DNA of 64,000 bases, taken from positions 1 to 64,000 of the forward strand of contig NZ_FOCX01000005.1 of NCBI RefSeq assembly GCF_900110215.1. Reading direction: 5' to 3'. Source of the stretch: Halorientalis persicus. Lineage in GTDB: Archaea; Halobacteriota; Halobacteria; Halobacteriales; Haloarculaceae. Under the pieces are notes generated by a model. It did not search any database, was not told the origin of the DNA, and was given only the letters and a program-made list of their open reading frames with translations. Numbering within the stretch: position 1 is the first letter of the stretch; the number at the start of each line of letters is the position of its first letter. Below are positions 1 through 64,000 of the stretch, piece after piece. The translations under genes were made by a program, and so were the position numbers.

Positions 1-1
1 C

Positions 2-310
2 GTCACCGCCGACCACGCAAAACATTTCATTTTAGCTGTATGTGAAGAGTTCGAAGATGATTTGATTGTGGTGCTTGATGGAGCACCGTATTTCCAGGCG
101 TCGGCCGTCACGGACCTAGCGGCCCGTGACGACCTCGCCTTCGTGACGCTACCCTCGTATTCACCGGAGTTGAATCCGGTCGAAGAATGCTGGAGACAGC
201 TGCAAAAGGCTCTTAGCAACCGTTTCTTTGACTCGCTCGACGAGCTAACAACAGCGATCGACACCGCTCTCGACAAACTCTCTGTTCCTAAAGTGAGCAA
301 TTACTTCTAG
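2..310 (+). CDS. IS630-type transposase, C-terminal part (cut by window edge)
   Basis: The reading frame is open to the first bases of the window and ends with TAG at 308-310, so only about 102 C-terminal residues are visible. VVLDGAP carries the second catalytic aspartate of the DDE nuclease, and LPSYSPELNPVEECW carries the final glutamate and the proline-rich signature of IS630/Tc1-type transposases. Base composition here is clearly lower in GC than in the neighbours, as expected for an insertion sequence. The last four bases overlap the stop codon of the convergent gene that follows. Whether the full transposase is intact cannot be judged. Family assignment rests on the motifs and is fairly safe. 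Confidence 0.85.
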   Translation, partial: VTADHAKHFILAVCEEFEDDLIVVLDGAPYFQASAVTDLAARDDLAFVTLPSYSPELNPVEECWRQLQKALSNRFFDSLDELTTAIDTALDKLSVPKVSNYF

Positions 311-1395
311 TGTCTACTATAGCCGCGCACCCACAGCACGACGCTGAGTAACGCCAGGACGGCCGCAGCAACCAGTGTGAGGACGCTCTGCAGGAACGGC
401 GATCCCAACAGCGCACCCTGCGTTCGGGGCCGGGGCTCCGAACCGGGATCATCCGCGGGCGTCGCGCGGGTCTCCGGCGGTGGCGTCGTCCCTGCCATCC
501 GCTGGGATTCCCGATTCGTCTTGATATCCGTCTCGGGGGACCCACTCGTCGTCGGTACCGGCGTCAGGGTCGTCGACTGTTCAGTTGTGGCCGTCGTCGT
601 CTCAGCCGACCCCGAGTCCGATGTTGCGGTTCGGTTCCCGCCAGGAGTTTCCGTCCCGGTCTCCGTTCGCTCGTCCCGTGCGTCCGAGTCCGCCGGATCG
701 GTGCCGTCAGGCTCGGTGTCCGTTTCATTCCCGTCGGCCGCCGGGTCCGTCTCGTTCGACCCGGATTCGGGGACGGTCACGAGCGCGAAGTGGCTCGTCG
801 GATCGTCGACCCGCCGGTCGTAGCTCCTGGCGGTGACGAGGCTCGTTCTGTAGGTTCCGTTGGAGAGATTGAACGTCGTCACGTACGCCGTGCCGACGTG
901 GAAGTTCGATTCGCGGTCGGCCACCTCGTCACCATCCATGTCGTAGACGGCGAGGGCGATTTGCCGAAGCCGCTCCGAACTCCCGACCCGAACGGTGAGG
1001 GTCGTCCCCGCTGTGGTCGCGGTGTAGGACTCGATCAACGCCGGTTCGTCGGCCGCCTCGCTCTCTGCAGTCTCGTTTTCGGCCGTCCCGTTCCCGGCCG
1101 TTTCGTTTTTGGTCCGATTCGTGTTGCCATCCGATTCGTCGCCGTTCGTCCCGTTCCCGGTTCCAGCGTCGGTATCGTCGGTCGAGGATTCGTTCGTCTG
1201 GCGAACGAGCAGTCCCGCCTCGAGTGACGACCCACCGCCTCCGTCACCGGCCGTCGCGGACGGCGCGTGACCGGCCGCCGCTGCCGTCGGTTGTCCCCCC
1301 GCGACGCCCGCAACTGGAACCGCGACGAGCAGACAACACAGGACGCCGACCAGAGCCTGCGATATCGTGGCATCGAACGCCGATTTCCCTGTCAT
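307..1395 (-). CDS. Mucin-like secreted or surface-anchored protein
   Basis: No known family recognised. The 362-residue product starts with a hydrophobic signal sequence (about residues 12-33). A Thr/Asn/Asp/Glu-rich linker with many N-x-S/T sequons follows, then a compact region of mixed hydrophobic pattern (about 118-205) likely to be a beta-rich domain. After a second Ser/Thr/Glu linker comes a final transmembrane helix (about 332-355) with a short basic tail. That architecture fits a haloarchaeal cell-surface protein exposed outside and held by a C-terminal anchor, with linkers suited to glycosylation. No PGF-CTERM type sorting motif is visible. A TATA-like TCTAAATAA lies about 90 bp upstream of the start. 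Confidence 0.75.
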   Translation of the reverse strand: MTGKSAFDATISQALVGVLCCLLVAVPVAGVAGGQPTAAAAGHAPSATAGDGGGGSSLEAGLLVRQTNESSTDDTDAGTGNGTNGDESDGNTNRTKNETAGNGTAENETAESEAADEPALIESYTATTAGTTLTVRVGSSERLRQIALAVYDMDGDEVADRESNFHVGTAYVTTFNLSNGTYRTSLVTARSYDRRVDDPTSHFALVTVPESGSNETDPAADGNETDTEPDGTDPADSDARDERTETGTETPGGNRTATSDSGSAETTTATTEQSTTLTPVPTTSGSPETDIKTNRESQRMAGTTPPPETRATPADDPGSEPRPRTQGALLGSPFLQSVLTLVAAAVLALLSVVLWVRGYSRH

Positions 1396-1794
1396 AGTCG
1401 TTCCGGGCTGTGACGGACCGTGCCCTCACCCAGGCGAACCGTCCCACCACAGCCGTTCGTACTAGTCAGTCCGCAACCAGTTATTTAGAGTTTACAGTTC
1501 GTAGATTTATCGCCACCGACAGGTCGAATCATGGGCGAGTGGCGGAGGCGGTAGATGTGCCTGTCGCGGTCTCGGAGTCGGCACGCATCCGGCGCGCAAA
1601 GCGCGCCGGTTCACCGAAAGACGATCCTGCTCGCCTCGCTTCGCTCGGCTGTGCGGGCTGGGACTTTCGAGTGCTCACGAGAGCGGGGCTCTCGTGGCAT
1701 CCCGAAAATCTCCGATTTCCCGCTTGCAGCCAGAAGTCTTCGACTTCTGGCGACGTCACGAGCGAGCGAAGCTCTCTCGAACGACAGTAAAAAT
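1396..1794. other. Gene-free interval with a cluster of short perfect hairpins
   Basis: No credible gene in 399 bp. Several hairpins have exactly nine-base arms and a three-base loop. Perfect: 1589-1609 (CCGGCGCGC, loop AAA), 1676-1696 (CACGAGAGC, loop GGG), 1730-1750 (CCAGAAGTC, loop TTC). Imperfect: 1702-1722 (loop TCC, two mismatches) and 1759-1779 (loop GAA, one mismatch). A bulged stem pairs GATG-TGCC near 1552-1559 with GGCA-CG-CATC near 1579-1588. Loops differ, so these are not simple copies. Similar 21-nt hairpins lie in and before the tnpB gene at 4-5.5 kb. The interval could be a decayed mobile element end or a structured RNA; neither is shown. Confidence 0.6.
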
Positions 1795-2796
<1,002 letters not shown>

Positions 2797-2913
2797 TTGG
2801 AATCGCTATGCCACCCCGGCTTAAGTGCCCACTGCCGCCGGCAGGGCGTGCCTCGGTCGTTGACGCCTGGCCGGCCGTCGGGTTTTTTGCGCGCGGCCGT
2901 TCGAGACGGTACC

Positions 2914-3363
2914 ATGGCACGACCGTCGGCCGCCGGCGAGGTCGCCGAGACCTACGTCGCCGCCCTCCAGCACGATCTGGTGGCGTTCGAGGACGCCGCA
3001 CTCGTCGGCGTCGTCCGCCAGCCGACGGGCTGGTTCCACGGTGCGGTCGACGAGAATCGGCCGGCACTGGGGCCGCCCCAGGAGCTACTGGCGGAGACGA
3101 AACAGCGCCACGAGGACCTGAAGATGCAGGGGCTCTGTGACGAGGGCGCGCACAACGCGGCCTGGGACGAGGTGGGGTTCGAGGAACGGTACCGGGGTCA
3201 CGTCCGCGAGTCCGCCGACGCGCAGGCAGCCCTCGACGACCTCGCCGAGCGCGTTCGAGACGGCGAGACCGTCGTCCTCGTCTGTTTCGAGGGCGAAGAC
3301 AAGCGGTGTCATCGACACGTACTGGTCGAACTGCTGGACGAACGGCTTGCCGATGGGATCTGA
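2914..3363 (+). CDS. DUF488-family protein
   Basis: A 149-residue protein that looks like the DUF488 family. The C-terminal CFEGEDKRCHRHVLVELL matches the conserved Cys-x(6)-Cys-His-Arg pattern of that family, and the N-terminal half holds the sheet core (ALVGVVRQPTGWF). The family has no settled biochemical function. The frame is open far upstream, but the ATG at 2914 starts the recognisable domain and the earlier part is antisense to cysK. It stands alone between cysK (divergent) and the thioredoxin-like gene 54 bp downstream. Confidence 0.75.
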   Translation: MARPSAAGEVAETYVAALQHDLVAFEDAALVGVVRQPTGWFHGAVDENRPALGPPQELLAETKQRHEDLKMQGLCDEGAHNAAWDEVGFEERYRGHVRESADAQAALDDLAERVRDGETVVLVCFEGEDKRCHRHVLVELLDERLADGI

Positions 3364-3386
3364 CGGTCGCCTGTCGGGAACACACC

Positions 3387-3394
3387 GGTTAAGG
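3387..3394 (+). promoter_or_regulatory. TATA-like element of the thioredoxin-like gene
   Basis: GGTTAAGG is centred about 28 nt before the ATG at 3418, predicting a leaderless transcript and supporting the first of two possible methionine starts. Confidence 0.5.
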
Positions 3395-3417
3395 CCGCCG
3401 ACCGCGTTGGTGGGGGT

Positions 3418-3822
3418 ATGAGCGACGGACGACTCACGACGATGGAACCGGACCCGGTCTGGGACGAAGACTCCTACGAGGAGACGGTCGAGACGCTGCG
3501 CGACCTCGACGAGAGCGTGGTGTTCAAAGTCTGGGGCGGCGACTGGTGCAAGGACTGCCGGTCGCAGCTCCCGGCGTTCGGCGCGGCGCTTCAGGCGGCA
3601 GAAATCGCCGAGGACCGGATCGAACACTACCCGACCGAGAAGGAAGACGACGGATCGAAGACCGGTCCCGGCGTCGCGGAGTACGGTATCGAGTACATCC
3701 CGACGGTCGTCGTCGAGGACGCGGAGACGGGCGAAGAACTCGCCCGGTTCGTCGAGGACGCCGAGGTCCCCATCGCGGTCGCCCTCGCCGACGACCTCGC
3801 CGATGTCGAAACGACGGCCTGA
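3418..3822 (+). CDS. Thioredoxin-like protein
   Basis: A 134-residue soluble thioredoxin-fold protein. The active site is WCKDC (C44, C47), the fold core FKVWGGDW precedes it, and the cis-proline loop is YIPTVVV. An acidic N-terminal extension and a short acidic tail are typical of halophiles. The active site has Lys-Asp instead of Gly-Pro between the cysteines, so its redox potential may differ from classical thioredoxin. A second start at codon 9 is possible, but the TATA spacing favours 3418. Partners are unknown; a thioredoxin reductase is encoded at 35110-36162 in this window. Confidence 0.85.
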   Translation: MSDGRLTTMEPDPVWDEDSYEETVETLRDLDESVVFKVWGGDWCKDCRSQLPAFGAALQAAEIAEDRIEHYPTEKEDDGSKTGPGVAEYGIEYIPTVVVEDAETGEELARFVEDAEVPIAVALADDLADVETTA

Positions 3823-4234
3823 GCGCGCCGATAACCGAATCGGACGCGATCCGCAACCAACGAACGAACAGTCGGTGACCAACTGGTAGCCAGCGCCTAG
3901 CCACGCTCCCGGACTCCGTAGGAACATCGTACTCCCGGCTCCCTGTCTCGGAGGTGGGGAGTACACGATTACTGACCTGTACTATTCGGAACATAACGAA
4001 GGGCGTCGGTGAGAGAGACTGATAGAGATAAGAGCGCATACTCCCGCCTTCCCGTGAGTGACGAGTGTTCCGACGCTCTGTCGGAACCGAGGAGCGAACA
4101 GGCGGGGGTCGAGCGGACAGCAGGGTGGGACAGTCCACCGTTCTATTGCAGTGCCGGATTTCCCACGATTTCACTTTCACCCTGGATGGCTGAGATATAT
4201 GTCTCTCACAATCCAGAGATGGGGTACGGCGACG
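3823..4234. other. Intergenic interval with inverted repeats upstream of tnpB
   Basis: No gene seen. An eight-base inverted repeat pairs GTACTCCC (3929-3936) with GGGAGTAC (3957-3964) and may end the thioredoxin transcript. A larger fold has an outer stem CCCGCCT (4043-4049) with AGGCGGG (4100-4106). Inside it GTTCCGACG (4067-4075) pairs with TGTCGGAAC (4079-4087) around a CTC loop, with one G-T pair. The left end of the TnpB element must lie somewhere in this interval, but I could not place it. Confidence 0.5.
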
Positions 4235-5548
4235 ATGGGCGAGGTCACGAAAACGCTTGAACTGAAGCTTGTGGACCCGACCCTCCACAAGCGGCGGAAG
4301 CTTCGTGAGACACGGGACGCCTACCAGAACGCGCTTCAGGCCGCCTTCGCCGCTGGCTGTGACACACAGTCAGCGGCCAACGACGTGGTTGTCGAGTACG
4401 ACCTGAGTGGCTACGCCAAAAACGCCCTCAAGCAGTACGTCCCACAACTCCACAACAGCTACGACGCCGACGAGCTTCACGACGACCACCCGGTGCGGTT
4501 CACCAACGAGGGACTGCAACTCGACCATCAGCCACAGAACGCGATCGAGTGGTACGTCAAAGTCCCGCACCACGAGGATTACCACCTCTGGATTCCAGTA
4601 CGCGCCAATCCCGATCAGCGAGAGTGGCTGGAAGCGGTGTACGCTGACGATGCCGAGATGGGTGAAAGTCAGCTGTTCAAGCGCGACGGAACGTGGTATC
4701 TCCACATCACTGCTACCCGCGACGTGGCCGAGCAATCTGCGGCGTCCGCCGACGAGCAAACGCCCATCGGTGTAGACATTGGAGAAGCGAGTCTCGTCAC
4801 GGTGTGTCACCGTGACGACTCTGGTTCTCCTGTTCGCCCCGAACTGTGGGCCGACGACGGCAAGGCCGTTCGTCGGCTCCGCAAAACCTACTTCACCGCC
4901 ACAAGACGCCTGCAGCAGCGCGGCAGTGAGCGAATCGCAGACTCGTTCGGTGACGCTCTGTGGGACCAGATTGACGATATATTTCACCGCGTGACCCGCG
5001 AGGTTGTGGCATACGCAGAGTCCGTCGAGAACCCGGTGCTGGTGCTGGAAGACCTGACGGACATCCGCGAGAACATGGACTACGGCGCATACATGAATCG
5101 ACGGTTGCACGGATGGGGCTTTGCCAAGCTCCATGCACAGATTCGCTACAAAGCCGCCGAGACGGGGATTCCCATCGAGACGGTGAATCCCCGCAACACG
5201 TCGAAGGCGTGCCACGCCTGCGGTGAACATGGCTCCCGGCCACGACAGGCAACGTTCCGATGCTTGAGTGACGACTGTTGGGTCGGTGAGTACCAGGCTG
5301 ACGTGAACGGGGCGATAAACATTGCAGACCGCTACCGTAGTGGAGAGAGTCACCGCCGAAGCGACCGGAGTTCCCGGCAGAAGGCCGGTGACGATGACTC
5401 GGCTACGGATGGGGCCTCTTTGACCGGGCCACAAGACAGCCACGCCGTTAACGAATCGCGCAGCGATTCGTTCGCACACCAGAAATCTCCGATTTCTGGG
5501 GACAATGCTGAAACCCAGCAGGTAACGCGTGGAACGAATGCGTCTTGA
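4235..5548 (+). CDS. tnpB: TnpB, RNA-guided nuclease of an IS1341-type element
   Basis: TnpB proteins are RNA-guided DNA endonucleases related to Cas12. With the start at MGEVTKTLEL this copy has 437 residues, full length for haloarchaeal members. The RuvC catalytic residues are all present: D181 in IGVDIGEASL, E272 in VLVLEDLTD and D356 in YQADVNGAINIA. The zinc finger is complete (C326, C329, C343, C348), with the four-residue spacing in the second pair. An in-frame ATG at 4199 is possible, but the family N-terminus favours 4235. The last 60 residues are Ser/Asp-rich and poorly structured, and their DNA folds into perfect hairpins, consistent with overlap by a guide RNA. No frameshift is seen, so it is probably active. 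Confidence 0.92.
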   Translation: MGEVTKTLELKLVDPTLHKRRKLRETRDAYQNALQAAFAAGCDTQSAANDVVVEYDLSGYAKNALKQYVPQLHNSYDADELHDDHPVRFTNEGLQLDHQPQNAIEWYVKVPHHEDYHLWIPVRANPDQREWLEAVYADDAEMGESQLFKRDGTWYLHITATRDVAEQSAASADEQTPIGVDIGEASLVTVCHRDDSGSPVRPELWADDGKAVRRLRKTYFTATRRLQQRGSERIADSFGDALWDQIDDIFHRVTREVVAYAESVENPVLVLEDLTDIRENMDYGAYMNRRLHGWGFAKLHAQIRYKAAETGIPIETVNPRNTSKACHACGEHGSRPRQATFRCLSDDCWVGEYQADVNGAINIADRYRSGESHRRSDRSSRQKAGDDDSATDGASLTGPQDSHAVNESRSDSFAHQKSPISGDNAETQQVTRGTNAS

Positions 5549-5623
5549 AACCGACAGGCCGCAACACTCGGCCTGAAATCCCGTGGCGGGATTCCTCCGC
5601 GTTCACGCGGAGGAGGAGGTCAA
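5450..5623 (+). ncRNA. Candidate omega/re-RNA overlapping the tnpB 3' end
   Basis: Five hairpins follow in series. AACGAATCGC (5450-5459) pairs with GCGATTCGTT (5463-5472). CCAGAAATC (5479-5487) pairs with GATTTCTGG (5491-5499). CAGGCC (5555-5560) pairs with GGCCTG (5570-5575). AATCCCG (5577-5583) pairs with CGGGATT (5587-5593). TCCTCCGCG (5593-5601) pairs with CGCGGAGGA (5606-5614). Overlapping 3' RNAs of IS1341-type genes were described in Halobacterium (sotRNAs), and TnpB uses such RNAs with a guide taken from the flank beyond the right end. The 5' boundary is a guess; the 3' scaffold boundary is placed at TCAA. Confidence 0.65.
5611..5620 (+). promoter_or_regulatory. Shine-Dalgarno-like purine run inside the element's right end
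   Basis: AGGAGGAGGT precedes the ATG at 5627 by 6 bases. It is partly the 3' arm of the right-end hairpin (arm 5606-5614), so the mobile element appears to provide the ribosome-binding site of the downstream lipoprotein gene. Confidence 0.55.
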
Positions 5624-5626
5624 TCG

Positions 5627-6667
5627 ATGCGCCGGAACACGAACGCGGGTCTCGACAGGCGGCAATTCATCAGTGGCGTCGCGGCGGGGGCGGGGGCGTT
5701 CGCCTCGACAGGGGTCGCAGTCGCGGGCTGTAAGGACCACGACACCCCGGACCTCGACGAGGTCGCGGCCGGGGAATCCGACAAGACCTACTACTGTCTG
5801 CAAAAGCGGTGGTTCTTCGAGAAGAAGTTCGTCGAAATCACGCCACTGAAAGGATCGATCCCGGTCGAAGAGCTGTACGGGTGGGACCGGACCCACTACA
5901 GTTCCGTCGGGACGAAACCGCTCCAGCGCGAGGACACCTGCACGCTCTTTCTCTACGAGGGACCGGAGGGGGACGTGAGTCTGGTGATCGTCCACGAGAA
6001 GTGGACGGGCGACAACGACGGCGGGGCGGCGTCGTTCACCTTCCTCGGCCTGCCGGAAGACGGCTCCTGGGTGGTGCAGGACGACGAGTACGACGCGCCG
6101 AGCAACTTCGACCAGTGGGAGACCGAGGGGCTGCTCCAGACCGTCCACTGGACCTGGAAAGGGGGCCGAAACGACGGCGGCGCGTACGGCCCGCTCGACG
6201 ACGACCTCTACTTCCGGATCGACCCGTCGTTCAACGAGGACGCCGAACTCTACGGCGATGAGTACGAGGGCAGCGTCGAGAAGTGGCAAGTCCTCTCGGG
6301 CCGTCTCGACGACCCCGAGCGACACACGCTCTGGATGGACGAGGGCGCGAACTTCTTCAAGGACGTCTTCAGCCACCGCGACCACGAAGACTACTGGGAA
6401 CAAAAACGCGAGGCGTGGGACGAGGACGGCAAAAAAGACGACGGCAAACACGACGAAGACGAGCAAACTGGCGACGAGGAGGGAACGGACGACGACGAGA
6501 AATCGGACGACGGTGGAGAGGAGGATCATGGAAACGACCACGAGGACGATGACGAAGGAGGCTGGTGGGACGACGACGAGGAAGATGACGACGAAGACAC
6601 CGATGCTGACGACGGTGGTTGGTGGGAAGACGACGAAGACGACGATGACGACGATTGGTGGGACTGA
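5627..6667 (+). CDS. Tat-exported lipoprotein with acidic Trp-Trp tail
   Basis: No family recognised. The 346-residue protein begins with a twin-arginine signal (DRRQFISG), a hydrophobic stretch and a lipobox AVAGC, so it should be exported folded and lipid-anchored outside the membrane. Residues about 45-245 form a Trp/Tyr/Phe-rich soluble domain without known motifs. From about residue 250 the chain becomes almost purely Asp/Glu with Gly, His and Lys, and ends in repeated WW-D/E-D blocks (GGWWDDD, GGWWEDD, DDWWD). Such a tail could bind cations or partner proteins; this is inference. The gene starts 4 bases after the inferred end of the TnpB element, so its native promoter may have been displaced. 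Confidence 0.8.
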   Translation: MRRNTNAGLDRRQFISGVAAGAGAFASTGVAVAGCKDHDTPDLDEVAAGESDKTYYCLQKRWFFEKKFVEITPLKGSIPVEELYGWDRTHYSSVGTKPLQREDTCTLFLYEGPEGDVSLVIVHEKWTGDNDGGAASFTFLGLPEDGSWVVQDDEYDAPSNFDQWETEGLLQTVHWTWKGGRNDGGAYGPLDDDLYFRIDPSFNEDAELYGDEYEGSVEKWQVLSGRLDDPERHTLWMDEGANFFKDVFSHRDHEDYWEQKREAWDEDGKKDDGKHDEDEQTGDEEGTDDDEKSDDGGEEDHGNDHEDDDEGGWWDDDEEDDDEDTDADDGGWWEDDEDDDDDDWWD

Positions 6668-6701
6668 TTCGGCGGCGGCCGGCGGCTCGCAGTGACCCCG
6701 G

Positions 6702-8936
6702 TCAGTACTGGAGCGTCGACTGGTTCACACGATAGATCGTCACGGCGTCGTTCTCGAACACGGGTTCAGTGGCGTCGTCGTCGTCGAACCGGTCGGTGCC
6801 GTACCGTGCGCGTTCCTCCGGACCGTAGTAGACGTACCGGACACCGTAGCGGTCGAGGAGGCGGTGGCGATCCGATCGGCTCCCGTTGAAGATGACATCA
6901 GCGTCGTCGACACGACGCCAGTAGGCGTCGGAATCTCGGAAGCCAGCCTCGTGTGCCCACCCGGCCACGGTGGGGACGCCGGTCAGACTCGACGGGGCGT
7001 TGATCCAGTCGTAGTCCGGGCCGGTCCCGGAGCCGGGCGCGGTCAGCAACGTTGGCGTCCCCGACTGATCGTCGAGCCAGGTAATCGCGGCCATCCGGTC
7101 CGGATATCGCTCCTCGGCGAACCCGAGCGAATCCAGTGTCGGGTCCGCGACGCTGTTGTGCGGTTCGCCGTCACCGTCGGTCCACTCGACCACTGCGGCT
7201 GCGCCGTAGAGACCGGTCGAGAGGACAAGCAGTGTCACGACGACCGGCCGGAGATCGACCCCACCGACCCTGGGGAGTGACGGCCCGTCGCCGTCGGACA
7301 GCAGGCGGCCGACGACGACGGCGGCGGCCACGCCGAACAACAGCCAGACCTCGGCGTAGGTCTTGAAGAAGGTGTTCACGCGCCCGATTCTCGTCGGTTC
7401 GTTCAGGTAGACGAGTTCTACCAGGACGACGAGGGCGAAGCCAGCGAGCGCGAGGACCGCCTCGTAGCCGACCGGGGTGTCGGCGTCGGAGCGGCGGGCC
7501 CGCTGGAGGACGAACCAGGCGACCAGCACGAGGATGGCGAACACGATCACGCCGGCAAAGCCCGAGAGGAGGTAGTTCACCATCGCGACTGCGCCGACGA
7601 CGATGCCGGCGCTCGTGCGGACCTCGGTGTCCGGCGTCAACCGGACCAGCAGGTACGGGACGAGAACGACGAGGAACGGGCCGTGGACGAGCAGGAGCGA
7701 TCCCAGCGAACTCCGGGTCGGGAGCACGGCGACGGAGAGGCCGGTGGTCGCCGAGACCGACCAGAACGGCAGCGACCACACCACTGCCAGGAGCGCGACG
7801 AGGCCTGTCGACAGCGTCGTCGCGAGCGCGCGCCCGTCTCGGACGAACCGGACGACCGGAGCGTCGCCGGACAGCGGGACGCGTTCGCGCAGGCGGTCGA
7901 AGCCCAGCGACACGGGCGACGCGGGGGTAAAGTACAGTGTCAGCCAGACGAGGCCGAGAAGGATCGGGAGCGACCAGCCGTTCGTCACGGTCACGAAGCC
8001 GGCGATGGCCGGGACCAGTCCGAACACGACGGCCTGTCGGTACCGTCGCTTCTCCGCGTTCGTCCCGAAGTACGCGTACAGACAGGCGACGGCCAACAGC
8101 GAGAACGGTGCCGCGAGCATATGCGCGTGCAGGTCGCCGTTGAGGTAGGCAAAGAGCGGGAACTCGGTTATGGTTCCCGGCACGACGCGACTGGCTGGCC
8201 AGTAGTCCAGTCCCCCGATCGCCGCGGTGACCGAGCCGGTTCCGAGATTCCGGAGAAAGCGAACGGTGGGGAGGAAGTTGCTCGCGAAGCCGACGAAGAA
8301 GGCAGCGGCGAGCCCGGCGGTGCGACCGGCGTCCCAGCGCCGGCCGATGGCCCCTGCCAGCCCGTAGGCGGCAGTCACCAGCGCCGCGTAGAAGGTGGCC
8401 AGCGAGAGGTTGTAAGCGAGCCGTGCGGGCGTGCCGGTGAGTCGCGCCAGCAGCGAGGCCGTGAACTGCCCGCCGTAGTAGTAGCTGAACGGCTCGCCGG
8501 CGAACCACATATCTTCGGCCGGCAGGGCCGTCGCTCTGAGGTGTGCACGGAGCAAGCCGAAATCGAGGAACTTCTCGCCGCTCGCCGGGTCGACGGCCGG
8601 ATCGAAGGCACGGAGCGTGAGCAGAAAGACGAACGCGAGCACGAAGAGACCGTAGGCGGGCAGGCCGGCCCGGAACCGGTCGCGCCAGTCCGTCCGGCGG
8701 GCCGTGACGACAGTGGCCAGCCCCAGCACTGTGAGGCCGGCCACGAGCCCGGCCGTGATCGAGCGGTGGCCGATCCAGAGCGCGACGCTACCAACCACGA
8801 ACAGTGCGGCCGGGACGCCGAAGGCGGGCGCGTAGCGGCCGAGGTTCGCGAGCGGTCCGATCGTGATCAGTCCACCGGCCAGCCCGAGGACGAGACAGAC
8901 CACCAGCCAGCCGACGACGACATCGAGGGGAATCAC
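6702..8936 (-). CDS. DUF2298 (YYY-domain) polytopic membrane protein
   Basis: A 744-residue integral membrane protein with more than a dozen hydrophobic segments. SYYYGGQF near residue 150 gives the Chlor_Arch_YYY domain its name, and NGDLHAHM in the middle is a second family hallmark. The ends of the early loops carry acidic residues, a layout reminiscent of GT-C glycosyltransferases, so a lipid-linked sugar transfer role is plausible but unproven. A soluble C-terminal region of about 150 residues after the last membrane segment (WTDGDGEPHNS onwards) probably faces outside. It is in line with the DUF255 gene upstream (53 bp gap). Confidence 0.85.
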   Translation of the reverse strand: MIPLDVVVGWLVVCLVLGLAGGLITIGPLANLGRYAPAFGVPAALFVVGSVALWIGHRSITAGLVAGLTVLGLATVVTARRTDWRDRFRAGLPAYGLFVLAFVFLLTLRAFDPAVDPASGEKFLDFGLLRAHLRATALPAEDMWFAGEPFSYYYGGQFTASLLARLTGTPARLAYNLSLATFYAALVTAAYGLAGAIGRRWDAGRTAGLAAAFFVGFASNFLPTVRFLRNLGTGSVTAAIGGLDYWPASRVVPGTITEFPLFAYLNGDLHAHMLAAPFSLLAVACLYAYFGTNAEKRRYRQAVVFGLVPAIAGFVTVTNGWSLPILLGLVWLTLYFTPASPVSLGFDRLRERVPLSGDAPVVRFVRDGRALATTLSTGLVALLAVVWSLPFWSVSATTGLSVAVLPTRSSLGSLLLVHGPFLVVLVPYLLVRLTPDTEVRTSAGIVVGAVAMVNYLLSGFAGVIVFAILVLVAWFVLQRARRSDADTPVGYEAVLALAGFALVVLVELVYLNEPTRIGRVNTFFKTYAEVWLLFGVAAAVVVGRLLSDGDGPSLPRVGGVDLRPVVVTLLVLSTGLYGAAAVVEWTDGDGEPHNSVADPTLDSLGFAEERYPDRMAAITWLDDQSGTPTLLTAPGSGTGPDYDWINAPSSLTGVPTVAGWAHEAGFRDSDAYWRRVDDADVIFNGSRSDRHRLLDRYGVRYVYYGPEERARYGTDRFDDDDATEPVFENDAVTIYRVNQSTLQY

Positions 8937-8989
8937 CCGTTCTCGGGTGGATGGCTCACAGCGCGGTCACAAAAGCACGGCGGCACCCG

Positions 8990-11131
8990 TCAATCTCCTG
9001 TCTCGAACCACTCTAGCGCCGCTCCGATGTCGTGGCGCGGCGGCGAGCAGGTGAACGCCCGGCAGGCGTACACCGTCGGTTCGCCGTCCCGTGCGCTCCG
9101 GTCGGCCCAGATCGGCGGCGCCTCGTCGAGATCGAGTCGGGCGAGCCACTCCGCCAGCCCGTCGGCGGTCGGCGGCCGGCGCGTCAGGATCCGACCCGGG
9201 AGGTAGGCCTCGCCGACGGCCGCCCGCCAGTCCTCGGGGAGGGGGTCGGCGGCGACGGTGAGTTCGTGACCGCCGTGTTCGTAGCCGTCGGCGGCCAGTA
9301 CGAGCGACGCGTGCCGGAGCGGGTCGGACTCGATCTCGTCGCCGTGGGTCGCCAGGACGGTCTCGGCGATATCGGCGAACCCGTCACGGGGGCGGAAGTG
9401 ATCGAGCGCGAGCAACAGATCGGCGGCGACGCCGGCGCTGGCGGGCGTCGACTGGTCGGTGAGCTCCTGCGGTCGCGCGACCAGCCCCTCGCCGTCGGCC
9501 GGCGTGAAGTACAGCGTTCCCGCGTCGGCGTCCCAGAAGTTCGCCTCGATAGCCCGCGCGAGATCCAGCGCGAACGCGAGGTGGTCGAGGTCGCCCGTGG
9601 CCTGATACAGGTCGAAGGCACCCCGCGCGAGGAAGGCGTAGTCTTCGAGGTAGCCGTCGACGCTCACGTCGCCGTCCTTGTACCGCCGGGCGAGCCGTTC
9701 TTCCTGTTCGTCCCACAGATGCTCCCTGAGAAATGCCAGTGCGTCGACGGCTGGCTCGGTGGCCTCGGGGCCTGCCACGAGGCCGGCCTCGGCGTAGGCC
9801 GACAGCATCAATCCGTTCCAGCCCGCGAGGATCTTCTCGTCGCGGCGGGGCCGCGGTCGCTGTTCGCGGGCCGCGTGGACGGCGGTCGTCGTCTCGTCGA
9901 GGACGCGCTCCACCGTGTCTGAGTCGAGGTCGTACGCGTCGGCGAGGTCGCCGATCTCCGCGACGACGGTCAGCACGGTCCGGCCCTCGAAGTTGCCCGG
10001 TTCGGTGACGCCGTAGCGGTCACAGAACAGGTCTGCGGCGGTGTCCGGGTCCACGGTATCGAAATCCGCCCCGGCGACGGCCTCCTCGACTTCCGCGGGC
10101 GTCCAGACGTAGAACGCACCTTCCTCTCGCTCGCCGGACTCGCCCTCGCTCTGGGCGTCGAGCGTGCTGAAGAAGCCGCCGTCGGGATGCTGGAGTTCAC
10201 GGGTGACGAAGTCGAGCGTGTCGAGTGCGTACTCGCGGTAGCGCTCGTCGCCGGTCGCCTGGTAGCCCGCCAGCAGCGCACGGGGGATCTCGGCGTTGTC
10301 GTACAGCATCTTCTCGAAGTGGGGCACGGTCCAGTCCCGATCCGTGCAGTAGCGGTGGAAGCCGCCGCCGACGTGATCGTAGAGGCCGCCCTCGATCATC
10401 GCGTCGAGCGCCTCGGTGGCGACCGTGCGGAACTCCTCGCGGCCCGTCCGACGGTGAGCCCGCAGGAGGACGTGAACGCGGCCCGCTTGGGGGAACTTCT
10501 GGCCGCGGCCCCAGCCGCCGTGGTCGCGGTCGGCACCGCGGAGGGCGGCCTGGGCGGCCGCGTCCAGGGCCTCCGATGGCGCTTCGCCAACCGATTCGGG
10601 CGTCTCTTCGAGTTCGCCTTTGACCGCGTTCGTCCACTTCTCGGCGCGCTGTTCGAGTCCGTCGCGTTCGGTCTCCCAGCTCTCGGTGATGTCTTCGAGC
10701 AACTGGCCGAAGCCGGGCATCCCGCGCTTGGATTCGGGCGGGAAGTACGTCCCGACGAAGAACGGCTCGCCCTCGGGTGTGAGGAACACGGAGAGGGGCC
10801 AGCCGCCGGTGCCCTGGGTCATCTGGCAGATGGACTGGTAGATCGAATCCAGGTCGGGGCGCTCCTCGCGGTCGACCTTGATCGGGACGAAGTGCTCGTT
10901 GAGTTTGCGGGCGATCTCGGGGTCCTCGAAGGACTCGTCTTCCATCACGTGACACCAGTGACAGGCCGAGTAGCCGATCGAGAGGAAGATCGGGTCGTCA
11001 CGGGCCTGGGCGGCCAGGAGTGCCTGCTCGTCCCACGGCTGCCAGTTGACGGGGTTGTCGGCGTGCTGGCGGAGATACGGACTCTCCTCGTCGTCGAGGC
11101 GGTTGCGGTCGGTGGGAGCCGCGTCGGTCAT
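8990..11131 (-). CDS. Thioredoxin-domain (DUF255, YyaL/SSP411-like) protein
   Basis: A 713-residue cytoplasmic protein. The N-terminus holds a thioredoxin-like domain with NPVNWQPW, the redox-type motif C57-HW-C60 and GGWPLSVFLTP. The rest is an (alpha/alpha)6-barrel like glycoside hydrolases and epimerases, marked by GGFHRYCTDRDWTVPHFEKM and LAGWNGLM. This is the architecture of YyaL and human SPATA20, whose substrate is unknown. An in-frame start 19 codons upstream exists, but MTDAAPTDRN is a normal haloarchaeal N-terminus. It is divergent from purD. Confidence 0.9.
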   Translation of the reverse strand: MTDAAPTDRNRLDDEESPYLRQHADNPVNWQPWDEQALLAAQARDDPIFLSIGYSACHWCHVMEDESFEDPEIARKLNEHFVPIKVDREERPDLDSIYQSICQMTQGTGGWPLSVFLTPEGEPFFVGTYFPPESKRGMPGFGQLLEDITESWETERDGLEQRAEKWTNAVKGELEETPESVGEAPSEALDAAAQAALRGADRDHGGWGRGQKFPQAGRVHVLLRAHRRTGREEFRTVATEALDAMIEGGLYDHVGGGFHRYCTDRDWTVPHFEKMLYDNAEIPRALLAGYQATGDERYREYALDTLDFVTRELQHPDGGFFSTLDAQSEGESGEREEGAFYVWTPAEVEEAVAGADFDTVDPDTAADLFCDRYGVTEPGNFEGRTVLTVVAEIGDLADAYDLDSDTVERVLDETTTAVHAAREQRPRPRRDEKILAGWNGLMLSAYAEAGLVAGPEATEPAVDALAFLREHLWDEQEERLARRYKDGDVSVDGYLEDYAFLARGAFDLYQATGDLDHLAFALDLARAIEANFWDADAGTLYFTPADGEGLVARPQELTDQSTPASAGVAADLLLALDHFRPRDGFADIAETVLATHGDEIESDPLRHASLVLAADGYEHGGHELTVAADPLPEDWRAAVGEAYLPGRILTRRPPTADGLAEWLARLDLDEAPPIWADRSARDGEPTVYACRAFTCSPPRHDIGAALEWFETGD

Positions 11132-11235
11132 GGGACGGGGTAGGCACGCCGGGCACTTGAGGGCGGGGACCCGGGATTGGGGGCCCACAGCAGGCTATGG
11201 CAACGCTTACGTGAGCGTAGTTCGCGGGCTTTCGT

Positions 11236-12525
11236 ATGACAGAGACCGTGCTGCTGGTGGGCGGTGGCGGTCGCGAGCACGCCATCGCTCGCGCGCTCGC
11301 CGATTCCGACGCCGACCTGTACGCCTGTGCCGGGAATCGAAACCCCGGCATCGCGGAGATCGCGGTTGGATTCGAGACACTGGACACGACGACGCCGCCT
11401 GCGGTCGTCTCCTACGCCGAGGACGTCGAGGCCGACCTCGCGGTCATCGGCCCGGAGGCGGCCCTCGAAGCCGGCGTCGCCGACGCGCTCGACGACGCGG
11501 GTATCTACACGTTCGGCCCGCAGGAAGAGGAGGCCCGCATCGAGACGGACAAGGGCTTCCAGCGACGCTTCATGGAGAAAGAGGACGTGCCGGGCTGTCC
11601 CGACTTCGAGGAGTTCCGGGACGCCGAGGCCGCCTGCGAGTACATCGACGAGTACGACGGCGACCTCGCGATCAAGCCCGCCGGCCTCACCGGCGGCAAG
11701 GGCGTTCGGGTCATGGGCGACCAGGTTGACGCCGAGGAAGCCAAGGCGTACATCCGCGATTCGGACTACGACCGGATCGTCCTCGAAGAGCGTCTGATCG
11801 GCGAGGAGTTCACGATCCAGGCGTTTGTCGCCAACGGCGAGTTGCGCGTCACGCCCGCCGTGCAGGACCACAAGCGCGCCTACGAGGGCGACGAGGGGCC
11901 CAACACCGGCGGGATGGGCAGTTACAGCGACGGCTCGCTGGAACTCCCGTTCATGACCGAAGACGAGTACCACGACGCGGTGGACGTACTGCGGGCCGTC
12001 GTCGACGCGCTCGAGGGCTACAAAGGGGTGCTGTACGGTCAGTTCATGCTCACCGCCGAGGGGATCAAGGTCGTCGAGTTCAACGCTCGCTTTGGCGACC
12101 CCGAGGCGATGAACACGCTGCCGGTACTGAACACGGACTTCCTCGACGTGCTGACCGCGGCCCGCGACGGCGAGAAACTCCCGAAACTTGAGTTCCAGCG
12201 CCAGGCTACCGTCTGTAAGTACGCCGTCCCCGACGGCTACCCGACCGACCCCGAGGCCGGAGCGAAAGTCCAGATCGATGCGGATTCGGCGGGCGAGGCT
12301 ATCCTCTTCTACGCCTCCGTCGACGAGCGCGACGACGGCATCTACACGACGACCTCCCGCTCGTTCGCGGTCGTCGGTGTCGCCGACTCGATCACCGAGG
12401 CCGAGGAAGTCGCCGAGGACGCCCTCCAGCGGGCCGGTACCGACGGCCTGCGCGTCCGCCACGACATCGGCAAACCCGATCTCGTCCAGCGCCGTATCGA
12501 CCACATGGCCGAGTTGCGCGACTAG
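11236..12525 (+). CDS. purD: Phosphoribosylamine-glycine ligase
   Basis: Catalyses the ATP-dependent joining of glycine to phosphoribosylamine, the second step of purine synthesis. The 429-residue length is normal. VLLVGGGGREHAIA is the N-terminal signature, KPAGLTGGKGV the ATP-grasp lysine/glycine loop, NTGGMGSYS the family-specific motif, and EFNARFGDPEAM supplies the metal-binding Glu and Asn. A short inverted repeat ACGCT/AGCGT sits at 11203-11218, just upstream. No other purine gene is adjacent, so it appears monocistronic. Confidence 0.96.
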   Translation: MTETVLLVGGGGREHAIARALADSDADLYACAGNRNPGIAEIAVGFETLDTTTPPAVVSYAEDVEADLAVIGPEAALEAGVADALDDAGIYTFGPQEEEARIETDKGFQRRFMEKEDVPGCPDFEEFRDAEAACEYIDEYDGDLAIKPAGLTGGKGVRVMGDQVDAEEAKAYIRDSDYDRIVLEERLIGEEFTIQAFVANGELRVTPAVQDHKRAYEGDEGPNTGGMGSYSDGSLELPFMTEDEYHDAVDVLRAVVDALEGYKGVLYGQFMLTAEGIKVVEFNARFGDPEAMNTLPVLNTDFLDVLTAARDGEKLPKLEFQRQATVCKYAVPDGYPTDPEAGAKVQIDADSAGEAILFYASVDERDDGIYTTTSRSFAVVGVADSITEAEEVAEDALQRAGTDGLRVRHDIGKPDLVQRRIDHMAELRD

Positions 12526-12584
12526 GCGAGGGGGTTCCCTGCTCCGGCCGATGGGTACCTTTGATATCGTTCGCCGACGAACGG

Positions 12585-13139
12585 ATGGCCGTGACCGACG
12601 ATCCAGCGACCGGGTCGGGGGACGAAGGGCGCGACGCGACCGGTGACACCGACCGGCCCGAACGACACGCGGCGACGACCGTCCACCCGACCGTGGGGCC
12701 CAAGAATTCCCTCCAGCACTGGCTGGAGGCGCGCAGTTTCGTCCGGGTCTGTCTCAACTACGTCCTGATCGTGCTCGCACGGATCGCGCCGAGCCTGCGG
12801 CTTAAAAGCTGGCTCTTGCGCCGCATCGGCGTCACCGTCGGCGAAGGGGTCTCGTGGGGACTGGAGGCGACGCCGGACGTGTTCTGGCCGGAACTGATCA
12901 CCGTCGAGGACCACGCCATCGTCGGCTACGACGCGACCTTGCTCTGTCACGAGTTCTTGCAGGAGGAGTACCGGACCGGCGAGGTCGTCGTCGGCGAGCG
13001 GGCGATGATCGGCGCGGGAGCAATCGTCCTGCCGGGCGTGGAGATCGGTGCCGGGGCACAGGTTGCGGCGAACTCGCTGGTAACCGAGGACGTCCCGCCG
13101 GAGACGACCGTCGCCGGTGTGCCGGCCGAAGAGATTTAA
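12585..13139 (+). CDS. Hexapeptide-repeat acyltransferase
   Basis: A 184-residue protein of the left-handed beta-helix acyltransferase superfamily (MaA/NodL/CysE-like). After an acidic 40-residue leader comes an amphipathic region, then hexapeptide coils best seen in IGAGAIVLPGVEIGAGAQV, and the usual end VAGVPAEEI. Such enzymes transfer acetyl or other acyl groups from CoA to sugars or amino acids; the acceptor here is unknown. A TTG at 12561 is an alternative start. It converges with mscS, the two stop codons sharing TTAA at 13136-13139. Confidence 0.85.
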   Translation: MAVTDDPATGSGDEGRDATGDTDRPERHAATTVHPTVGPKNSLQHWLEARSFVRVCLNYVLIVLARIAPSLRLKSWLLRRIGVTVGEGVSWGLEATPDVFWPELITVEDHAIVGYDATLLCHEFLQEEYRTGEVVVGERAMIGAGAIVLPGVEIGAGAQVAANSLVTEDVPPETTVAGVPAEEI

Positions 13140-13915
13140 TCCCGAATCCGGACGATCCCTTCGCGCAGGATCTGCTGATTGGGGATGATGTACTCGGTGC
13201 CGTCGTTCTCGACGTGGGTGACGAACAGGTCGACCTCCTGGACGATTCCCGTGCGGTCACCGACGCGGATCTCGTCGCCGATGCTGTAGGGTTCGTTCAG
13301 GAGGAGGTAGACGCCGGCCGCGCCGGCCGAGAGGAGGTCCCGGAAGGCCAGGCCGCCGAGGAAGATGATACCGAAGACGTAGGCGGCGAGCAGGATCAAG
13401 AGCGCGCGGGTGGCGACCCCGAGCTGGTTCAGCGCGATCAGGCCAGCGATGTAGAAGATGCTGTACTTGACCAGCGTCGGGATCAGGCCGGCTTCGGGCA
13501 GTTTGACGCCCCGCAGGTGTTCGCTGACCAGCAGGGCCGCCTTGTCCCCGACGACCAGGCCCGCGATGACAGCGAGGACGGCGATAAACACCTGCGGGAG
13601 GAAGGCCGCGAAGAAGGGCAGGACGGCGGCCATCACCAGCACCCCTGCCACGTCGAGCGCGGCGATGGTCGTCCCCAGATACACCGAGAAGGCCACGAGT
13701 TGCGAGAGCAGGCCGACCGTCGAGGTGCCCAGCCCCCGCGCGCTTCGCTCGAAGGCAGTTCCCTCGACCACTCCGGGCAGGCCGATCGCCCGCAGGGCTC
13801 GCTTGACGAACTGGCCCAGCAGGTACCCCGAGATCAGCCCGACGATGAAGATCGCGCTCGCAGCGAGAAAGGGTGAACTCGTCAGGTACCGCAGGACCGG
13901 CTCGTGCAGTGACAT
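13136..13915 (-). CDS. MscS-family small-conductance mechanosensitive channel
   Basis: A 259-residue membrane protein with about five hydrophobic helices and a small beta domain. The pore helix followed by FRDLLSAGAAGVYLLLNEPYSIGDEIRVGDRTG is the MscS signature, with EYIIPNQQI near the C-terminus. MscS channels release solutes when membrane tension rises during osmotic downshock. Its ATG overlaps the TGA of dacZ (ATGA), so the channel is translated from the cyclic-di-AMP synthase mRNA. That context suggests a shared role in osmotic homeostasis; direct nucleotide control of the channel is inference. Confidence 0.92.
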   Translation of the reverse strand: MSLHEPVLRYLTSSPFLAASAIFIVGLISGYLLGQFVKRALRAIGLPGVVEGTAFERSARGLGTSTVGLLSQLVAFSVYLGTTIAALDVAGVLVMAAVLPFFAAFLPQVFIAVLAVIAGLVVGDKAALLVSEHLRGVKLPEAGLIPTLVKYSIFYIAGLIALNQLGVATRALLILLAAYVFGIIFLGGLAFRDLLSAGAAGVYLLLNEPYSIGDEIRVGDRTGIVQEVDLFVTHVENDGTEYIIPNQQILREGIVRIRD

Positions 13916-14727
13916 CAGTACTCCTCCGGATCGAGTTCGAGGATCAGTTCACCGCCTTTGAACGCTCGGACGAGGCCGTCACTCTCACTCAGGACGATAG
14001 CCACGGCGTTACTGTCCCGCGTGATCGCCCCGGCCGCCATGTGCCGGGCACCGAGCCCCTTTGGGATGTCGACGCCCTCCGCGGAGGGTTCGAGGTAGCG
14101 ATACGCGGAGACGATCTTCCCGGAGTCGGAGATGACGAACGCCCCGTCCAGCCGGGAGAACTCCTTGAGCATCACGTTCACGATGGGGTCGCCGACGTGG
14201 ACGTGGGACTTCTCGAAGGGATTGTAGGAGAGCGGCCGGGACTTGTTCATCACTTTGCCGGCGTCGCCGACGACGAACAGCGCACCGACGGGTTTGCCCT
14301 TCTGGCCTTTCTTGCCGAGTTCGACGGCGACTTCGAGCACGTCACGGATGACGGCGGGTTCGGCCCGGGAGTTGACGAACAGGCCGTAGACGCCGGAGGG
14401 CGAGAAGTTGCTGGCCTTGACTCGCATCACCGTGTCGATGTCCTCGTCGAAGGTCTTGACGGCGCAGACGATCTCGTCCCCGTCGTCGACGAGTTCCTGG
14501 TCCATCGCGCCTTCGACCCCGTACCGGACGCGGCTCGACACGTCGCTGAATTCCAGTGGCAGTTCGACGAACTCCTCGGCTCCGACCGAGTCGTCCGGTG
14601 CGACGACCACGACCAGCGCGTCGTCCACGTCCTCGAAAGACTCGTAGAACGATGCACTCGGAGAAAACAGAAAGACAGCGTCCACTTCGGACACGAGACC
14701 CCCGAGTAGCTCACGCAAGTCGCTCAT
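13915..14727 (-). CDS. dacZ: Diadenylate cyclase (cyclic-di-AMP synthase)
   Basis: Archaeal DacZ makes cyclic di-AMP from two ATP; the second messenger controls osmotic and potassium balance. In the 270-residue protein the C-terminal half is the DisA_N (DAC) domain: LDGAFVIS contains the DGA motif, and GLGARHMAAGAIT is the equivalent of the RHR motif. The N-terminal 120 residues form the archaeal-specific domain. A longer upstream frame exists, but a TATA-like element 28 nt before the ATG at 14727 supports this start and a leaderless mRNA. The gene overlaps mscS by one base-sharing ATGA. Confidence 0.93.
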   Translation of the reverse strand: MSDLRELLGGLVSEVDAVFLFSPSASFYESFEDVDDALVVVVAPDDSVGAEEFVELPLEFSDVSSRVRYGVEGAMDQELVDDGDEIVCAVKTFDEDIDTVMRVKASNFSPSGVYGLFVNSRAEPAVIRDVLEVAVELGKKGQKGKPVGALFVVGDAGKVMNKSRPLSYNPFEKSHVHVGDPIVNVMLKEFSRLDGAFVISDSGKIVSAYRYLEPSAEGVDIPKGLGARHMAAGAITRDSNAVAIVLSESDGLVRAFKGGELILELDPEEY

Positions 14728-14750
14728 TGCTGTATCGACCCACCTTACCC

Positions 14751-14757
14751 GATTAAG
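14751..14757 (-). promoter_or_regulatory. TATA-like element of dacZ
   Basis: On the minus strand ACTTAATC is centred about 28 nt before the dacZ ATG, predicting a leaderless dacZ-mscS transcript. Confidence 0.5.
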
Positions 14758-14881
14758 TTTTGTGGCCTCGTCGTCCGTCCGTCTTCCGTCCGTCTGACTC
14801 GCGGGACCGGTTCCGGTCCCCGATGGGAACCCCCAGCGTTCGGAGACAGCGCTTTTACCCCCTGCCTCCGTGGGCCGTGGT

Positions 14882-15706
14882 ATGTCAGACCTGCCCGAGG
14901 ACCCAGGCCCGGCGACACAGCTGTACCGACACCGCACAGAGACCGTCTCCGAAGAACGGGGCTCGGGTCCGGCCATCGTCTTCGCCCACGGGACCCTGAT
15001 GGACTGGACGATGTTCGAACCCCAACTCCAGGCCCTCTCGGACGACTACCGGACCATCGCCTACAACCTCCGAGCCCGAACGGACCGGTTCCAGGGGCCG
15101 TACGACCTGGACGACCTGGCAGAGGACTGCCGCGTCCTCATGGACGCCAAAGGAATCGACTCCTGTGTCCTCGCGGGGATGTCGATGGGCGGGTTCATGG
15201 CCCTGCGCTTCGCGCTCGAATACCCCGACCTGCTCGACGGCATCGTCCTGATCGACAGCATGGCGACCCCCCACGACGAGGCCGAACAGGAGCAGTACGG
15301 CGACATGGTCGAGACGGCAAAAGCGGAGGGCGACGTGCCCGACTCGATGGCCGAAGCGGTCTCGCATATGCTGTTCGGACAGACCTCGATCGAGGAGCGC
15401 ACCGATCTGGTCGAACACTGGAAGGACCGCTGGCTGACCTACCCCGGCGAGGCCGTCCACGACGAAGTGAACTCCTGGCTCCACCGCCCCGGCGTCGAGG
15501 AGCGCCTGGACGAGATCGACGTGCCCGTCCTGATCACTCACGGCGCGGAGGACGTGTCCATCGAACCCGAACGCGCCGAGCCGATGGTCGACCAGCTTCC
15601 CGACGCTCGGATGGAGTTGATCCCCGAGGCCGGCCACTCCTCGAACACCGAAAACCCCGAGGCCGCAAACGCCGCGATCCGGGAGTTCCTCGAGGACGTG
15701 TACTGA
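14882..15706 (+). CDS. Alpha/beta-hydrolase
   Basis: A 274-residue soluble alpha/beta-hydrolase. The oxyanion segment is FAHGTLMDW, the nucleophile elbow GMSMGG holds the catalytic serine, HGAEDVSIEPE carries the acidic residue, and EAGHSSNTE the histidine. The fold resembles peroxidase/esterase-type members (for example 3-oxoadipate lactonase), but substrate cannot be called. ATG at 14882 is preferred over one four codons earlier. It is divergent from dacZ and has no operon partner. Confidence 0.88.
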   Translation: MSDLPEDPGPATQLYRHRTETVSEERGSGPAIVFAHGTLMDWTMFEPQLQALSDDYRTIAYNLRARTDRFQGPYDLDDLAEDCRVLMDAKGIDSCVLAGMSMGGFMALRFALEYPDLLDGIVLIDSMATPHDEAEQEQYGDMVETAKAEGDVPDSMAEAVSHMLFGQTSIEERTDLVEHWKDRWLTYPGEAVHDEVNSWLHRPGVEERLDEIDVPVLITHGAEDVSIEPERAEPMVDQLPDARMELIPEAGHSSNTENPEAANAAIREFLEDVY

Positions 15707-15834
15707 ACGCCAACCGGACCTCAGAGCGGCAGTCAGGTTTCGAGTCAGTCTCTCAAAAGACTCGTCGATCACCTTTCGATATGCCTCGAACCAGCTGGTT
15801 CGAGTCAGCTTTGGAAGCTGATACGACGACGAGG

Positions 15835-15841
15835 TTTATAT
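15835..15841 (+). promoter_or_regulatory. TATA box of the zinc-repeat gene
   Basis: TTTATAT is centred 26 nt before the ATG at 15864, a strong archaeal TATA box in leaderless spacing. Confidence 0.65.
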
Positions 15842-15863
15842 CACACAGTCTCCACTCGGCGAT

Positions 15864-16385
15864 ATGCCAGACATATACGAGTGTCAATACTGTGGGTCAC
15901 ACTTCCCGGAACTCGACGAGGGCGAATGTAAGAACTGCAACCGGGCACAGTTGCAGCCGGCGCGGGTGAACACGGAGTACTGGGAGTGTCAGTACTGTGG
16001 ATCCCACTTCTCCGATCTGGGTGACGGAGTCTGTAAGAGCTGTAATCGAGCGCAATTACAGCCGACTCGGGTGAACACGGAATACTGGGAGTGTCAGTAC
16101 TGCGGGTCACACTTCTCCGAACTGGATGACGGCGTGTGTGAGGGCTGCAACCGGGCCCAGTTAGAGCCGGTGCAGGTGAGAGGCGGAAAATGGGAGTGTC
16201 AGTACTGTGGCTCCTATTTCTCCGAACTGGACGACGGCGTGTGTGAGAACTGCAATCGAGCACAGTTGGAGCCTGCCAAGGTCAGGAACGTCGACTGGGA
16301 GTGCCAGTACTGCGGATCACACTTTCCCGACCTCCGAGATGGTGTTTGTAAGAACTGTCACCGGGCGCAACTACAACCGACGTGA
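15864..16385 (+). CDS. Protein of five tandem zinc-knuckle repeats
   Basis: The 173-residue product is almost wholly five copies of a 35-residue unit. Each unit has CQYCGSHF or a close variant, an acidic stretch, then C-x2-C followed by N/H-RAQL and a short linker, giving C-x2-C-x11-C-x2-C per copy. Twenty cysteines would bind five zinc (or iron) ions. The linker runs VNTEYW in the first copies and becomes basic later (VRGGKW, VRNVDW). No catalytic domain, signal peptide or membrane helix is present. The shape suggests a scaffold for nucleic acid or protein binding; I do not recognise a named family for the five-copy form. A strong TATA box suggests real expression. Confidence 0.85.
   Translation: MPDIYECQYCGSHFPELDEGECKNCNRAQLQPARVNTEYWECQYCGSHFSDLGDGVCKSCNRAQLQPTRVNTEYWECQYCGSHFSELDDGVCEGCNRAQLEPVQVRGGKWECQYCGSYFSELDDGVCENCNRAQLEPAKVRNVDWECQYCGSHFPDLRDGVCKNCHRAQLQPT
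15876..16385 (+). repeat. Tandem 105-bp coding repeats
   Basis: Repeat units begin at 15876, 15981, 16086, 16191 and 16296, exactly 105 bp apart; the last is truncated after the second cysteine pair. The DNA is similar but not identical between units, with many synonymous changes, so the array is old enough to have diverged under protein-level selection. Confidence 0.9.
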
Positions 16386-16450
16386 CGCCGAGGATCTAAT
16401 GGCCGCCAGCCGTTCGAGAGCGAACTCGAATTCCGACAGCGCAACCGTGA

Positions 16451-17761
16451 CTATCTTTCGATACTATCCAGAAACCGGTCGAAGGCACCGCTCTCGGCGT
16501 GGACGTGGGCGTAGGTGCCAAGCGTCCGGTACTCGGTCAGCCCGTCGCGCTCGCCGTGGATGCCGTCGCCCCGCTCCATCTCGAAGGCGAACCGCGCGTC
16601 CCGACCCACCGACGCCTCGCTGTAGTGGAATTCGTGCCCTCGTAGGCACTGCCCAGCGTCGGCGGTCAGCGTCCCCTCCGTGGCCCGTAGCTCGACGTGA
16701 TCGAGCGCCTGGTAGCGGTCGCGCATCTCGATCTCGGCGGGGAGGACGCCAGCCATCTCGCCCGTCTCGCCGTCCGCCGTCGTCAGCGATTGGGCGAGTG
16801 CCATCAGCCCGCCACACTCCCCGAGGATCGGCAGGCCCTCGCTGGCTCGGTCGTTGAGGGTGTCGAGGGCTGGACTCGCGGCCAGTTCCGACACGTGGAG
16901 TTCGGGGTAGCCGCCGGGGAGGTAGACGCCGTCGCAGTCGGGCAGGTCGTCGTCCGCCGTCGGCGCGAACGTCACCACCTCCGCCCGGTCCCGCAGTCGT
17001 TCGAGCGTCGCCGGATAGCGAAAGCAGAAGGCGTCGTCGGCGGCGACGGCGATCCGGGCGTCGGTCGGGTCGGCGGGACGCTCTCCCTCGGATTCGGGTT
17101 CGGGCGGTTCCCGCGCCGTGTCGAGCAGTTCCGCCACGTGCAGGTGATCGGCGGCGGCCGCGAGTGCGTCGGCGTCGACGGGTGATTCGTCGCCCATCTC
17201 CAGCCCGAGGTGCCGATCCGGAATCTCCAGGTCGGGCGTCGGCGGAATCCGGCCGAAGTACGTGAGTTCCTCGGGCAGGGCCTCGCGGATCCCCTCTGCG
17301 TGGCGGCCGCCGTGGGCGCGCTGGGCGATCACGCCGGCCACGTCGATGTCCCGATTCGCGCGGGCGGCGTACTCCCGGAAACCCAGCGCCGTCGCCGCGA
17401 CGCTCTCCATGCCGGCCTTCGCGTCGACGACCAGGACGACGGGCAGGTCGAGGGCCTCGGCGACCATCGCCGTGCTGGAGCCGTCGCCGTCGTACAGGCC
17501 CATGACACCCTCGACGAGACAGAAGTCGCCCTCGCCGCGGCGGTAGTTGCGCCGGAGCCCGTCGGTTCCTTCCAGCCACGTATCCAGCGTCCGGGACGGG
17601 CGGTCGGCGACGACGGCGTGATGGCTCGGGTCGATGAAGTCAGGGCCGGCCTTGGCGGGCTGGACGGCGTGCCCGGCGTCCTCGAACGCCCGGATGGCCG
17701 CCAGCGTCGCCACGGTCTTGCCGACCCCGGAACTCGTGCCGCCGAGGACGAGCCCTCTCAT
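16451..17761 (-). CDS. cbiA: Cobyrinate a,c-diamide synthase
   Basis: CbiA amidates the a and c side chains of cobyrinate with glutamine and ATP in cobalamin synthesis. The 436-residue protein has the N-terminal P-loop-like GTSSGVGKT, then [10 protein letters not shown] and [10 protein letters not shown], which are family hallmarks. The C-terminal glutamine amidotransferase domain shows LPGGYPELH and the nucleophile cysteine in [11 protein letters not shown], with HVHAES near the end. Its start overlaps the end of cobT by four bases, so the two are one operon. It converges with the zinc-repeat gene. Confidence 0.95.
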
Positions 17762-18771
17762 GTCTCCGGCTCGGGCGATTCCCGACCGTCGAGCAGACGG
17801 TCGTAGACGGTGACGATTCGCTCCCGCACGTCGGCCATCGGGATGCCGGCGGCGTCGGCCAGTGCCAGCGCGCCGCCCATGCCGACCCCTTCCTTGGCCT
17901 CGCCGGCGACGTAGGCGTTCATCGCCGGATGGTCCCGGTTCTCGAACACTGGGTCGGTGACGGTCAGGTCGACGTTCAACTCCCGGGCCGCCGCCCGCAG
18001 GTCGACGCTGTCGTCGTCTGCGACGAACGTGGTGGTCGCCAGCGGGAGGGTGGTCTCGATGCCGGCGTGACGGGCGAGCGCGGCGGCGGTCAGCAGTTGC
18101 GTCCCGCCGGCGAGCGTGACCGCGGTGTCGCCCTCGACCAGCCCCACGAGCAGACCGGTGATCGTCGCCAGCACGGGGTCGCCCATCCGCCGGAGCGCGA
18201 CGGCCGGTTCGTCCGCCGCGTCGCCGGGGTCGAGCGAACTCGCCTGCAACCCCTCCTCGACCACCTCCTGTTTGAGTGCCAGGGGATTCTGGGGGAGCGA
18301 CGAGGAGACGACCGGTTCCTCACCGAGCGCGCGAAGGACGCCCAGCGCCGTCGTCGTTCCGCCGGGGACGGTCTCGGCCAGATACACCTCGTCGTCGGGG
18401 ATCGACCGCCCGAACTTCCGGGCCGCCGCGAGGGCGCCCGGTGCGGTCGACACCGGGTCCTGCTCGCGAACGTCGTCCCCGGGACGAGCGCCGACGGTCA
18501 CGGTCGGCGCGCCCGTCGGCTCCGCGAGGCCGCCGTCGACCACCGTGACGTCCAGTCCGATCAGTTCCTTGACGGCCCGCGTGACGACCGCCGGCGTCGG
18601 ACAGCCGCTCGGACTCACCGGGACGACCGGCGCGCGGATCGGCTCGCCGTACGTGACGATCTCCGCGTCCGCGCTCGGCGTGTGGACCAGCAGGTCCGAA
18701 TCCGCACCGGCCGCGCTGATTCCGTCGATCTCGGCCGTCCGCGTCGTTCCTGCAACGAGCATCAGCCGCAC
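17758..18771 (-). CDS. cobT: Archaeal CobT-like phosphoribosyltransferase (UPF0284)
   Basis: This 337-residue protein belongs to the archaeal branch of nicotinate-nucleotide-dimethylbenzimidazole phosphoribosyltransferase, which activates the lower ligand base of cobalamin. Conserved parts include [47 protein letters not shown] and [12 protein letters not shown]. Start GTG 18771 or ATG 18762; both retain the domain. Coupling to cbiA by an ATGA overlap confirms a cobalamin role. A perfect TGTGGT-T-ACCACA repeat lies in the upstream region. Confidence 0.88.
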
Positions 18772-18799
18772 GGACGACGCACCCGAAGTTCCATGCCAG

Positions 18800-18812
18800 T
18801 GTGGTTACCACA
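18800..18812 (-). promoter_or_regulatory. Inverted repeat upstream of cobT
   Basis: TGTGGT and ACCACA flank one central base. A TATA-like GTTAAAAC lies about 15-20 bases further upstream (near 18820-18828), so the repeat sits near the expected transcription start, a place where a repressor could bind. Confidence 0.4.
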
Positions 18813-18906
18813 ACTCAGTTTTAACTCGTTCGGTCGGAGCGGCGGGTCGAGTCCGGCCTCGCATCGCCGTCAGCAGACTTTTTGGCGGGCCCGCCCTGGC
18901 GCGAGT

Positions 18907-19542
18907 ATGAAGAAGAGTCTCGAAGAACACGCCGCCCGCTTCGACGAGAAGGCCGAGGCCTACGACGACGACGAGACCCCCGAGTACCGCGCCTGTGCGG
19001 GACTGGTCGTCGAACTCGCCGCGGCCGAGGCCGACGACACCGTGCTGGACCTGGGGACTGGCACGGGCGCTATCGCCCTCCAGATCGCGCCCGACGCGGG
19101 TCGGGTTATCGGTCGGGACATCAGCGACGGAATGCTCGACCGGGCCCGCGAGAAGGCCGCGGAGCGCGGGATCGACAACGTCGCATTCGGCGAGGGACGG
19201 TTCCGCGAGCCCAACGTCGACGAACCGGTCGACGTGGTGACGACGAACTTCGCGATGCACCACCTCAGCGACGCCGAGAAACGGGAGGCCATCGCGGTGA
19301 TCGCCGACCTCGACCCCGACCGGTTCGTCCTCGGTGACGTGATGTTCTTCGGGGAACCCGATCCCGACGACCCGTTCTACACTCCCGAGGTCGACGACCC
19401 GGCGACGGTCGGGACGTTGGCCGATGCCCTGACCGACGGCGGGTTCGCGCTGACGAGAGTCGAGCGAGTCCACGATCAGGTCGGCGTGCTGGTCGCGGAA
19501 CGAGTCCCCGCCGAACGGGCTGTCGTACCCCAGGACAGATGA
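18907..19542 (+). CDS. Class I SAM-dependent methyltransferase
   Basis: A 211-residue Rossmann-fold methyltransferase. Motif I is VLDLGTGTGAIALQI, the acidic ribose-binding position follows in GRDISDGMLDRA, and motif IV is VVTTNFAMHHL. The substrate is unknown. It overlaps rnp2 by four bases and precedes psmA, so it is cotranscribed with RNA-processing and protein-turnover genes; this placement hints at an RNA or ribosome substrate but does not prove it. Confidence 0.88.
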   Translation: MKKSLEEHAARFDEKAEAYDDDETPEYRACAGLVVELAAAEADDTVLDLGTGTGAIALQIAPDAGRVIGRDISDGMLDRAREKAAERGIDNVAFGEGRFREPNVDEPVDVVTTNFAMHHLSDAEKREAIAVIADLDPDRFVLGDVMFFGEPDPDDPFYTPEVDDPATVGTLADALTDGGFALTRVERVHDQVGVLVAERVPAERAVVPQDR

Positions 19543-20015
19543 AACACCTCCCGAAACATCTGCGGCCGCGCTGGCGCTATCTGGCCGTGGCCATCGAGGG
19601 CTGGCCCGACGCCGAGTTCGACCGCGGGGACTTTCAGCGCCACCTCTGGTACGCCGCCCAGAACCTGCTGGGCGACGCGGCGAGCGCGGACGTGGACCTG
19701 ACGGTGGTTCGCTTCTCGTTCGCGGACGGCGACGGCTGGGCGGCGGTGCGGACCCGCCGGGACGAGGTCGACCGGGCCCGGGCCGCGGTGGCGGCGGTCG
19801 AAGACATCGACGGACAGCCAGTCGGCCTGCGAGTGGCAGGCGTGAGCGGGACCGTCCGTGCCTGTGAAGAAAAGTATATACGAAGCGCTCCGGAAATCAT
19901 CACAGAGAGAACGGTCGGCTTCGAGGACGCCGAGCGGACGGCGGTGGTGCGGGACGGCCGCGCCGACGTCCGGCTCGAATCGGCGTTCGCGGGCGCGACC
20001 ACACTCGATTTGTAA
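19539..20015 (+). CDS. rnp2: RNase P protein component 2 (Pop5)
   Basis: Pop5 forms, with Rpp30, the protein core that assists the RNase P RNA in cutting tRNA 5' leaders. The 158-residue protein has the Pop5 N-terminus LPKHLRPRWRYLAVAIEG, the central VVRFSFADGDGWAAVRTRRDEV, and VAGVSGTVRACEEKYI, all typical. An acidic C-terminal extension is haloarchaeal. It overlaps the methyltransferase start-to-stop (ATGA) and ends two bases before psmA, the conserved exosome/proteasome-type superoperon arrangement. Confidence 0.92.
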   Translation: MKHLPKHLRPRWRYLAVAIEGWPDAEFDRGDFQRHLWYAAQNLLGDAASADVDLTVVRFSFADGDGWAAVRTRRDEVDRARAAVAAVEDIDGQPVGLRVAGVSGTVRACEEKYIRSAPEIITERTVGFEDAERTAVVRDGRADVRLESAFAGATTLDL

Positions 20016-20017
20016 CC

Positions 20018-20806
20018 ATGCAGGGACAATCACAACAGCAGGCCTACGACCGGGGGATCACCATCTTCTCCCCGGACGGCCGCCTCTATCAGGTCGAGTA
20101 CGCACGCGAAGCCGTCAAGCGCGGGACCGCCTCGATCGGCATCCGCGCCGCCGACGGCGTCGTCCTCGCGGTCGACAAGCGTATCCGATCGCCGCTGATG
20201 GAACGGTCGAGCGTCGAGAAGTTGCACAAGGCCGACGACCACATCGGAATCGCCAGTGCCGGCCACGTCGCCGACGCCCGCCAGTTGATCGACTTCGCGC
20301 GTCGCAACGCCCAGGTCAACCAGCTGCGCTTCGGCGAGCCAATCGGCGTGGAGACGCTGACGAAGGACGTTACCGACCACATCCAGCAGTACACCCAGAT
20401 CGGCGGCGCACGCCCGTTCGGCGTCGCGCTCATCATCGGCGGCATCGACGCCGACGGCGAGCCGCGTCTGTTCGAGACCGATCCCTCGGGGACGCCCTAC
20501 GAGTGGAAGGCACTGGCCGTCGGTGCCGACCGCGGCGAGGTCCGGGATTACCTCGAGGAGCACTACGACGAAGGGATCGATCTGGACGATGCCGTCGGGC
20601 TGGCGCTTTCGGCGCTTGGCTCGGTCAACGACGACGCCCTCCGACCCGAGGCCGTCGGGCTGGCGACCGTCGGTCTCGACGACCGGGAGTTCAGCCGGCT
20701 CGCCGACGACGAGGTCGAGGACTACCTCGTCGATCTGGACCTGCTGGCCGACGAGGAGGCCGCCGAAGGCGACGACGAGACGGGCGACGAGACCACCGAG
20801 GAGTAG
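20018..20806 (+). CDS. psmA: Proteasome subunit alpha
   Basis: Forms the outer heptameric rings of the 20S proteasome, gating substrate entry. The 262-residue protein starts with the gate sequence AYDRGITIFSPDGRLYQVEYA, a near-perfect alpha-subunit signature, followed by AVKRGTASIGIR. ARPFGVALIIGG and DPSGTPYEWKA are also typical. The C-terminal tail is acidic and longer than in non-halophiles. No beta subunit is in the window. Confidence 0.97.
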   Translation: MQGQSQQQAYDRGITIFSPDGRLYQVEYAREAVKRGTASIGIRAADGVVLAVDKRIRSPLMERSSVEKLHKADDHIGIASAGHVADARQLIDFARRNAQVNQLRFGEPIGVETLTKDVTDHIQQYTQIGGARPFGVALIIGGIDADGEPRLFETDPSGTPYEWKALAVGADRGEVRDYLEEHYDEGIDLDDAVGLALSALGSVNDDALRPEAVGLATVGLDDREFSRLADDEVEDYLVDLDLLADEEAAEGDDETGDETTEE

Positions 20807-20892
20807 CGTCGTCACGGGCCGTCGACAGCCCAGTCGACCACGATTTCTCGCCGCCACACCACGAAAACTCCGGTCGGGAACCGGGAAACACC

Positions 20893-20898
20893 TTTTAA
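20893..20898 (+). promoter_or_regulatory. TATA-like element of the SBDS gene
   Basis: TTTTAA is centred 26 nt before the ATG at 20921, so the SBDS gene has its own leaderless promoter rather than relying on the psmA transcript. Confidence 0.5.
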
Positions 20899-20920
20899 CC
20901 GGGCCACACAACCCTCGGGT

Positions 20921-21646
20921 ATGATTTCGCTCGACGAGGCGGTGACGGCCCGACTGGAGTCCCACGGGGAACGATTCGAGGTGTTGATCGATCCGGACGC
21001 GGCGCTCGCGATCAAGCGCGGCGAGTTCGACGGCGAACTGGAAGACGTCATCGCTGCCGAGGACGTGTTCGAGGACGCCTCCCGTGGCGACCGCCCGCCG
21101 GAGGACGCCCTCGAAGAGGTCTTCGACACTACCGACCCACTGGAGATCATTCCGCAGGTCGTCGAAGACGGCGAGATCCAGATCACGGCCGAACAGCGCA
21201 AGGAGATGCAGGAACAGAAACACAAACAGCTCGTCCAGCACATCACGCGCAACGCCGTCAACCCGCAGATGGACGACGCTCCACACCCGCCCGAACGCAT
21301 CGAGAACGCCCTCGAAGAGGCGGGGTTCAAGATCGACCCGATGGAGCCCGTCGAGAACCAGGTCGACGAGGCACTCGACCTCCTTCGGCCGGTGATCCCG
21401 ATCCGGTTCGACGAGATGACCGTCGCGGTGCAGGTGCCCGCCGACTACGCCGGGTCGGCCCAGGCCCAGATCCGACAGTTCGGCGACCTCGAACGCGAGG
21501 AGTGGCAGGCCGACGGCTCCTGGGTCGGCGTCATCACCTTCCCAGCCGGTATGCAAAACGAGTTCTACGACGTGGTGAACGAACACACGAGCGGGGAGGC
21601 CGAGACCCGGATCATCTCCGACGAGGACGACATCCCGACGCGCTGA
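20921..21646 (+). CDS. Ribosome maturation protein Sdo1 (SBDS homologue)
   Basis: SBDS proteins help release the anti-association factor aIF6 from the large ribosomal subunit. The 241-residue protein has the three-domain layout: an N-terminal FYSH domain (ERFEVLIDPDAAL to VFEDASRG), a helical middle with ITAEQRKEMQEQKHKQLVQHITRNAVNPQ, and a ferredoxin-like end with DEMTVAVQVPADYAGSAQ. It lies next to psmA and rnp2, the usual archaeal neighbourhood. Confidence 0.94.
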   Translation: MISLDEAVTARLESHGERFEVLIDPDAALAIKRGEFDGELEDVIAAEDVFEDASRGDRPPEDALEEVFDTTDPLEIIPQVVEDGEIQITAEQRKEMQEQKHKQLVQHITRNAVNPQMDDAPHPPERIENALEEAGFKIDPMEPVENQVDEALDLLRPVIPIRFDEMTVAVQVPADYAGSAQAQIRQFGDLEREEWQADGSWVGVITFPAGMQNEFYDVVNEHTSGEAETRIISDEDDIPTR

Positions 21647-21726
21647 GAATGAGCTGACAGCCTGCCTGACGTATTACTGGCGACGAATCCGTTCCGTGTC
21701 CGGAAACGCTCGGCAACCAGTTGTTA

Positions 21727-21737
21727 GTTTAGTAAAC
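21727..21737 (+). promoter_or_regulatory. Palindromic TATA region before the S49 peptidase gene
   Basis: GTTTAGTAAAC is a perfect inverted repeat around one base, about 36-46 nt upstream of the ATG at 21773. It may be both the TATA element and a binding site. Confidence 0.4.
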
Positions 21738-21772
21738 CTTCTAAGTGAGTGCCCCGAGGGTCGGCCTGCATC

Positions 21773-22705
21773 ATGTCAGCAGAAGATAAGGCGGGCGGGA
21801 CCCCCACGTGGCTGTACGTGGCGGTCGCGGTCGCCGCCGTCCTGATCGGTGTGTTTCTGGCTCCCCAGGCGATGCGCCTCACGCAGGGGGCCGGCCAGGA
21901 CACGCCGGATTCGGTTGCGGTGGTCCCGATCGAGGGGCCGATCACGAGTTCCACGTCGGACCAGATCAGCGCGAACCTGCGCGAGGCCCGTCGAAACGAC
22001 TCGATCGAGGCTGTCGTCTTGGACGTCGACAGCCCCGGTGGCACAGTCCCCGCGAGCGAGGCGCTCTACCTCGCGGTGAACAGAACGAGAGCGGCCGGCA
22101 TCCCCGTGGTCGCGAGCGTCAACGGGCAGGGTGCTTCGGGCGCGTACTGGGCGATGATGCCCGCCAGCCGCATCTACGTGACACCCGGATCCATCGTCGG
22201 GAGCGTGGGTGTCATCGGCTCCCAACCTGCCGGTGGCGCGGCCGGGAGTCGGATCATCACGGGTCCGGACAAGGGCGCTGGCGGGACGCAAGCCGAGTTC
22301 CGCGACCGTGTCGAGATGCTCAGACGGCAGTTCGTCACGACCGTCATGAACGAACGCGGCGACCGCCTCGACCTGAGCCGGGAGGAACTGTCCTACGCGA
22401 AGGTCTACGCCGGGTCGGTCGCCCAGCGCAACGGCGTGGCCGACGAGATCGGCGGCACCGACGCAGCGATCCAGCGCGCCGCCGACAACGCCGACCTCGA
22501 AGACTACGCCGTCACCCGGATGGACCCGCCGGAACAGCCCGGCCTCGGGATCGTCCTCGGTAGTCAGGATTCCGTCAGGAACGACTCTGCAACCCGGACG
22601 GTCGTCGTCGAGCAATCGCCGTTCGATTATCAGGGTGTCGAGACGCCGCACTATCTGGCCCTGTACGGGGTACCCGAGCGCGGGGAGGTGAGCGCCGATG
22701 GCTAA
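21773..22705 (+). CDS. S49-family (SppA-like) membrane serine protease
   Basis: A 310-residue membrane-anchored protease. One N-terminal transmembrane helix (about residues 13-32) is followed by a ClpP-like fold: VVLDVDSPGGTVPASE, then VASVNGQGASGAYWAMM with the catalytic serine, and PGSIVGSVGVIGS. The lysine base is probably that in GPDKGAGG, by analogy with the Ser-Lys dyad of SppA. These enzymes degrade signal peptides or other membrane-embedded peptides. The C-terminal 80 residues are an unassigned extension. It overlaps the DUF4350 gene by eight bases. Confidence 0.88.
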   Translation: MSAEDKAGGTPTWLYVAVAVAAVLIGVFLAPQAMRLTQGAGQDTPDSVAVVPIEGPITSSTSDQISANLREARRNDSIEAVVLDVDSPGGTVPASEALYLAVNRTRAAGIPVVASVNGQGASGAYWAMMPASRIYVTPGSIVGSVGVIGSQPAGGAAGSRIITGPDKGAGGTQAEFRDRVEMLRRQFVTTVMNERGDRLDLSREELSYAKVYAGSVAQRNGVADEIGGTDAAIQRAADNADLEDYAVTRMDPPEQPGLGIVLGSQDSVRNDSATRTVVVEQSPFDYQGVETPHYLALYGVPERGEVSADG

Positions 22706-23777
22706 CGTTCCGAAACTCGTCGGCGTCTTCGCGCTCGTGTTAGTGCTCGTGCTGGCCGTCGCAGCGGCCGTCCCTCTGGTCGCTTCGCCGGGCGGGGACG
22801 CGAACCCGAGACCGCAGAACCCGGCCTCGTTCGAGCCCGGGGAGATCGTCCCACAGGACCTGAGCCAGAATGGGTCGGTCAGTATCGACGCCAGCAGTGG
22901 CGAGAAGGTCGTTCTGATCGACCGGGCACACGGCAACGACTTCGACCGCGAGGAGATCGAACCGATGGTGGACGCGCTGGTCGCGCAGGGCTACGAGGTT
23001 CGATTCCACGGCGGTGGCGGATCCCGCGGTGCACCGCCCTCGGCCGGTCCCGGGTCGAGCAGTCCGCTCAACCAGTCGCTTCGTGACGCGGACGCGTTCG
23101 TCGTAATATCGCCCAGTCAACCCTTCACAGACGCGGCGCGGCGGGGTATCGCCGACTTCGCCGACCGCGGCGGTCGCGTCGCCCTGCTGGGCGAGCCCAC
23201 GTCACCCAGTCCGGCTGTCGTCAGCCTGTTCGGTCCCGCACCGAGACCGACCGCCACGAGCCAGATGACGCCGCTGTCCTCCCGGTTCGGCATGAGCCTG
23301 TCGACGGGCTACCTGTACAACATGTACGAGAACGGGAACAACTTCCAGAACGTCTACGCCACCGCGTCCGGTGACGGCCCGCTCACCGAGGGCGTGGACA
23401 GAGTGCTGTTCGACCGGGCGACGGAGGTCGCCGTCGGCGGCGATGCCTCGGTGGCGCTGTCGGCCACCGATCGCACCGCGCTGTCGACGACTCGACAGCA
23501 GGGCGAGTATCCCGTCGCCGCGGTCAACGGCAACGTCGCACTGATCGGCGATACGTCGTTCCTGACGCCCTCGAACTACCAGTATGCGGACAACGAGGTG
23601 CTGACCGGTAACCTCGCCGCGTTCCTCGTGTCCGGTGACAAAGAGCCGAAACCGATGCCGGAGACACAGCGTTCGGGCGTTCCGCCGAGGCCGGGCCAGC
23701 CACGTCCGCCGTCGGCCGGCCAACCACCGACGAACGACACCACGCCACCGACGACGGCGACGCCGGCAGCACCCTGA
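22698..23777 (+). CDS. DUF4350-domain secreted protein
   Basis: A 359-residue protein with an N-terminal signal or anchor helix (VFALVLVLVLAVAAAVPLV). It then has a DUF4350-type alpha/beta domain: VVLIDRAHGNDF, a Gly/Pro-rich insert, DAFVVISPSQPF and GRVALLGEP, a glutamine amidotransferase-like fold without a clear nucleophile. The last 50 residues are Pro/Thr-rich, likely extracellular. Translation is coupled to the S49 protease, suggesting a membrane quality-control or envelope pair; the function is unknown. Confidence 0.75.
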   Translation: MANVPKLVGVFALVLVLVLAVAAAVPLVASPGGDANPRPQNPASFEPGEIVPQDLSQNGSVSIDASSGEKVVLIDRAHGNDFDREEIEPMVDALVAQGYEVRFHGGGGSRGAPPSAGPGSSSPLNQSLRDADAFVVISPSQPFTDAARRGIADFADRGGRVALLGEPTSPSPAVVSLFGPAPRPTATSQMTPLSSRFGMSLSTGYLYNMYENGNNFQNVYATASGDGPLTEGVDRVLFDRATEVAVGGDASVALSATDRTALSTTRQQGEYPVAAVNGNVALIGDTSFLTPSNYQYADNEVLTGNLAAFLVSGDKEPKPMPETQRSGVPPRPGQPRPPSAGQPPTNDTTPPTTATPAAP

Positions 23778-23786
23778 AAATCCGGG

Positions 23787-24122
23787 TTATCCTTTTTTGA
23801 AGCCGACCAGGAAGCCGCCGCTGAAGCCCGCCGTCACCGGGAGTGCGGCGAGCAGGCTCATGATCCAGCCAGGTGCCTCCGCCGCCTGATCCGCGCCGTC
23901 GCTCGCCGCGCCGGTGATCGCACCCCAGTTGACCTGGAGGACACCCTTGGTTTCGAGGAACTTGAACAGGGCCAGTTCGAGGCCGACGATGATGGCGATG
24001 ATCTTGGCGACCTTCTTGGCGGCGAAGCCGATGACGCCACCGATGACCGCGCCGCCCCCGACCTCGAGGCCGATCTGCTGGGGGTCCAGCCCGGCGACCT
24101 GTAGCAACGTTGGATCTACCAT
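23787..24122 (-). CDS. FUN14-family membrane protein
   Basis: A small 111-residue protein with two to three glycine-rich membrane helices (GGGAVIGGVIGFAAKKVAKIIAIIVG and the C-terminal SLLAALPVTAGFSGGFLVGF). The pattern matches the FUN14 family, known in eukaryotes for mitophagy receptors and in archaea only as conserved membrane proteins. A TATA-like CTTATAC lies about 30 nt upstream. It converges with the DUF4350 gene. Confidence 0.8.
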   Translation of the reverse strand: MVDPTLLQVAGLDPQQIGLEVGGGAVIGGVIGFAAKKVAKIIAIIVGLELALFKFLETKGVLQVNWGAITGAASDGADQAAEAPGWIMSLLAALPVTAGFSGGFLVGFKKG

Positions 24123-24257
24123 GTCACATCAGCTAACTGAGTACGCCAGTATAAGACTTTTGTGCCCGTCTGCGCACCGCTGCCGTCCGTCAGACGCGAC
24201 CGCCGGCTGGCATATCCCGTGGGACCGACAGGACGTGTCGGTGGGTGGTGGCCCTGT

Positions 24258-24266
24258 GTTTAAATA
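24258..24266 (+). promoter_or_regulatory. TATA box of hflX
   Basis: GTTTAAATA is centred about 28 nt before GTG 24291. The spacing supports a leaderless GTG start. Confidence 0.55.
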
Positions 24267-24290
24267 GCATCGCGCCGTAGGTTCGGACGA

Positions 24291-25601
24291 GTGACGGCGA
24301 ACCATACGGAGCGAGCGGTCATCGCCAAGCGCGTGGACTCGGGAACGGCCGACACGAGTGAGATTCGGGACCTGGCCCGGGCGGCCGGGTACGAGGTCGT
24401 GGGTGAAGTCACCCAGACTCGAACCGAGGACCCCGCGATGCACGTCGGGGAGGGGAAAGCCGAGACCATCGCGACGACGGCGGTCCGCGAGGACGCGACG
24501 GTCGTCATCTTCGACAACCAGCTTGGCCCCTACCAGACGTACAACCTCGGCAACGTCCTCCCCGAGGACACGCGGGTGATCGATCGGTTCCGCCTCATCC
24601 TCGAGATCTTCGGCCAGCGGGCACAGACCCGGAAGGCACAGCTCCAGGTCGAACTCGCGGAGTTGCGGTACGAACTGCCCCGCGCCGAGGCCAAGGCCAG
24701 CCTCGCCAAACGCGAGGAACGGCCCGGGTTCATGGGGCTGGGCGAGTACGACGAGAGCCGGGAACGGGACATCAAGGCCCGCATCTCTCGCATCCGGGAC
24801 GAACTCGAAGATATCGAGCAGACCGAGCAACACCGGCGCGAACAGCGCCGCGAGTCCGGCTTCGACCTCGTGGCGATGGCGGGCTACACCAACGCCGGCA
24901 AATCGACCCTGTTGCGTCGGCTGGCCGAGGACCTCGACATCGACGAGAACGAGGAGTTGCATCCCGACCTCGACACGACCGCCGAGAGCGAGGACCGTCT
25001 GTTCACGACGCTTGGCACCACCACCCGGAAAGCCGAGATGGATCGCCGGGACGTGCTGGTGACCGACACGGTGGGGTTCATCACGGACCTCCCTCACTGG
25101 CTGGTCGAGTCGTTCAAGTCGACGCTCGATGCGGTCTACCGCGCGGATCTGGTGTTGCTCGTGGTCGACGTGAGCGAACCCATCGAGGAGATGCGCGAGA
25201 AACTCGTCACCTGCCACGACACGCTCTCGGAGCGTAACCAGGCACCCATCGTCACGGTCCTGAACAAGATCGATCGGGTGGACGACGAGGAACTCGAACG
25301 CAAACGGGAGGCGCTGTCGGCGCTGGCTCCGAATCCGGTGGCGATCAGCGCGAAGGAGGGCGCAAACGTCGACGCTCTCAGGGATCGCATCGACCGCGAA
25401 CTCCCGCCGTTCGAGCGCGAACGCCTCGTGATGCCGATGACCGACGACACTATGAGCGTGGTCTCGTGGATCCACAATCACGCCCACGTCGACGAGGTCG
25501 ACTACGGCGAACAGGTGATAATCGAGTTCGAGGCCCGGCCGAAGGTCGTCGAGCAGTCACGGGCCAAGGCGGGCGACCTCGTGGCCGCCGAGTCGGCCTA
25601 G
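24291..25601 (+). CDS. hflX: HflX-family GTPase
   Basis: HflX is a ribosome-associated GTPase that can split stalled 70S-type ribosomes. The 436-residue protein has the N-terminal HflX domain with VIFDNQLGPYQTYNLG, the coiled-coil linker AQTRKAQLQVELAELRYELPR, and a G domain with G1 AGYTNAGKSTL, G3 DTVGF and G4 NKID. A C-terminal RNA-binding-like domain (TDDTMSVVSWIHNHA) follows. The GTG start is backed by TATA spacing. Its stop shares CTAG with the convergent small membrane-protein gene. Confidence 0.94.
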   Translation: MTANHTERAVIAKRVDSGTADTSEIRDLARAAGYEVVGEVTQTRTEDPAMHVGEGKAETIATTAVREDATVVIFDNQLGPYQTYNLGNVLPEDTRVIDRFRLILEIFGQRAQTRKAQLQVELAELRYELPRAEAKASLAKREERPGFMGLGEYDESRERDIKARISRIRDELEDIEQTEQHRREQRRESGFDLVAMAGYTNAGKSTLLRRLAEDLDIDENEELHPDLDTTAESEDRLFTTLGTTTRKAEMDRRDVLVTDTVGFITDLPHWLVESFKSTLDAVYRADLVLLVVDVSEPIEEMREKLVTCHDTLSERNQAPIVTVLNKIDRVDDEELERKREALSALAPNPVAISAKEGANVDALRDRIDRELPPFERERLVMPMTDDTMSVVSWIHNHAHVDEVDYGEQVIIEFEARPKVVEQSRAKAGDLVAAESA

Positions 25602-25834
25602 AGGTACAGCGTCGCACCGAATCCGAGACCGATCAGTGCCACGACCGCGCCGAGACCGCGAACCACCCAGAGCCACTTGTCCTCGAACGTCCCGTCCTCG
25701 CCGTACTCGCCGCCGGTGCGGTCGGGTCGGCGACGGCCGGCGGTCCACGACCGGATGAACGCCTGTGGGAAGGCGACGAGTACGAGTCCGAAGCCGACGC
25801 CGAGGACGGCCGCGATGAGCTCGCGGGCGACCAT
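25598..25834 (-). CDS. Small two-helix membrane protein
   Basis: A 78-residue protein with two hydrophobic helices (LIAAVLGVGFGLVLVAFPQAF and WVVRGLGAVVALIGLGFGATLYL) separated by a charged loop. No family is recognised. Its ATG overlaps the TGA of htpX, so it is cotranslated with that membrane protease and may be an accessory subunit; this is inference from context only. Confidence 0.75.
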   Translation of the reverse strand: MVARELIAAVLGVGFGLVLVAFPQAFIRSWTAGRRRPDRTGGEYGEDGTFEDKWLWVVRGLGAVVALIGLGFGATLYL

Positions 25835-26652
25835 CAGTAGCTGCGGAGGCGTTCGATACGCTTCTCGGTGGATGGGTGGGTCGACAGCAGGCTGGTGTCG
25901 CTCCCGAAGATACAGAGCGCGTTGACCTCCTTGGCTTCGGGGGTCGGCTCGGCCCGACTGGCGTTCGACGAGATTTTCTCCAGCGCACGGGCGAGCGGGT
26001 CACCACGACCGAGAACCTCTGCGGCGTCGCGGTCGGCGACGAACTCGCGGTGTCGGGAGACGGCGAACACGAAGACCATCACCAGCATCTGTGCGATGTT
26101 ACTCACGATCATGCCGATGAAGATGTCCACGAGTTCGTTGTCACCCGACATGAGCACCGCGAAGTACGCGGCGAAGCCGATGATGGAGGCGATCCCCTGC
26201 CCCAGTTGCATGATGATCGAGTCACGGTTCTGAAGGTGGGCCAGTTCGTGGGCGACGACGCCCTCGACCTCGTCCTGTTCGAGCACGCCGAGCAGTTCAC
26301 GGGAGACCGCGACGGTCCCGTTCCCCCGGCGACCCAGCGCGAAGGCGTTGGGGACGCCCATCTCGACGAGGTAGAGATCGGGCTTTTCGATCCCCATGTC
26401 TCGACTGGTCTGCTCGACGAAGCGGTGGAGTTCCCGGAACTGGTCCTCGGGCAGTTCCTGCCCCTTCAGCGACCGGAGCGTGAACCACTTGCTGATCTTG
26501 TACTGGGCGAAGACGAAGACGACGCTCAGCCCGATCAGTAGCGGTATCGGTACCTGGAATGTCAGGTAAAAGAACGATATCGCGATGGTGTAGAAGGCGA
26601 ACAGGATCGAGCCGACGATCGCCATTCGCACCTTGAGTCCTAGGTTGCGCAT
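25834..26652 (-). CDS. htpX: HtpX-type M48 membrane metalloprotease
   Basis: HtpX cleaves misfolded membrane proteins from the cytoplasmic side. The 272-residue protein has two N-terminal helices, then the zinc motif VVAHELAHL (HExxH) after the helix of GVLEQDEV, two further helices, and the third zinc ligand in SRHREFVADRDAA. The C-terminal STHPSTEKRIERL is the family end motif. A GTTCGCGAAC palindrome (26673-26682) touches the TATA-like ACATAAG upstream, possibly an operator for stress control. Confidence 0.94.
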   Translation of the reverse strand: MRNLGLKVRMAIVGSILFAFYTIAISFFYLTFQVPIPLLIGLSVVFVFAQYKISKWFTLRSLKGQELPEDQFRELHRFVEQTSRDMGIEKPDLYLVEMGVPNAFALGRRGNGTVAVSRELLGVLEQDEVEGVVAHELAHLQNRDSIIMQLGQGIASIIGFAAYFAVLMSGDNELVDIFIGMIVSNIAQMLVMVFVFAVSRHREFVADRDAAEVLGRGDPLARALEKISSNASRAEPTPEAKEVNALCIFGSDTSLLSTHPSTEKRIERLRSY

Positions 26653-26672
26653 TGCTGTGCTGATAGTTCGTC

Positions 26673-26682
26673 GTTCGCGAAC
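26673..26682 (-). promoter_or_regulatory. Palindrome at the htpX promoter
   Basis: GTTCGCGAAC is a perfect ten-base palindrome directly next to the TATA-like ACATAAG, about 20-30 nt before the htpX ATG. Confidence 0.4.
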
Positions 26683-26767
26683 TTATGTTTCGTGGTCGGG
26701 GAGGGAACCACAAAGTACTCCAAGGCCCAGAACGGGGTCGAGCGGCTGGCTACCGGTTCGGCCGCCG

Positions 26768-27322
26768 CTACAGCTCTTGCTTTCGCTTCTCCACCACTCG
26801 CACGTCCCGGATCGCCGTGTCGGGGTACTGCCCGTCGTCGTCTTTTTCCGCCGCTTTGACCATGTCCCAGACGACGTTCAGGCCCGTCGTCACGCCCTCC
26901 AGGGCCTCCATCTCACAGCCCGTCTTGCCAGTGGTCTCGACCGCGACGGTCGCGATCACCCGCTCCTCGCGCACGTCGAACTCGCAGTCGACGTTCGTGA
27001 TCGGGATCTGGTGACACATCGGGATCGTCTCCCAGGTGTGTTTGACCGCCTGAATCGCGCCGATCCGAGCCGTCGCAAGCACGTCGCCCTTCTCGACCTG
27101 ATCGTCCCGGATCGACTCGATCGTCGAGGGCTGGAGCCCGATTTCCCCGCGAGCGACCGCCCGGCGCTCCGTGTCGGGTTTGTCGCTCACGTCGACCATC
27201 TGCACGTCGCCCTCGTCGTCCGTGTGGGTCAACTCCTCGCTGCCCTCCACAGCGGTTGCCCCGACTTCGTCGAGGGGGTCCTCGTCGTCTGCTACGTCAC
27301 GGTCTCCGGTCTCGTCACTCAT
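26768..27322 (-). CDS. moaC: Cyclic pyranopterin monophosphate synthase
   Basis: MoaC completes formation of cyclic pyranopterin monophosphate, the first stable intermediate of molybdenum cofactor synthesis. After a 40-residue acidic leader the core begins VQMVDVSDKPDTERRAVA. The active-site segments IPMCHQIPI and TGKTGCEMEALEGV, with the catalytic Lys and Asp region KAAEKD, are all present. Total length is 184 residues. It overlaps the NAD(P)HX repair gene by eight bases, so the two are cotranscribed although their pathways differ. Confidence 0.95.
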   Translation of the reverse strand: MSDETGDRDVADDEDPLDEVGATAVEGSEELTHTDDEGDVQMVDVSDKPDTERRAVARGEIGLQPSTIESIRDDQVEKGDVLATARIGAIQAVKHTWETIPMCHQIPITNVDCEFDVREERVIATVAVETTGKTGCEMEALEGVTTGLNVVWDMVKAAEKDDDGQYPDTAIRDVRVVEKRKQEL

Positions 27323-28754
27323 CGGTCTCACCCCACAGCGCCGTCGGTAGCGCGTCCACGAGGTCTGGCGCGACCAGCCCGTGGCCGTACTCCTCGACCG
27401 CGAGGTCGCCGGCCCGACCGTTAGCGTAGGCGGCGATAGCGCCGGCGTGGATCGGCTCTTGCGTGGCCAGCAGTGCGCTCGATGCGCCCGCGAGCACGTC
27501 GCCGGTGCCGCCGACGGTCATGCCGGGATTGCCCGTCCGGTTGACGCGAGTCGTCTCGCCGTCGCTGATCACGTCGTAGGCACCTTTGACGAGAAGCGTC
27601 TGGTCGAGGTCGGCGGCGAAGGACTCGACCAGAGCGGTGCGCGTCTCCCAGTCGGCGTCGGTCTCGCCGCCCATCGTCCGAAGCTCGCCTTGGTGGGGCG
27701 TACAGAGCAGGGTCGCGTCGGTGTCGACCTCGGGGACGACCTGCAGGGCGTCGGCGTCGATCACGGCCCGCCCGTCGAACTCGGCGAGGAACTCCCCGAC
27801 GGCTTCGAGCGTCCCTTTCGCGTTTCCGAGGCCGGGACCGATCACGATCACGTCGTGTTCGACGGCCCGATCCAGCAACTGGTCGACGTGGCCCGGTTCG
27901 AGCAGGTCACCCGTGAACGGCCGGACGATGATGCCTTCGGAGAAACTCTGGACCTCGCGAGCGACCGAGGAGGGACAGGCCACCCGCACGAGGTCGGCCC
28001 CGGCCCGGAACGCGGCCTGCGCGGTGAGGGCCGGCGCGCCGGTGTAGGGGCCCCCGCCGATCACCAGCACTTCGCCGTGGTCGCCCTTGTGGCTCTGTGG
28101 GTCCCGGGAGAGCCGGCGCAGATCGCCGCGTTCGACGAACCGTTCGGCCGCCTCCGGGATGCCGATGTCCGCGACGGTCACCTCGGCGTCTATCTCGGCC
28201 AGGCCGGGCTTGTCGTCGTGGAAGGTGACGACGTGATCGGCGTCGACAGCCGCCCCCGCGGCCTCGCCGGTGTCGGCGTCGATCCCCGAGGGGACGTCGA
28301 CGGCGACGACCGTGGCATCGGTCTCGCCGATGCGCTCGGCCGCCGTCGCTTCCGGTTCCCGGAGCGCGCCAGTGACGCCGGTGCCCAACATCGCGTCGAT
28401 CACAACGTCCGGGTCGCCGAGATCGAGGTCGGTCGAGTCACGGACCTCGCGGGCGTCGACCGCGGCGCGCTGGAGTGCGTCCCAGTTCTCCCGGGCGATG
28501 TCGGTCGTGATGGTCTCGGCGCGACCCAGCAGGTGGACGGTCACGTCGTAGGCTTTCAGAAAGCGAGCCGTGACGAAGGCGTCGCCGCCGTTGTTCCCCC
28601 GACCCGCGACGACGGCGACTTCCCTGCCGGACTCGGCCACATCGCGGACGACCCGAGCGACGGCGTTGCCGCTCGACTCCATCAGCTGTTTCCGGGGAAC
28701 GCCCAGCGCCGCGGCGTTCTCGTCGAGGACGGCCTGGTCTTCGACGCCCATCAT
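27315..28754 (-). CDS. nnr: Bifunctional NAD(P)HX epimerase/dehydratase
   Basis: Repairs hydrated NADH and NADPH. The N-terminal epimerase (YjeF_N, about residues 1-215) shows AVVAGRGNNGGDAFVTARFL and DAMLGTGVTG. The C-terminal ADP- or ATP-dependent dehydratase (about 230-479) shows HKGDHGEVLVIGGG, GPGLGNAKG, LCTPHQGELRTM and GNPGMTVGGTGDVLAG. The 479-residue length is right for the fused enzyme. The ATG at 28754 overlaps the acylphosphatase stop; an upstream extension of the frame runs through that gene and was discarded. Confidence 0.94.
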   Translation of the reverse strand: MMGVEDQAVLDENAAALGVPRKQLMESSGNAVARVVRDVAESGREVAVVAGRGNNGGDAFVTARFLKAYDVTVHLLGRAETITTDIARENWDALQRAAVDAREVRDSTDLDLGDPDVVIDAMLGTGVTGALREPEATAAERIGETDATVVAVDVPSGIDADTGEAAGAAVDADHVVTFHDDKPGLAEIDAEVTVADIGIPEAAERFVERGDLRRLSRDPQSHKGDHGEVLVIGGGPYTGAPALTAQAAFRAGADLVRVACPSSVAREVQSFSEGIIVRPFTGDLLEPGHVDQLLDRAVEHDVIVIGPGLGNAKGTLEAVGEFLAEFDGRAVIDADALQVVPEVDTDATLLCTPHQGELRTMGGETDADWETRTALVESFAADLDQTLLVKGAYDVISDGETTRVNRTGNPGMTVGGTGDVLAGASSALLATQEPIHAGAIAAYANGRAGDLAVEEYGHGLVAPDLVDALPTALWGETDE

Positions 28755-29032
28755 CACCACTTCACCTCGAAGCCGTCCAGGCCCTCCGGGTCCCCGTACT
28801 CGACTGCTACGTCGTCGACCCGCGCTCGGGGACTCCCGTCGTGACACCACTCGACCATCGCATCCACGTCCCCCTCCGGGCCCTCGAAGACGGCCTCGAC
28901 GCGGCCGTCGTCCAGGTTGCGGACCCAGCCGTCGAGGCCCGTTTCGCGGGCGGTGTCGCGTGTGTTCGCCCGGTAGTAGACCCCCTGTACTTTCCCGGTG
29001 ACGTGGACGTGTGCGCGGACGCGTTCGCTCAT
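28754..29032 (-). CDS. acyP: Acylphosphatase
   Basis: Hydrolyses carboxyl-phosphate bonds such as that of 1,3-bisphosphoglycerate. The 92-residue protein has the first signature VTGKVQGVYYRANT, containing the phosphate-binding loop and catalytic arginine, and the second GWVRNLDDGRVEAVFEG with the catalytic asparagine. It overlaps the repair enzyme gene by ATGA, grouping two metabolite-repair functions. Confidence 0.95.
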   Translation of the reverse strand: MSERVRAHVHVTGKVQGVYYRANTRDTARETGLDGWVRNLDDGRVEAVFEGPEGDVDAMVEWCHDGSPRARVDDVAVEYGDPEGLDGFEVKW

Positions 29033-29068
29033 AGCCAACCCTTCTCTCGCCGCCGACGAAAACCTTGG

Positions 29069-29977
29069 TCACTCGCCGCCGTTCCGGAGGTAGTGGAAGA
29101 CGTACGTCTGGACGTAACCGGCGTACTCGTCGCCGAAGGCCGCCCGAATCGCCCGCGAGGTCTCGGCGTAGGACCCCCGGTCGCAGTCGGGGTAGTACTC
29201 CTCGATGGTCGTCCGGATCCACGTGTCGAGAGGAACCGCTTCCAGGAAGTCGAGCGAGAACAGCAACACGCAGTCGGCCACCTTCTCGCCGACGCCGACG
29301 AACTGTGTGAGATACTCGCGAGCGTCCTCGTAGGGCAAGCGCCGTGCTTCAGCGGGGTGGGCCGTCCCCTCGGCGACCATCTCCGCGCTCCGCTGGACGT
29401 ATGGGGCGCGGTAACCCAGGCCTACCTCGCGGAGTTGGGCCTCCGTGGCCTCGGCTAGCGCTTCCGGCGTCGGATAGGCGCGGTACGTCTCGCCGTCGAA
29501 CTCGACTGGCACGCCGAACTCCCGACGGAGCGCCATCTGCATATCGTGGATGCGACCGACACGCATCTGCGCCGAGCAAATGAACGAGATCAGCGCGCCG
29601 AAGGGTGGGTCCCGAACCAGCCGCATCCCGCGATAGGTCTCGAAGGCCGCCCGGAGCAGTCGGTCCCCGGGCGTCGCCTCGCGGATGGCGTCGAGGTCGT
29701 CGTCGAGTCGGAGCAGGTCCCGGAGGTGAGGCTCGGCGTCGACGTGTGACTCCCACTCCAGCGCGCCGTCGGTCCCTCGGACCCGGAGGACGGCGGGCTC
29801 GCTCCGGTTGTCGGGTCGGATCGTGGTCCAGTACCAGGCGTCGCCGCCGTGTGCCCGATCGGCCTCGTAGGTGGTGCCGTCCTCGCGGGCCCACAGGTAC
29901 GACTGGCCGCTCTCGACGGTCGACTGGAGATCGACGCCACCAGCGAGCGTCGTCGCGTCGATTCGGCCGCGTTGCAT
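29069..29977 (-). CDS. ogg: 8-oxoguanine DNA glycosylase (Ogg1-like)
   Basis: Removes 8-oxoguanine from DNA in base-excision repair. The 302-residue protein has the N-terminal TBP-like domain, then the HhH-GPD fold: FICSAQMRVGRI, YRAPYV, and the diagnostic FVGVGEKVADCVLLFSLD with the catalytic lysine, followed by AVPLDTWI with the catalytic aspartate. These match Ogg1 better than AlkA. A longer frame upstream gives 24 unlikely residues; ATG 29977 gives MQRGRIDATTL. Confidence 0.9.
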   Translation of the reverse strand: MQRGRIDATTLAGGVDLQSTVESGQSYLWAREDGTTYEADRAHGGDAWYWTTIRPDNRSEPAVLRVRGTDGALEWESHVDAEPHLRDLLRLDDDLDAIREATPGDRLLRAAFETYRGMRLVRDPPFGALISFICSAQMRVGRIHDMQMALRREFGVPVEFDGETYRAYPTPEALAEATEAQLREVGLGYRAPYVQRSAEMVAEGTAHPAEARRLPYEDAREYLTQFVGVGEKVADCVLLFSLDFLEAVPLDTWIRTTIEEYYPDCDRGSYAETSRAIRAAFGDEYAGYVQTYVFHYLRNGGE

Positions 29978-30119
29978 CGTCGGTTGGAAGGGATCGGACC
30001 GGCTTGGGGGTTTCGAGTTCGATGTCGCCGACGGAGCGGGGGTGGCCACCGTGAGAAGGCACTGAATACCGCGTGAACGGACACCAATCTTCTTACCGTT
30101 GGACAGCTAACAGCAAATT

Positions 30120-30611
30120 ATGAACTGCAGAGTTGTCGTAGAGGCCGCAGTTCCGGTCTACGACGTCGAAACACCGGACGAGGCGGTCCGGATCGCCATC
30201 TCGAAAACCGGTGAGATGCTCAACCCCGATCTCAACTACGTCGAGATCAACATGGGACAGCGCTCCTGTCCCCACTGCGGCGAGGAACAGGAACCAGCCT
30301 TCATCGCCGCCGACGAGAGTCTGGTCGCGCTGGAACTGGAGATGACAGTCTTCAACGTAGAGCGCGAGGAGCACGCCGCACGGATCGCTCGCAAAGAGAT
30401 CGGGCAGCGCCTGGAGAACATCCCACTGGATGTCCTCGAGATCGAACCCATCGACGAGGAGACGGACGAAGACGATACCGAAGAGTCCGAGCCGGAGACG
30501 ACCGAGACCGAAACGACAGCGGACGAGATTACGTCGGACACGGACATCGGCGAGCGGGAGGGTGAGGACGGAAAAGTGTTACCGGAGTTCGAGGAGCTCA
30601 TCGACGAATAG
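30120..30611 (+). CDS. UPF0212 (DUF555) protein
   Basis: Conserved archaeal protein of unknown function. The 163-residue product has the family opening NCRVVVEAAVPVYDVETPDEAVR and a single zinc-type motif CPHCGEEQEPAF, then a helix-rich region. The last 45 residues are an acidic Thr/Glu tail specific to halophiles. A TATA-like CTTCTTACC lies about 28 nt upstream of the ATG. It is divergent from the Ogg gene. Confidence 0.88.
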   Translation: MNCRVVVEAAVPVYDVETPDEAVRIAISKTGEMLNPDLNYVEINMGQRSCPHCGEEQEPAFIAADESLVALELEMTVFNVEREEHAARIARKEIGQRLENIPLDVLEIEPIDEETDEDDTEESEPETTETETTADEITSDTDIGEREGEDGKVLPEFEELIDE

Positions 30612-30700
30612 CGCCGTTTTTCGGCGGATAAGGTTCTATCGGAGCTACGTCTGTAGCCGTCGCTCCGGGGCTGTGGGTATCGCGAGAACGGAGAGACAGC

Positions 30701-30937
30701 TCAGTCGGCGGCGGCTGGAACCTGCTCGGACTTCTCTTCGCCCATCTCGGAGACGATGCCCCCGGCCAGCGCGAAGACGGCGTCCTTGTGGTCGTCTTTC
30801 GACATATGGATCGAGGTCGGTCGAACGCTTACGCGCTCGTACTCGTCGTGTTCGACCTCGTTACCTGTCCGCTCTTCGTAGTGGTTCTGCACCTGTGCAA
30901 GCAGGCCGTGAAGATGGATGAGCTCCTGCTTTTTCAT
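30701..30937 (-). CDS. UPF0058 protein
   Basis: A 78-residue helical archaeal protein of unknown function. MKKQELIHLHGLLAQVQNHYEE is the family start, and PTSIHMSKDDHKDAVFALA the second conserved block; several histidines could bind metal. A start two codons earlier is possible. It converges with the UPF0212 gene. Confidence 0.88.
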   Translation of the reverse strand: MKKQELIHLHGLLAQVQNHYEERTGNEVEHDEYERVSVRPTSIHMSKDDHKDAVFALAGGIVSEMGEEKSEQVPAAAD

Positions 30938-31159
30938 GGTCACCCATGCGTTACAACTGAAGGGTTATAGTACTACTCTGAGGCCCGTTAACACACGGCC
31001 CTTGCGTAGCGCCGTCCATACACGGGTTTTCAAGTGATTCGCAACCGGCCCGAAACCGGCAACGAGTTGTTTACTCCCCGACGATCGGTGTATTTTCGGG
31101 GTGGCGGCTGGCGCGCGATCGGTTGAAAGGTTTTTGGCTCGCGCACGGCATGGTCCGAT

Positions 31160-31564
31160 ATGGACTACGAGGACCAACTCGACCGGGCGATGGAACAGAC
31201 TCCCGACATCGAGGGCAACAGCGACCGGTTCGACGTTCCCGAGCCGGAGGTCCGACAGGAGGGGAACATGACCGTCTACGAGAACTTCCAGGACACGACG
31301 TCACGCCTCGGGCGCGAGGACGATCACGTGATGAAGTTCCTCCAGGACGAACTCGGGACGAGCGGCCACATCGACGAGAGCGGGCGCGCGCGGCTGACGG
31401 GGGAGTTCCGCCAGAGTCGTATCCAGGATGCGCTCGACGAGTACGTCGACGAGTTCGTCCTCTGTTCGGAGTGTGGACTGCCCGATACGAAACTCGAACG
31501 GGAGCGCGGGGCGCTGGTACTGCGGTGTGAGGCCTGCGGTGCGATCTCCTCGACGAGCGGCTAA
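31160..31564 (+). CDS. Translation initiation factor aIF2 beta subunit
   Basis: The beta subunit of the heterotrimeric factor that brings initiator Met-tRNA to the ribosome. The 134-residue protein has the short N-terminal helix, the aIF2B/eIF5 domain with GNMTVYENFQD and DHVMKFLQDELGTSGHID, GRARLTGEF, and the C-terminal zinc ribbon CSECG...CEACGA. Length fits haloarchaeal members. Its stop shares CTAA with the convergent small zinc gene. Confidence 0.93.
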   Translation: MDYEDQLDRAMEQTPDIEGNSDRFDVPEPEVRQEGNMTVYENFQDTTSRLGREDDHVMKFLQDELGTSGHIDESGRARLTGEFRQSRIQDALDEYVDEFVLCSECGLPDTKLERERGALVLRCEACGAISSTSG

Positions 31565-31740
31565 CTCAGCGTCTTCAGCGTCTCCAGATCGTGTTCAGTT
31601 CGGGTGAACTCCGCCAGCCGCCGGCTCGCGTGGCAGTTCGGGCAGTGAAACGTCCGCTTGTGTGAGGGCAGATCGGTGGGCGAGGACTCCCACCCCTTCT
31701 TGCACTCCGGGCAGAGCAACCGGACGTAGGTCTCGGTCAT
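31561..31740 (-). CDS. Small haloarchaeal zinc-ribbon protein
   Basis: A 59-residue protein with two zinc pairs, CPEC and CPNC, 25-30 residues apart, and a charged C-terminal helix. It resembles a conserved haloarchaeal family of small zinc proteins with unknown role. An in-frame start ten codons earlier is possible, but MTETYVRLLCPEC is the normal N-terminus. Confidence 0.82.
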   Translation of the reverse strand: MTETYVRLLCPECKKGWESSPTDLPSHKRTFHCPNCHASRRLAEFTRTEHDLETLKTLS

Positions 31741-31823
31741 GTGTGCCCTGTTGACAAGCGGCAGAGTCAAAAAGGTTGTCGCTGGTTCGCCTGTCGTGTC
31801 CGGCTCAGGACCGCATCGGCCGT

Positions 31824-32804
31824 TCAGGCCGCCGTCAGGTCGTGTTCCGCTTCCAGGAGCTCCTTGTACCGGTTGCGGATAGTGACCTCGGAGATGCTCG
31901 CGACCTCCGAGACCTCCGACTGGGTGACCTTCTCGTTGGTGAGCAGCGAGGCGGCGTAGACGGCGGCGGCCGCCAGTCCGACCGGGGACTTGCCCGAGAG
32001 CAGGCCGCTCTCGCGGGCGCTGTCGAGCAGTTCCCGGGCGCGGCGCTCGGTCTCGTCCGAGAGGTCCAGGTCCGAGGCGAAGCGGGGGACGTAGCTCTCG
32101 GGGTCGGCCGGCTGGATTTCGAGGTTCAGCTCGCGGACGATGTACCGATACGTCCGTGTCATCTCCATCTCACCGACGCGGGAGACCGTGATCATCTCGT
32201 CGATGCTCCGGGGCGTGTTCGCCTGGCGGGCCGCGGCGTACAGCGCCGCGGTGGCGACGCCCTCGATGGACCGTCCGGGGAGGAGATCCTCGTCGAGCGC
32301 GCGGCGGTAGATGACACTGGCGGTCTCGCGGACGTTTTTCGGCAGGCCCAGCGCGGAGGCCATGCGGTCGATCTCGCCCAGCGCCTGCTTGAGGTTGCGC
32401 TCCTTGGAGTCACGGGTCCGGAACCGCTCGTTCCAGGTCCGCAAGCGCTGCATCTTCTCTCGCTGACTCGAGGACAGGGAGTTTCCGTAGGCGTCCTTGT
32501 CCTGCCAGCCGATGTTGGTCGAGAGCCCCTTGTCGTGCATCATGTTGGTGGTCGGGGCACCGACCCGGCTCTTCTCGTCGCGTTCGCTGGCGTCGAAGGC
32601 GCGCCACTCGGGGCCGCGGTCGATCTCGTCTTCCTCGACGACCAGTCCGCAGTCTCCACAGACCGTCTCGCCGTGTTCCGTGTCGGTCACCAGCTTCCCG
32701 CCACACTCCGGGCAGGTCGTGGTCGATTCCGTCTCGCTCGTCTCCTCCGTGATCTCCTGTTCTGTGCGTTCGTTCGATATCGTCCGGGTTGTGGTGTCGC
32801 TCAT
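31824..32804 (-). CDS. tfb: Transcription initiation factor IIB (TFB)
   Basis: TFB binds the TBP-promoter complex and recruits RNA polymerase. The 326-residue protein has an acidic N-terminus, a zinc ribbon (CPECGGKL...CGDCGLV), the B-finger region [20 protein letters not shown], and two cyclin-like repeats with the recognition helix [16 protein letters not shown] at the C-terminus. One of two TFBs in this window; haloarchaea carry several that partition gene regulation. Two TATA-like elements lie upstream, the farther one implying a leader of roughly 55-60 nt. Confidence 0.95.
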   Translation of the reverse strand: MSDTTTRTISNERTEQEITEETSETESTTTCPECGGKLVTDTEHGETVCGDCGLVVEEDEIDRGPEWRAFDASERDEKSRVGAPTTNMMHDKGLSTNIGWQDKDAYGNSLSSSQREKMQRLRTWNERFRTRDSKERNLKQALGEIDRMASALGLPKNVRETASVIYRRALDEDLLPGRSIEGVATAALYAAARQANTPRSIDEMITVSRVGEMEMTRTYRYIVRELNLEIQPADPESYVPRFASDLDLSDETERRARELLDSARESGLLSGKSPVGLAAAAVYAASLLTNEKVTQSEVSEVASISEVTIRNRYKELLEAEHDLTAA

Positions 32805-32885
32805 GGGGGGTTGTCATGGGTTGCCGGCGGCGAAAGCCATAAGAAATTGCCGGCGACTTCCTAACTATCAGTAAGTGCGAAAAGC

Positions 32886-32893
32886 ATATAAAC
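32886..32893 (-). promoter_or_regulatory. TATA box upstream of the first TFB gene
   Basis: On the minus strand TTTATATG is the best TATA match, 82-89 nt before the ATG at 32804. A weaker CTTATGG near 32837-32844 is closer (about 37 nt). GCCGGC repeats at 32823-32828 and near 32849-32854 could form a stem in the leader. Confidence 0.45.
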
Positions 32894-33045
32894 GTTTCGC
32901 TGGTCCGCGCGTCATACACGGCCTGTGTGCGGTTCGTTGTCGTGGCGCAGTCGGACGATTTCACCCGGCTTACGGTCACAATCCGGAACGACCGGCGAGT
33001 TCGCCGGGGTCGGGCCAGCGGGGAACGGGGCGGGGTCGGCGTCGG

Positions 33046-33855
33046 TTACTGGGTATCCTGTGCGACGACCAGCTGGAGGGCCTCGTCGGTCGGCTCGTCG
33101 TCGGGTGACAGGTACCCGGCGGCGAAGACGGTGTAGCCGGTCCCGCCGTTCAGCGAGAGGTCCTGATCCAGGACGACCTGGCCGTCGTCGTCCTCGTTGG
33201 CCGCCCGGACTTGGATCGTGTAGTCGTTGGCTTCGACGGTCGTCGAGCTGGTCTCGCCGTAGGCCACGTCGTCGAAGATGGCGGCCCCGGTCGCGTTCAC
33301 CGTCACGTCGACCGCGGGCGCGTCCGGGGCCGCGTGGACGAGTCGGACACGGGCCATGTTCCCGCCGGGACTCTCCCGGTCGTCTTCGAGGACCAGCGGC
33401 GAGAACGCTTCCCCGTCCTCGGCCAGTTCGCCGGCCGCCGCGATGGTGTAGTCGGCGGCGGCGAGTTCGAGGTCCTGCTCGAAGACGGACGTACTCATGT
33501 CGCCCGCGGCCGTGATCTCGACGGTGTGGGTCCCGGCCGAGAGTTCGAGGTAGCCGCTCACGTCGGTGAACGCCACGTCTTCGAGGACGGCCGACCCGTC
33601 CACATACACGTCTACGTTGGGCGCGTCCGGCGAGAGATGTGCCACCCGGACGTACGCGTTGCCGTCCATCTCTCCGTCCATCTCGCCCTCGGTCATCTCG
33701 TCGTCCATCTCCTCGGTCATCCCGCCGGTCTTGGTCATCCCGTCGGTCTCCGTGGGCGTGCCCCCGGAGTCACCGCCCTGGCTACACCCCGCCAGGCCGA
33801 CCGCGACTGTTCCACCCAGTGCTGCGAGTACGCGTCGCCGTGTTCTGTCTGCCAT
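33046..33855 (-). CDS. DUF4397-domain lipoprotein
   Basis: A 269-residue exported lipoprotein. A short twin-arginine-like stretch TRRRVLAALG and lipobox VGLAGC open the chain. A Met- and Asp/Glu-rich linker (about residues 38-66) follows, in which GEMDGEMDGN is one repeat-like part. Then come two DUF4397 beta domains, each starting with an AYVRVAHLSPDAP or ARVRLVHAAPDAP segment. DUF4397 domains are surface modules of unknown ligand. The methionine cluster is unusual for a halophile. Confidence 0.85.
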   Translation of the reverse strand: MADRTRRRVLAALGGTVAVGLAGCSQGGDSGGTPTETDGMTKTGGMTEEMDDEMTEGEMDGEMDGNAYVRVAHLSPDAPNVDVYVDGSAVLEDVAFTDVSGYLELSAGTHTVEITAAGDMSTSVFEQDLELAAADYTIAAAGELAEDGEAFSPLVLEDDRESPGGNMARVRLVHAAPDAPAVDVTVNATGAAIFDDVAYGETSSTTVEANDYTIQVRAANEDDDGQVVLDQDLSLNGGTGYTVFAAGYLSPDDEPTDEALQLVVAQDTQ

Positions 33856-33975
33856 CGTCAGGGTAGAGCGGAGACTCCCAAAAGGGGATTTGCCGGAAAC
33901 CCACCGCACTCTCACCCAAATTCGTGCAGAAACCGTCGGGAATCGGACAGCGGTGGCGGATACGGACCGTACGGA

Positions 33976-34278
33976 TCAGTCGAACGCCGACCAGGTGAGA
34001 ACGAGCAGTGCACCGAGTTCGAGGATCTGAACGAACATCATCGCGCGACCGGCGATGGGTGCGGCGCTGTTCAGAAGCGCCGCGACCTGTGGATCGAGGA
34101 CGTAGTAGTAGAAGGCCAGCGCGTTCTCCGCGAGCAGGAGGACGGCGAACAGCGAGAGCGCCAGGGCGTGCTTCGAGCGGAACTGCCGGTAGTTGCGGGC
34201 CCAGATCGCGAGCAAGGCCACGAGCAGGACCACGTTCAATGCGGTGGCGGCGCTCGCCGCCGTCATCCAGACTCCCAT
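33976..34278 (-). CDS. Small haloarchaeal membrane protein
   Basis: A 100-residue protein with three hydrophobic helices (residues about 9-27, 38-60 and 72-97). No catalytic motif is visible. It follows a winged-helix regulator gene in the same direction by about 55 bp, an arrangement common in haloarchaea for small regulator/membrane-protein pairs; its function is unknown. Confidence 0.75.
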   Translation of the reverse strand: MGVWMTAASAATALNVVLLVALLAIWARNYRQFRSKHALALSLFAVLLLAENALAFYYYVLDPQVAALLNSAAPIAGRAMMFVQILELGALLVLTWSAFD

Positions 34279-34332
34279 CTGTCCCTCCGTTCGTCGTGTC
34301 CGCGAATATAGTCTTTCCCAAATTCGGCCATA

Positions 34333-34608
34333 CTAGTCGACCTCCGCGATGATCTCTTCGATGGTGTCCCAGTGATGTCGTGCCCGGTCGGTCAGGAGGT
34401 AGACCGCACCGTAGTCGTCGCCGCTCTTCTCGACGACGCCGTTGTCGGTCAGCACGTCGAGGTGGTGGCGTACGGTCTTGTAGTCCAGGTCCAATTTTTC
34501 GGCCAACTGATTCGCGTTCCGCGGACGGGCCTCGATCGTCTGGAGGATGCGTGCCCGGTTCGCACCGCCACGCGTCCCAGTCAGCACGTACCACAGGACA
34601 CCCTCCAT
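34333..34608 (-). CDS. Winged-helix transcriptional regulator (ArsR-like)
   Basis: A 91-residue DNA-binding protein. The helix-turn-helix core reads ARILQTIEARPRNANQLAEKLDLDYKTVRHHLDVL, followed by the wing GVVEKSGDDYGAVYLLTD. No metal-binding cysteines are present, so it is not a classical metal sensor. A TATA-rich ATTATTAATTA near 34634-34644 sits just upstream; GTG 34614 is an alternative start. It probably controls itself and the downstream membrane protein. Confidence 0.85.
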   Translation of the reverse strand: MEGVLWYVLTGTRGGANRARILQTIEARPRNANQLAEKLDLDYKTVRHHLDVLTDNGVVEKSGDDYGAVYLLTDRARHHWDTIEEIIAEVD

Positions 34609-34682
34609 TCCCACGGAAAAAGCGCCCCCACGCTAATTAATAATACCGACACGCGTCCGGAGGCCGCCGTCGTGCAGTCCGG

Positions 34683-34967
34683 TCAGACCGTGAAGAGGTG
34701 CCCCTCGTCGGGCACGTCGAACAGGCCGATCCGCGCGCCCGCGTCGAGCCAGGCGTGGCCGTAGGAGAACGCGGCGAGCGCGTTGACTGGGTCGTCGTCG
34801 GCCCGGAAGTGGCGGCCGTCTTCGAGGTACGAGCGAGCCATCTCCTCACACTCGGCGGCGGCATCACCAAGCGGCGAGTCCGGCGGCACCGCGATCTCCG
34901 CGGCGTCGAGCGCTTCGGCGAGCAGGTCCTCGTAGCGGTCGGTCTTCTCGGCGAGATCGGCGGGCAT
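34683..34967 (-). CDS. DUF357 protein
   Basis: A 94-residue helical protein matching the archaeal DUF357 family, with ALAAFSYGHAWLDAGARIGLF as the conserved C-terminal helix pair. The function is unknown. It is divergent from trxB. Confidence 0.83.
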   Translation of the reverse strand: MPADLAEKTDRYEDLLAEALDAAEIAVPPDSPLGDAAAECEEMARSYLEDGRHFRADDDPVNALAAFSYGHAWLDAGARIGLFDVPDEGHLFTV

Positions 34968-35078
34968 ACGCCACCCATCTGTTCGTCCGGTCCTAAGCGT
35001 GTCGACGCGGCCACGAGTGCGATCCCGATTCGTGGGGGTGCTTGGCGGCTGTGTTCGAGCCGTACAGGACAGCGTAGG

Positions 35079-35086
35079 CTTAATAC
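35079..35086 (+). promoter_or_regulatory. TATA-like element of the thioredoxin reductase gene
   Basis: CTTAATAC is centred about 27 nt before ATG 35110, indicating a leaderless mRNA and excluding the longer upstream frame. Confidence 0.55.
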
Positions 35087-35109
35087 GCCACCGTCGACTA
35101 TCGTCTCAC

Positions 35110-36162
35110 ATGACTGACGAGGCCGTCGAACACCGGAGACTCATCATCACTGGCTCGGGTATCGCGGGCCTGAGCGCCGCGATCTACGCCGCTCGCTCGA
35201 ACAACGACCCGCTCGTGCTGGAAGGCGACGAGCCGGGTGGACAGCTCACGCTGACGACCGACGTGGCCAATTACCCCGGCTTCCCCGACGGGATCAGTGG
35301 CCCCGATCTGGTGAACAAGATGAAAGACCAGGCCACGCAGTTCGGGGCCGAGATCGACCACGGGATCGTCGAGTCGGTGCACGCGGACGACCGACCCTTC
35401 CGCGTCGAACTCCGTGACGGCACCGTCTATACCTGCGACGCGCTCATCGTCGCGTCGGGTGCCAGCGCCCGTACGCTGGGCATCCCCGGCGAGGACGACC
35501 TGATGGGCTTTGGCGTCTCGACCTGTGCGACCTGCGACGGTGCGTTCTTCCGCGGCGAGGATATGCTCGTCGTCGGCGGCGGCGACGCCGCGATGGAGGA
35601 AGCGAACTTCCTCACGAAGTTCGCCGACACGGTCTACATCGCCCACCGCCGCGAGGAGTTCCGCGCGGAAGATTACTGGGTCGACCGGATCGAGGAGAAA
35701 GTCGAGGAGGGCGACGTGGAGATCATGAAGAACACCGAGGCCGTCGAGATCCACGGCTCCGAGGAAGACGGCGTCGATCACGTCGATCTGGTCCGCCACC
35801 CCGAGGGCCACCCGACCGACAAACTCGACGATCCGGACACCGAGCAGATGCAACTGAACGTCGGCGCGGTCTTCCTCGCCATCGGCCACACGCCCAACAC
35901 CGACTACCTCGAAGGCACGGGTGTCGAGATGGACGACGCCGGATACCTCCAGACGCAGGGCGGCACAGGCGGTGGCCAGACGAAGACTGCCGTCGAAGGC
36001 ATCTTCGGGGCCGGCGACGTGGTCGACCACCACTACCAGCAGGCGGCGACGGCCGGCGGGATGGGCGTCAAGGCCGCGCTGGACGCCGACGACTACCTCG
36101 AAGAGGCGGTGACAGCCGAGGTCGCGGAGAGTGAGGAAGTCAGTGCGGAAGCCGACGATTGA
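35110..36162 (+). CDS. trxB: Thioredoxin-disulfide reductase
   Basis: FAD-dependent reductase that passes electrons from NAD(P)H to thioredoxin. The 350-residue protein shows the FAD-binding GSGIAGLSAA, the redox motif C139-AT-C142 in VSTCATCDGAFF, the nucleotide-binding VVGGGDAAMEEA, and the C-terminal FGAGDVVDHHYQQAATAGG. The C-terminal tail of about 30 residues is acidic. The nucleotide-binding arginines (HRREEFRAE) suggest NADPH use. Its stop codon directly abuts the stop of the convergent gene (TGATCA). Confidence 0.93.
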   Translation: MTDEAVEHRRLIITGSGIAGLSAAIYAARSNNDPLVLEGDEPGGQLTLTTDVANYPGFPDGISGPDLVNKMKDQATQFGAEIDHGIVESVHADDRPFRVELRDGTVYTCDALIVASGASARTLGIPGEDDLMGFGVSTCATCDGAFFRGEDMLVVGGGDAAMEEANFLTKFADTVYIAHRREEFRAEDYWVDRIEEKVEEGDVEIMKNTEAVEIHGSEEDGVDHVDLVRHPEGHPTDKLDDPDTEQMQLNVGAVFLAIGHTPNTDYLEGTGVEMDDAGYLQTQGGTGGGQTKTAVEGIFGAGDVVDHHYQQAATAGGMGVKAALDADDYLEEAVTAEVAESEEVSAEADD

Positions 36163-37164
36163 TCAGGCGGGATAGCGGAATCCTGCGACGATTCCGAGCA
36201 CGCCAGCGTAGACGGCGAACGCAGCAGTGAACAGCGGGGCGAAGGTGTACGGTCGCACCGGCGGCGCGACCCACAGTGCCGGGATCAGATAGAACAACCA
36301 GGCGGCGAGCATCCAGGCACCCAGTGCCCGTCTGGAGTCAGTCCGTTCGTGTTTGCTCCAGTGGACGCCAAGCAGCAGCCCCGAGAGTACGACGAGGCCG
36401 AGCAGATGAACCGCGACGAACGTCGCTGTGACGAGGGGAGCCAGCGCGGCGGCGACAGCGACCGCCGTCAGGGGGCCCGTGGCCCAGCTGTCGGGGCCGA
36501 AGACGAGGAATCCCTCCTCGTAGAGAACTGGACCGTACTCTGGGTCGGAGCCGTCCGGGACCGTCACCGTGAACTGCCTGTCGTCGGCGGCCACCTCGTA
36601 ACTGTGCAGGTCGACCGCGCTGTGGAACCCCGGATCGTTCGTGATCGTGGTTCCCGGCGGGCCGACGACCGTCAGCCGATCAACGTCGAGCAGCCACCCA
36701 GCACCGATTCCACCCTGGTAGAGATAGTCGACGCGAACGATACCACCGGGATACGTCGCACCAGCGTCCGGGTCGGTGAACCGGATCACGGCGGTGCCGG
36801 ACGCGTTCAGCGTCGCCGAGACGTTCCCGACGGACCCGGTTCGCTCGACCGGGAGTCCATTTCCGTGGTCGAGCGTGTCTTTCGCTACCCGGTCCAGAAG
36901 GGCCGGATTCTCGCGGAACTGTTCGACCGTCGAGTGGTTGGCGAGGCGGTTCCGGACGGTCCAGTGGGCCGCTCCCGCCTCGTCGATCCGAATCGTCGCC
37001 GTGCTCCAGTGGAGTGATCCGTTGCGGTCTCGGTCAGCGACCTCGCCGCCGAAAGCCGGTCCGCAGGCCGCACAGATCGGTCGAGGCTGGGGACTCGCGG
37101 CGGCGCTCGCCACAAGCGAGAGGCCGAGGAGGACCAGAGTGACAGCCAGTCGTGTCCGTCGCAC
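36163..37164 (-). CDS. Secreted/membrane protein, paralogue 2 of a tandem pair
   Basis: No named family recognised. With a GTG start at 37164 the protein has 333 residues: signal peptide (VRRTRLAVTLVLLGLSLVAS), a C-x-x-C just after it (ICAACG), an extracytoplasmic beta-rich domain with DVDRLTVVGPPGTTITND, then four C-terminal transmembrane helices. The same order, the C-x-x-C and the GP-S/P-GTT motif occur in the next gene, so the two arose by duplication. Frame upstream of the GTG is open but of shadow composition. The function is unknown. Confidence 0.75.
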   Translation of the reverse strand: MRRTRLAVTLVLLGLSLVASAAASPQPRPICAACGPAFGGEVADRDRNGSLHWSTATIRIDEAGAAHWTVRNRLANHSTVEQFRENPALLDRVAKDTLDHGNGLPVERTGSVGNVSATLNASGTAVIRFTDPDAGATYPGGIVRVDYLYQGGIGAGWLLDVDRLTVVGPPGTTITNDPGFHSAVDLHSYEVAADDRQFTVTVPDGSDPEYGPVLYEEGFLVFGPDSWATGPLTAVAVAAALAPLVTATFVAVHLLGLVVLSGLLLGVHWSKHERTDSRRALGAWMLAAWLFYLIPALWVAPPVRPYTFAPLFTAAFAVYAGVLGIVAGFRYPA

Positions 37165-37210
37165 GCTCGACGCTGGTCGACAGTGCGGTATATGTTTTCT
37201 GTAGCCTGAG

Positions 37211-38293
37211 CTATGTTTCGGCGGTGGCTGCCTCGGCTCGACTCCGGTCGTGGAGTACGCCATACCCGTACCAGCCGCCTGCTCCCACTGCGATAGCGAC
37301 CCCGACCCGGACGAGGTCGGGAAGCGGTCCCAGGGAGAGCCCGACCGGCCGGTAGACCAGCCCGAACAGCGAGAGCGTCGGCAGCAGGTACAGCGAAACC
37401 GCGACGCCGAGCCAGAGTGCCAGTGACTTCCGATCCAGCGACTCACCGCGGCGACGACGGAGCCAGAGGACGGTCCCCAGCGCGAGTGCGAGCGCGACGG
37501 CCCCGACGAGTTGCGTCGCCACCAGTCCGCCGAGGAACTGCGGTACCGTCACCGAGGCGATGGCGAACGTGGCGACTGTGCCGGCCCACTGCCCGGACGG
37601 CGCGAACGCGAGGAAGAACTGGTCGCCGGGCAGGGCCGGCGGATCGGTCACGTTCCCGGTCAGTGTGAGCGTTCGGCCGTCGACGGCCCCGTGGTCGCCG
37701 ACCGCGCTCTCGACATCGTTTGCCAGCGTCGTCCCGGACGGGCCGACGACCCGGAGCCGGTCCACGTCGACGAACCAACCGGTGTGGGGGCCGTCCGGGC
37801 GAAACTCGTCGACGAGGACGACGCCGCCCGGGGCCTGTCGCGCGACCGTCGGCTCCAGAAACCGGAACCGGATCGTGTCGTTCGCGACGGTGACCGACTG
37901 GAGGCGGATCTCCTCCGGTACGGTGTCGTCGGTGTGATCGGCCGCTTCGCTGGCGACCGTTCGTCTGAGGTCCCTGTGCCGGGAGAGAAACGACGGATCA
38001 CCGAAGGACTCGTTCGGGCCGGTGGTGTACCTGTCTGGCACTCGGTGCTCGAACTGGCTGGTGACGGTCCAGGTGGCACTGCCGTTGGGGTGGACCCGGA
38101 CGGTCGCGTTGCTGTGTGTCACGTCGAGGGCGATGTCGTAGCGATGGGCGTTCCACTCCAACCCCTCCTGGCAGGGGGCACAGACCGACTCCGGCGGCGG
38201 AGCCGCGGTGGCGGGGACCACCGCGAGCGCGGCGAGCGCGAGGAGGAGGGCCATCGCGCGGGGCGGGCGAACCACTGGTACGGCCGGCGACAC
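37211..38293 (-). CDS. Secreted/membrane protein, paralogue 1 of a tandem pair
   Basis: A 360-residue homologue of the downstream gene. Signal peptide to about residue 31, then VCAPCQ, an extracytoplasmic domain with VTVANDTIRFRFLEP, PGGVVLVDEF and DVDRLRVVGPSGTTLAND, then four membrane helices and a short basic/acidic tail. Start GTG 38293 keeps a basic n-region; ATG 38254 is an alternative. Gap to the downstream paralogue is 46 bp, so probably one transcript. The function is unknown. Confidence 0.75.
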   Translation of the reverse strand: MSPAVPVVRPPRAMALLLALAALAVVPATAAPPPESVCAPCQEGLEWNAHRYDIALDVTHSNATVRVHPNGSATWTVTSQFEHRVPDRYTTGPNESFGDPSFLSRHRDLRRTVASEAADHTDDTVPEEIRLQSVTVANDTIRFRFLEPTVARQAPGGVVLVDEFRPDGPHTGWFVDVDRLRVVGPSGTTLANDVESAVGDHGAVDGRTLTLTGNVTDPPALPGDQFFLAFAPSGQWAGTVATFAIASVTVPQFLGGLVATQLVGAVALALALGTVLWLRRRRGESLDRKSLALWLGVAVSLYLLPTLSLFGLVYRPVGLSLGPLPDLVRVGVAIAVGAGGWYGYGVLHDRSRAEAATAET

Positions 38294-38329
38294 GTCGGCG
38301 ACGGTGAAGTAGATTTCGGGGGTCGGGAT

Positions 38330-38467
38330 CTACACCTCGACGTCCGTGTCGCTGTTTCGGACACTCGCTTCGCCGTCGACTGTCCCCAGCGCGTCCGTAA
38401 TCTCGACGTAGAGCCAGCCCACCGTTATGAGCAGGGTCAACACGAGCAGGATGCCCGAGCCAATCAT
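38330..38467 (-). CDS. 45-residue single-helix membrane protein
   Basis: A short gene: MIGSGILLVLTLLITVGWLY forms one membrane helix, followed by an acidic 25-residue tail ending in TDVEV. A TATA-like sequence 27 nt upstream of the ATG and a normal stop support it as real. It precedes the paralogous pair in the same direction (36-bp gap) and may belong to the same transcript. No function known. Confidence 0.6.
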   Translation of the reverse strand: MIGSGILLVLTLLITVGWLYVEITDALGTVDGEASVRNSDTDVEV

Positions 38468-38470
38468 AGT

Positions 38471-38496
38471 TCGAAATTTCGAGCCCGCGGTAAATA
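38471..38496 (-). promoter_or_regulatory. Promoter and palindrome of the 45-residue protein gene
   Basis: On the minus strand TATTTA (38491-38496) is centred 27 nt before the ATG. Between them TCGAAATTTCGA (38471-38482) is a perfect 12-base palindrome overlapping the expected transcription start. Confidence 0.5.
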
Positions 38497-38619
38497 GCTC
38501 GCTAACAGGGATATTGAGGGCTACGTACCGAACAGAGCCGACAGTAGGGACAGTCGGGTGTTCCGCCCCGTCCTGCCGGACCCAACAGATGCTTTAGGCC
38601 GGTCTGCCAAGGGGGGTTC

Positions 38620-38910
38620 ATGGCAGATCAGGACACTGCGACGCTCACCATCGAGACCGAGGACGGAACCAGCGACGAACTCGAGATCCCGACGGGACTG
38701 CTGAATATGCTCCGCGAGGGCGAGGAGTCCGACCCCAAGATCGTCGGCGACATCGCCATGATCGGGCTGGCCCAGCGCATCCACGGCGCGATCCACCACG
38801 CGCAGGGAGAACCCGGCGAGGAAGTCGAGGCCGCCGAAGAAGTGACGATGGACCTGTTCGAGGAACGGTTCGGGCAAACCTTCGCCGACATGACCGGCCA
38901 CGACCACTGA
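38620..38910 (+). CDS. Conserved haloarchaeal hypothetical protein
   Basis: A 96-residue acidic soluble protein. The N-terminus looks like a small beta domain (TATLTIETEDGTSDELEI), followed by helices with GLAQRIHGAIHHAQ and a His-containing end GHDH. I recognise it as a haloarchaeal conserved type but know no function. It converges with the riboflavin-pathway reductase gene. Confidence 0.78.
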   Translation: MADQDTATLTIETEDGTSDELEIPTGLLNMLREGEESDPKIVGDIAMIGLAQRIHGAIHHAQGEPGEEVEAAEEVTMDLFEERFGQTFADMTGHDH

Positions 38911-38938
38911 TCGGCGACCGCCCGGCCGCGCTTTTCTC

Positions 38939-39601
38939 TCAGGGCACGTTCCACTCCAGCAGTGCGCCCGCGTCCAGTCGCTCGACCGATTGCAGTTCCA
39001 GTTCGGGAAACGCCTCGGTGAACCCGTCGCCGTCGGCCAGCGTCGGCGCGTCCCGGCCGCCGATGACCTTCGGGCCGACGAACACCGAGAGTTCGTCGAC
39101 CAGATCCGCCTGAAACAGCGAGAAGATGAGCTCGCCCCCACCCTCGACCATCAGTTGCTCGACGCCTTCGCCCTCCAGTTTTCCGAGCGCGGTCGTGAGG
39201 TTCACGCGGTCCTCGCCGGTGGCGAGGACGGTCGCGCCGGCCTCCTCCATCTGCTCGACGAAATCGGTCGGTGCGGCCTGACTGACCAGCAGATAGGTGT
39301 GGGCCGCGTCGTTCAGCACCGTGGCGTCCGGTGGCGTCCGGACGCGCGAGTCGGCCACGACGCGAGCAGGGTTCTCGGGGTCGCCGCGGTCCCGGCGGGC
39401 CTGCTTGCGCTCGTCGCTGTCGATGGTCAGCGACGGATCGTCGGCCAACACTGTCCCGACGCCGACCATGACCGCGTCGCTGTCGGCCCGCAACTGGTCG
39501 ACCCGGTCGAAGTCGTCGGGACCGCTGATCTCGATCTGTGTCCGCTCTCGCGAGGAGAGCTTACCGTCGACACTCATCGCCGCATTGACGACCACGCGCA
39601 T
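38939..39601 (-). CDS. Diaminohydroxyphosphoribosylaminopyrimidine-type reductase (riboflavin pathway)
   Basis: The archaeal/fungal type reductase (RIB7, RibD C-terminal domain) that reduces the ribose of 2,5-diamino-6-ribosylamino-pyrimidinone phosphate with NADPH. The 220-residue protein shows VVVNAAMSVDGKLSSRER at the start, DAVMVGVGTVLADDPSLT, and VEGGGELIFSLFQADLVDEL, all family marks. No other riboflavin gene is adjacent. It lies 73 bp downstream of the small gene of the NhaC operon. Confidence 0.92.
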   Translation of the reverse strand: MRVVVNAAMSVDGKLSSRERTQIEISGPDDFDRVDQLRADSDAVMVGVGTVLADDPSLTIDSDERKQARRDRGDPENPARVVADSRVRTPPDATVLNDAAHTYLLVSQAAPTDFVEQMEEAGATVLATGEDRVNLTTALGKLEGEGVEQLMVEGGGELIFSLFQADLVDELSVFVGPKVIGGRDAPTLADGDGFTEAFPELELQSVERLDAGALLEWNVP

Positions 39602-39673
39602 ACCTGCCGTTCCGAGGCGGGAGACAATTCGCTTACGGAACGACGGGGCGGTGACGATCGGATCGGGACCCGC

Positions 39674-39934
39674 TCAGAACGTCGCGGTCCCCAGCACGTC
39701 CAGCAGTTCCGCCTCGCCCCGGTGGGACTCGCCGTCGAAGGCGGTGACCCGAACGCGGACCTGCGTGTCCGCGGGGACGTGTTCGTCGAGTTCGAGCCGC
39801 GTGTCACCGATCCGGAGGACGCTGGTTCCGCCGTCGGTGTCGGTGACGTAGGCCACGAGTTCCGCGTCCGGTTCGAAAGTCGGCTTCCGCGCCCGGAACC
39901 GCCAGCCGGCCAGGAACTTCTCGAGGGAACTCAT
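39674..39934 (-). CDS. Small beta-barrel-like protein cotranslated with NhaC
   Basis: An 86-residue protein with alternating hydrophobic strands (LVAYVTDTDGGTSVLRIGDTRLELD, QVRVRVTAFD), suggesting a small OB- or TRAM-like barrel. Its ATG overlaps the antiporter stop by four bases. The function is unknown; recurrent company with a transporter would suggest a regulatory role, but that is speculative. Confidence 0.7.
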   Translation of the reverse strand: MSSLEKFLAGWRFRARKPTFEPDAELVAYVTDTDGGTSVLRIGDTRLELDEHVPADTQVRVRVTAFDGESHRGEAELLDVLGTATF

Positions 39935-41508
39935 ACGCGACCCACCTCCCCGGCCTCGCGGTCGGAGACGTACTCACGCCCGAAGCCGGTCCAGGCGGCG
40001 AACAGGAACATGGCGACCAGGAGCCAGCCGTGGAACACGTAGGGGACGACGGCGACGGGATTGACCATCATACTGGGCTCGAACCAGGCGTACTGGTCGG
40101 GGAGCCCCTGCATCGCGGCGACGCCGACCAGGACGCCCCCGGCCCAGGGGAAGATGTAGCCCAGCGCGGAGGTGTTGGCGTCGAGGATGTTCGCCCGGCG
40201 GTAGCCGTTGATGTTGAACCGACGGCCGATAGTCGAGATGTACGGCGCGATGGCGATCTCGGCCGCTGTGTTGATCGTGATCATCGCGTTGACTGCGGCG
40301 GTTCCGAGGACCATCGTGGTCTCGGCGCGGGTGACCGTCGTGGCGACCCGGGAGAGCAGCCACTCCTGGAGTGCGGCGAAGCCGCCGCCCCGGATCATGA
40401 TGCGCGCGCCGGCGACGATCAGCAGCGTGAGAACGATCAGCGGGAAGAAGCCCTCGGCCCCGCTGTAGAGGCTCCCGGCGACACCGGGCGACTCGCCCGA
40501 GCCCGCGATCTCGACGATGGGGAGCCACGAGACTGCCTCGGCCACGCCCGAGCGGGCCGGCGCACGGAACAGGAGCATCTCCGCGGGGCCGGCCAGCTCG
40601 AACAGCAGGTTGAACGCGACCGCGACGATCAGCCCCCACGAGATGGCCTCGACGATGTGCCGGCCCCGGACGGCCGTGGCGATGACCACGCCCATCGAGA
40701 CCAGGTGCAGGAGGCCAGCGGGGTTGGCGCTATCGACGAAGATCTCGCGGGCCTGCCCCGCGACCTCGATCCCGGGCATCAGGTTGCCGGCGACGACGTA
40801 GGCGACGAACGCGATCATCGCCGGGACGATGGCGTACTTGAACCGGGAGGCGACGACGCCCCCGATGTCCGCGTCCTGGGTGACGGCGCTGACGATGGTG
40901 GTGTCGCTGACGGGCGCGAGGTTGTCGCCGAACACCGCCCCCGAGAGGATCGCGCCGAACACGAGGACGGGGTTCGCGCCGAGCAGGACGCCGGCGGGGA
41001 AAAAGAGGGTCGTGAAGGCGACGGCGGTCCCGTAGCCGGTGCCGATGCCGGTCGCCAGCAACGCCGCGAGGATGAAGGTCGCGGCGGGGAACAGCGCGGC
41101 TCCCACGTCGAGCGCGGTGGCGGCCCACACGAGGCCGTCGACGAACCCACCGGCCTGCAGGGTCGAGGCGAACATCCCCGCCCACAGCCAGGCGACGATT
41201 GCCGTCGCGGCGACGCGCTGTGTCATCCCCTCGAAGATCGTGTTTGCGTAGCTCTTCCAGTCCCCGCGCACGAACAACATCCCCACGATGAGCGAGACGA
41301 GCATCCCGATCACGAGACCGGTCGTGTCGGAGATGCCGAACAGGCCGCTCTGGACGATCGCCCAGACGATGAACAGGCCGATCGGGAGCGCACTGACCCC
41401 TTTGCCACCGTAGAACTCGATGGCGGGGTCGTCCTGCTGGGCCATCTCCGCCAACTCGGCCTCGAACGGTTCTTCACCGGGGTCGCCGTCGTCGTCTCTC
41501 CGTGCCAT
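39931..41508 (-). CDS. nhaC: Na+/H+ antiporter, NhaC family
   Basis: Exchanges sodium for protons across the cell membrane, essential for salt balance. The 525-residue protein begins with an acidic cytoplasmic leader of about 35 residues, then has about twelve membrane helices. GAVFGDNLAPVSDTTIVSA is the highly conserved NhaC motif, and TGIGTGYGTAVA and ANILDANTSALGYIFPW are further transport-domain segments. It is divergent from rpa1. Confidence 0.9.
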   Translation of the reverse strand: MARRDDDGDPGEEPFEAELAEMAQQDDPAIEFYGGKGVSALPIGLFIVWAIVQSGLFGISDTTGLVIGMLVSLIVGMLFVRGDWKSYANTIFEGMTQRVAATAIVAWLWAGMFASTLQAGGFVDGLVWAATALDVGAALFPAATFILAALLATGIGTGYGTAVAFTTLFFPAGVLLGANPVLVFGAILSGAVFGDNLAPVSDTTIVSAVTQDADIGGVVASRFKYAIVPAMIAFVAYVVAGNLMPGIEVAGQAREIFVDSANPAGLLHLVSMGVVIATAVRGRHIVEAISWGLIVAVAFNLLFELAGPAEMLLFRAPARSGVAEAVSWLPIVEIAGSGESPGVAGSLYSGAEGFFPLIVLTLLIVAGARIMIRGGGFAALQEWLLSRVATTVTRAETTMVLGTAAVNAMITINTAAEIAIAPYISTIGRRFNINGYRRANILDANTSALGYIFPWAGGVLVGVAAMQGLPDQYAWFEPSMMVNPVAVVPYVFHGWLLVAMFLFAAWTGFGREYVSDREAGEVGRV

Positions 41509-41601
41509 CGGGGGTCGTTCTCCCACCACCGATACAAGCTTGGCGGTCGGGACGGCACCGACGGCGGCGGGCGACTCCCGGACCGACCTGGCACGCCACG
41601 A

Positions 41602-41608
41602 TTTTTAT
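41602..41608 (+). promoter_or_regulatory. TATA box of the rpa1 operon
   Basis: TTTTTAT is centred about 27 nt before ATG 41632, giving a leaderless rpa1 mRNA. Confidence 0.6.
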
Positions 41609-41631
41609 CCCACCCTCCCGAACGGGCGGGC

Positions 41632-42906
41632 ATGGAGTTAGACGATCATGCCGAGGACCTCGCCTCCGACCTCGGCGTCGACAAAGAGGAGGTCAAATCC
41701 GACCTTGAGAACCTGGTGAGCTACAGCGTGCCCGTCGACGAGGCCAAACAGAGCCTCCGCCGGAAGTACGGCGACGGCTCCACGGGCTCGACGGGCGCAC
41801 CCAGCGCCGTCGACGTGGCCGACGTGTCACCGGACGACTCGAACGTCACGGTGACGGCCCGCGTCCTCACCGTGGGGAAGCGCCCGATCAACTACCGCGG
41901 CGAGGACCACGTCATCTTCGAGGGCGAACTCGCCGACGAGACGGGGAAGATATCCTACACCGCGTGGGAGGACTTCGACCTCGAAGCCGGCGAAGTCGTC
42001 GAGATGGGCAACGCCGGCGTCCGCGAGTGGGAGGGCAACCCGGAACTGAACCTCGGGGAGAGTACGACCCTCTCCCGGGTCGACGAGGACGTCGCCGTCG
42101 AGTATCCGATCGGCGGCGACGCAGACCTCGCTGACCTCTCACCCGGCGACCGCGGTGTCAACGTCGACGTGCAGGTCGTCGAGTGCGAGCGAAAGACCAT
42201 CGACGGCCGCGACGGCGAGACGGAGATCCTCAGCGGGACGCTGGCCGACGAGAGCGCCCGCCTCCCCTTCACCGACTGGGAACCCCGACCGGAACTGGAA
42301 GCGGGAACCTCCGTCCGCCTCGAAAACGTCTACGTTCGCGAGTTCCGCGGCGTGCCCTCGGTGAACCTCTCGGAGTTCTCCCGCGCCGAGACGCTCTCCG
42401 GCGGCGTCGAGGCCCGGGACGACCCCGAACGGCTGCCGATCCGCGAGGCCGTCGAGCGCGGCGGGGCCTACGACGTGGAACTCGTGGGCAACGTCATCTC
42501 GATCCGCGACGGATCCGGCCTCATCGAGCGCTGTCCGGAGTGCGGTCGCGTCATCCAGAAGGGCCAGTGCCGGAGCCACGGCGCGGTCGAGGGCGAGGAC
42601 GACCTGCGGACCAAGGCTATCCTCGACGACGGCACGGGGACCGTGACCGTCGTCCTCGACGCGGAGCTGACTGCCGAGGTGTACGGCGGCGGTCTGGAGG
42701 ACGCGAAAGACCACGCTCGCGACGAGATGGACCAGTCCGTGGTTGCCGAGACCATCGCCGATAGCGTCGTCGGCCACGAGTACGCGGTGCGGGGATCGCT
42801 GTCGGTCGACGAGTACGGCGCGAACCTCGACGCGACCGCGTTCGCACAGAGCAACGACGACCCCGCCGAGCGTGCGCGTGACCTGCTCGCGGAGGTGGAC
42901 GGATGA
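41632..42906 (+). CDS. rpa1: Replication protein A, Rpa1-type single-stranded DNA-binding protein
   Basis: RPA coats single-stranded DNA in replication and repair. The 424-residue protein has three OB folds: about 62-150 (VTVTARVLTVGKRPI to WEGNPELNLG), about 165-260 (VDVQVVECERKTI to FRGVPSVNLSEF) and a C-terminal one from about 280. The last contains the zinc finger CPECGRVIQKGQCRSH (C301, C304, C313, H316). The downstream order rpap-rpe matches the rpa1 operon described in Haloferax volcanii. It ends overlapping the next gene by four bases. Confidence 0.93.
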   Translation: MELDDHAEDLASDLGVDKEEVKSDLENLVSYSVPVDEAKQSLRRKYGDGSTGSTGAPSAVDVADVSPDDSNVTVTARVLTVGKRPINYRGEDHVIFEGELADETGKISYTAWEDFDLEAGEVVEMGNAGVREWEGNPELNLGESTTLSRVDEDVAVEYPIGGDADLADLSPGDRGVNVDVQVVECERKTIDGRDGETEILSGTLADESARLPFTDWEPRPELEAGTSVRLENVYVREFRGVPSVNLSEFSRAETLSGGVEARDDPERLPIREAVERGGAYDVELVGNVISIRDGSGLIERCPECGRVIQKGQCRSHGAVEGEDDLRTKAILDDGTGTVTVVLDAELTAEVYGGGLEDAKDHARDEMDQSVVAETIADSVVGHEYAVRGSLSVDEYGANLDATAFAQSNDDPAERARDLLAEVDG

Positions 42907-44582
42907 GCGGTTCCGAGGACGACGCCGACCAGGGCGGCGCGGGCCGCCGCGAGGTCGCCTACCGCATCTTCGCCGCCGAGTACGACGACGCCGATTTCTC
43001 GTATTCCGAAAGCGACGAGGAGCGCGCCCCGAACTACGTGGTCACGCCCAGCGGCGCGCGCGTGAACCGCCTGTTCGTCGTCGGCGTCCTCACGGAAGTC
43101 GAACAGGTCAACGAAGACGTACTCCGTGCCCGGATCGTCGACCCGACGGGCGCGTTCGTGGCCTACGCCGGGCAGTACCAGCCCGACGAGATGGCCTTCC
43201 TCGACCGCGCGGAGCCGCCGACGTTCGTCGCGCTCACCGGCAAGGCCCGCACCTTCCAGCCCGACGACGCCGATACCGTCTACACCTCGGTCAGACCCGA
43301 GAGCATCAACGAGGTCGACGCCGAGACCCGCGACCGCTGGACCGTCGCCACCGCCGAACGGACGCTGGCCCGGATCGCCACGATGGCGGGCGCACTTTCC
43401 CGCGAGGAACGCGGCGACGACCTCAGTGACGCCCTGATCGAAAGCGGCGTCGACGAGGGGCTGGCTGCCGGGACCGCACTCGCACTGGAACACTACGGGA
43501 CGACGCCGACGTATCTCGACGCGCTCCGGGAGACCGCACTGGACGCCGCCCGCGTGGTCTCCGGCGACGTCGACGAAGTCGACGCGCTCACCGTCGATCC
43601 CGACGACCGGGGCAGTGTCACGGTCGCCGATCTCGATGGCCTGGAGATCTCGGCCGGTGGGGCGGCCGAACCGAGCGAGGGCGACGAACCCGACGCGGAG
43701 ACGGCGACCGCGACGGCCGAATCCGGCGGGACCGCGTCGACGAGCGACGACAGCGGATCGACCGAAACCGCCGAATCGGCGACTTCGGCGACCGACGCGT
43801 CCGAACCGGAGCCCGTCACCGGCGACGCCGGTACCGAGACGCCCGGCGTCGAGACCGACGAGGAACCGGTCGAATCCGTCGAGACCGAGGCAGAGACGGA
43901 CACCGAGTCCGTCGATGCCGAGTCCGAATCGGCGGAATCAACCGAGTCCGCTCCCGGTTCGACCGACGACGACATCGGCGATTTCGAACCCAGCGGCGGT
44001 GCTGGAGCCGACGACGAGGGGGTCGGCGACTTCGATCCCGGGGAGTTCGAACTCGACGAGGACGAACGCGAGGAGATCGAGGAGGAGTACGGTACGGACT
44101 TCTCGACCGGGACGGAGGTGAGCGAACCCGGCGAGGCCGACATCGAGACGCCCGATCCCGAACCGGACGAGGGGGAACCGACGGCCGAGTCCGAGCCGGT
44201 CGAACCGACCGGCGAGACAGCCACTGCCCCCGAGGACGCCGAATCCGAATCGGCCGAGGAACCCGCCGACGCCGCGACGGGGACGGCCACCGAGTCCGCG
44301 GAACCGGCTGCTTCGACCGAGCCGGCCGAGAGCGACGACACGGACGAGACGGCGGCCGAGGAAACCACCGACGAACCCGCCGAGGACGTGGATCTGGAAG
44401 ACGCTGTGATGGACGCGATGAACGAACTGGACGACGGCGACGGGGCCGACCGCGAGACGCTGATCGAGCAGGTCGCCGACCGGACGGGGGCCGACCCCGG
44501 TGCGGTCGCGGACGCCGTGCAGGACGCGCTGATGGACGGCCGCTGTTACGAGCCCGACGAGGCGACGCTCAAGCCGATCTGA
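42903..44582 (+). CDS. rpap1: RPA-associated protein (COG3390)
   Basis: Partner of Rpa1, needed for its function in Haloferax. The N-terminal 215 residues form the COG3390 domain with an OB-like core: REVAYRIFAAEYDDA, APNYVVTPSGARVNRLFVVG, RARIVDPTGAFVAYAGQYQP. A very long acidic Ser/Thr/Glu/Asp-rich region (about 225-495) is predicted to be disordered. The last 60 residues form a helical domain (DAVMDAMNELDDGDG to EATLKPI), likely a winged-helix module. Length 559. Linked to rpa1 by ATGA and to rpe by TGATG overlaps. Confidence 0.9.
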   Translation: MSGSEDDADQGGAGRREVAYRIFAAEYDDADFSYSESDEERAPNYVVTPSGARVNRLFVVGVLTEVEQVNEDVLRARIVDPTGAFVAYAGQYQPDEMAFLDRAEPPTFVALTGKARTFQPDDADTVYTSVRPESINEVDAETRDRWTVATAERTLARIATMAGALSREERGDDLSDALIESGVDEGLAAGTALALEHYGTTPTYLDALRETALDAARVVSGDVDEVDALTVDPDDRGSVTVADLDGLEISAGGAAEPSEGDEPDAETATATAESGGTASTSDDSGSTETAESATSATDASEPEPVTGDAGTETPGVETDEEPVESVETEAETDTESVDAESESAESTESAPGSTDDDIGDFEPSGGAGADDEGVGDFDPGEFELDEDEREEIEEEYGTDFSTGTEVSEPGEADIETPDPEPDEGEPTAESEPVEPTGETATAPEDAESESAEEPADAATGTATESAEPAASTEPAESDDTDETAAEETTDEPAEDVDLEDAVMDAMNELDDGDGADRETLIEQVADRTGADPGAVADAVQDALMDGRCYEPDEATLKPI

Positions 44583-45328
44583 TGGCGGTCGAACCGGTAC
44601 CCGGCGAGCCCGCCGCCGTTGCCGACCTGCCCGACGAGCGGGCGCTGGTAATCGCCGACTACCACGCCGGCCTCGAAGTCGGCCTGCGCTACGAGGGGGT
44701 GGAACTCCGGAGTCGCGCCGACGAGCGCCGCAGGACGGTGCTCGATTTGCTCGACCGGACCGACGCCGACCGACTCGTCGTCCTCGGTGACTTCGGCCAC
44801 GCCATCGGCGACCCCGGCGGCGAAGAACGCGAGGAGATCGAGGTCCTGCTGGACGCGCTCTCGGTGCCCGTCACGGTGGTCAAGGGCAACCACGACGGCG
44901 ACCTCGGGGGCCTGCTGGACGACCGGGATGGCGTCGCCCTCACGCCGGGCCACGGTGTCCGCATGGGGGGAGTCGGGTTCGTCCACGGTCACACGTGGCC
45001 GTCGCCGGACGTGCTGACCGCCGACGTGGTCTGTATGGGTCACGAACACCCGATGGTCCGGCTGGAGGACGAGGTCGGCGGCGCGCGGGCCGAGCGAGCG
45101 TGGTTGCGAGGATCGCTCGATCCCGCACCCTTCGAGGAATTTCACGATGCCGACCTCGCCATCGACGGCGAACTCGTCGTCTTCCCGTCGGTCAACGATC
45201 TGACGGGCGGCACCTGGATCAACGTCGCGGGCCAGGAGTTTCTCGCCCCCTTCCTGCCCGCAGGGCTGGACGGGGGGCAGGCCTACCTGCTGGACGGGAC
45301 GCGGCTGGGCGCGTATCGGCGGGTCTGA
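44582..45328 (+). CDS. rpe: Calcineurin-like phosphoesterase of the rpa1 operon
   Basis: A 248-residue metallophosphatase. Metal ligands appear in order: IADYHAG, VVLGDFGHAIGD, VKGNHDGDLGG, FVHGHTWPS and MGHEHPMV. The third member of the haloarchaeal rpa1 operon; the biochemical target is unknown, but the company of RPA suggests processing of DNA ends or nucleotides. The first base of ATG is the last base of the rpap1 stop. Confidence 0.92.
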   Translation: MAVEPVPGEPAAVADLPDERALVIADYHAGLEVGLRYEGVELRSRADERRRTVLDLLDRTDADRLVVLGDFGHAIGDPGGEEREEIEVLLDALSVPVTVVKGNHDGDLGGLLDDRDGVALTPGHGVRMGGVGFVHGHTWPSPDVLTADVVCMGHEHPMVRLEDEVGGARAERAWLRGSLDPAPFEEFHDADLAIDGELVVFPSVNDLTGGTWINVAGQEFLAPFLPAGLDGGQAYLLDGTRLGAYRRV

Positions 45329-45363
45329 GGGGCGACGGCGAGCCACGCATCAAAAAACGGTGT

Positions 45364-45370
45364 GCTTAAT
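45364..45370 (+). promoter_or_regulatory. TATA-like element of the Lhr helicase gene
   Basis: GCTTAAT is centred about 27 nt before ATG 45395, so lhr is transcribed on its own, not only as part of the rpa1 operon. Confidence 0.5.
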
Positions 45371-45394
45371 CGGCTGAGACCGCTAGGCCTGTCG

Positions 45395-48220
45395 ATGGCA
45401 GAGACGGGGTCGGCGGCGGCCTTCGCCGAACTCGGGTCGGCGGTCCGCGCGGCGCTCTCGGAGCGAGGCTTTTCCACACCGACGGAGCCACAGCGCCGCG
45501 CGATTCCACCGCTCGTGGCGGGCGACCACGGTCTCATCGTCGCCCCTACTGGTACCGGCAAGACCGAGACGGCGATGCTCCCGGTGTTCGACGCGCTCGA
45601 AGGCACGGACAACTTCGGCATCGGCGCGCTGTACGTGACGCCGTTGCGGGCGCTGAACCGCGATATGCGCGACCGGTTGGAGTGGTGGGGCGAGACGCTG
45701 GACCTCGACGTGGACGTGCGCCACGGCGACACCACCGATTACCAGCGCCAGAAGCAGGCCGAGAACCCGCCGGACGTGCTGGTGACGACGCCGGAGACGT
45801 TGCAGGCCATGCTCACTGGCGAGAAGCTACGGATCGCGCTGGCGGACGTGGATCACGTCGTGATCGACGAGGTGCACGAACTCGCGGCCTCGAAGCGCGG
45901 CGCGCAGTTGACGCTCGGCCTGGAGCGGTTGCGCGAGGTGTCCGGACCATTCCAGCGGATCGGCCTGTCCGCGACCGTCGGCGACCCCGGCGAGGTCGGG
46001 AAGTTCCTCACCGGCGACCGGGGCTGTACGGTCGTGGAAGTCGACGTGGGGAGCGAACTCGATATCGAGGTTCGGGAACCGCGAGTGACCGACGCCGACG
46101 AGCAGTTGGCCAGCGAGTTGATGACCGACGCCGACGTGGCGAGTCACGTCCGGGCCATCGACGAGATCGTGAGCGCCCACGAGTCGACGCTCGTGTTCGT
46201 CAACACCCGTCAGACCGCCGAGGCGCTGGGCTCGCGGTTCAAAGAGTTAGGGACCGACATCGAGGTCCACCACGGCTCGCTCTCGAAAGAGGCCCGGATC
46301 GAGGTCGAAGACCAGTTCAAGGCCGGCGAGCTGTCGGGCCTGCTCTGTACCTCCTCGATGGAACTGGGGATCGACGTGGGGAGCATCGACCACGTCGTCC
46401 AGTACCGGAGCCCGCGGCAGGTCTCGCGGCTCCTCCAGCGGATCGGGCGAGCGGGGCACAGCCGCGACGAGATCTCTTCGGGGACTGTGATCACGACCCG
46501 GCCGGACGACACCTTCGAGGCGCTGGCCATCGCCCGGCAGGCACGGGACGGCGACGTGGAGCCGGCGAACATCCACCACGGCAGTCTCGACACGGTCGCC
46601 AACCAGATCGCCGGCCTCGTCATGGACTTCGGCGAGCTCTCGGCGATGGAAGCCTTCGAGATCGTCACCCGCGCCTATCCGTTCCGGGATCTCTCTGCGG
46701 ACGAGTTCAAGGCCGTCGTCCGCGAGCTGGCCGAGAACCGCGTGGTCTGGCTGGAGGAGGGTGCCGACCGAATCGAGAAACGCCGTGGGACCTGGCAGTA
46801 TTTCTACCACAATCTCTCGATGATCCCCGACGAGGCGACCTTCGAGGTGAAAGACATGGCCAGCGGAAACCAGGTCGGGACCCTCGACGAGCGGTTCGTC
46901 GTGAACTTCGCCCAGCCCGGCGAGATCTTCATCCAGCGCGGCGAGATGTGGCGCATCACGGAGGTCGACGAGGAAGAGGAAGACGTCCTCGTCACACCCG
47001 TCGAGGACCCCGCCGGCGAGGTCCCCTCCTGGATCGGACAGGAGATTCCCGTCCCCCGTGACGTAGCCCAGGAGGTCGGTGAGATCCGCGCGGTCGGAGG
47101 CAGTCAACTCGACGGCGCGATCGGGACCGACGCCGTGGCGCGGGACCTCTCGCGCCGATATCCGGCGGACGAGTACACCGTCGGGGAAGCACTCGTCCAG
47201 CTGGACCGTCACGACGCACCGATCCCCTCGGGGGACCGCATCCTCGTCGAGTCTCACGGGCGCGAGGTCGTCCTGAACGCCCACTTCGGGCACACGATCA
47301 ACGAGACGCTCGGCCGGGTACTGTCGGCCCTGCTGGGCCAGCGCACCGGCTCGTCGGTCGGCATGGAGATCGACCCCTATCGGATCGAACTCGAAGTGCC
47401 CGGCGGGATCACCGTCAACGACGTGCTGGCGACGCTCCGGGAGACCGAGCCCGAACACGTCGCGGGGATCGTCGAGCTCTCCCTGAAAAACGCCGACGCG
47501 CTGAAGTTCAAACTCGCGCAGGTCGCGGCGAAGTTCGGCGCGCTCAAGAGCTACCAGCGCGGTTCCAGCGGCGGGTTCGGGAAACGGCGCCTGCTGGAAG
47601 CACTGGAGGACACGCCGATCTACGACGAGGCGCTTCGGGAGTTGCTCCACGAGGAGTTGGCCGTCGAGGGGGCCAGCGAGGTTCTTGCGGCGATCCAGTC
47701 TGGTGAGATCGAGATCGCGACCGTCGCCGAGCGCACGCCGGTCGGGCTGGGCGGGCGCTCGTCGGGCCAGGAGTTGCTCGCGCCCGAAAACGCCGACGCC
47801 AGCGTGATCCAGACGGTCAAAGAACGCATCCAGAACGACCGCGTCCTCCTGTTCTGCCTGCACTGCCAGGACTGGGAGACGAAACGGCAGGTCTCCCGGG
47901 TATCCGACCAGCCGACGTGTCCACACTGCGGGTCGACCCGCATCGCCGCGCTGAACCCCTGGGCCGACGAGGTGGTGTCGGCGGTCAAGCAACCGGAGAA
48001 AGACGACGAGCAGGAGAAACAGACCCAGCGGGCGTACAAAGCGGCGAATCTGGTCCAGAGCCACGGCAAGCAGGCGGTGATCGCACTGGCGGCCCGTGGG
48101 GTCGGTCCGCACAACGCCGCCCGGATCATCTCGAAACTCCGGGCGGACGAAAACGAGTTCTATCGGGACATCCTGGCCCAGGAACGCCAGTACGCGCGCA
48201 CCCAGTCGTTCTGGGATTGA
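45395..48220 (+). CDS. lhr: Lhr-type ATP-dependent DNA helicase
   Basis: Superfamily 2 3'-5' helicase linked to DNA repair. The 941-residue protein has Walker A APTGTGKTE (K56), DEVH (158-161), SATVGD, then the second RecA domain with VFVNTRQTAEALG and QRIGRAGHSRDEI. The winged-helix and Lhr-specific domains follow. Near the C-terminus CLHCQDWE and CPHCGSTRIAALNPW form a zinc ribbon, and the protein ends in a helix-rich KAANLVQSHGKQAVIALAARG region, as in archaeal Lhr-Core proteins. ATG 45395 is preferred over an open frame 11 codons upstream. Confidence 0.95.
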   Translation: MAETGSAAAFAELGSAVRAALSERGFSTPTEPQRRAIPPLVAGDHGLIVAPTGTGKTETAMLPVFDALEGTDNFGIGALYVTPLRALNRDMRDRLEWWGETLDLDVDVRHGDTTDYQRQKQAENPPDVLVTTPETLQAMLTGEKLRIALADVDHVVIDEVHELAASKRGAQLTLGLERLREVSGPFQRIGLSATVGDPGEVGKFLTGDRGCTVVEVDVGSELDIEVREPRVTDADEQLASELMTDADVASHVRAIDEIVSAHESTLVFVNTRQTAEALGSRFKELGTDIEVHHGSLSKEARIEVEDQFKAGELSGLLCTSSMELGIDVGSIDHVVQYRSPRQVSRLLQRIGRAGHSRDEISSGTVITTRPDDTFEALAIARQARDGDVEPANIHHGSLDTVANQIAGLVMDFGELSAMEAFEIVTRAYPFRDLSADEFKAVVRELAENRVVWLEEGADRIEKRRGTWQYFYHNLSMIPDEATFEVKDMASGNQVGTLDERFVVNFAQPGEIFIQRGEMWRITEVDEEEEDVLVTPVEDPAGEVPSWIGQEIPVPRDVAQEVGEIRAVGGSQLDGAIGTDAVARDLSRRYPADEYTVGEALVQLDRHDAPIPSGDRILVESHGREVVLNAHFGHTINETLGRVLSALLGQRTGSSVGMEIDPYRIELEVPGGITVNDVLATLRETEPEHVAGIVELSLKNADALKFKLAQVAAKFGALKSYQRGSSGGFGKRRLLEALEDTPIYDEALRELLHEELAVEGASEVLAAIQSGEIEIATVAERTPVGLGGRSSGQELLAPENADASVIQTVKERIQNDRVLLFCLHCQDWETKRQVSRVSDQPTCPHCGSTRIAALNPWADEVVSAVKQPEKDDEQEKQTQRAYKAANLVQSHGKQAVIALAARGVGPHNAARIISKLRADENEFYRDILAQERQYARTQSFWD

Positions 48221-48249
48221 TTTTTCCTGCTGGCAGCCAATCGACACAC

Positions 48250-48747
48250 ATGGACTTCGAGGTCGTGCAGGGAGACATCGCGGCACAGGAGGCAGACGCC
48301 CTCGTGAACGCGGCGAACACGGGGCTGCGGATGGGGTCGGGCGTCGCGGGCGCGCTCCGGCGGGCGGCCGGCGACGAACTGAACGACGAGGCCGTCTCGA
48401 AGGGGCCGGTCGATCTCGGTGGGGTGGCGACGACCGACGCATACGATCTGGACGCCGAGTACGTGATCCACGCGGCGGCGATGCCGGCCGGCGGGCAGGC
48501 GACGGCCGACTCGATCCGGGACGCGACCCGGAACACACTCGAAGAGGCAGACCTGCTGGACTGTGAGACGCTGGTGATCCCGGCGCTGGGGACGGGCGTC
48601 GCCGGCTTCTCGCTCCGACAGGGGGCCGAGATCATCTGCGAGGAGATCGCAGCGTTCGCGCCGTCCAGTCTGCGAGACGTGCGCGTCATCGCCTACAGCG
48701 ACGAGGACTACGAGACGATCCGGTCGGTCGCCGAGTCGGTCCGGTGA
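48250..48747 (+). CDS. Macro-domain protein
   Basis: A 165-residue single macro domain that binds or hydrolyses ADP-ribose derivatives. VVQGDIAAQEADALVNAANTGLRMGSGVAGAL is the signature with the distal-ribose loop, and LVIPALGTGVAGF the phosphate loop. The family includes ADP-ribosyl-protein hydrolases and Appr-1''-p phosphatases; which activity this has is not clear. It starts 29 bp after lhr in the same direction, consistent with a repair context. Confidence 0.93.
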   Translation: MDFEVVQGDIAAQEADALVNAANTGLRMGSGVAGALRRAAGDELNDEAVSKGPVDLGGVATTDAYDLDAEYVIHAAAMPAGGQATADSIRDATRNTLEEADLLDCETLVIPALGTGVAGFSLRQGAEIICEEIAAFAPSSLRDVRVIAYSDEDYETIRSVAESVR

Positions 48748-48816
48748 GGGCAGATCGGTACCGGCCGGCCGCAGTTCGCCAACAACGTCTTGACAGTCCC
48801 CCCGGTAGGAGGTGGC

Positions 48817-49401
48817 ATGGACAGACGGAGGGCACTCGTCACGGTCGGGAGCGCGCTCTCGCTCCCGCTGGCCGGGTGTGTCGTCGGGGGTGAACCGGTT
48901 GCGGGGACGACGGCGCTTTCGGGGCCGACGCGGACCACCGACGGCCCGGAGACGCACCTGGAGTACGCTCGTGACGGCGAGACGGTCGCGACGATGAGTC
49001 TGCTCGGGCGTGGATTCGATCCCGAAGACGGGGAGAGCCGATTCCGTCTGTCGGTATCGCACGACAGCGACCTCCGGGTCCAGCGGCTCCGGTACCGCCT
49101 CCACGCGCCGGCGGGTGATCTGGAGACGGCCGTGGACCTCTACCTGCAACGGCCGTCGGGTGACTCGTGGCCACCGATCACGTTCCACCAGGAGGACGGG
49201 CCATCGCGGACGCTGGTCGAACTCGACGACCTGGGCCGGCAGGGGATCGGGACGGTCACACTCGACTTCCTGGGCGACACTGCGGCGGAGGTAGATGGGT
49301 TCGACCTGACCGTCGACGCCCTGGCCACGTTCTCCGGGTTCGGCGTGGGGCAGTTCAGTGCGACGGGGACCTTCGAACACCGATTCGGGCAAAACGCCTG
49401 A
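48817..49401 (+). CDS. Twin-arginine lipoprotein of unknown function
   Basis: A 194-residue exported protein. MDRRRALVTVGSALSLPLAGC combines an arginine-rich n-region with a lipobox; it is preceded by a good ribosome-binding site TAGGAGG. The mature part is beta-rich without a recognised family (RLSVSHDSDLRVQRLRYRL, TVTLDFLGD). Likely a membrane-anchored extracellular protein. Confidence 0.78.
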   Translation: MDRRRALVTVGSALSLPLAGCVVGGEPVAGTTALSGPTRTTDGPETHLEYARDGETVATMSLLGRGFDPEDGESRFRLSVSHDSDLRVQRLRYRLHAPAGDLETAVDLYLQRPSGDSWPPITFHQEDGPSRTLVELDDLGRQGIGTVTLDFLGDTAAEVDGFDLTVDALATFSGFGVGQFSATGTFEHRFGQNA

Positions 49402-49426
49402 GTGGCCCGGGACCCCACTGCTGACG

Positions 49427-49675
49427 ATGGACGTTCCGGAGGACGCGCCCGTCGAGTGTCCGGTCTGTGAGACGGCCTACGATTCGGTATCGGTCCACGA
49501 GGGGGGTGTGATGGTCAACCTGCTCGACAACGACCGCTACCGGCGGGTCTGCTTCGAGCCGACGACTCACGACGGTCGCGCTGTGGTACGGTTCTACCAC
49601 CATACGCACGAACAGATCGAGACAGAGAACGGTAGCCACCGGGAGAGCGCGGCCGACTCAGAGCACGACGGCTGA
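49427..49675 (+). CDS. Small hypothetical protein with one CxxC
   Basis: An 82-residue acidic protein. CPVCETAYDSVSVHEGG is a half zinc-finger-like motif; a third cysteine follows in RRVCFEP and histidines in FYHHTHEQ, which could complete a metal site. No family recognised. Its 3' end overlaps the convergent hydrolase by 18 bp. Confidence 0.65.
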   Translation: MDVPEDAPVECPVCETAYDSVSVHEGGVMVNLLDNDRYRRVCFEPTTHDGRAVVRFYHHTHEQIETENGSHRESAADSEHDG

Positions 49676-50764
49676 GCGGATCGCCGACGCGACCGCACGC
49701 GGTCGCTCCTCCTCGACGAAGTGGCCCACGTCCTCGAAGGCGGTGACGTTACCCGAGAGTTGCGGGAGTTCTTCCTGCCAGCGCCCGAGTACCGAGGGTT
49801 TCCCGCAGGGGTCCCAGCGGCCGACGACCGCCCGGACGCCGATCTCCCGCCCGCGTGGCCCCCACGTCTTGCCGAGCGAGCGCCGGATGCGCTCGTAGAA
49901 GGGGCCGGTGTCGCGCGGCCCCAGGTCGGGATCCTCGTAGACGTTCCCGTGGCCCCAGTACGGCGTCTGTCGGACGAGTCGCTTGGAACTGCGGACGTTC
50001 ACTGGGTCGCGGAACTGCTGTCTGAAGACGCGATGGGCCGCCGGGTCCCGCGCGGGCGAGCGGCCGAGTCGTCGGGCCGCGGCGTAGCGCGCCCACCCCC
50101 CGTAGAGGCGGGCCGGGTGCATCGGCGACGCGTGAAAGAGGACGTACGCCGCCAGGTCGCCCCAGAGCGCGTCGGGGATCACGTCCGGCGTCCGCGCCCA
50201 GGGCAGCCAGCGAGCGGGGTAGTTCGTGTACGTCGGCCTGTCGGCCGGCATCGGCAGCACGGTGCTGTTACAGATCACGAGGTTCGAGACCAGATCCGGG
50301 TACTGGAGGAAGGCTCCGACGCCGATGGGGCCGCCCCAGTCGTGGACCACGAGCGTCACGTCGTCGAGATCCAGCGCCGGGACGAGGCTGGCGAGGTTCT
50401 CGGCGTGGTCCATACAGACCATCTCGTAGTCGGCCGTATCCGAGAGGCCGAATCCGACGTGGTCCATCGCGACGATCCGCACCGTTTCGGCGGTGTCGTT
50501 CAGCAGGTTCGTGATGACGTGCCGGTAGGTGTAGGACGATTCGGGGTTGCCGTGAACGAACACGACGGTGTGGTCCGGGTCGGTATCGTCGCTCCGGCCC
50601 GACTCGATGCGTCCGTCCCCGTGGACGCTGTCCCGGACGAACAGTCGCTTGCCCGTGTCACGACCCTCGGGAATCTCGAACCACGAGCCACAGCCGGTGG
50701 GGTAGTAGTCGGCCGGCACGTCCTCGACCGGCGTATCACCGGGCCGGTCGTACCAGACCGACAT
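49658..50764 (-). CDS. Alpha/beta-hydrolase, haloalkane dehalogenase-like
   Basis: A 368-residue enzyme. The oxyanion segment VVFVHGNPESSYTYRHVI and the nucleophile elbow VVHDWGGPIG with an aspartate in place of serine match haloalkane dehalogenase and epoxide hydrolase subfamilies. The histidine lies in VGHFVEEERP. An N-terminal 45-residue segment (GCGSWFEIPEGRDTG) resembles the same family. The true start is ATG 50764; the frame upstream runs through the reductase gene. It overlaps the aldo/keto reductase stop by ATGA. Confidence 0.85.
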   Translation of the reverse strand: MSVWYDRPGDTPVEDVPADYYPTGCGSWFEIPEGRDTGKRLFVRDSVHGDGRIESGRSDDTDPDHTVVFVHGNPESSYTYRHVITNLLNDTAETVRIVAMDHVGFGLSDTADYEMVCMDHAENLASLVPALDLDDVTLVVHDWGGPIGVGAFLQYPDLVSNLVICNSTVLPMPADRPTYTNYPARWLPWARTPDVIPDALWGDLAAYVLFHASPMHPARLYGGWARYAAARRLGRSPARDPAAHRVFRQQFRDPVNVRSSKRLVRQTPYWGHGNVYEDPDLGPRDTGPFYERIRRSLGKTWGPRGREIGVRAVVGRWDPCGKPSVLGRWQEELPQLSGNVTAFEDVGHFVEEERPRAVASAIRSAVVL

Positions 50765-51738
50765 CACTCGTGGCCCGACACCGGAACGGGTTCGTAGGGC
50801 TCTTCGAGCCACTCGACGTCGCTGTCCGCGAGGTCGATGTCGAGTGCCTCGACGGCCTGTTCGAGGTGTTCGATACTCGTCGTGCCGATGATCGGCGCGT
50901 CCACCACGTCCTTGTCCAGCACCCACGCGAGCGCGATCTGGGCCATCGTGGCGTCGTACTCGTCGGCCAGTTCCTGCACCCGGCGGTTGATCTCCGGCCC
51001 GCCGCCCTCCATGTAGGGGTGTTCGTACAGGTACTCCTCGCTCTCCCCGCGGGCGGTCGCGTCCACGTCCTCGTGGGGTCGCGTGAGATACCCCCGCGCC
51101 ATCGGACTCCACGGGATGACGCCGATGCCCTCTTTCTCACAGTAGGGGAGCATCTCGCGTTCCTCCTCGCGATAGACGAGGTTGTAGTGGTTCTGCATGG
51201 TGGCGAACCGGTCGAGGCCGAGGCGGTCGCTCGTGTGCAGGGCGTCGGCGAACTGGTGGACCCACATGGAACTCCCCCCGATGTACCGGGTCTTCCCGCG
51301 CCGCACCGCGTCGTCGAGCGCGCGCAGGGTCTCCTCGATGGGCGTGTCGTAGTCCCAGCGGTGGATCTGGTAGAGGTCCACCGTGTCCATCCCCAGCCGC
51401 TCCAGCGAGGCGTCCAGTTCCTGCTCGACGGTCTTCCGGGAGAGGCCCCCCGAATTCGGGTCGTCCTCGTCCATCTGGAAGAAGACCTTCGTGGCGACCA
51501 CGTTCTCCTCGCGACGGCCCGCCAGCGCGTCGCCGAGAACGCGCTCGGACTCGCCCGTCGAGTACATATTTGCCGTGTCGAAGAAGTTGATCCCGAGGTC
51601 GATGGCGCGGTCGATGATCTCGTGGGATTCGTCGTCTTCGAGGACCCACTCGCGCCAGTCCGGATCGCCGAAACTCATACAGCCCAGACAGAGCCGGCTG
51701 ACCTCCATCCCCGTCGAGCCGAGGGTCGTGTACTCCAT
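50764..51738 (-). CDS. Aldo/keto reductase
   Basis: NADPH-dependent oxidoreductase with the (beta/alpha)8 barrel. The 324-residue protein has the tetrad in FFDTANMYSTGES (Asp, Tyr), VATKVFF (Lys) and YQIHRWD (His), and GTTSIEHLEQ at the cofactor-phosphate end. Substrate unknown. Translation is coupled to the dehalogenase-like hydrolase downstream, hinting that the two act in one small-molecule pathway. Confidence 0.92.
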   Translation of the reverse strand: MEYTTLGSTGMEVSRLCLGCMSFGDPDWREWVLEDDESHEIIDRAIDLGINFFDTANMYSTGESERVLGDALAGRREENVVATKVFFQMDEDDPNSGGLSRKTVEQELDASLERLGMDTVDLYQIHRWDYDTPIEETLRALDDAVRRGKTRYIGGSSMWVHQFADALHTSDRLGLDRFATMQNHYNLVYREEEREMLPYCEKEGIGVIPWSPMARGYLTRPHEDVDATARGESEEYLYEHPYMEGGGPEINRRVQELADEYDATMAQIALAWVLDKDVVDAPIIGTTSIEHLEQAVEALDIDLADSDVEWLEEPYEPVPVSGHE

Positions 51739-51800
51739 GGCGGGCGGTCGGGCGGCGGGTGGAAAAAGCTACCTCGACGCGGTGGCGTCGAGCCGGCAAC

Positions 51801-52856
51801 TCACAGGCTCTCCACGTCCAGCCCGCGCGTGTACCGCCGGGCCAGTCCGTACAGCCCGACGGCGACTGCGACGTACACGACGACCAGTACGTAGGTCGTC
51901 GTGGTCGCGCTGTCGACGGCCAGTTTCGCCACCGTCGTCGCGGGGTGTTCGGGCAGGAACACCGCGGAGGCGAACAGCGCGAGCACGCCGATGGAGTAGA
52001 GCAACTGCGCGCTCTTGCGCTCACCCATCACCAGTCCGAGCGTCACGCCGACCACGACGACGATGGCGGCCATCGCGCCGACGGTGACGAGCAAGAGCGG
52101 GACGTTCGAGACGGTGATGCCGTTGAACGAGAGCAGGACGATCCACATGAGCGCCTGCACGGGCGCGAGGACAGCCATGGCGGCGGCCTTGCCGTCGACG
52201 ATGTCCACCAGATCGACGGGCGCGACCCGGAGCAGGTCGAGCGTGCCGCGTTCGATCTCCTCGGTGATCGCGTCGACGGCGACGGAGCCGCTGATGAACG
52301 GTGGGAGGAACAGCAAGAGGGGCAGGAGGATGGTGTACGTGAACCCGAAGTACGGGCTGGCCGACACCTCGCCGGGCAGGGGGACCGGCGGATCGTCGAG
52401 GAACGCCGCACGAATGTCGCGTTGCTGGCGTTCGAGGGTCTGGAGGACCTCTCGCAACTGGACGACGACCAGTGTCGTCCGGATGCTCCCCTCCGGTGCG
52501 GTGGCCTGGACGGAGATGCGGCTATCCGGCTGTCTCGTCGCGATCATCACCGCGTCGACCGCGCCGTTCTGGAACCCCTCGAAGGCGGTGGCGTTGCTCC
52601 GGTACTGGACCGCCTCCGCGCCCTCGGTGTCCTCGATGGCGCGCAAGAGACTCTCGTTTGCCTCGCCCGTGACACCGATGTCGACTTCGCCCTGGGCGCT
52701 TGCCCCGGGGTCGTACAGCGAGGTCAGCCCGACGACGAGGAACGACGAGAACGCCGCCACGAACAGCTGGATGAGCAGGGCGAGGACGATGGTCTTCTCC
52801 CGGGACAGCGAGGCCAGGTCGCGTCGCGCGATGGCGACGCGTGGATCAGAAACCAC
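51801..52856 (-). CDS. ABC-2 type permease
   Basis: A 351-residue membrane protein of the ABC-2 exporter class. One N-terminal helix (IVLALLIQLFVAAFSSFLVVG) is followed by a large extracytoplasmic domain (about 50-175) and five C-terminal helices, with EEIERGTLDLLRVAPV as the typical cytoplasmic coupling segment. It overlaps the fused permease-protease gene by 11 bases and completes a three-gene export system. Confidence 0.9.
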   Translation of the reverse strand: MVSDPRVAIARRDLASLSREKTIVLALLIQLFVAAFSSFLVVGLTSLYDPGASAQGEVDIGVTGEANESLLRAIEDTEGAEAVQYRSNATAFEGFQNGAVDAVMIATRQPDSRISVQATAPEGSIRTTLVVVQLREVLQTLERQQRDIRAAFLDDPPVPLPGEVSASPYFGFTYTILLPLLLFLPPFISGSVAVDAITEEIERGTLDLLRVAPVDLVDIVDGKAAAMAVLAPVQALMWIVLLSFNGITVSNVPLLLVTVGAMAAIVVVVGVTLGLVMGERKSAQLLYSIGVLALFASAVFLPEHPATTVAKLAVDSATTTTYVLVVVYVAVAVGLYGLARRYTRGLDVESL

Positions 52857-54726
52857 CGATACTCACCACCGTGTAGTTGTAGGCGAAGTGAATCGCCATG
52901 GCTACGACCACCGCCGCGAGGTAGGCGCGCCTGTTCCGGCTGGCTCCGACCGCCGAGATCGCGGCGGTGACGACGTGCAGGGCCAACGGTGCCAGCAGGA
53001 ACCCGATGGCGATCGGAATCGACGGGACGCCCGTCGCCGTCCCGGTGGCGATCAGTCCCTCCACGACCTCGCTCGGCAGTCCGACGAGCTGGGCCAGCAG
53101 CATGATCTTCTCGCCGAGGAAAAAGCCGATCCCCGAGAACGCGCCGACGACCACGGCGGGCCAGAGGCCCGCCTCGAACCGGTCGTGGGCGTAGCCGGCG
53201 TAGACGTGTAGCGACTTGGCGAACTCCTCGACGACGACGACCACGACGAGCATCGTCGGGATCGACAGCGCGTCCGGGATGGCGAACAGCGCCGCGACGC
53301 CGACGAGTTCGGTGACGAACACGAACGGCAGGAGGATCGCGGTGACCGCCGCCACGGACCACTTGCCGTGGACCCGTGCTGCCAGCGCGTCGAGCGCCTT
53401 CAGCGGGATCGACCGCTGGGTGAACATATCCTCCTCGCGGTAGATGCCTGCCCCGAGCCCGAAGAATACCCCCGCGGTGAGCAGGGGCGGGACCAGGGAG
53501 AACGCGAACTCGCCGAGGCCGATGGCCTGGCCCTGCAGGTTGCGGACGACGATGGTCAGCGGCGAGATGAGCGCGACCGCGCCCACGTCGGTGAAGATCG
53601 CGGGCACGAAGGCGTAGGTCGTCAGCGACACCGTCACCGTCACCGTCACGAACGTCAACTCCTTGAACGACCGGGCGAACATCGCGCCCAGGAAGGTCGC
53701 CCCCAGGAAGAGCAGGGCGATGGGCGTGACGGCCAGCACCGAGATACCCACGGAGACGGGATCGACCGCCGGCAACTCCAGTGCGGCGGCGATCACCGCG
53801 GCGATACCGATGGCCCCAGTCAGGTACGGCAGCGTCTTCCCGCCGATGATGTCGAACCGCGAGACGGGCGCGACCAACAGGAGTTCGCCACGGCGGTTGA
53901 GCCGCTCCGAGACCATCGTGCTCCCGTAGGCCTGGATGATGAAGTTCAGCGGGAGGACGAACAGGAACGCGAGCACGAGCGACTGGAAGGGGAAGGGTGG
54001 CGAGATGTCCGCCGGCGTCCCGGAGGTGTTGCCGCCGGCGAGCTGGCCGGCGATACCGCCGACGCCGCCCGTGCCACCGGCCACGTCGTCGATGTTCTCC
54101 CCGCCACCGCCGCCGGCCGTCCCGTCGTTCCCGTTGCCGTCGGTCCCGCTGCCGTCGTCCGTTCCGGTACCGCCCTCGTCACCGCCGCCGCTACCGTCGC
54201 CATCACCGCCGTCGGTGCCGTCACCGGTTCCCTCGTCGTCGGCGGTCTGGTCTTGCCCGTCGCCCGTCGAGATGACCTCACGGACCTGCGTGCGCTCGGT
54301 GTAGCCCAGCGAGACGCGGACGGGGAACGCGGCCGACTGGTTCGATTCCTGGCGCATCTGACGGTTGTTGTACGCTCTGACCGACGAACGCAACTCCGTC
54401 TGTGCCGCTGCGGCTTTCGGCGTGGGTGCGGCGTCTATCGCCAGCCTGTCGATCCGCAGTTCGATCTCCTCGCCGAGGTCGGCCTGGGGATCCCTGACGG
54501 CGAACGTGGGGTCCTCGCGGACCACGTCGTAGTACGCACTCTCGTTCGTGATGCCGACGCGGTAGATGCCGCTGTCGACGGCCACGCCCGAGGTTGCCGC
54601 GTAGGGGGTGGCGATCCCAACGGCCAGCAGGGCCAGCGCACCGACGACGATGGTCCGGCGGTCGACACCGCCCGCGTTCTTGGTCACTTCCCAGCGCGCG
54701 ATCCGCAGGAGCTTCCGGGGATTCAC
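52846..54726 (-). CDS. ABC-2 permease fused to a PrsW-like intramembrane protease
   Basis: A 626-residue two-part protein. The first part (about 1-430) is an ABC-2 permease: N-terminal helix, an extracytoplasmic domain containing an extreme Gly/Asp/Thr low-complexity stretch (about 155-215), six helices and the coupling segment SERLNRRGELLLVAPV. The second part (about 440-626) has PrsW-type motifs: EEFAK (500-504, the ExxxK core), F535-FLG-E539 and H613-FAY-N617. The usual final aspartate is replaced by asparagine. PrsW and related proteases cleave membrane anti-sigma factors or prenylated proteins. Such a fusion suggests the exporter is coupled to processing of its substrate. Confidence 0.82.
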   Translation of the reverse strand: MNPRKLLRIARWEVTKNAGGVDRRTIVVGALALLAVGIATPYAATSGVAVDSGIYRVGITNESAYYDVVREDPTFAVRDPQADLGEEIELRIDRLAIDAAPTPKAAAAQTELRSSVRAYNNRQMRQESNQSAAFPVRVSLGYTERTQVREVISTGDGQDQTADDEGTGDGTDGGDGDGSGGGDEGGTGTDDGSGTDGNGNDGTAGGGGGENIDDVAGGTGGVGGIAGQLAGGNTSGTPADISPPFPFQSLVLAFLFVLPLNFIIQAYGSTMVSERLNRRGELLLVAPVSRFDIIGGKTLPYLTGAIGIAAVIAAALELPAVDPVSVGISVLAVTPIALLFLGATFLGAMFARSFKELTFVTVTVTVSLTTYAFVPAIFTDVGAVALISPLTIVVRNLQGQAIGLGEFAFSLVPPLLTAGVFFGLGAGIYREEDMFTQRSIPLKALDALAARVHGKWSVAAVTAILLPFVFVTELVGVAALFAIPDALSIPTMLVVVVVVEEFAKSLHVYAGYAHDRFEAGLWPAVVVGAFSGIGFFLGEKIMLLAQLVGLPSEVVEGLIATGTATGVPSIPIAIGFLLAPLALHVVTAAISAVGASRNRRAYLAAVVVAMAIHFAYNYTVVSIGGF

Positions 54727-55598
54727 GTTGTGGCCCCCGACTCGGCCAGATCGAGGAACACCTCCTCGAGGCTGGACTCCTCGGTCCGAATGTCGACCAC
54801 CGACCCGTCGGCGGCCTGGGCGTCGGCGCGAATCCGCTCGACGCCCTCCATGGAGTCGACGACGCTCCGATAGCGCCCGTTCTCCTGGACACTGCCGGGT
54901 ACTTCGACGGTGGTGAAGACGTGATACTCTGTCTCGCCGTGTTCGGCTCGGAGGTCCTCGAGGGCCCCCTGTGCGACGACACGGCCCTCGTTCATGATGG
55001 CGATCCGGTCACAGATACTCTCGACGTGATAGAGGTTGTGCGCGCTGAACACGATGGTCTTGCCCTGCTCGGCCAGATCGCTGGTGAAGTCGATGACGTA
55101 GTTCGTAGTGAGGGGATCCAGGCCGCTGGCGGGTTCGTCGTAGATCAACACGTCGGGGTCGTTGATGAGCGACCGCGCGATGGCGACCTTCCGTTTCATC
55201 CCCTTGGACATATCGCCCAGCTGGCGGTCGCGGTGTTCGAGGTCGAGTTCGTCGAGCGTGTCGTGGATGCGCCGGTCGGCCACGCCGTCGGCCACGTCGT
55301 AGAGGTCGGCGAAAAAGTGCAGGTACGAGAGCGGCGTCATCTCCTCGTACAGCGGCGATTCTTCGGGTAGAAAGCCGAGCTTTCGGCGCATCTCGGTGGT
55401 CCCAGCGTCGTGGCCGGCGACAGACACGTCGCCCGCGGTCGGTTCCAGGAGGCCGGCCAGCATCTTCAGCGTCGTCGTCTTGCCGGCACCGTTCGGGCCG
55501 ATGATCCCGTACACTTCGCCCGTATCCACCGAGAACGTACTTCCCTCGACGGCGGTGAACCCGCCGTACTCCTTGCGCAGGTCCCGGACCTCGATCAT
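54723..55598 (-). CDS. ABC transporter ATP-binding protein
   Basis: A 291-residue ATPase driving the two downstream permeases. Walker A GPNGAGKTTT, Q-loop region FLPEESPLYEEM, signature MSKGMKRKVAIA, Walker B VLIYDEPASGLDP and the H-loop FSAHNL are all present. The C-terminal 70 residues form the regulatory domain common in NatA-type exporters. Four-base overlap with the next gene marks one operon. Start ATG 55598. Confidence 0.95.
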   Translation of the reverse strand: MIEVRDLRKEYGGFTAVEGSTFSVDTGEVYGIIGPNGAGKTTTLKMLAGLLEPTAGDVSVAGHDAGTTEMRRKLGFLPEESPLYEEMTPLSYLHFFADLYDVADGVADRRIHDTLDELDLEHRDRQLGDMSKGMKRKVAIARSLINDPDVLIYDEPASGLDPLTTNYVIDFTSDLAEQGKTIVFSAHNLYHVESICDRIAIMNEGRVVAQGALEDLRAEHGETEYHVFTTVEVPGSVQENGRYRSVVDSMEGVERIRADAQAADGSVVDIRTEESSLEEVFLDLAESGATT

Positions 55599-55691
55599 TC
55601 CTCTGGCCGTAAGCAAGCGGACACTGTATAACTTGGCACCCGATTATCAGTGGCTGGAAAGCGTTTTGCCCGTGGCGGCCTCCCATCCGGT

Positions 55692-56114
55692 ATGCTCGGC
55701 CGTGAGTTCGGCGACGTGCGTGTCGGCATCGAGCGGACGCCCGATGGGCGACGGCTCTGTGTGAGCCGGGAGATCGACGCGCCCGCCGAAGTTCTGTGGG
55801 ACTTCCTGACCGACACCGAACGCTGGCCGGCGTGGGGGCCGTCGGTCCGGGCCGTCGACTGCGACACCCGCCAGATCGCCGCCGGCACGACCGGCCGGGT
55901 CGAGACGGTCGGTGGGCTCTGGGTTCCGTTCGAGATCACGAGCTGTCGGGACGGGCGATGGACCTGGCGGGTGGCGAAAATTCCGGCGACCGGACACCGT
56001 GTGGAGGGCGACCGACCCTGTCGGGTCGTGTTCGAGATTCCGGTGCTGGCCGGCGGGTACGCGCCGGTGTGTGCGCGGGCCCTGCAGGACCTGGCACGGC
56101 TAGCCGAGGCGTAA
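55692..56114 (+). CDS. SRPBCC (START-like) ligand-binding protein
   Basis: A 140-residue protein of the polyketide cyclase/dehydrase-like fold. CVSREIDAPAEVLWDFLTDTERWPAWGP is the classic start of the family. The fold has a deep hydrophobic cavity; the ligand is unknown. It is divergent from the ABC exporter operon. Confidence 0.87.
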   Translation: MLGREFGDVRVGIERTPDGRRLCVSREIDAPAEVLWDFLTDTERWPAWGPSVRAVDCDTRQIAAGTTGRVETVGGLWVPFEITSCRDGRWTWRVAKIPATGHRVEGDRPCRVVFEIPVLAGGYAPVCARALQDLARLAEA

Positions 56115-56134
56115 ACCGCAGAACTGCGAGTGAA

Positions 56135-56371
56135 TTACTGTTTCGCGACGCGTGCGTTCGCTACCTGATGTATGTCCTCGCCGATACCCTCGCCGTCGCA
56201 GTCCTCGGTCGGGCAGCGATAGTGCCACCCGTCTGTCGTCGCCGACCGCTCTGTAAAGCGTTCGCCACAGTTGTCACAGAACAACTGGCCCTCGGAACAC
56301 GTGTCTCGGTGGAGGTCGAGTTCGAGTTCCGTAGCGAACGTCCGCTTGCAGTTCCTGCAGGTGTGAGCCAT
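56135..56371 (-). CDS. Small haloarchaeal zinc-finger protein
   Basis: A 78-residue protein. The N-terminus is a C2H2-type finger (CRNCKRTFATELELDLHRDTC), followed by CDNCGERF and a further CPTEDC. Probably two zinc sites. This type is conserved in haloarchaea with unknown function. Leaderless: TATA box about 27 nt upstream. Confidence 0.85.
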   Translation of the reverse strand: MAHTCRNCKRTFATELELDLHRDTCSEGQLFCDNCGERFTERSATTDGWHYRCPTEDCDGEGIGEDIHQVANARVAKQ

Positions 56372-56393
56372 ACTAGACACAATTCGAATCGAA

Positions 56394-56402
56394 CCTTATA
56401 TC
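56394..56402 (-). promoter_or_regulatory. TATA box of the small zinc-finger gene
   Basis: On the minus strand GATATAAGG is centred about 27 nt before ATG 56371. TTCGA-A-TCGAA, an inverted repeat around one base, lies between it and the start. Confidence 0.6.
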
Positions 56403-56567
56403 TGCACCGGAACGTTCATGCCGCCGGATTCGAGCGGAACGATCCGTTCCAATCCACAGGAGGCGTGGGGACGGCCCAGGCGAGGGTTCCCACAGGGTGA
56501 TTCTCAGGCCGTTGAACGGGGGGACAACAGGACACTACGATACGGTATGCACTGCTTTACTGTCGAC

Positions 56568-58796
56568 TCAGTGGTCGCTCCAGTCGATGCCGCCGATCTC
56601 GAACCGGGCACCGCCGGACGACTCGCTTCGGTCGTTCGCCGAGCCACCGCCTGCGCCGTTCGATCCGTCGGTGACCCGGAGCGTCCAGTCGTGGGCCTCG
56701 GCGATATCCTTCACGATCACCAGCCCGAGGCCAGTCCCTTCGTCGGACGTGGAGTAGCCCGAATCGAACACGTGGTCGCGCTCCGACTCGGGAATACCTG
56801 GGCCGTCGTCCTCGACGTAAAAGCCCGACACCCCGTGCCCGCCGTCGGCGACGCTTTCGGGATCACTGATCGGGCCGACGGTGACGCTGACAGTCTCGCC
56901 ACCGTGTTCGACCGCGTTGCGGAAGAGGTTCTCGAGCAGTGACGCCAGCCTGGCGCTGTCGGCCGGGAGCGTCCCGAGGTCGCCGTCGAGGTGCAACGAC
57001 GCCTCGTAGGTCTCGACGTTCTTCCAGGCGCGCCGGACCGCCGACTCCAGGTCGATGGGTTCGGTCTCGCCGACGGTCTGGCCGTCCCGGGCCAGCGTCA
57101 GGAGGTCGTCGATCATCCGCTCCATCCGGAGCGCGGACCGTTCGATGGCGTCGAGGTGTTCCTCGCCCGGGCGGTCGCGCGCGATGTCGACCCGCCCGAG
57201 GATGACGTTCAGTGGGTTCCGGAGGTCGTGGGAGACGACGCTGGCGAACCGGTCGAGCCGTTCGTTCTGCCGGCGCAACTGCTGTTCCCGTTCCTTCCGC
57301 TGGGAGATGTCCCGGACGACGCCGGCGGTCCCGCGGAACTCCCCGTCGGACACGAGCAGCGCCATGTTGTCCTCGCAGGTGAGGTGCGTGCCGTCCTTCC
57401 CGATCGCCTCCATCTCGAAGGTCGCTCGCGTCCGTTCCTCGCTCTCTAGCAGTTCCCCGATGAGCTCCCGGGCCGTCTCCACGTCCTGCTGGCGCATCAC
57501 TTTGCCGACGAACTCGCCGAGCAGTTCCTCCTCCTCGTAACCGGTCACCGACAGCAAGGCGTCGTTGACGAACGTGATCTCACCCGTCTCGTCGAGCGTG
57601 TACACCGCGTCCCCGACGGCCTCGACGATGGTCTGGTACTGGACGAGTTCCTCCTCGCGGGCCAGGCGCTCGCTGATGTCCCGGGCGACGCCCGCGATGG
57701 CGTCGATCTCGCCGTCCTCGTCGGACAGCGGTGCACCCCGGAACTCGAAGGGGAGCAGTCGCCCGTCCTTGGTCCGGACTTCGGCCTCGATTACCGCGCT
57801 CCCGGTCGAGACGGCGTCCCGGACCTTCCGGACGGCCTCGTCGTAATACTCCTCGGGGAGCAGGTCGAACGCACGCATCTCGTCGAGTTCCTCGTCCGTG
57901 TAGCCGGTCACTGCACAGAGCTGGTCGTTCCAGCGCAGCAGGTCTCCCTCCAGCGAGAACACGAAGATCACGTCCTCGAGTGTGTCCAGAATCGTCTCGA
58001 TGAACTCCTTTTTTTCGGCGAGTTCCCGCTCCTGTCGGCGGCGCTCGGTCACGTCCCGGACCGACCCCAGCACGGCCGCCTCACCGTCGTAGGTCGTCGT
58101 CTGGACGGAAAACTCCAGGTGGCGGATCTCGCCGTCGTTGCGAACCACTCTGGCCTCGTACGTGTTGGGTGCCGACTCGCCCGGGTCACGACGCCGCTCA
58201 CCGACTTCTTTCACCCACTCGCGGTCGTCCGGGTGGAGCAGGTCCCAAATCTCCATCTCGTACAGCTGTTCGGGCTCGTAGCCGGTGATCTCCGCGATCC
58301 GCTCGTTGACGAACAGGAAACTGTCGTCCTGATAGATGTAGATGCCGTCGTGACTGCGCTCGACCAGCGTCCGGTACCGCTGTTCGCTCTCGCGCAGGGC
58401 CTGCTCGCTCTCGTAGGCGTCCACGCCGTCCTCGATCGCTGTGGCCAATCTGACCGCCGGGTCGTCGCCGTCACGCCTGACGTAGTCGGTCACGCCCGCA
58501 CTGATGGCCTCGCTGGCCACCCGGTCGTCGGACTGCTCGGTGACCATGATGACCGGAAAGTTCGGGTACTCGGCTCGAATCTCCTCGATCAGCGTCACCC
58601 CGTCAGTGTCCGGAAGGCGATAGGTCGTGACGAGACAGTCGGCCGCAGCCACCTGCGAGCGGGCCTCGTCACCTGTCGCGACGGTCTCGACAGCGGCCGC
58701 TCCCGACGCGGAAACCAGGGACGCGGACCGATTCAACAATCGGCCGTCGATCCCGACGCCGACGACCGAGAGCGACGCCGCAGACGAGGCTGTCAT
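56568..58796 (-). CDS. Hybrid sensor histidine kinase with three PAS domains
   Basis: A 742-residue soluble signalling protein. Order: a receiver-like domain (about 1-130), three PAS domains (about 140-255, 265-385, 390-510), a HisKA domain with the phospho-acceptor H523 in [12 protein letters not shown], and an ATPase domain with LFRNAVEHG and [22 protein letters not shown]. In the receiver the expected phospho-acceptor Asp is replaced by Thr ([12 protein letters not shown]58), so it probably cannot be phosphorylated. No membrane helix, so the ligand is cytoplasmic. ATG 58796 fits a TATA-like element 28 nt upstream. Confidence 0.9.
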
Positions 58797-58805
58797 TGTG
58801 CTTGG

Positions 58806-58827
58806 ATTGCTAACGCAATTGTTTAAT
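58806..58827 (-). promoter_or_regulatory. Promoter and inverted repeat of the sensor kinase gene
   Basis: A TATA-like ATTAAAC (58821-58827) is centred 28 nt before the ATG. ATTGC-TAAC-GCAAT (58806-58819) lies between it and the start, an operator-like position. Confidence 0.4.
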
Positions 58828-58917
58828 CTATCCCGTAAAACTATCGGAAGCTTCCTCGAACGGCCGGGAGCGCCGCCAGCCCGGCGGGTCCGGCGGGTGG
58901 GGCGGCAGACGTGACGG

Positions 58918-59787
58918 CTACAGGATGTTCTCGACGTGGTCGGCGACTTCCTCGGGCGTGTCACCGACGGGCGTGCCAGCGTTCTCCAGGGCGTCGATCT
59001 TCGACTGTGCGGTCCCGGTCCCGCTGCCGGAGACGATCGCACCGGCGTGGCCCATCCGCTTGCCCGGCGGGGCCGTCCGGCCGGCGATGAAGCCCACGAC
59101 AGGCGTGTCCATGTTCGCACCGATGTACCGGGCGGCGTCTTCCTCGTCCTCGCCGCCGATTTCACCGCACATGACGACCGCGTGGGTGTCGGGATCGGCC
59201 TCGAACAGTTCGAGGGCGTCGATGAAGTCCGTCCCGATGATCGGGTCGCCGCCGATGCCGATGGCGGTGGTCTGGCCGAGGCCGCGCTCGGTCAGGTTGT
59301 CGACGACCTGGTAGGTCAGGGTGCCCGACCGGGAGACCAGGCCGACGTTGCCCGACGAGAAGATGTTGCCCGGCAGGATGCCGAGTTTGGCGACGCCAGG
59401 GGTGATGACGCCGGGGCAGTTCGGGCCCACGAGGTGGGTGTCGGTCTCCTGCAGTTTGCGGTAGACCCTGCTCATGTCCTGGGTCGGGATGCCCTCGGTG
59501 ATGGCGACCACCAGATCGACCGGGGCGTCCAGCGCCTCGAAACAGGCGTCGGCCGCGAACGCGGGCGGCACGAACACGACGGCCGCGTTGGCGTCCTCCT
59601 CGCGGGCCGCGCGGTCGACGGTGTCGTAGACGGGCACGCCGGCGACCTCCTGGCCGCCCTTGCCCGGGACCGCACCGGCGACGACGTTCGTCCCGTACTC
59701 GAGCATCTGTTCGGTGTGGAACTTGCCTTCTCCGCCCGTGATGCCCTGCACCACGACGCGGGTGTCTTCGTCGACTAGTACACTCAT
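58918..59787 (-). CDS. sucD: Succinate-CoA ligase subunit alpha
   Basis: Part of the citric-acid-cycle enzyme that makes ATP or GTP from succinyl-CoA. The 289-residue protein binds CoA through [17 protein letters not shown] and carries the phosphohistidine region [16 protein letters not shown], with [11 protein letters not shown] before it. Overlaps sucC by four bases. Complete and of usual length. Confidence 0.97.
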
Positions 59788-60929
59788 TGTGAGTCCTCCT
59801 CAGCGTATTCGACCGCACGCTGGACGGCGTCTTCCAGCGTCTTCTCGACGGTCACGAGGTCCGTGTTCAGAATCTCCATGCCTTCCTCGGCGTTGGTCCC
59901 GGCGAGTCGGACGACGACCCGCTTGGGGATCTCGTCGAAGGCCTCCAGTGCCTCGTTGATCCCCTGGGCGACCTCGTCACCGCGCGTGATCCCGCCGAAG
60001 ATGTTGAACACGACGGCGTCGACGTTCTCGTCGGAGAACACCATATCGAGGGCGTTCGTGACGCGTTCGGCCTTCGCACCGCCACCGATGTCGAGGAAGT
60101 TGGCGGGCTGGCCGCCGTAGTGGTCGACGAGGTCGAGCGTCGTCATCACGAGACCCGCGCCGTTGCCGATGATGCCGACGTTGCCGTCGAGGCGGACGTA
60201 GTCGAAGCCGTAGTCGTTGGCCTTGGCTTCGAGGTCGTCCTCGGCGGCCTCCTCCTGCATCTCGGCCAGTTCGGGCTGGCGGAACAGGGCGTCGCCGTCG
60301 ATGTTCATGACCGCGTCGGCGGCGATGACCTCGTCGTCTGCGGTGACCATCAGGGGGTTGATCTCGGCGTCCGAGCCGTCTTTCGCCTCCCAGAGGTCGT
60401 ACAGCGTCGTCAGAACGCTGGCCACGTCGTTCGCGACCGCTCGGTTGACCCCGGCGTCGAAGACGGCCTTGCGGGCCTGGTAGGGGTGCATCCCGAAGGC
60501 TGGGTCGACGTGTTCGCGGGCGATGGCGTCGGGGTCCTCGGCCGCGACTTCCTCGATGTTGACGCCGCCGCGTGTCGAGACCATGGCGACGGGCTTGCCC
60601 TCGCCGCGGTCCATCGTCACGCCGACGTACAACTCGTTGGTGAAGTCGACGGCCTCCTCGACCAGCACGCGGTCGACGTGGTAGCCTTTGAGGTCCATCC
60701 CGAGGATGTCCTCGGCGGCCTCGCGGGCCTCGTCGGCGTCGTCGACGAGCTTGATTCCGCCGGCTTTGCCGCGCCCGCCGACCTGTACCTGTGCCTTGAT
60801 CGCGACCGGATAGCCGATGCTCTCGGCCGCGTCGACCGCCTCGTCGACGGTCTCGGCGAGTTCCGCGTCGGGGGTGGGGATACCCGCCTCCGCGAAGACC
60901 CGTTTTGCCTGGTACTCGTGGAGCTTCAT
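59784..60929 (-). CDS. sucC: Succinate-CoA ligase subunit beta
   Basis: The ATP-grasp subunit of succinate-CoA ligase, 381 residues. [37 protein letters not shown], and the C-terminal [19 protein letters not shown] and [13 protein letters not shown] are the family marks. An upstream extension of 21 codons is open but a TATA-like ATTTAA at 60959-60964, about 32 nt before ATG 60929, supports this start. Operon sucC-sucD. Confidence 0.97.
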
Positions 60930-61254
60930 TACCACCGTCAACAGCGCCCGCGACCCGCTTAAATCCACCCGGTCTCTGCCCGGTGTTCCCACGAACCGAC
61001 ATGTCTCACGTGCCGATCCGTCGAACGCTTCCCGTATTATCCAAAGTTATGTCCAGATTCAAACGTGATAATTTGAACCCAAAATTAAATACGAATAAAC
61101 TCGTCGACCATGGTGTTGGCACGTAACAGTGCCACACCCCCATTCCCCACCCCCGTTTCCCACCCACTTTCCCCCGTTCGGTCGTCTCTCCCTGACCGAA
61201 CGGCCTTTCGCTTGACTCCCGAGTGACAGGACTGGTCGGTTCGAGGGTTCGGTG
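60930..61254. other. Intergenic interval with AT-rich core and strong inverted repeats
   Basis: No gene is seen in 325 bp. From left: the sucC promoter; an AT-rich core (61030-61100) with an inverted repeat TTCAAA (61058-61063)/TTTGAA (61072-61077) and TATA-like AATTAAATA (61083-61091); then two strong hairpins separated by a pyrimidine tract (see the candidate RNA). On the minus strand the tract is a chain of G runs. Confidence 0.7.
61112..61203 (+). ncRNA. Candidate structured small RNA
   Basis: GGTGTTGGCAC (61112-61122) pairs with GTGCCACACC (61129-61138), ten pairs with one bulge. A C-rich tract (61139-61173) follows, then CCGTTCGGTC (61174-61183) pairs perfectly with GACCGAACGG (61194-61203). 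The TATA-like element at 61083-61091 is about 26-27 nt before the first stem, the spacing for a start at its base. No homology to a known RNA class is recognised. It could instead be a bidirectional terminator of the minus-strand gene. Confidence 0.45.
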
Positions 61255-61908
61255 TCAGAACTCGCCGGCAAGCCGTCGCTCTCGCATCGTCCGGTAGACG
61301 AGATAGCCGAGGCCGACGATGGCGGCCAAAAGCGTCAGGAGGATGACCACCCAGCTACCGAGGACGCTCAACCCACCGAGCAGTTCGGTGTATCGGTAGT
61401 CGAGGTTGAACAAGAGCAACAGGGCTCCCGCGCCTGCGATGCCGCCCCCGATGTCGAGGGGCTGTGGTCGCCGGAGATAGAGCGCACCCATGGCGGCGAG
61501 GACGACTCCGAGTCCGAACAGTCCCTGCGACCGGTTCGATTCGGTGCCCAGCCCCGGGCGGCTGAGCGTCCAGACGTAGAACTGCTCGTCGCCGCGCTCG
61601 ATCCGGTAGACTTCGCCTTCGACCCGGACAGCCTGATCGGTCTGGACGAACGTGAACTCCGCCGGTCGGTTCTCGTTCCCACGGAAGGTGATCCGGCCGG
61701 AGTCGGCGGCCTGGGCGCGGTCGACGAGCGTCTGGGCCCGACTCGACAGATTCTCGTACGTGTAGTTGGCCGCGGCCGTCCCGTTGTACGAGTCAAGCAC
61801 CCGCACCTCGTTCACTTCGTCCGGATTCGGGTAGAGATACAGCGGATTCGCGAGCAACAGCACCGCGATCACCAGTAGCCCCACCCCGAGAACCCGATGG
61901 TCGTCCAT
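61255..61908 (-). CDS. Haloarchaeal membrane protein of unknown function
   Basis: A 217-residue protein: an N-terminal helix (VLGVGLLVIAVLLLANPLYL), an extracytoplasmic domain of about 110 residues (residues 24-130) with N-x-S/T sequons and the segment RITFRGNENRPAEFTFVQT, then three C-terminal helices and a basic tail. No family recognised. A longer frame upstream starts at 62010, but the hydrophobic n-terminus begins cleanly at ATG 61908. Confidence 0.75.
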   Translation of the reverse strand: MDDHRVLGVGLLVIAVLLLANPLYLYPNPDEVNEVRVLDSYNGTAAANYTYENLSSRAQTLVDRAQAADSGRITFRGNENRPAEFTFVQTDQAVRVEGEVYRIERGDEQFYVWTLSRPGLGTESNRSQGLFGLGVVLAAMGALYLRRPQPLDIGGGIAGAGALLLLFNLDYRYTELLGGLSVLGSWVVILLTLLAAIVGLGYLVYRTMRERRLAGEF

Positions 61909-62001
61909 TCGTCCGGACACATTTCTGTCCCCGAACGTAAGCTTTTCGTGAGGTAAATCACCGGGCAGTGGCCCCGTACCGTCGATATCGTCGCTGCGGG
62001 A

Positions 62002-62021
62002 ACCCACCACCTCCGGTGGGT
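62002..62021 (+). other. Hairpin upstream of the second TFB gene
   Basis: ACCCACC (62002-62008) and GGTGGGT (62015-62021) form a seven-pair stem with a six-base loop, about 30 bp before the TATA box. Role unknown. Confidence 0.4.
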
Positions 62022-62051
62022 GGTTTGGTGCCGACTGACGTACCGAAGGGT

Positions 62052-62059
62052 TTTTATAT
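62052..62059 (+). promoter_or_regulatory. TATA box of the second TFB gene
   Basis: TTTTATAT is centred about 30 nt before ATG 62086; a second TATATA-like run lies at 62073-62080. The strong first element predicts a near-leaderless mRNA. Confidence 0.65.
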
Positions 62060-62085
62060 GCTCCTGCTTGTTCTATATAAGAACG

Positions 62086-63054
62086 ATGGTTCGTCCGAGT
62101 CGCCAGCGGGAGCGCGAGCAGGACCGAGAGACCGAGAAAGAGACTGGGGACGACGAGGAGATGCAGAGTTGTCCCGAGTGCGAGTCAGCAAACCTGGTAT
62201 CGAGCGCTGACGGGGGTGAAATCGTCTGTGAGGACTGCGGGCTGGTGATCGAAGAGGAGAACATCGACCGGGGTCCCGAGTGGCGCGCGTTCAACCACAG
62301 CGAGCGACAGAGCAAGTCCCGCGTGGGCGCGCCGACGACCCAGACGATGCACGACAAGGGGCTGACCACACAGATCGACTGGAAGGACAAAGACGCCTAC
62401 GGGCAGTCGCTGTCCTCGGAGAAGCGGAGCCAGATGCACCGGCTCCGGAAGTGGCAGGAGCGCATCCGGACCAAAGACGCCGGCGAGCGCAACCTCCAGT
62501 TCGCGCTCAGCGAGATCGACCGGATGGCGTCCGCGCTTGGCGTCCCGCGTTCGGTCCGGGAGGTCGCCTCCGTCATCTATCGGCGGGCGCTCAACGAGGA
62601 CCTGATCCGTGGCCGTTCCATCGAGGGCGTCGCCACGTCCTGTCTGTACGCCGCCTGTCGCCAGGAGGGCATCCCGCGCTCGCTGGAAGAAGTCTCGGAC
62701 GTGTCACGGGTCGACCAGAAAGAGATCGGCCGGACCTACCGCTACGTCGCTCAGGAACTGTCCCTGAAGATGGAGCCGGTCGACCCCAAACAGTACGTCC
62801 CCCGCTTCGCCTCGGACCTGAACCTCAGCGAGGAGGTTCAGTCCAAGGCCAACGACATCATCGACGAGACAGCCGAGAAGGGCCTGCTCTCGGGCAAGTC
62901 CCCGACCGGCTACGCCGCCGCGGCCATCTACGCCGCCTCCCTGCTCTGTAACGAAAAAAAGACCCAGCGTGAAGTCGCCGACGTGGCCCAGGTGACCGAG
63001 GTCACCATCCGGAACCGCTACCAGGAACAGATCGAAGCCATCGGCGTCCGGTAA
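62086..63054 (+). CDS. tfb: Transcription initiation factor IIB (TFB)
   Basis: A 322-residue TFB, paralogue of the one at 31824-32804. After an Arg/Glu-rich 24-residue leader come the zinc ribbon (CPECESANL...CEDCGLV), the B-finger [20 protein letters not shown], the linker [23 protein letters not shown], and two cyclin folds. The C-terminal helix [19 protein letters not shown] recognises the BRE. The two TFBs differ in the leader and in repeat details, as expected for divided promoter specificity. Confidence 0.95.
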
Positions 63055-63069
63055 GACGCCGACTCTTTC

Positions 63070-63789
63070 TCAGTCCGCCGTCGAAACGTCTTCAGCGGCG
63101 GGTGCGGCGTCGTCGGACCCGACCAGCGACGAGACCGCGCGACCGTTGAGCGCGATCAGGCCGAATCCGATCTTCGCTACCACGTCGATGTACGTGACGA
63201 CGAGCGCCTGCGTCTCCAGGTCCAGCAGGCCGAGACCGCTCTGGGCCAGCACCCAGATGACCGGATAGATCAGCCACAGCACCGCGATGAAGTTCAACAG
63301 GGTCCGGTGCGTGCCGGCCACGTCCTCGTTGCCCGTGCGAGCGGCGTCGGTGATCGGCCCGTACAGCAGGTAGAGTACGCGGACGAACGCCAGGCCACCG
63401 GCGGCGAACAGGATCCACTTCAGCGGTCCCTCGACGTACGCCCCGGCCAGGCCCAGCACGATGGTCAGGGCCTGCACGCCGGCGACCTCCCAGAGGTACC
63501 GGCCGGTGACGCCGACGAGCAGGGCCAGATACGCCACGTGCATCGGCGTGGTCAACAGCCAGTCGATGTACCGAACCACGTATACAGTGTGGCCGTCCAT
63601 GGCCTGGAGCGTCCCGATCTCGGCGCTCAGAAGGGCGTAAGCCACTGCGGCCGTCACCCCGACGCCGATCAGCAGCCAGTCCTCGCGAGCGCGCTCGCCG
63701 GGCGCGCGCCACAGCGCGTATCCCATCGCGAGCGTCCCGCCGATCATTCCGAGCGTCCCGAGCGTGAACCAGGTTGTGATGTCCGTCAT
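63070..63789 (-). CDS. Sensory rhodopsin
   Basis: A 239-residue seven-helix retinal protein. Retinal binds K206 (DVVAKIGFG), the counterion is D76 in RYIDWLLTTP with R73 nearby, and D202 is the second acid. Where bacteriorhodopsin has the proton donor Asp96 there is Tyr (TTPMHVAYL), so it is not a proton pump by design. WLIYPVIW of helix F is sensory-rhodopsin-like. The Thr before the lysine important for SRII signalling is Ala here. Two bases downstream of an htr gene, so it is the photoreceptor of a phototaxis complex, probably SRII-like. Confidence 0.9.
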   Translation of the reverse strand: MTDITTWFTLGTLGMIGGTLAMGYALWRAPGERAREDWLLIGVGVTAAVAYALLSAEIGTLQAMDGHTVYVVRYIDWLLTTPMHVAYLALLVGVTGRYLWEVAGVQALTIVLGLAGAYVEGPLKWILFAAGGLAFVRVLYLLYGPITDAARTGNEDVAGTHRTLLNFIAVLWLIYPVIWVLAQSGLGLLDLETQALVVTYIDVVAKIGFGLIALNGRAVSSLVGSDDAAPAAEDVSTAD

Positions 63790-63791
63790 AG

Positions 63792-64000
63792 TCAGTCGTC
63801 AGTAGTCGCGGTCGTGTTCGACGACCCCGCGGCCGCATTGAGCGCTTCCGCCTCGAACCGGTCGAGGAGATTCGATAGCTCCTGTGCCCGCGCCTGCAGC
63901 GCTTCGGCGTTGTTCGCCACCTCGTCGATGGAGTCGGTCTGTTCGTCGGCCGCCTCGGCCACCGTGTTGGCCTCCGAGGAGGTCTGCTGGCTGATCGCCG
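63792..64000 (-). CDS. Halobacterial transducer (Htr), C-terminal end (cut by window edge)
   Basis: Only about 68 residues are inside the window. ISQQTSSEANTVAEAADEQ and TDSIDEVANNAEAL form the heptad-like helix of the methyl-accepting signalling domain, followed by LSNLLDRFEAEAL and an Ala/Thr tail. Directly upstream of the rhodopsin gene (two-base gap), so this is its cognate transducer, signalling to CheA/CheW. Whether it has the two N-terminal membrane helices lies outside the window. Confidence 0.85.
   Translation of the reverse strand, partial: AISQQTSSEANTVAEAADEQTDSIDEVANNAEALQARAQELSNLLDRFEAEALNAAAGSSNTTATTDD

Follow-up and report, generated by a model that had tools for sequence, protein, structure and literature searches.

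The row of hairpins at 1589–1779 of the window (the whole 64,000-nucleotide stretch of Halorientalis persicus DNA analysed here) probably consists of modules of a family of short DNA elements of the Halobacteria that are non-autonomous, dispersed and apparently mobile, and whose stems and loops are rewritten by template switching. We observed a dispersed family with conserved linkers, covarying stems, presence or absence inside genes, and an enrichment of inverted loops. Each element strings together two or four hairpins with stems of 8–11 bp and C-G-closed loops of 3 nt, with conserved linkers of 4–8 nt between them. Under the mechanism we propose, copies would be spread by a putative trans-acting enzyme. 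Hairpins with a 9–10 bp stem and a 3-nt loop form easily once DNA is single-stranded, and a replicating strand would therefore repeatedly switch template at the hairpin. The switch would copy one arm from the other, such that stems stay perfect while their sequence changes, and would turn the loop into its reverse complement. In addition, the DNA hairpin may itself be under selection, for instance as a recognition site.

The hairpin row and its modules

The hairpins lie between genes 307–1395 (−) and 1795–2796 (−). The latter gene belongs to the PALP family and is cysteine synthase-like (cysM), and the hairpin interval is downstream of it. A sequence-only reading of the window had described five hairpins with nine-base arms and three-base loops (9-3-9), and we reproduced their coordinates, loops and mismatch counts exactly: 1589–1609 (loop AAA, 0 mismatches), 1676–1696 (GGG, 0), 1702–1722 (TCC, 2), 1730–1750 (TTC, 0; the stem reaches 10 bp, 1729–1751) and 1759–1779 (GAA, 1). 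Dinucleotide shuffling of 1550–1790 (2000 shuffles) gave on average 0.003 perfect hairpins, against the three observed, and no shuffle (0/2000) held at least three; the five with at most two mismatches compared with 0.63 in shuffled sequence (P = 0.0005). That is, such hairpins were commoner here than in shuffled sequence, and the fixed geometry that the reading took to be non-random stood up, both locally and as a genome-wide excess of three-base loops.

The genome-wide scan covered 859 kb of the window’s genome, of which 98 kb was intergenic by a simple gene caller. Intergenic DNA contained 30 perfect hairpins with a stem of at least 9 bp and a loop of exactly 3 nt (0.3 in shuffled sequence), and 0–5 hairpins at each of the other loop lengths from 0 to 12. 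The same scan in related haloarchaea, as the reading had proposed, gave a mixed answer: the excess was strong in relative G002 (23 versus 0.3 shuffled, with 0–4 at other loop sizes), G005 and G019 had 9 and 4 loop-3 hairpins, and there was little excess in the intergenic DNA of G003 (3) and G013 (2). The closing pair was 5'C-G3' in 91 of 102 intergenic loop-3 hairpins, and 51 of the 102 had GNA or TNC loops, nearly equally between strands. C-G-closed GNA loops form unusually stable DNA mini-hairpins. Loop-3 hairpin density was 0.57 per kb in convergent, 0.22 in co-directional and 0.11 in divergent intergenic DNA.

BLAST of the interval against relatives split it into recurring blocks (1585–1617, 1618–1666, 1664–1718, 1726–1755 and 1756–1793); the interval is a mosaic of several element modules. 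The full four-hairpin element is ~120 nt long and reads GTGGTT-a-TCATC-b-TAGCAG-c-CGACATCA-d-AACGAC, where a to d are hairpins, and 1676–1785 is a copy of it with conserved linkers and covarying stems. The features are as follows.

1585–1615, + strand: module F, a dispersed one-hairpin module, GCATC, hairpin CCGGCGCGC AAA GCGCGCCGG (1589–1609), GTTCAC
1618–1666, + strand: module T, a ~49-nt repeat with an inner CTCGCTTCGCTCG palindrome, 88–92% identity in several families of the order
1667–1787, + strand: four-hairpin element, family A (covariance model R1, 94.9 bits, E = 6.5e-18)
1676–1696, + strand: hairpin a, CACGAGAGC GGG GCTCTCGTG, aligned in A2 and A4
1697–1701, + strand: linker a-b, GCATC (family: TCATC)
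1702–1722, + strand: hairpin b, CCGAAAATC TCC GATTTCCCG, 2 mismatches
1723–1729, + strand: linker b-c, CTTGCAG (family: TAGCAG)
1730–1750, + strand: hairpin c, CCAGAAGTC TTC GACTTCTGG
1751–1758, + strand: linker c-d, CGACGTCA (family: CGACATCA)
1759–1779, + strand: hairpin d, CGAGCGAGC GAA GCTCTCTCG, 1 mismatch
1780–1785, + strand: conserved end, AACGAC, potentially pairing, in other copies, with a left-end GTGGTT

The window’s copy looks chimeric and atypical, because its left half resembles family C (GTGCTCA-hairpin-GGCAT-hairpin). Comparison of 1726–1785 with a second locus of the same genome showed the same linkers and different stems. From the unrelated arms, the sequence-only reading had concluded that the hairpins are not copies of one repeat; this was mistaken, as dispersed copies elsewhere in the genome and in other Halobacteria share the linkers. 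A regular-expression count found 6–12 copies of module F per 0.4–0.86 Mb in four Halorientalis genomes, and a copy at locus L031 (10560–10580) has identical arms and another loop. A Halorubrum copy has an extra basal stem of ~16 bp, giving a ~230-nt multi-branch fold with four arms (z = −7.6 as a DNA strand).

Several further observations concern the same sequences. Module T (1618–1666; also L020 and L047 18470–18518) is flanked elsewhere by inverted sequence resembling a tRNA T-arm (GGGATTTGAACC ... GGTTCAAATCCC). An AT-rich module, CTAAATTTTTAC ... GCAAAAATTTAGTACAAAAAC, occurs at window positions 1786–1797 (also L003, L031 10451–10540 and L036 9230–9310); the genes whose stop codon marks its start are unrelated, the hairpin inside it varies, and it may be a 3'-end element or a separate repeat. 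In Halorubrum salipaludis (L297 6640–7040), the Halorubrum copies lie within a longer GC-rich conserved stretch with basal stem CAGCCGCGAGGCGGGC/GCCCGCCTCGCGGCTG. Near the hairpin interval, at the contig edge, a DDE_3 (IS630-like) transposase gene is represented by its 3' part at window positions 2–310, which may point to rearrangement, because the neighbour of cysM differs among congeners.

Stem changes and loop inversion

We aligned 38 copies of the element. Standard pairs made up 97.5% of paired cells, and 21 pairs had changed on both sides. Double-change cells numbered 129 versus 31 when shuffled (0/500 shuffles), in an alignment that was fitted to the model and thus leans towards covariation; the covariation was lost on sliding the partner by 1–3 columns. 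Mean column entropy rose from 0.25 bits in the linkers through 0.40 in the stems to 1.56 in the loops. Some copies also carry hairpins in which one arm is uncompensated.

The published marks of template switching are arm homogenization and spacer inversion, and in yeast no inversions were seen unless the arms exceeded 9 bp (PMC8604942). For rRNA, the idea that hairpins are made and maintained by template switching has been published (PMC8794818). Here, stem changes were compensated, as described above, and among hairpins with the same arms we counted 12 reverse-complement loop pairs, related copies included, versus 5.4 with loops shuffled among arms (P = 1.5e-4). Many close copies differ in their loops only; between L301 and L321 (Halorubrum salipaludis), the sole difference in 120 positions is one loop, AAA>TTT. 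Exact reverse complements made up 55 of the 207 differing loop pairs among close copies, these pairs being non-independent, versus a pool expectation of ~10%. The compensated stems, reverse-complement loops and near-identical copies differing only in loops support the earlier reading’s suggestion that one process, such as template switching, generated the hairpins.

Presence or absence and distribution

Copies of the element are 88–93% identical over ~180 bp and lie between unrelated genes. Six congeners lack the element beside the window’s neighbour gene. The SRP54-peptidase spacer is 455 bp in the window’s genome, where it carries the element and other repeats too, versus 89 bp in G007 without it. 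Inside a dehalogenase-like gene, a 51-nt two-hairpin form is in frame in three congeners, decayed in a fourth and absent in four, with GACGTCGG present twice, flanking the insert. These comparisons were made between species and cover either gain or loss. The window itself has a second example, in the tnpB gene at 4199–5545 (+):

5445–5503, + strand: two-hairpin insert in the tnpB 3' end, ~57 nt with approximate boundaries, AACGAATCGC GCA GCGATTCGTT - CGCACA - CCAGAAATC TCC GATTTCTGG

This insert is absent from the tnpB copies L083 and L084. A second insert, of 54 nt, with ends TCGTCCG/CGAACGA and no clear target duplication, is present in the near copy L082, and all tnpB length differences are multiples of three. 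Because the two-hairpin relatives (51–57 nt) are present or absent in frame within genes, they appear mobile. The tnpB insert sits in the region expected to encode omega-RNA. We rejected the reading of the hairpins as tnpB right ends or parts of omega-RNA, because the tnpB hairpins at 5450–5499 are missing from other tnpB copies and are themselves inserts. By eye, the tnpB right-end hairpin (5593–5614, then TCAA) differs from the modules. The tnpB 3' ends hold two inserts, and most element copies are elsewhere.

A pattern combining the linkers with the base of one stem found copies in 10 of 39 relatives, although a few three-mismatch matches look like chance. At a threshold of E ≤ 1e-9, a covariance model built from eight copies, the window’s included, matched 81 of the 242 Halobacteria species sampled, spread over 32 of 73 genera, and a single genome held as many as 14 matches; since the elements are palindromic, some copies match on both strands. 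At E ≤ 0.001, the 1.9 Mb genome G026 of the order had 40 matches, the highest of 39 genomes. An exact-pattern scan of 84,980 species genomes returned 34 loci, all 34 in Halobacteria (Halorubrum, Halorientalis, Halarchaeum, Haloarchaeobius and one Halobacteriales MAG). The exact pattern had no match in viral contigs or phages, and we dropped a viral origin accordingly; a tnpB search in viral contigs also found nothing. A loose linker expression and a loose module T expression gave mostly chance matches in coding DNA, and these were discarded.

Alternative readings and related elements

A structured, non-coding, multi-branch RNA family, present in several copies per genome and kept by selection on RNA folding, would fit the covariation together with conserved unpaired linkers, the Halorubrum copy with its basal stem and four arms, and the placement of copies mostly at gene 3' ends or in convergent spacers. 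We nevertheless consider it unlikely. The strand-specific wobble tolerance of a structured RNA was not seen: in element orientation, G-U and A-C mismatches stood at 8:7 in the 34 loci and 12:13 in the alignment. In co-directional spacers six elements ran with the genes and five against, and the loops are hypervariable and show strand symmetry, with 58 purine and 61 pyrimidine loops. Short forms lie within coding genes, and Rfam returned no family match even at a relaxed threshold. Selection for RNA structure, the other cause named by the earlier reading, thus went unsupported. Because the stems are compensatory without a G-U bias, orientation is random and loop flips are enriched, we favour template switching at DNA hairpins over RNA selection. 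Given the small counts, the elements may be under a weak RNA constraint, and the conservation of the linkers, which template switching does not explain, could reflect a function, including one in RNA. Ordinary transcription terminators or chance palindromes would suit the position of hairpins at gene 3' ends and the GC-rich sequence, but are highly improbable: the shuffles exclude chance, on the transcribed strand the T-run that follows the cysM stop comes before the hairpins, individual hairpins have no U-tract after them, and copies also occur within coding genes.

Two other accounts keep the hairpins as DNA and differ over movement. The elements might not be mobile as such, the hairpins arising in place by template switching plus selection for DNA or RNA hairpins, while gene conversion or recombination between intergenic repeats spread the shared linkers. 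The template-switch signatures and mosaic modules agree with this account; whole elements with identical linkers between unrelated genes, and clean in-frame inserts in the tnpB and dehalogenase genes, speak against it, and we regard it as rather unlikely. Alternatively, the elements might resemble REP/REPINs or PATEs and depend for their movement on an IS200/IS605-type Y1 (HUH) transposase that works on single-stranded hairpins. They are hairpin-only, non-autonomous, dispersed and inserted near tnpB ends, and IS605-derived elements of 52 bp are described for Haloquadratum (PMC3119063). Against this, 55 of the 81 element-bearing genomes had a Y1 transposase, as did 107 of the 161 genomes without the element (odds ratio 1.07, P = 0.89, 242 genomes), which leaves 26 of the 81 lacking Y1; the complete genome G005 is Y1-free yet has strong element copies; and Y1 loci were not consistently flanked by modules. 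A Y1/RAYT partner was rejected on the lack of association and on G005, and this account as a whole also seems to us rather unlikely.

The closest known kinds are the Haloquadratum SMR/PATE elements and bacterial REP/REPINs. The sequence-only reading knew of no named feature of this type; the missing Rfam match agrees with that, whereas these related kinds qualify it. A search of the open-access literature found no description of the hairpin-element family, absence there not being proof. As described in the sections of PMC3119063 that deal with them, Haloquadratum walsbyi SMR-A/B are likewise haloarchaeal and without a transposase gene, with an enigmatic mobilisation; they are very short (80–110 bp), have inverted ends and insert in or near IS605-type elements, features that the elements here may share. 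The SMR size there is about 80–110 bp without coding capacity, compared with 51–57 nt and ~120 nt here, and the inverted terminal repeats come with no target duplication. Those sections describe no 9-3-9 strings, linkers, covarying stems or loop flips, and by description only the two are set apart. Haloarchaeal PATEs, or terminal-only IS605-type elements, are in the same sections also non-autonomous, palindromic, dispersed and as small as 52 bp, but PATE palindromes are IS605 ends, whereas the elements here have two to four unlike hairpins and no link to Y1.

REP/REPINs (BIMEs) with their RAYTs are likewise dispersed extragenic palindromes with two-hairpin units, enriched at gene 3' ends, and the hairpin elements are short, many-copy, mostly extragenic palindromic repeats. 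However, REPs keep their sequence, with a conserved palindrome and a tetranucleotide head (GTAG/CGTC type), whereas here the stems vary, the linkers differ from such heads, geometry and linkers stay, and no RAYT-like Y1 partner was found in the genome or flanking the elements. Quasi-palindrome template-switch mutagenesis (PMC8604942, PMC8794818) shares arm homogenization, together with spacer inversion where arms exceed 9 bp, including 3-nt examples, but concerns scattered mutations in yeast genes and rRNA, whereas here a whole repeat family bears the signature. What is new relative to the known kinds is that hairpin geometry is fixed and linkers are conserved while stems are rewritten and loops flip, by a mechanism that we in part infer.

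A wider reading, which we offer tentatively, is that the elements form a distinct class of mobile DNA defined by hairpin geometry and not by sequence. Such strings of 9–10 bp, 3-nt-loop hairpins with fixed linkers would be moved by a putative enzyme that reads single-stranded hairpins, while template switching continually rewrites arms and loops, such that the fold and linkers are kept and the stem sequence is not. A widespread multi-copy haloarchaeal repeat with stems that covary in the absence of RNA-type wobble would be a caution that covariation, which serves as the standard proof of RNA structure, may have a DNA-level origin as well. The elements would also give a natural system in which hairpin-templated strand switching can be counted in archaea, and would add a family of very short elements able to enter coding genes in frame.
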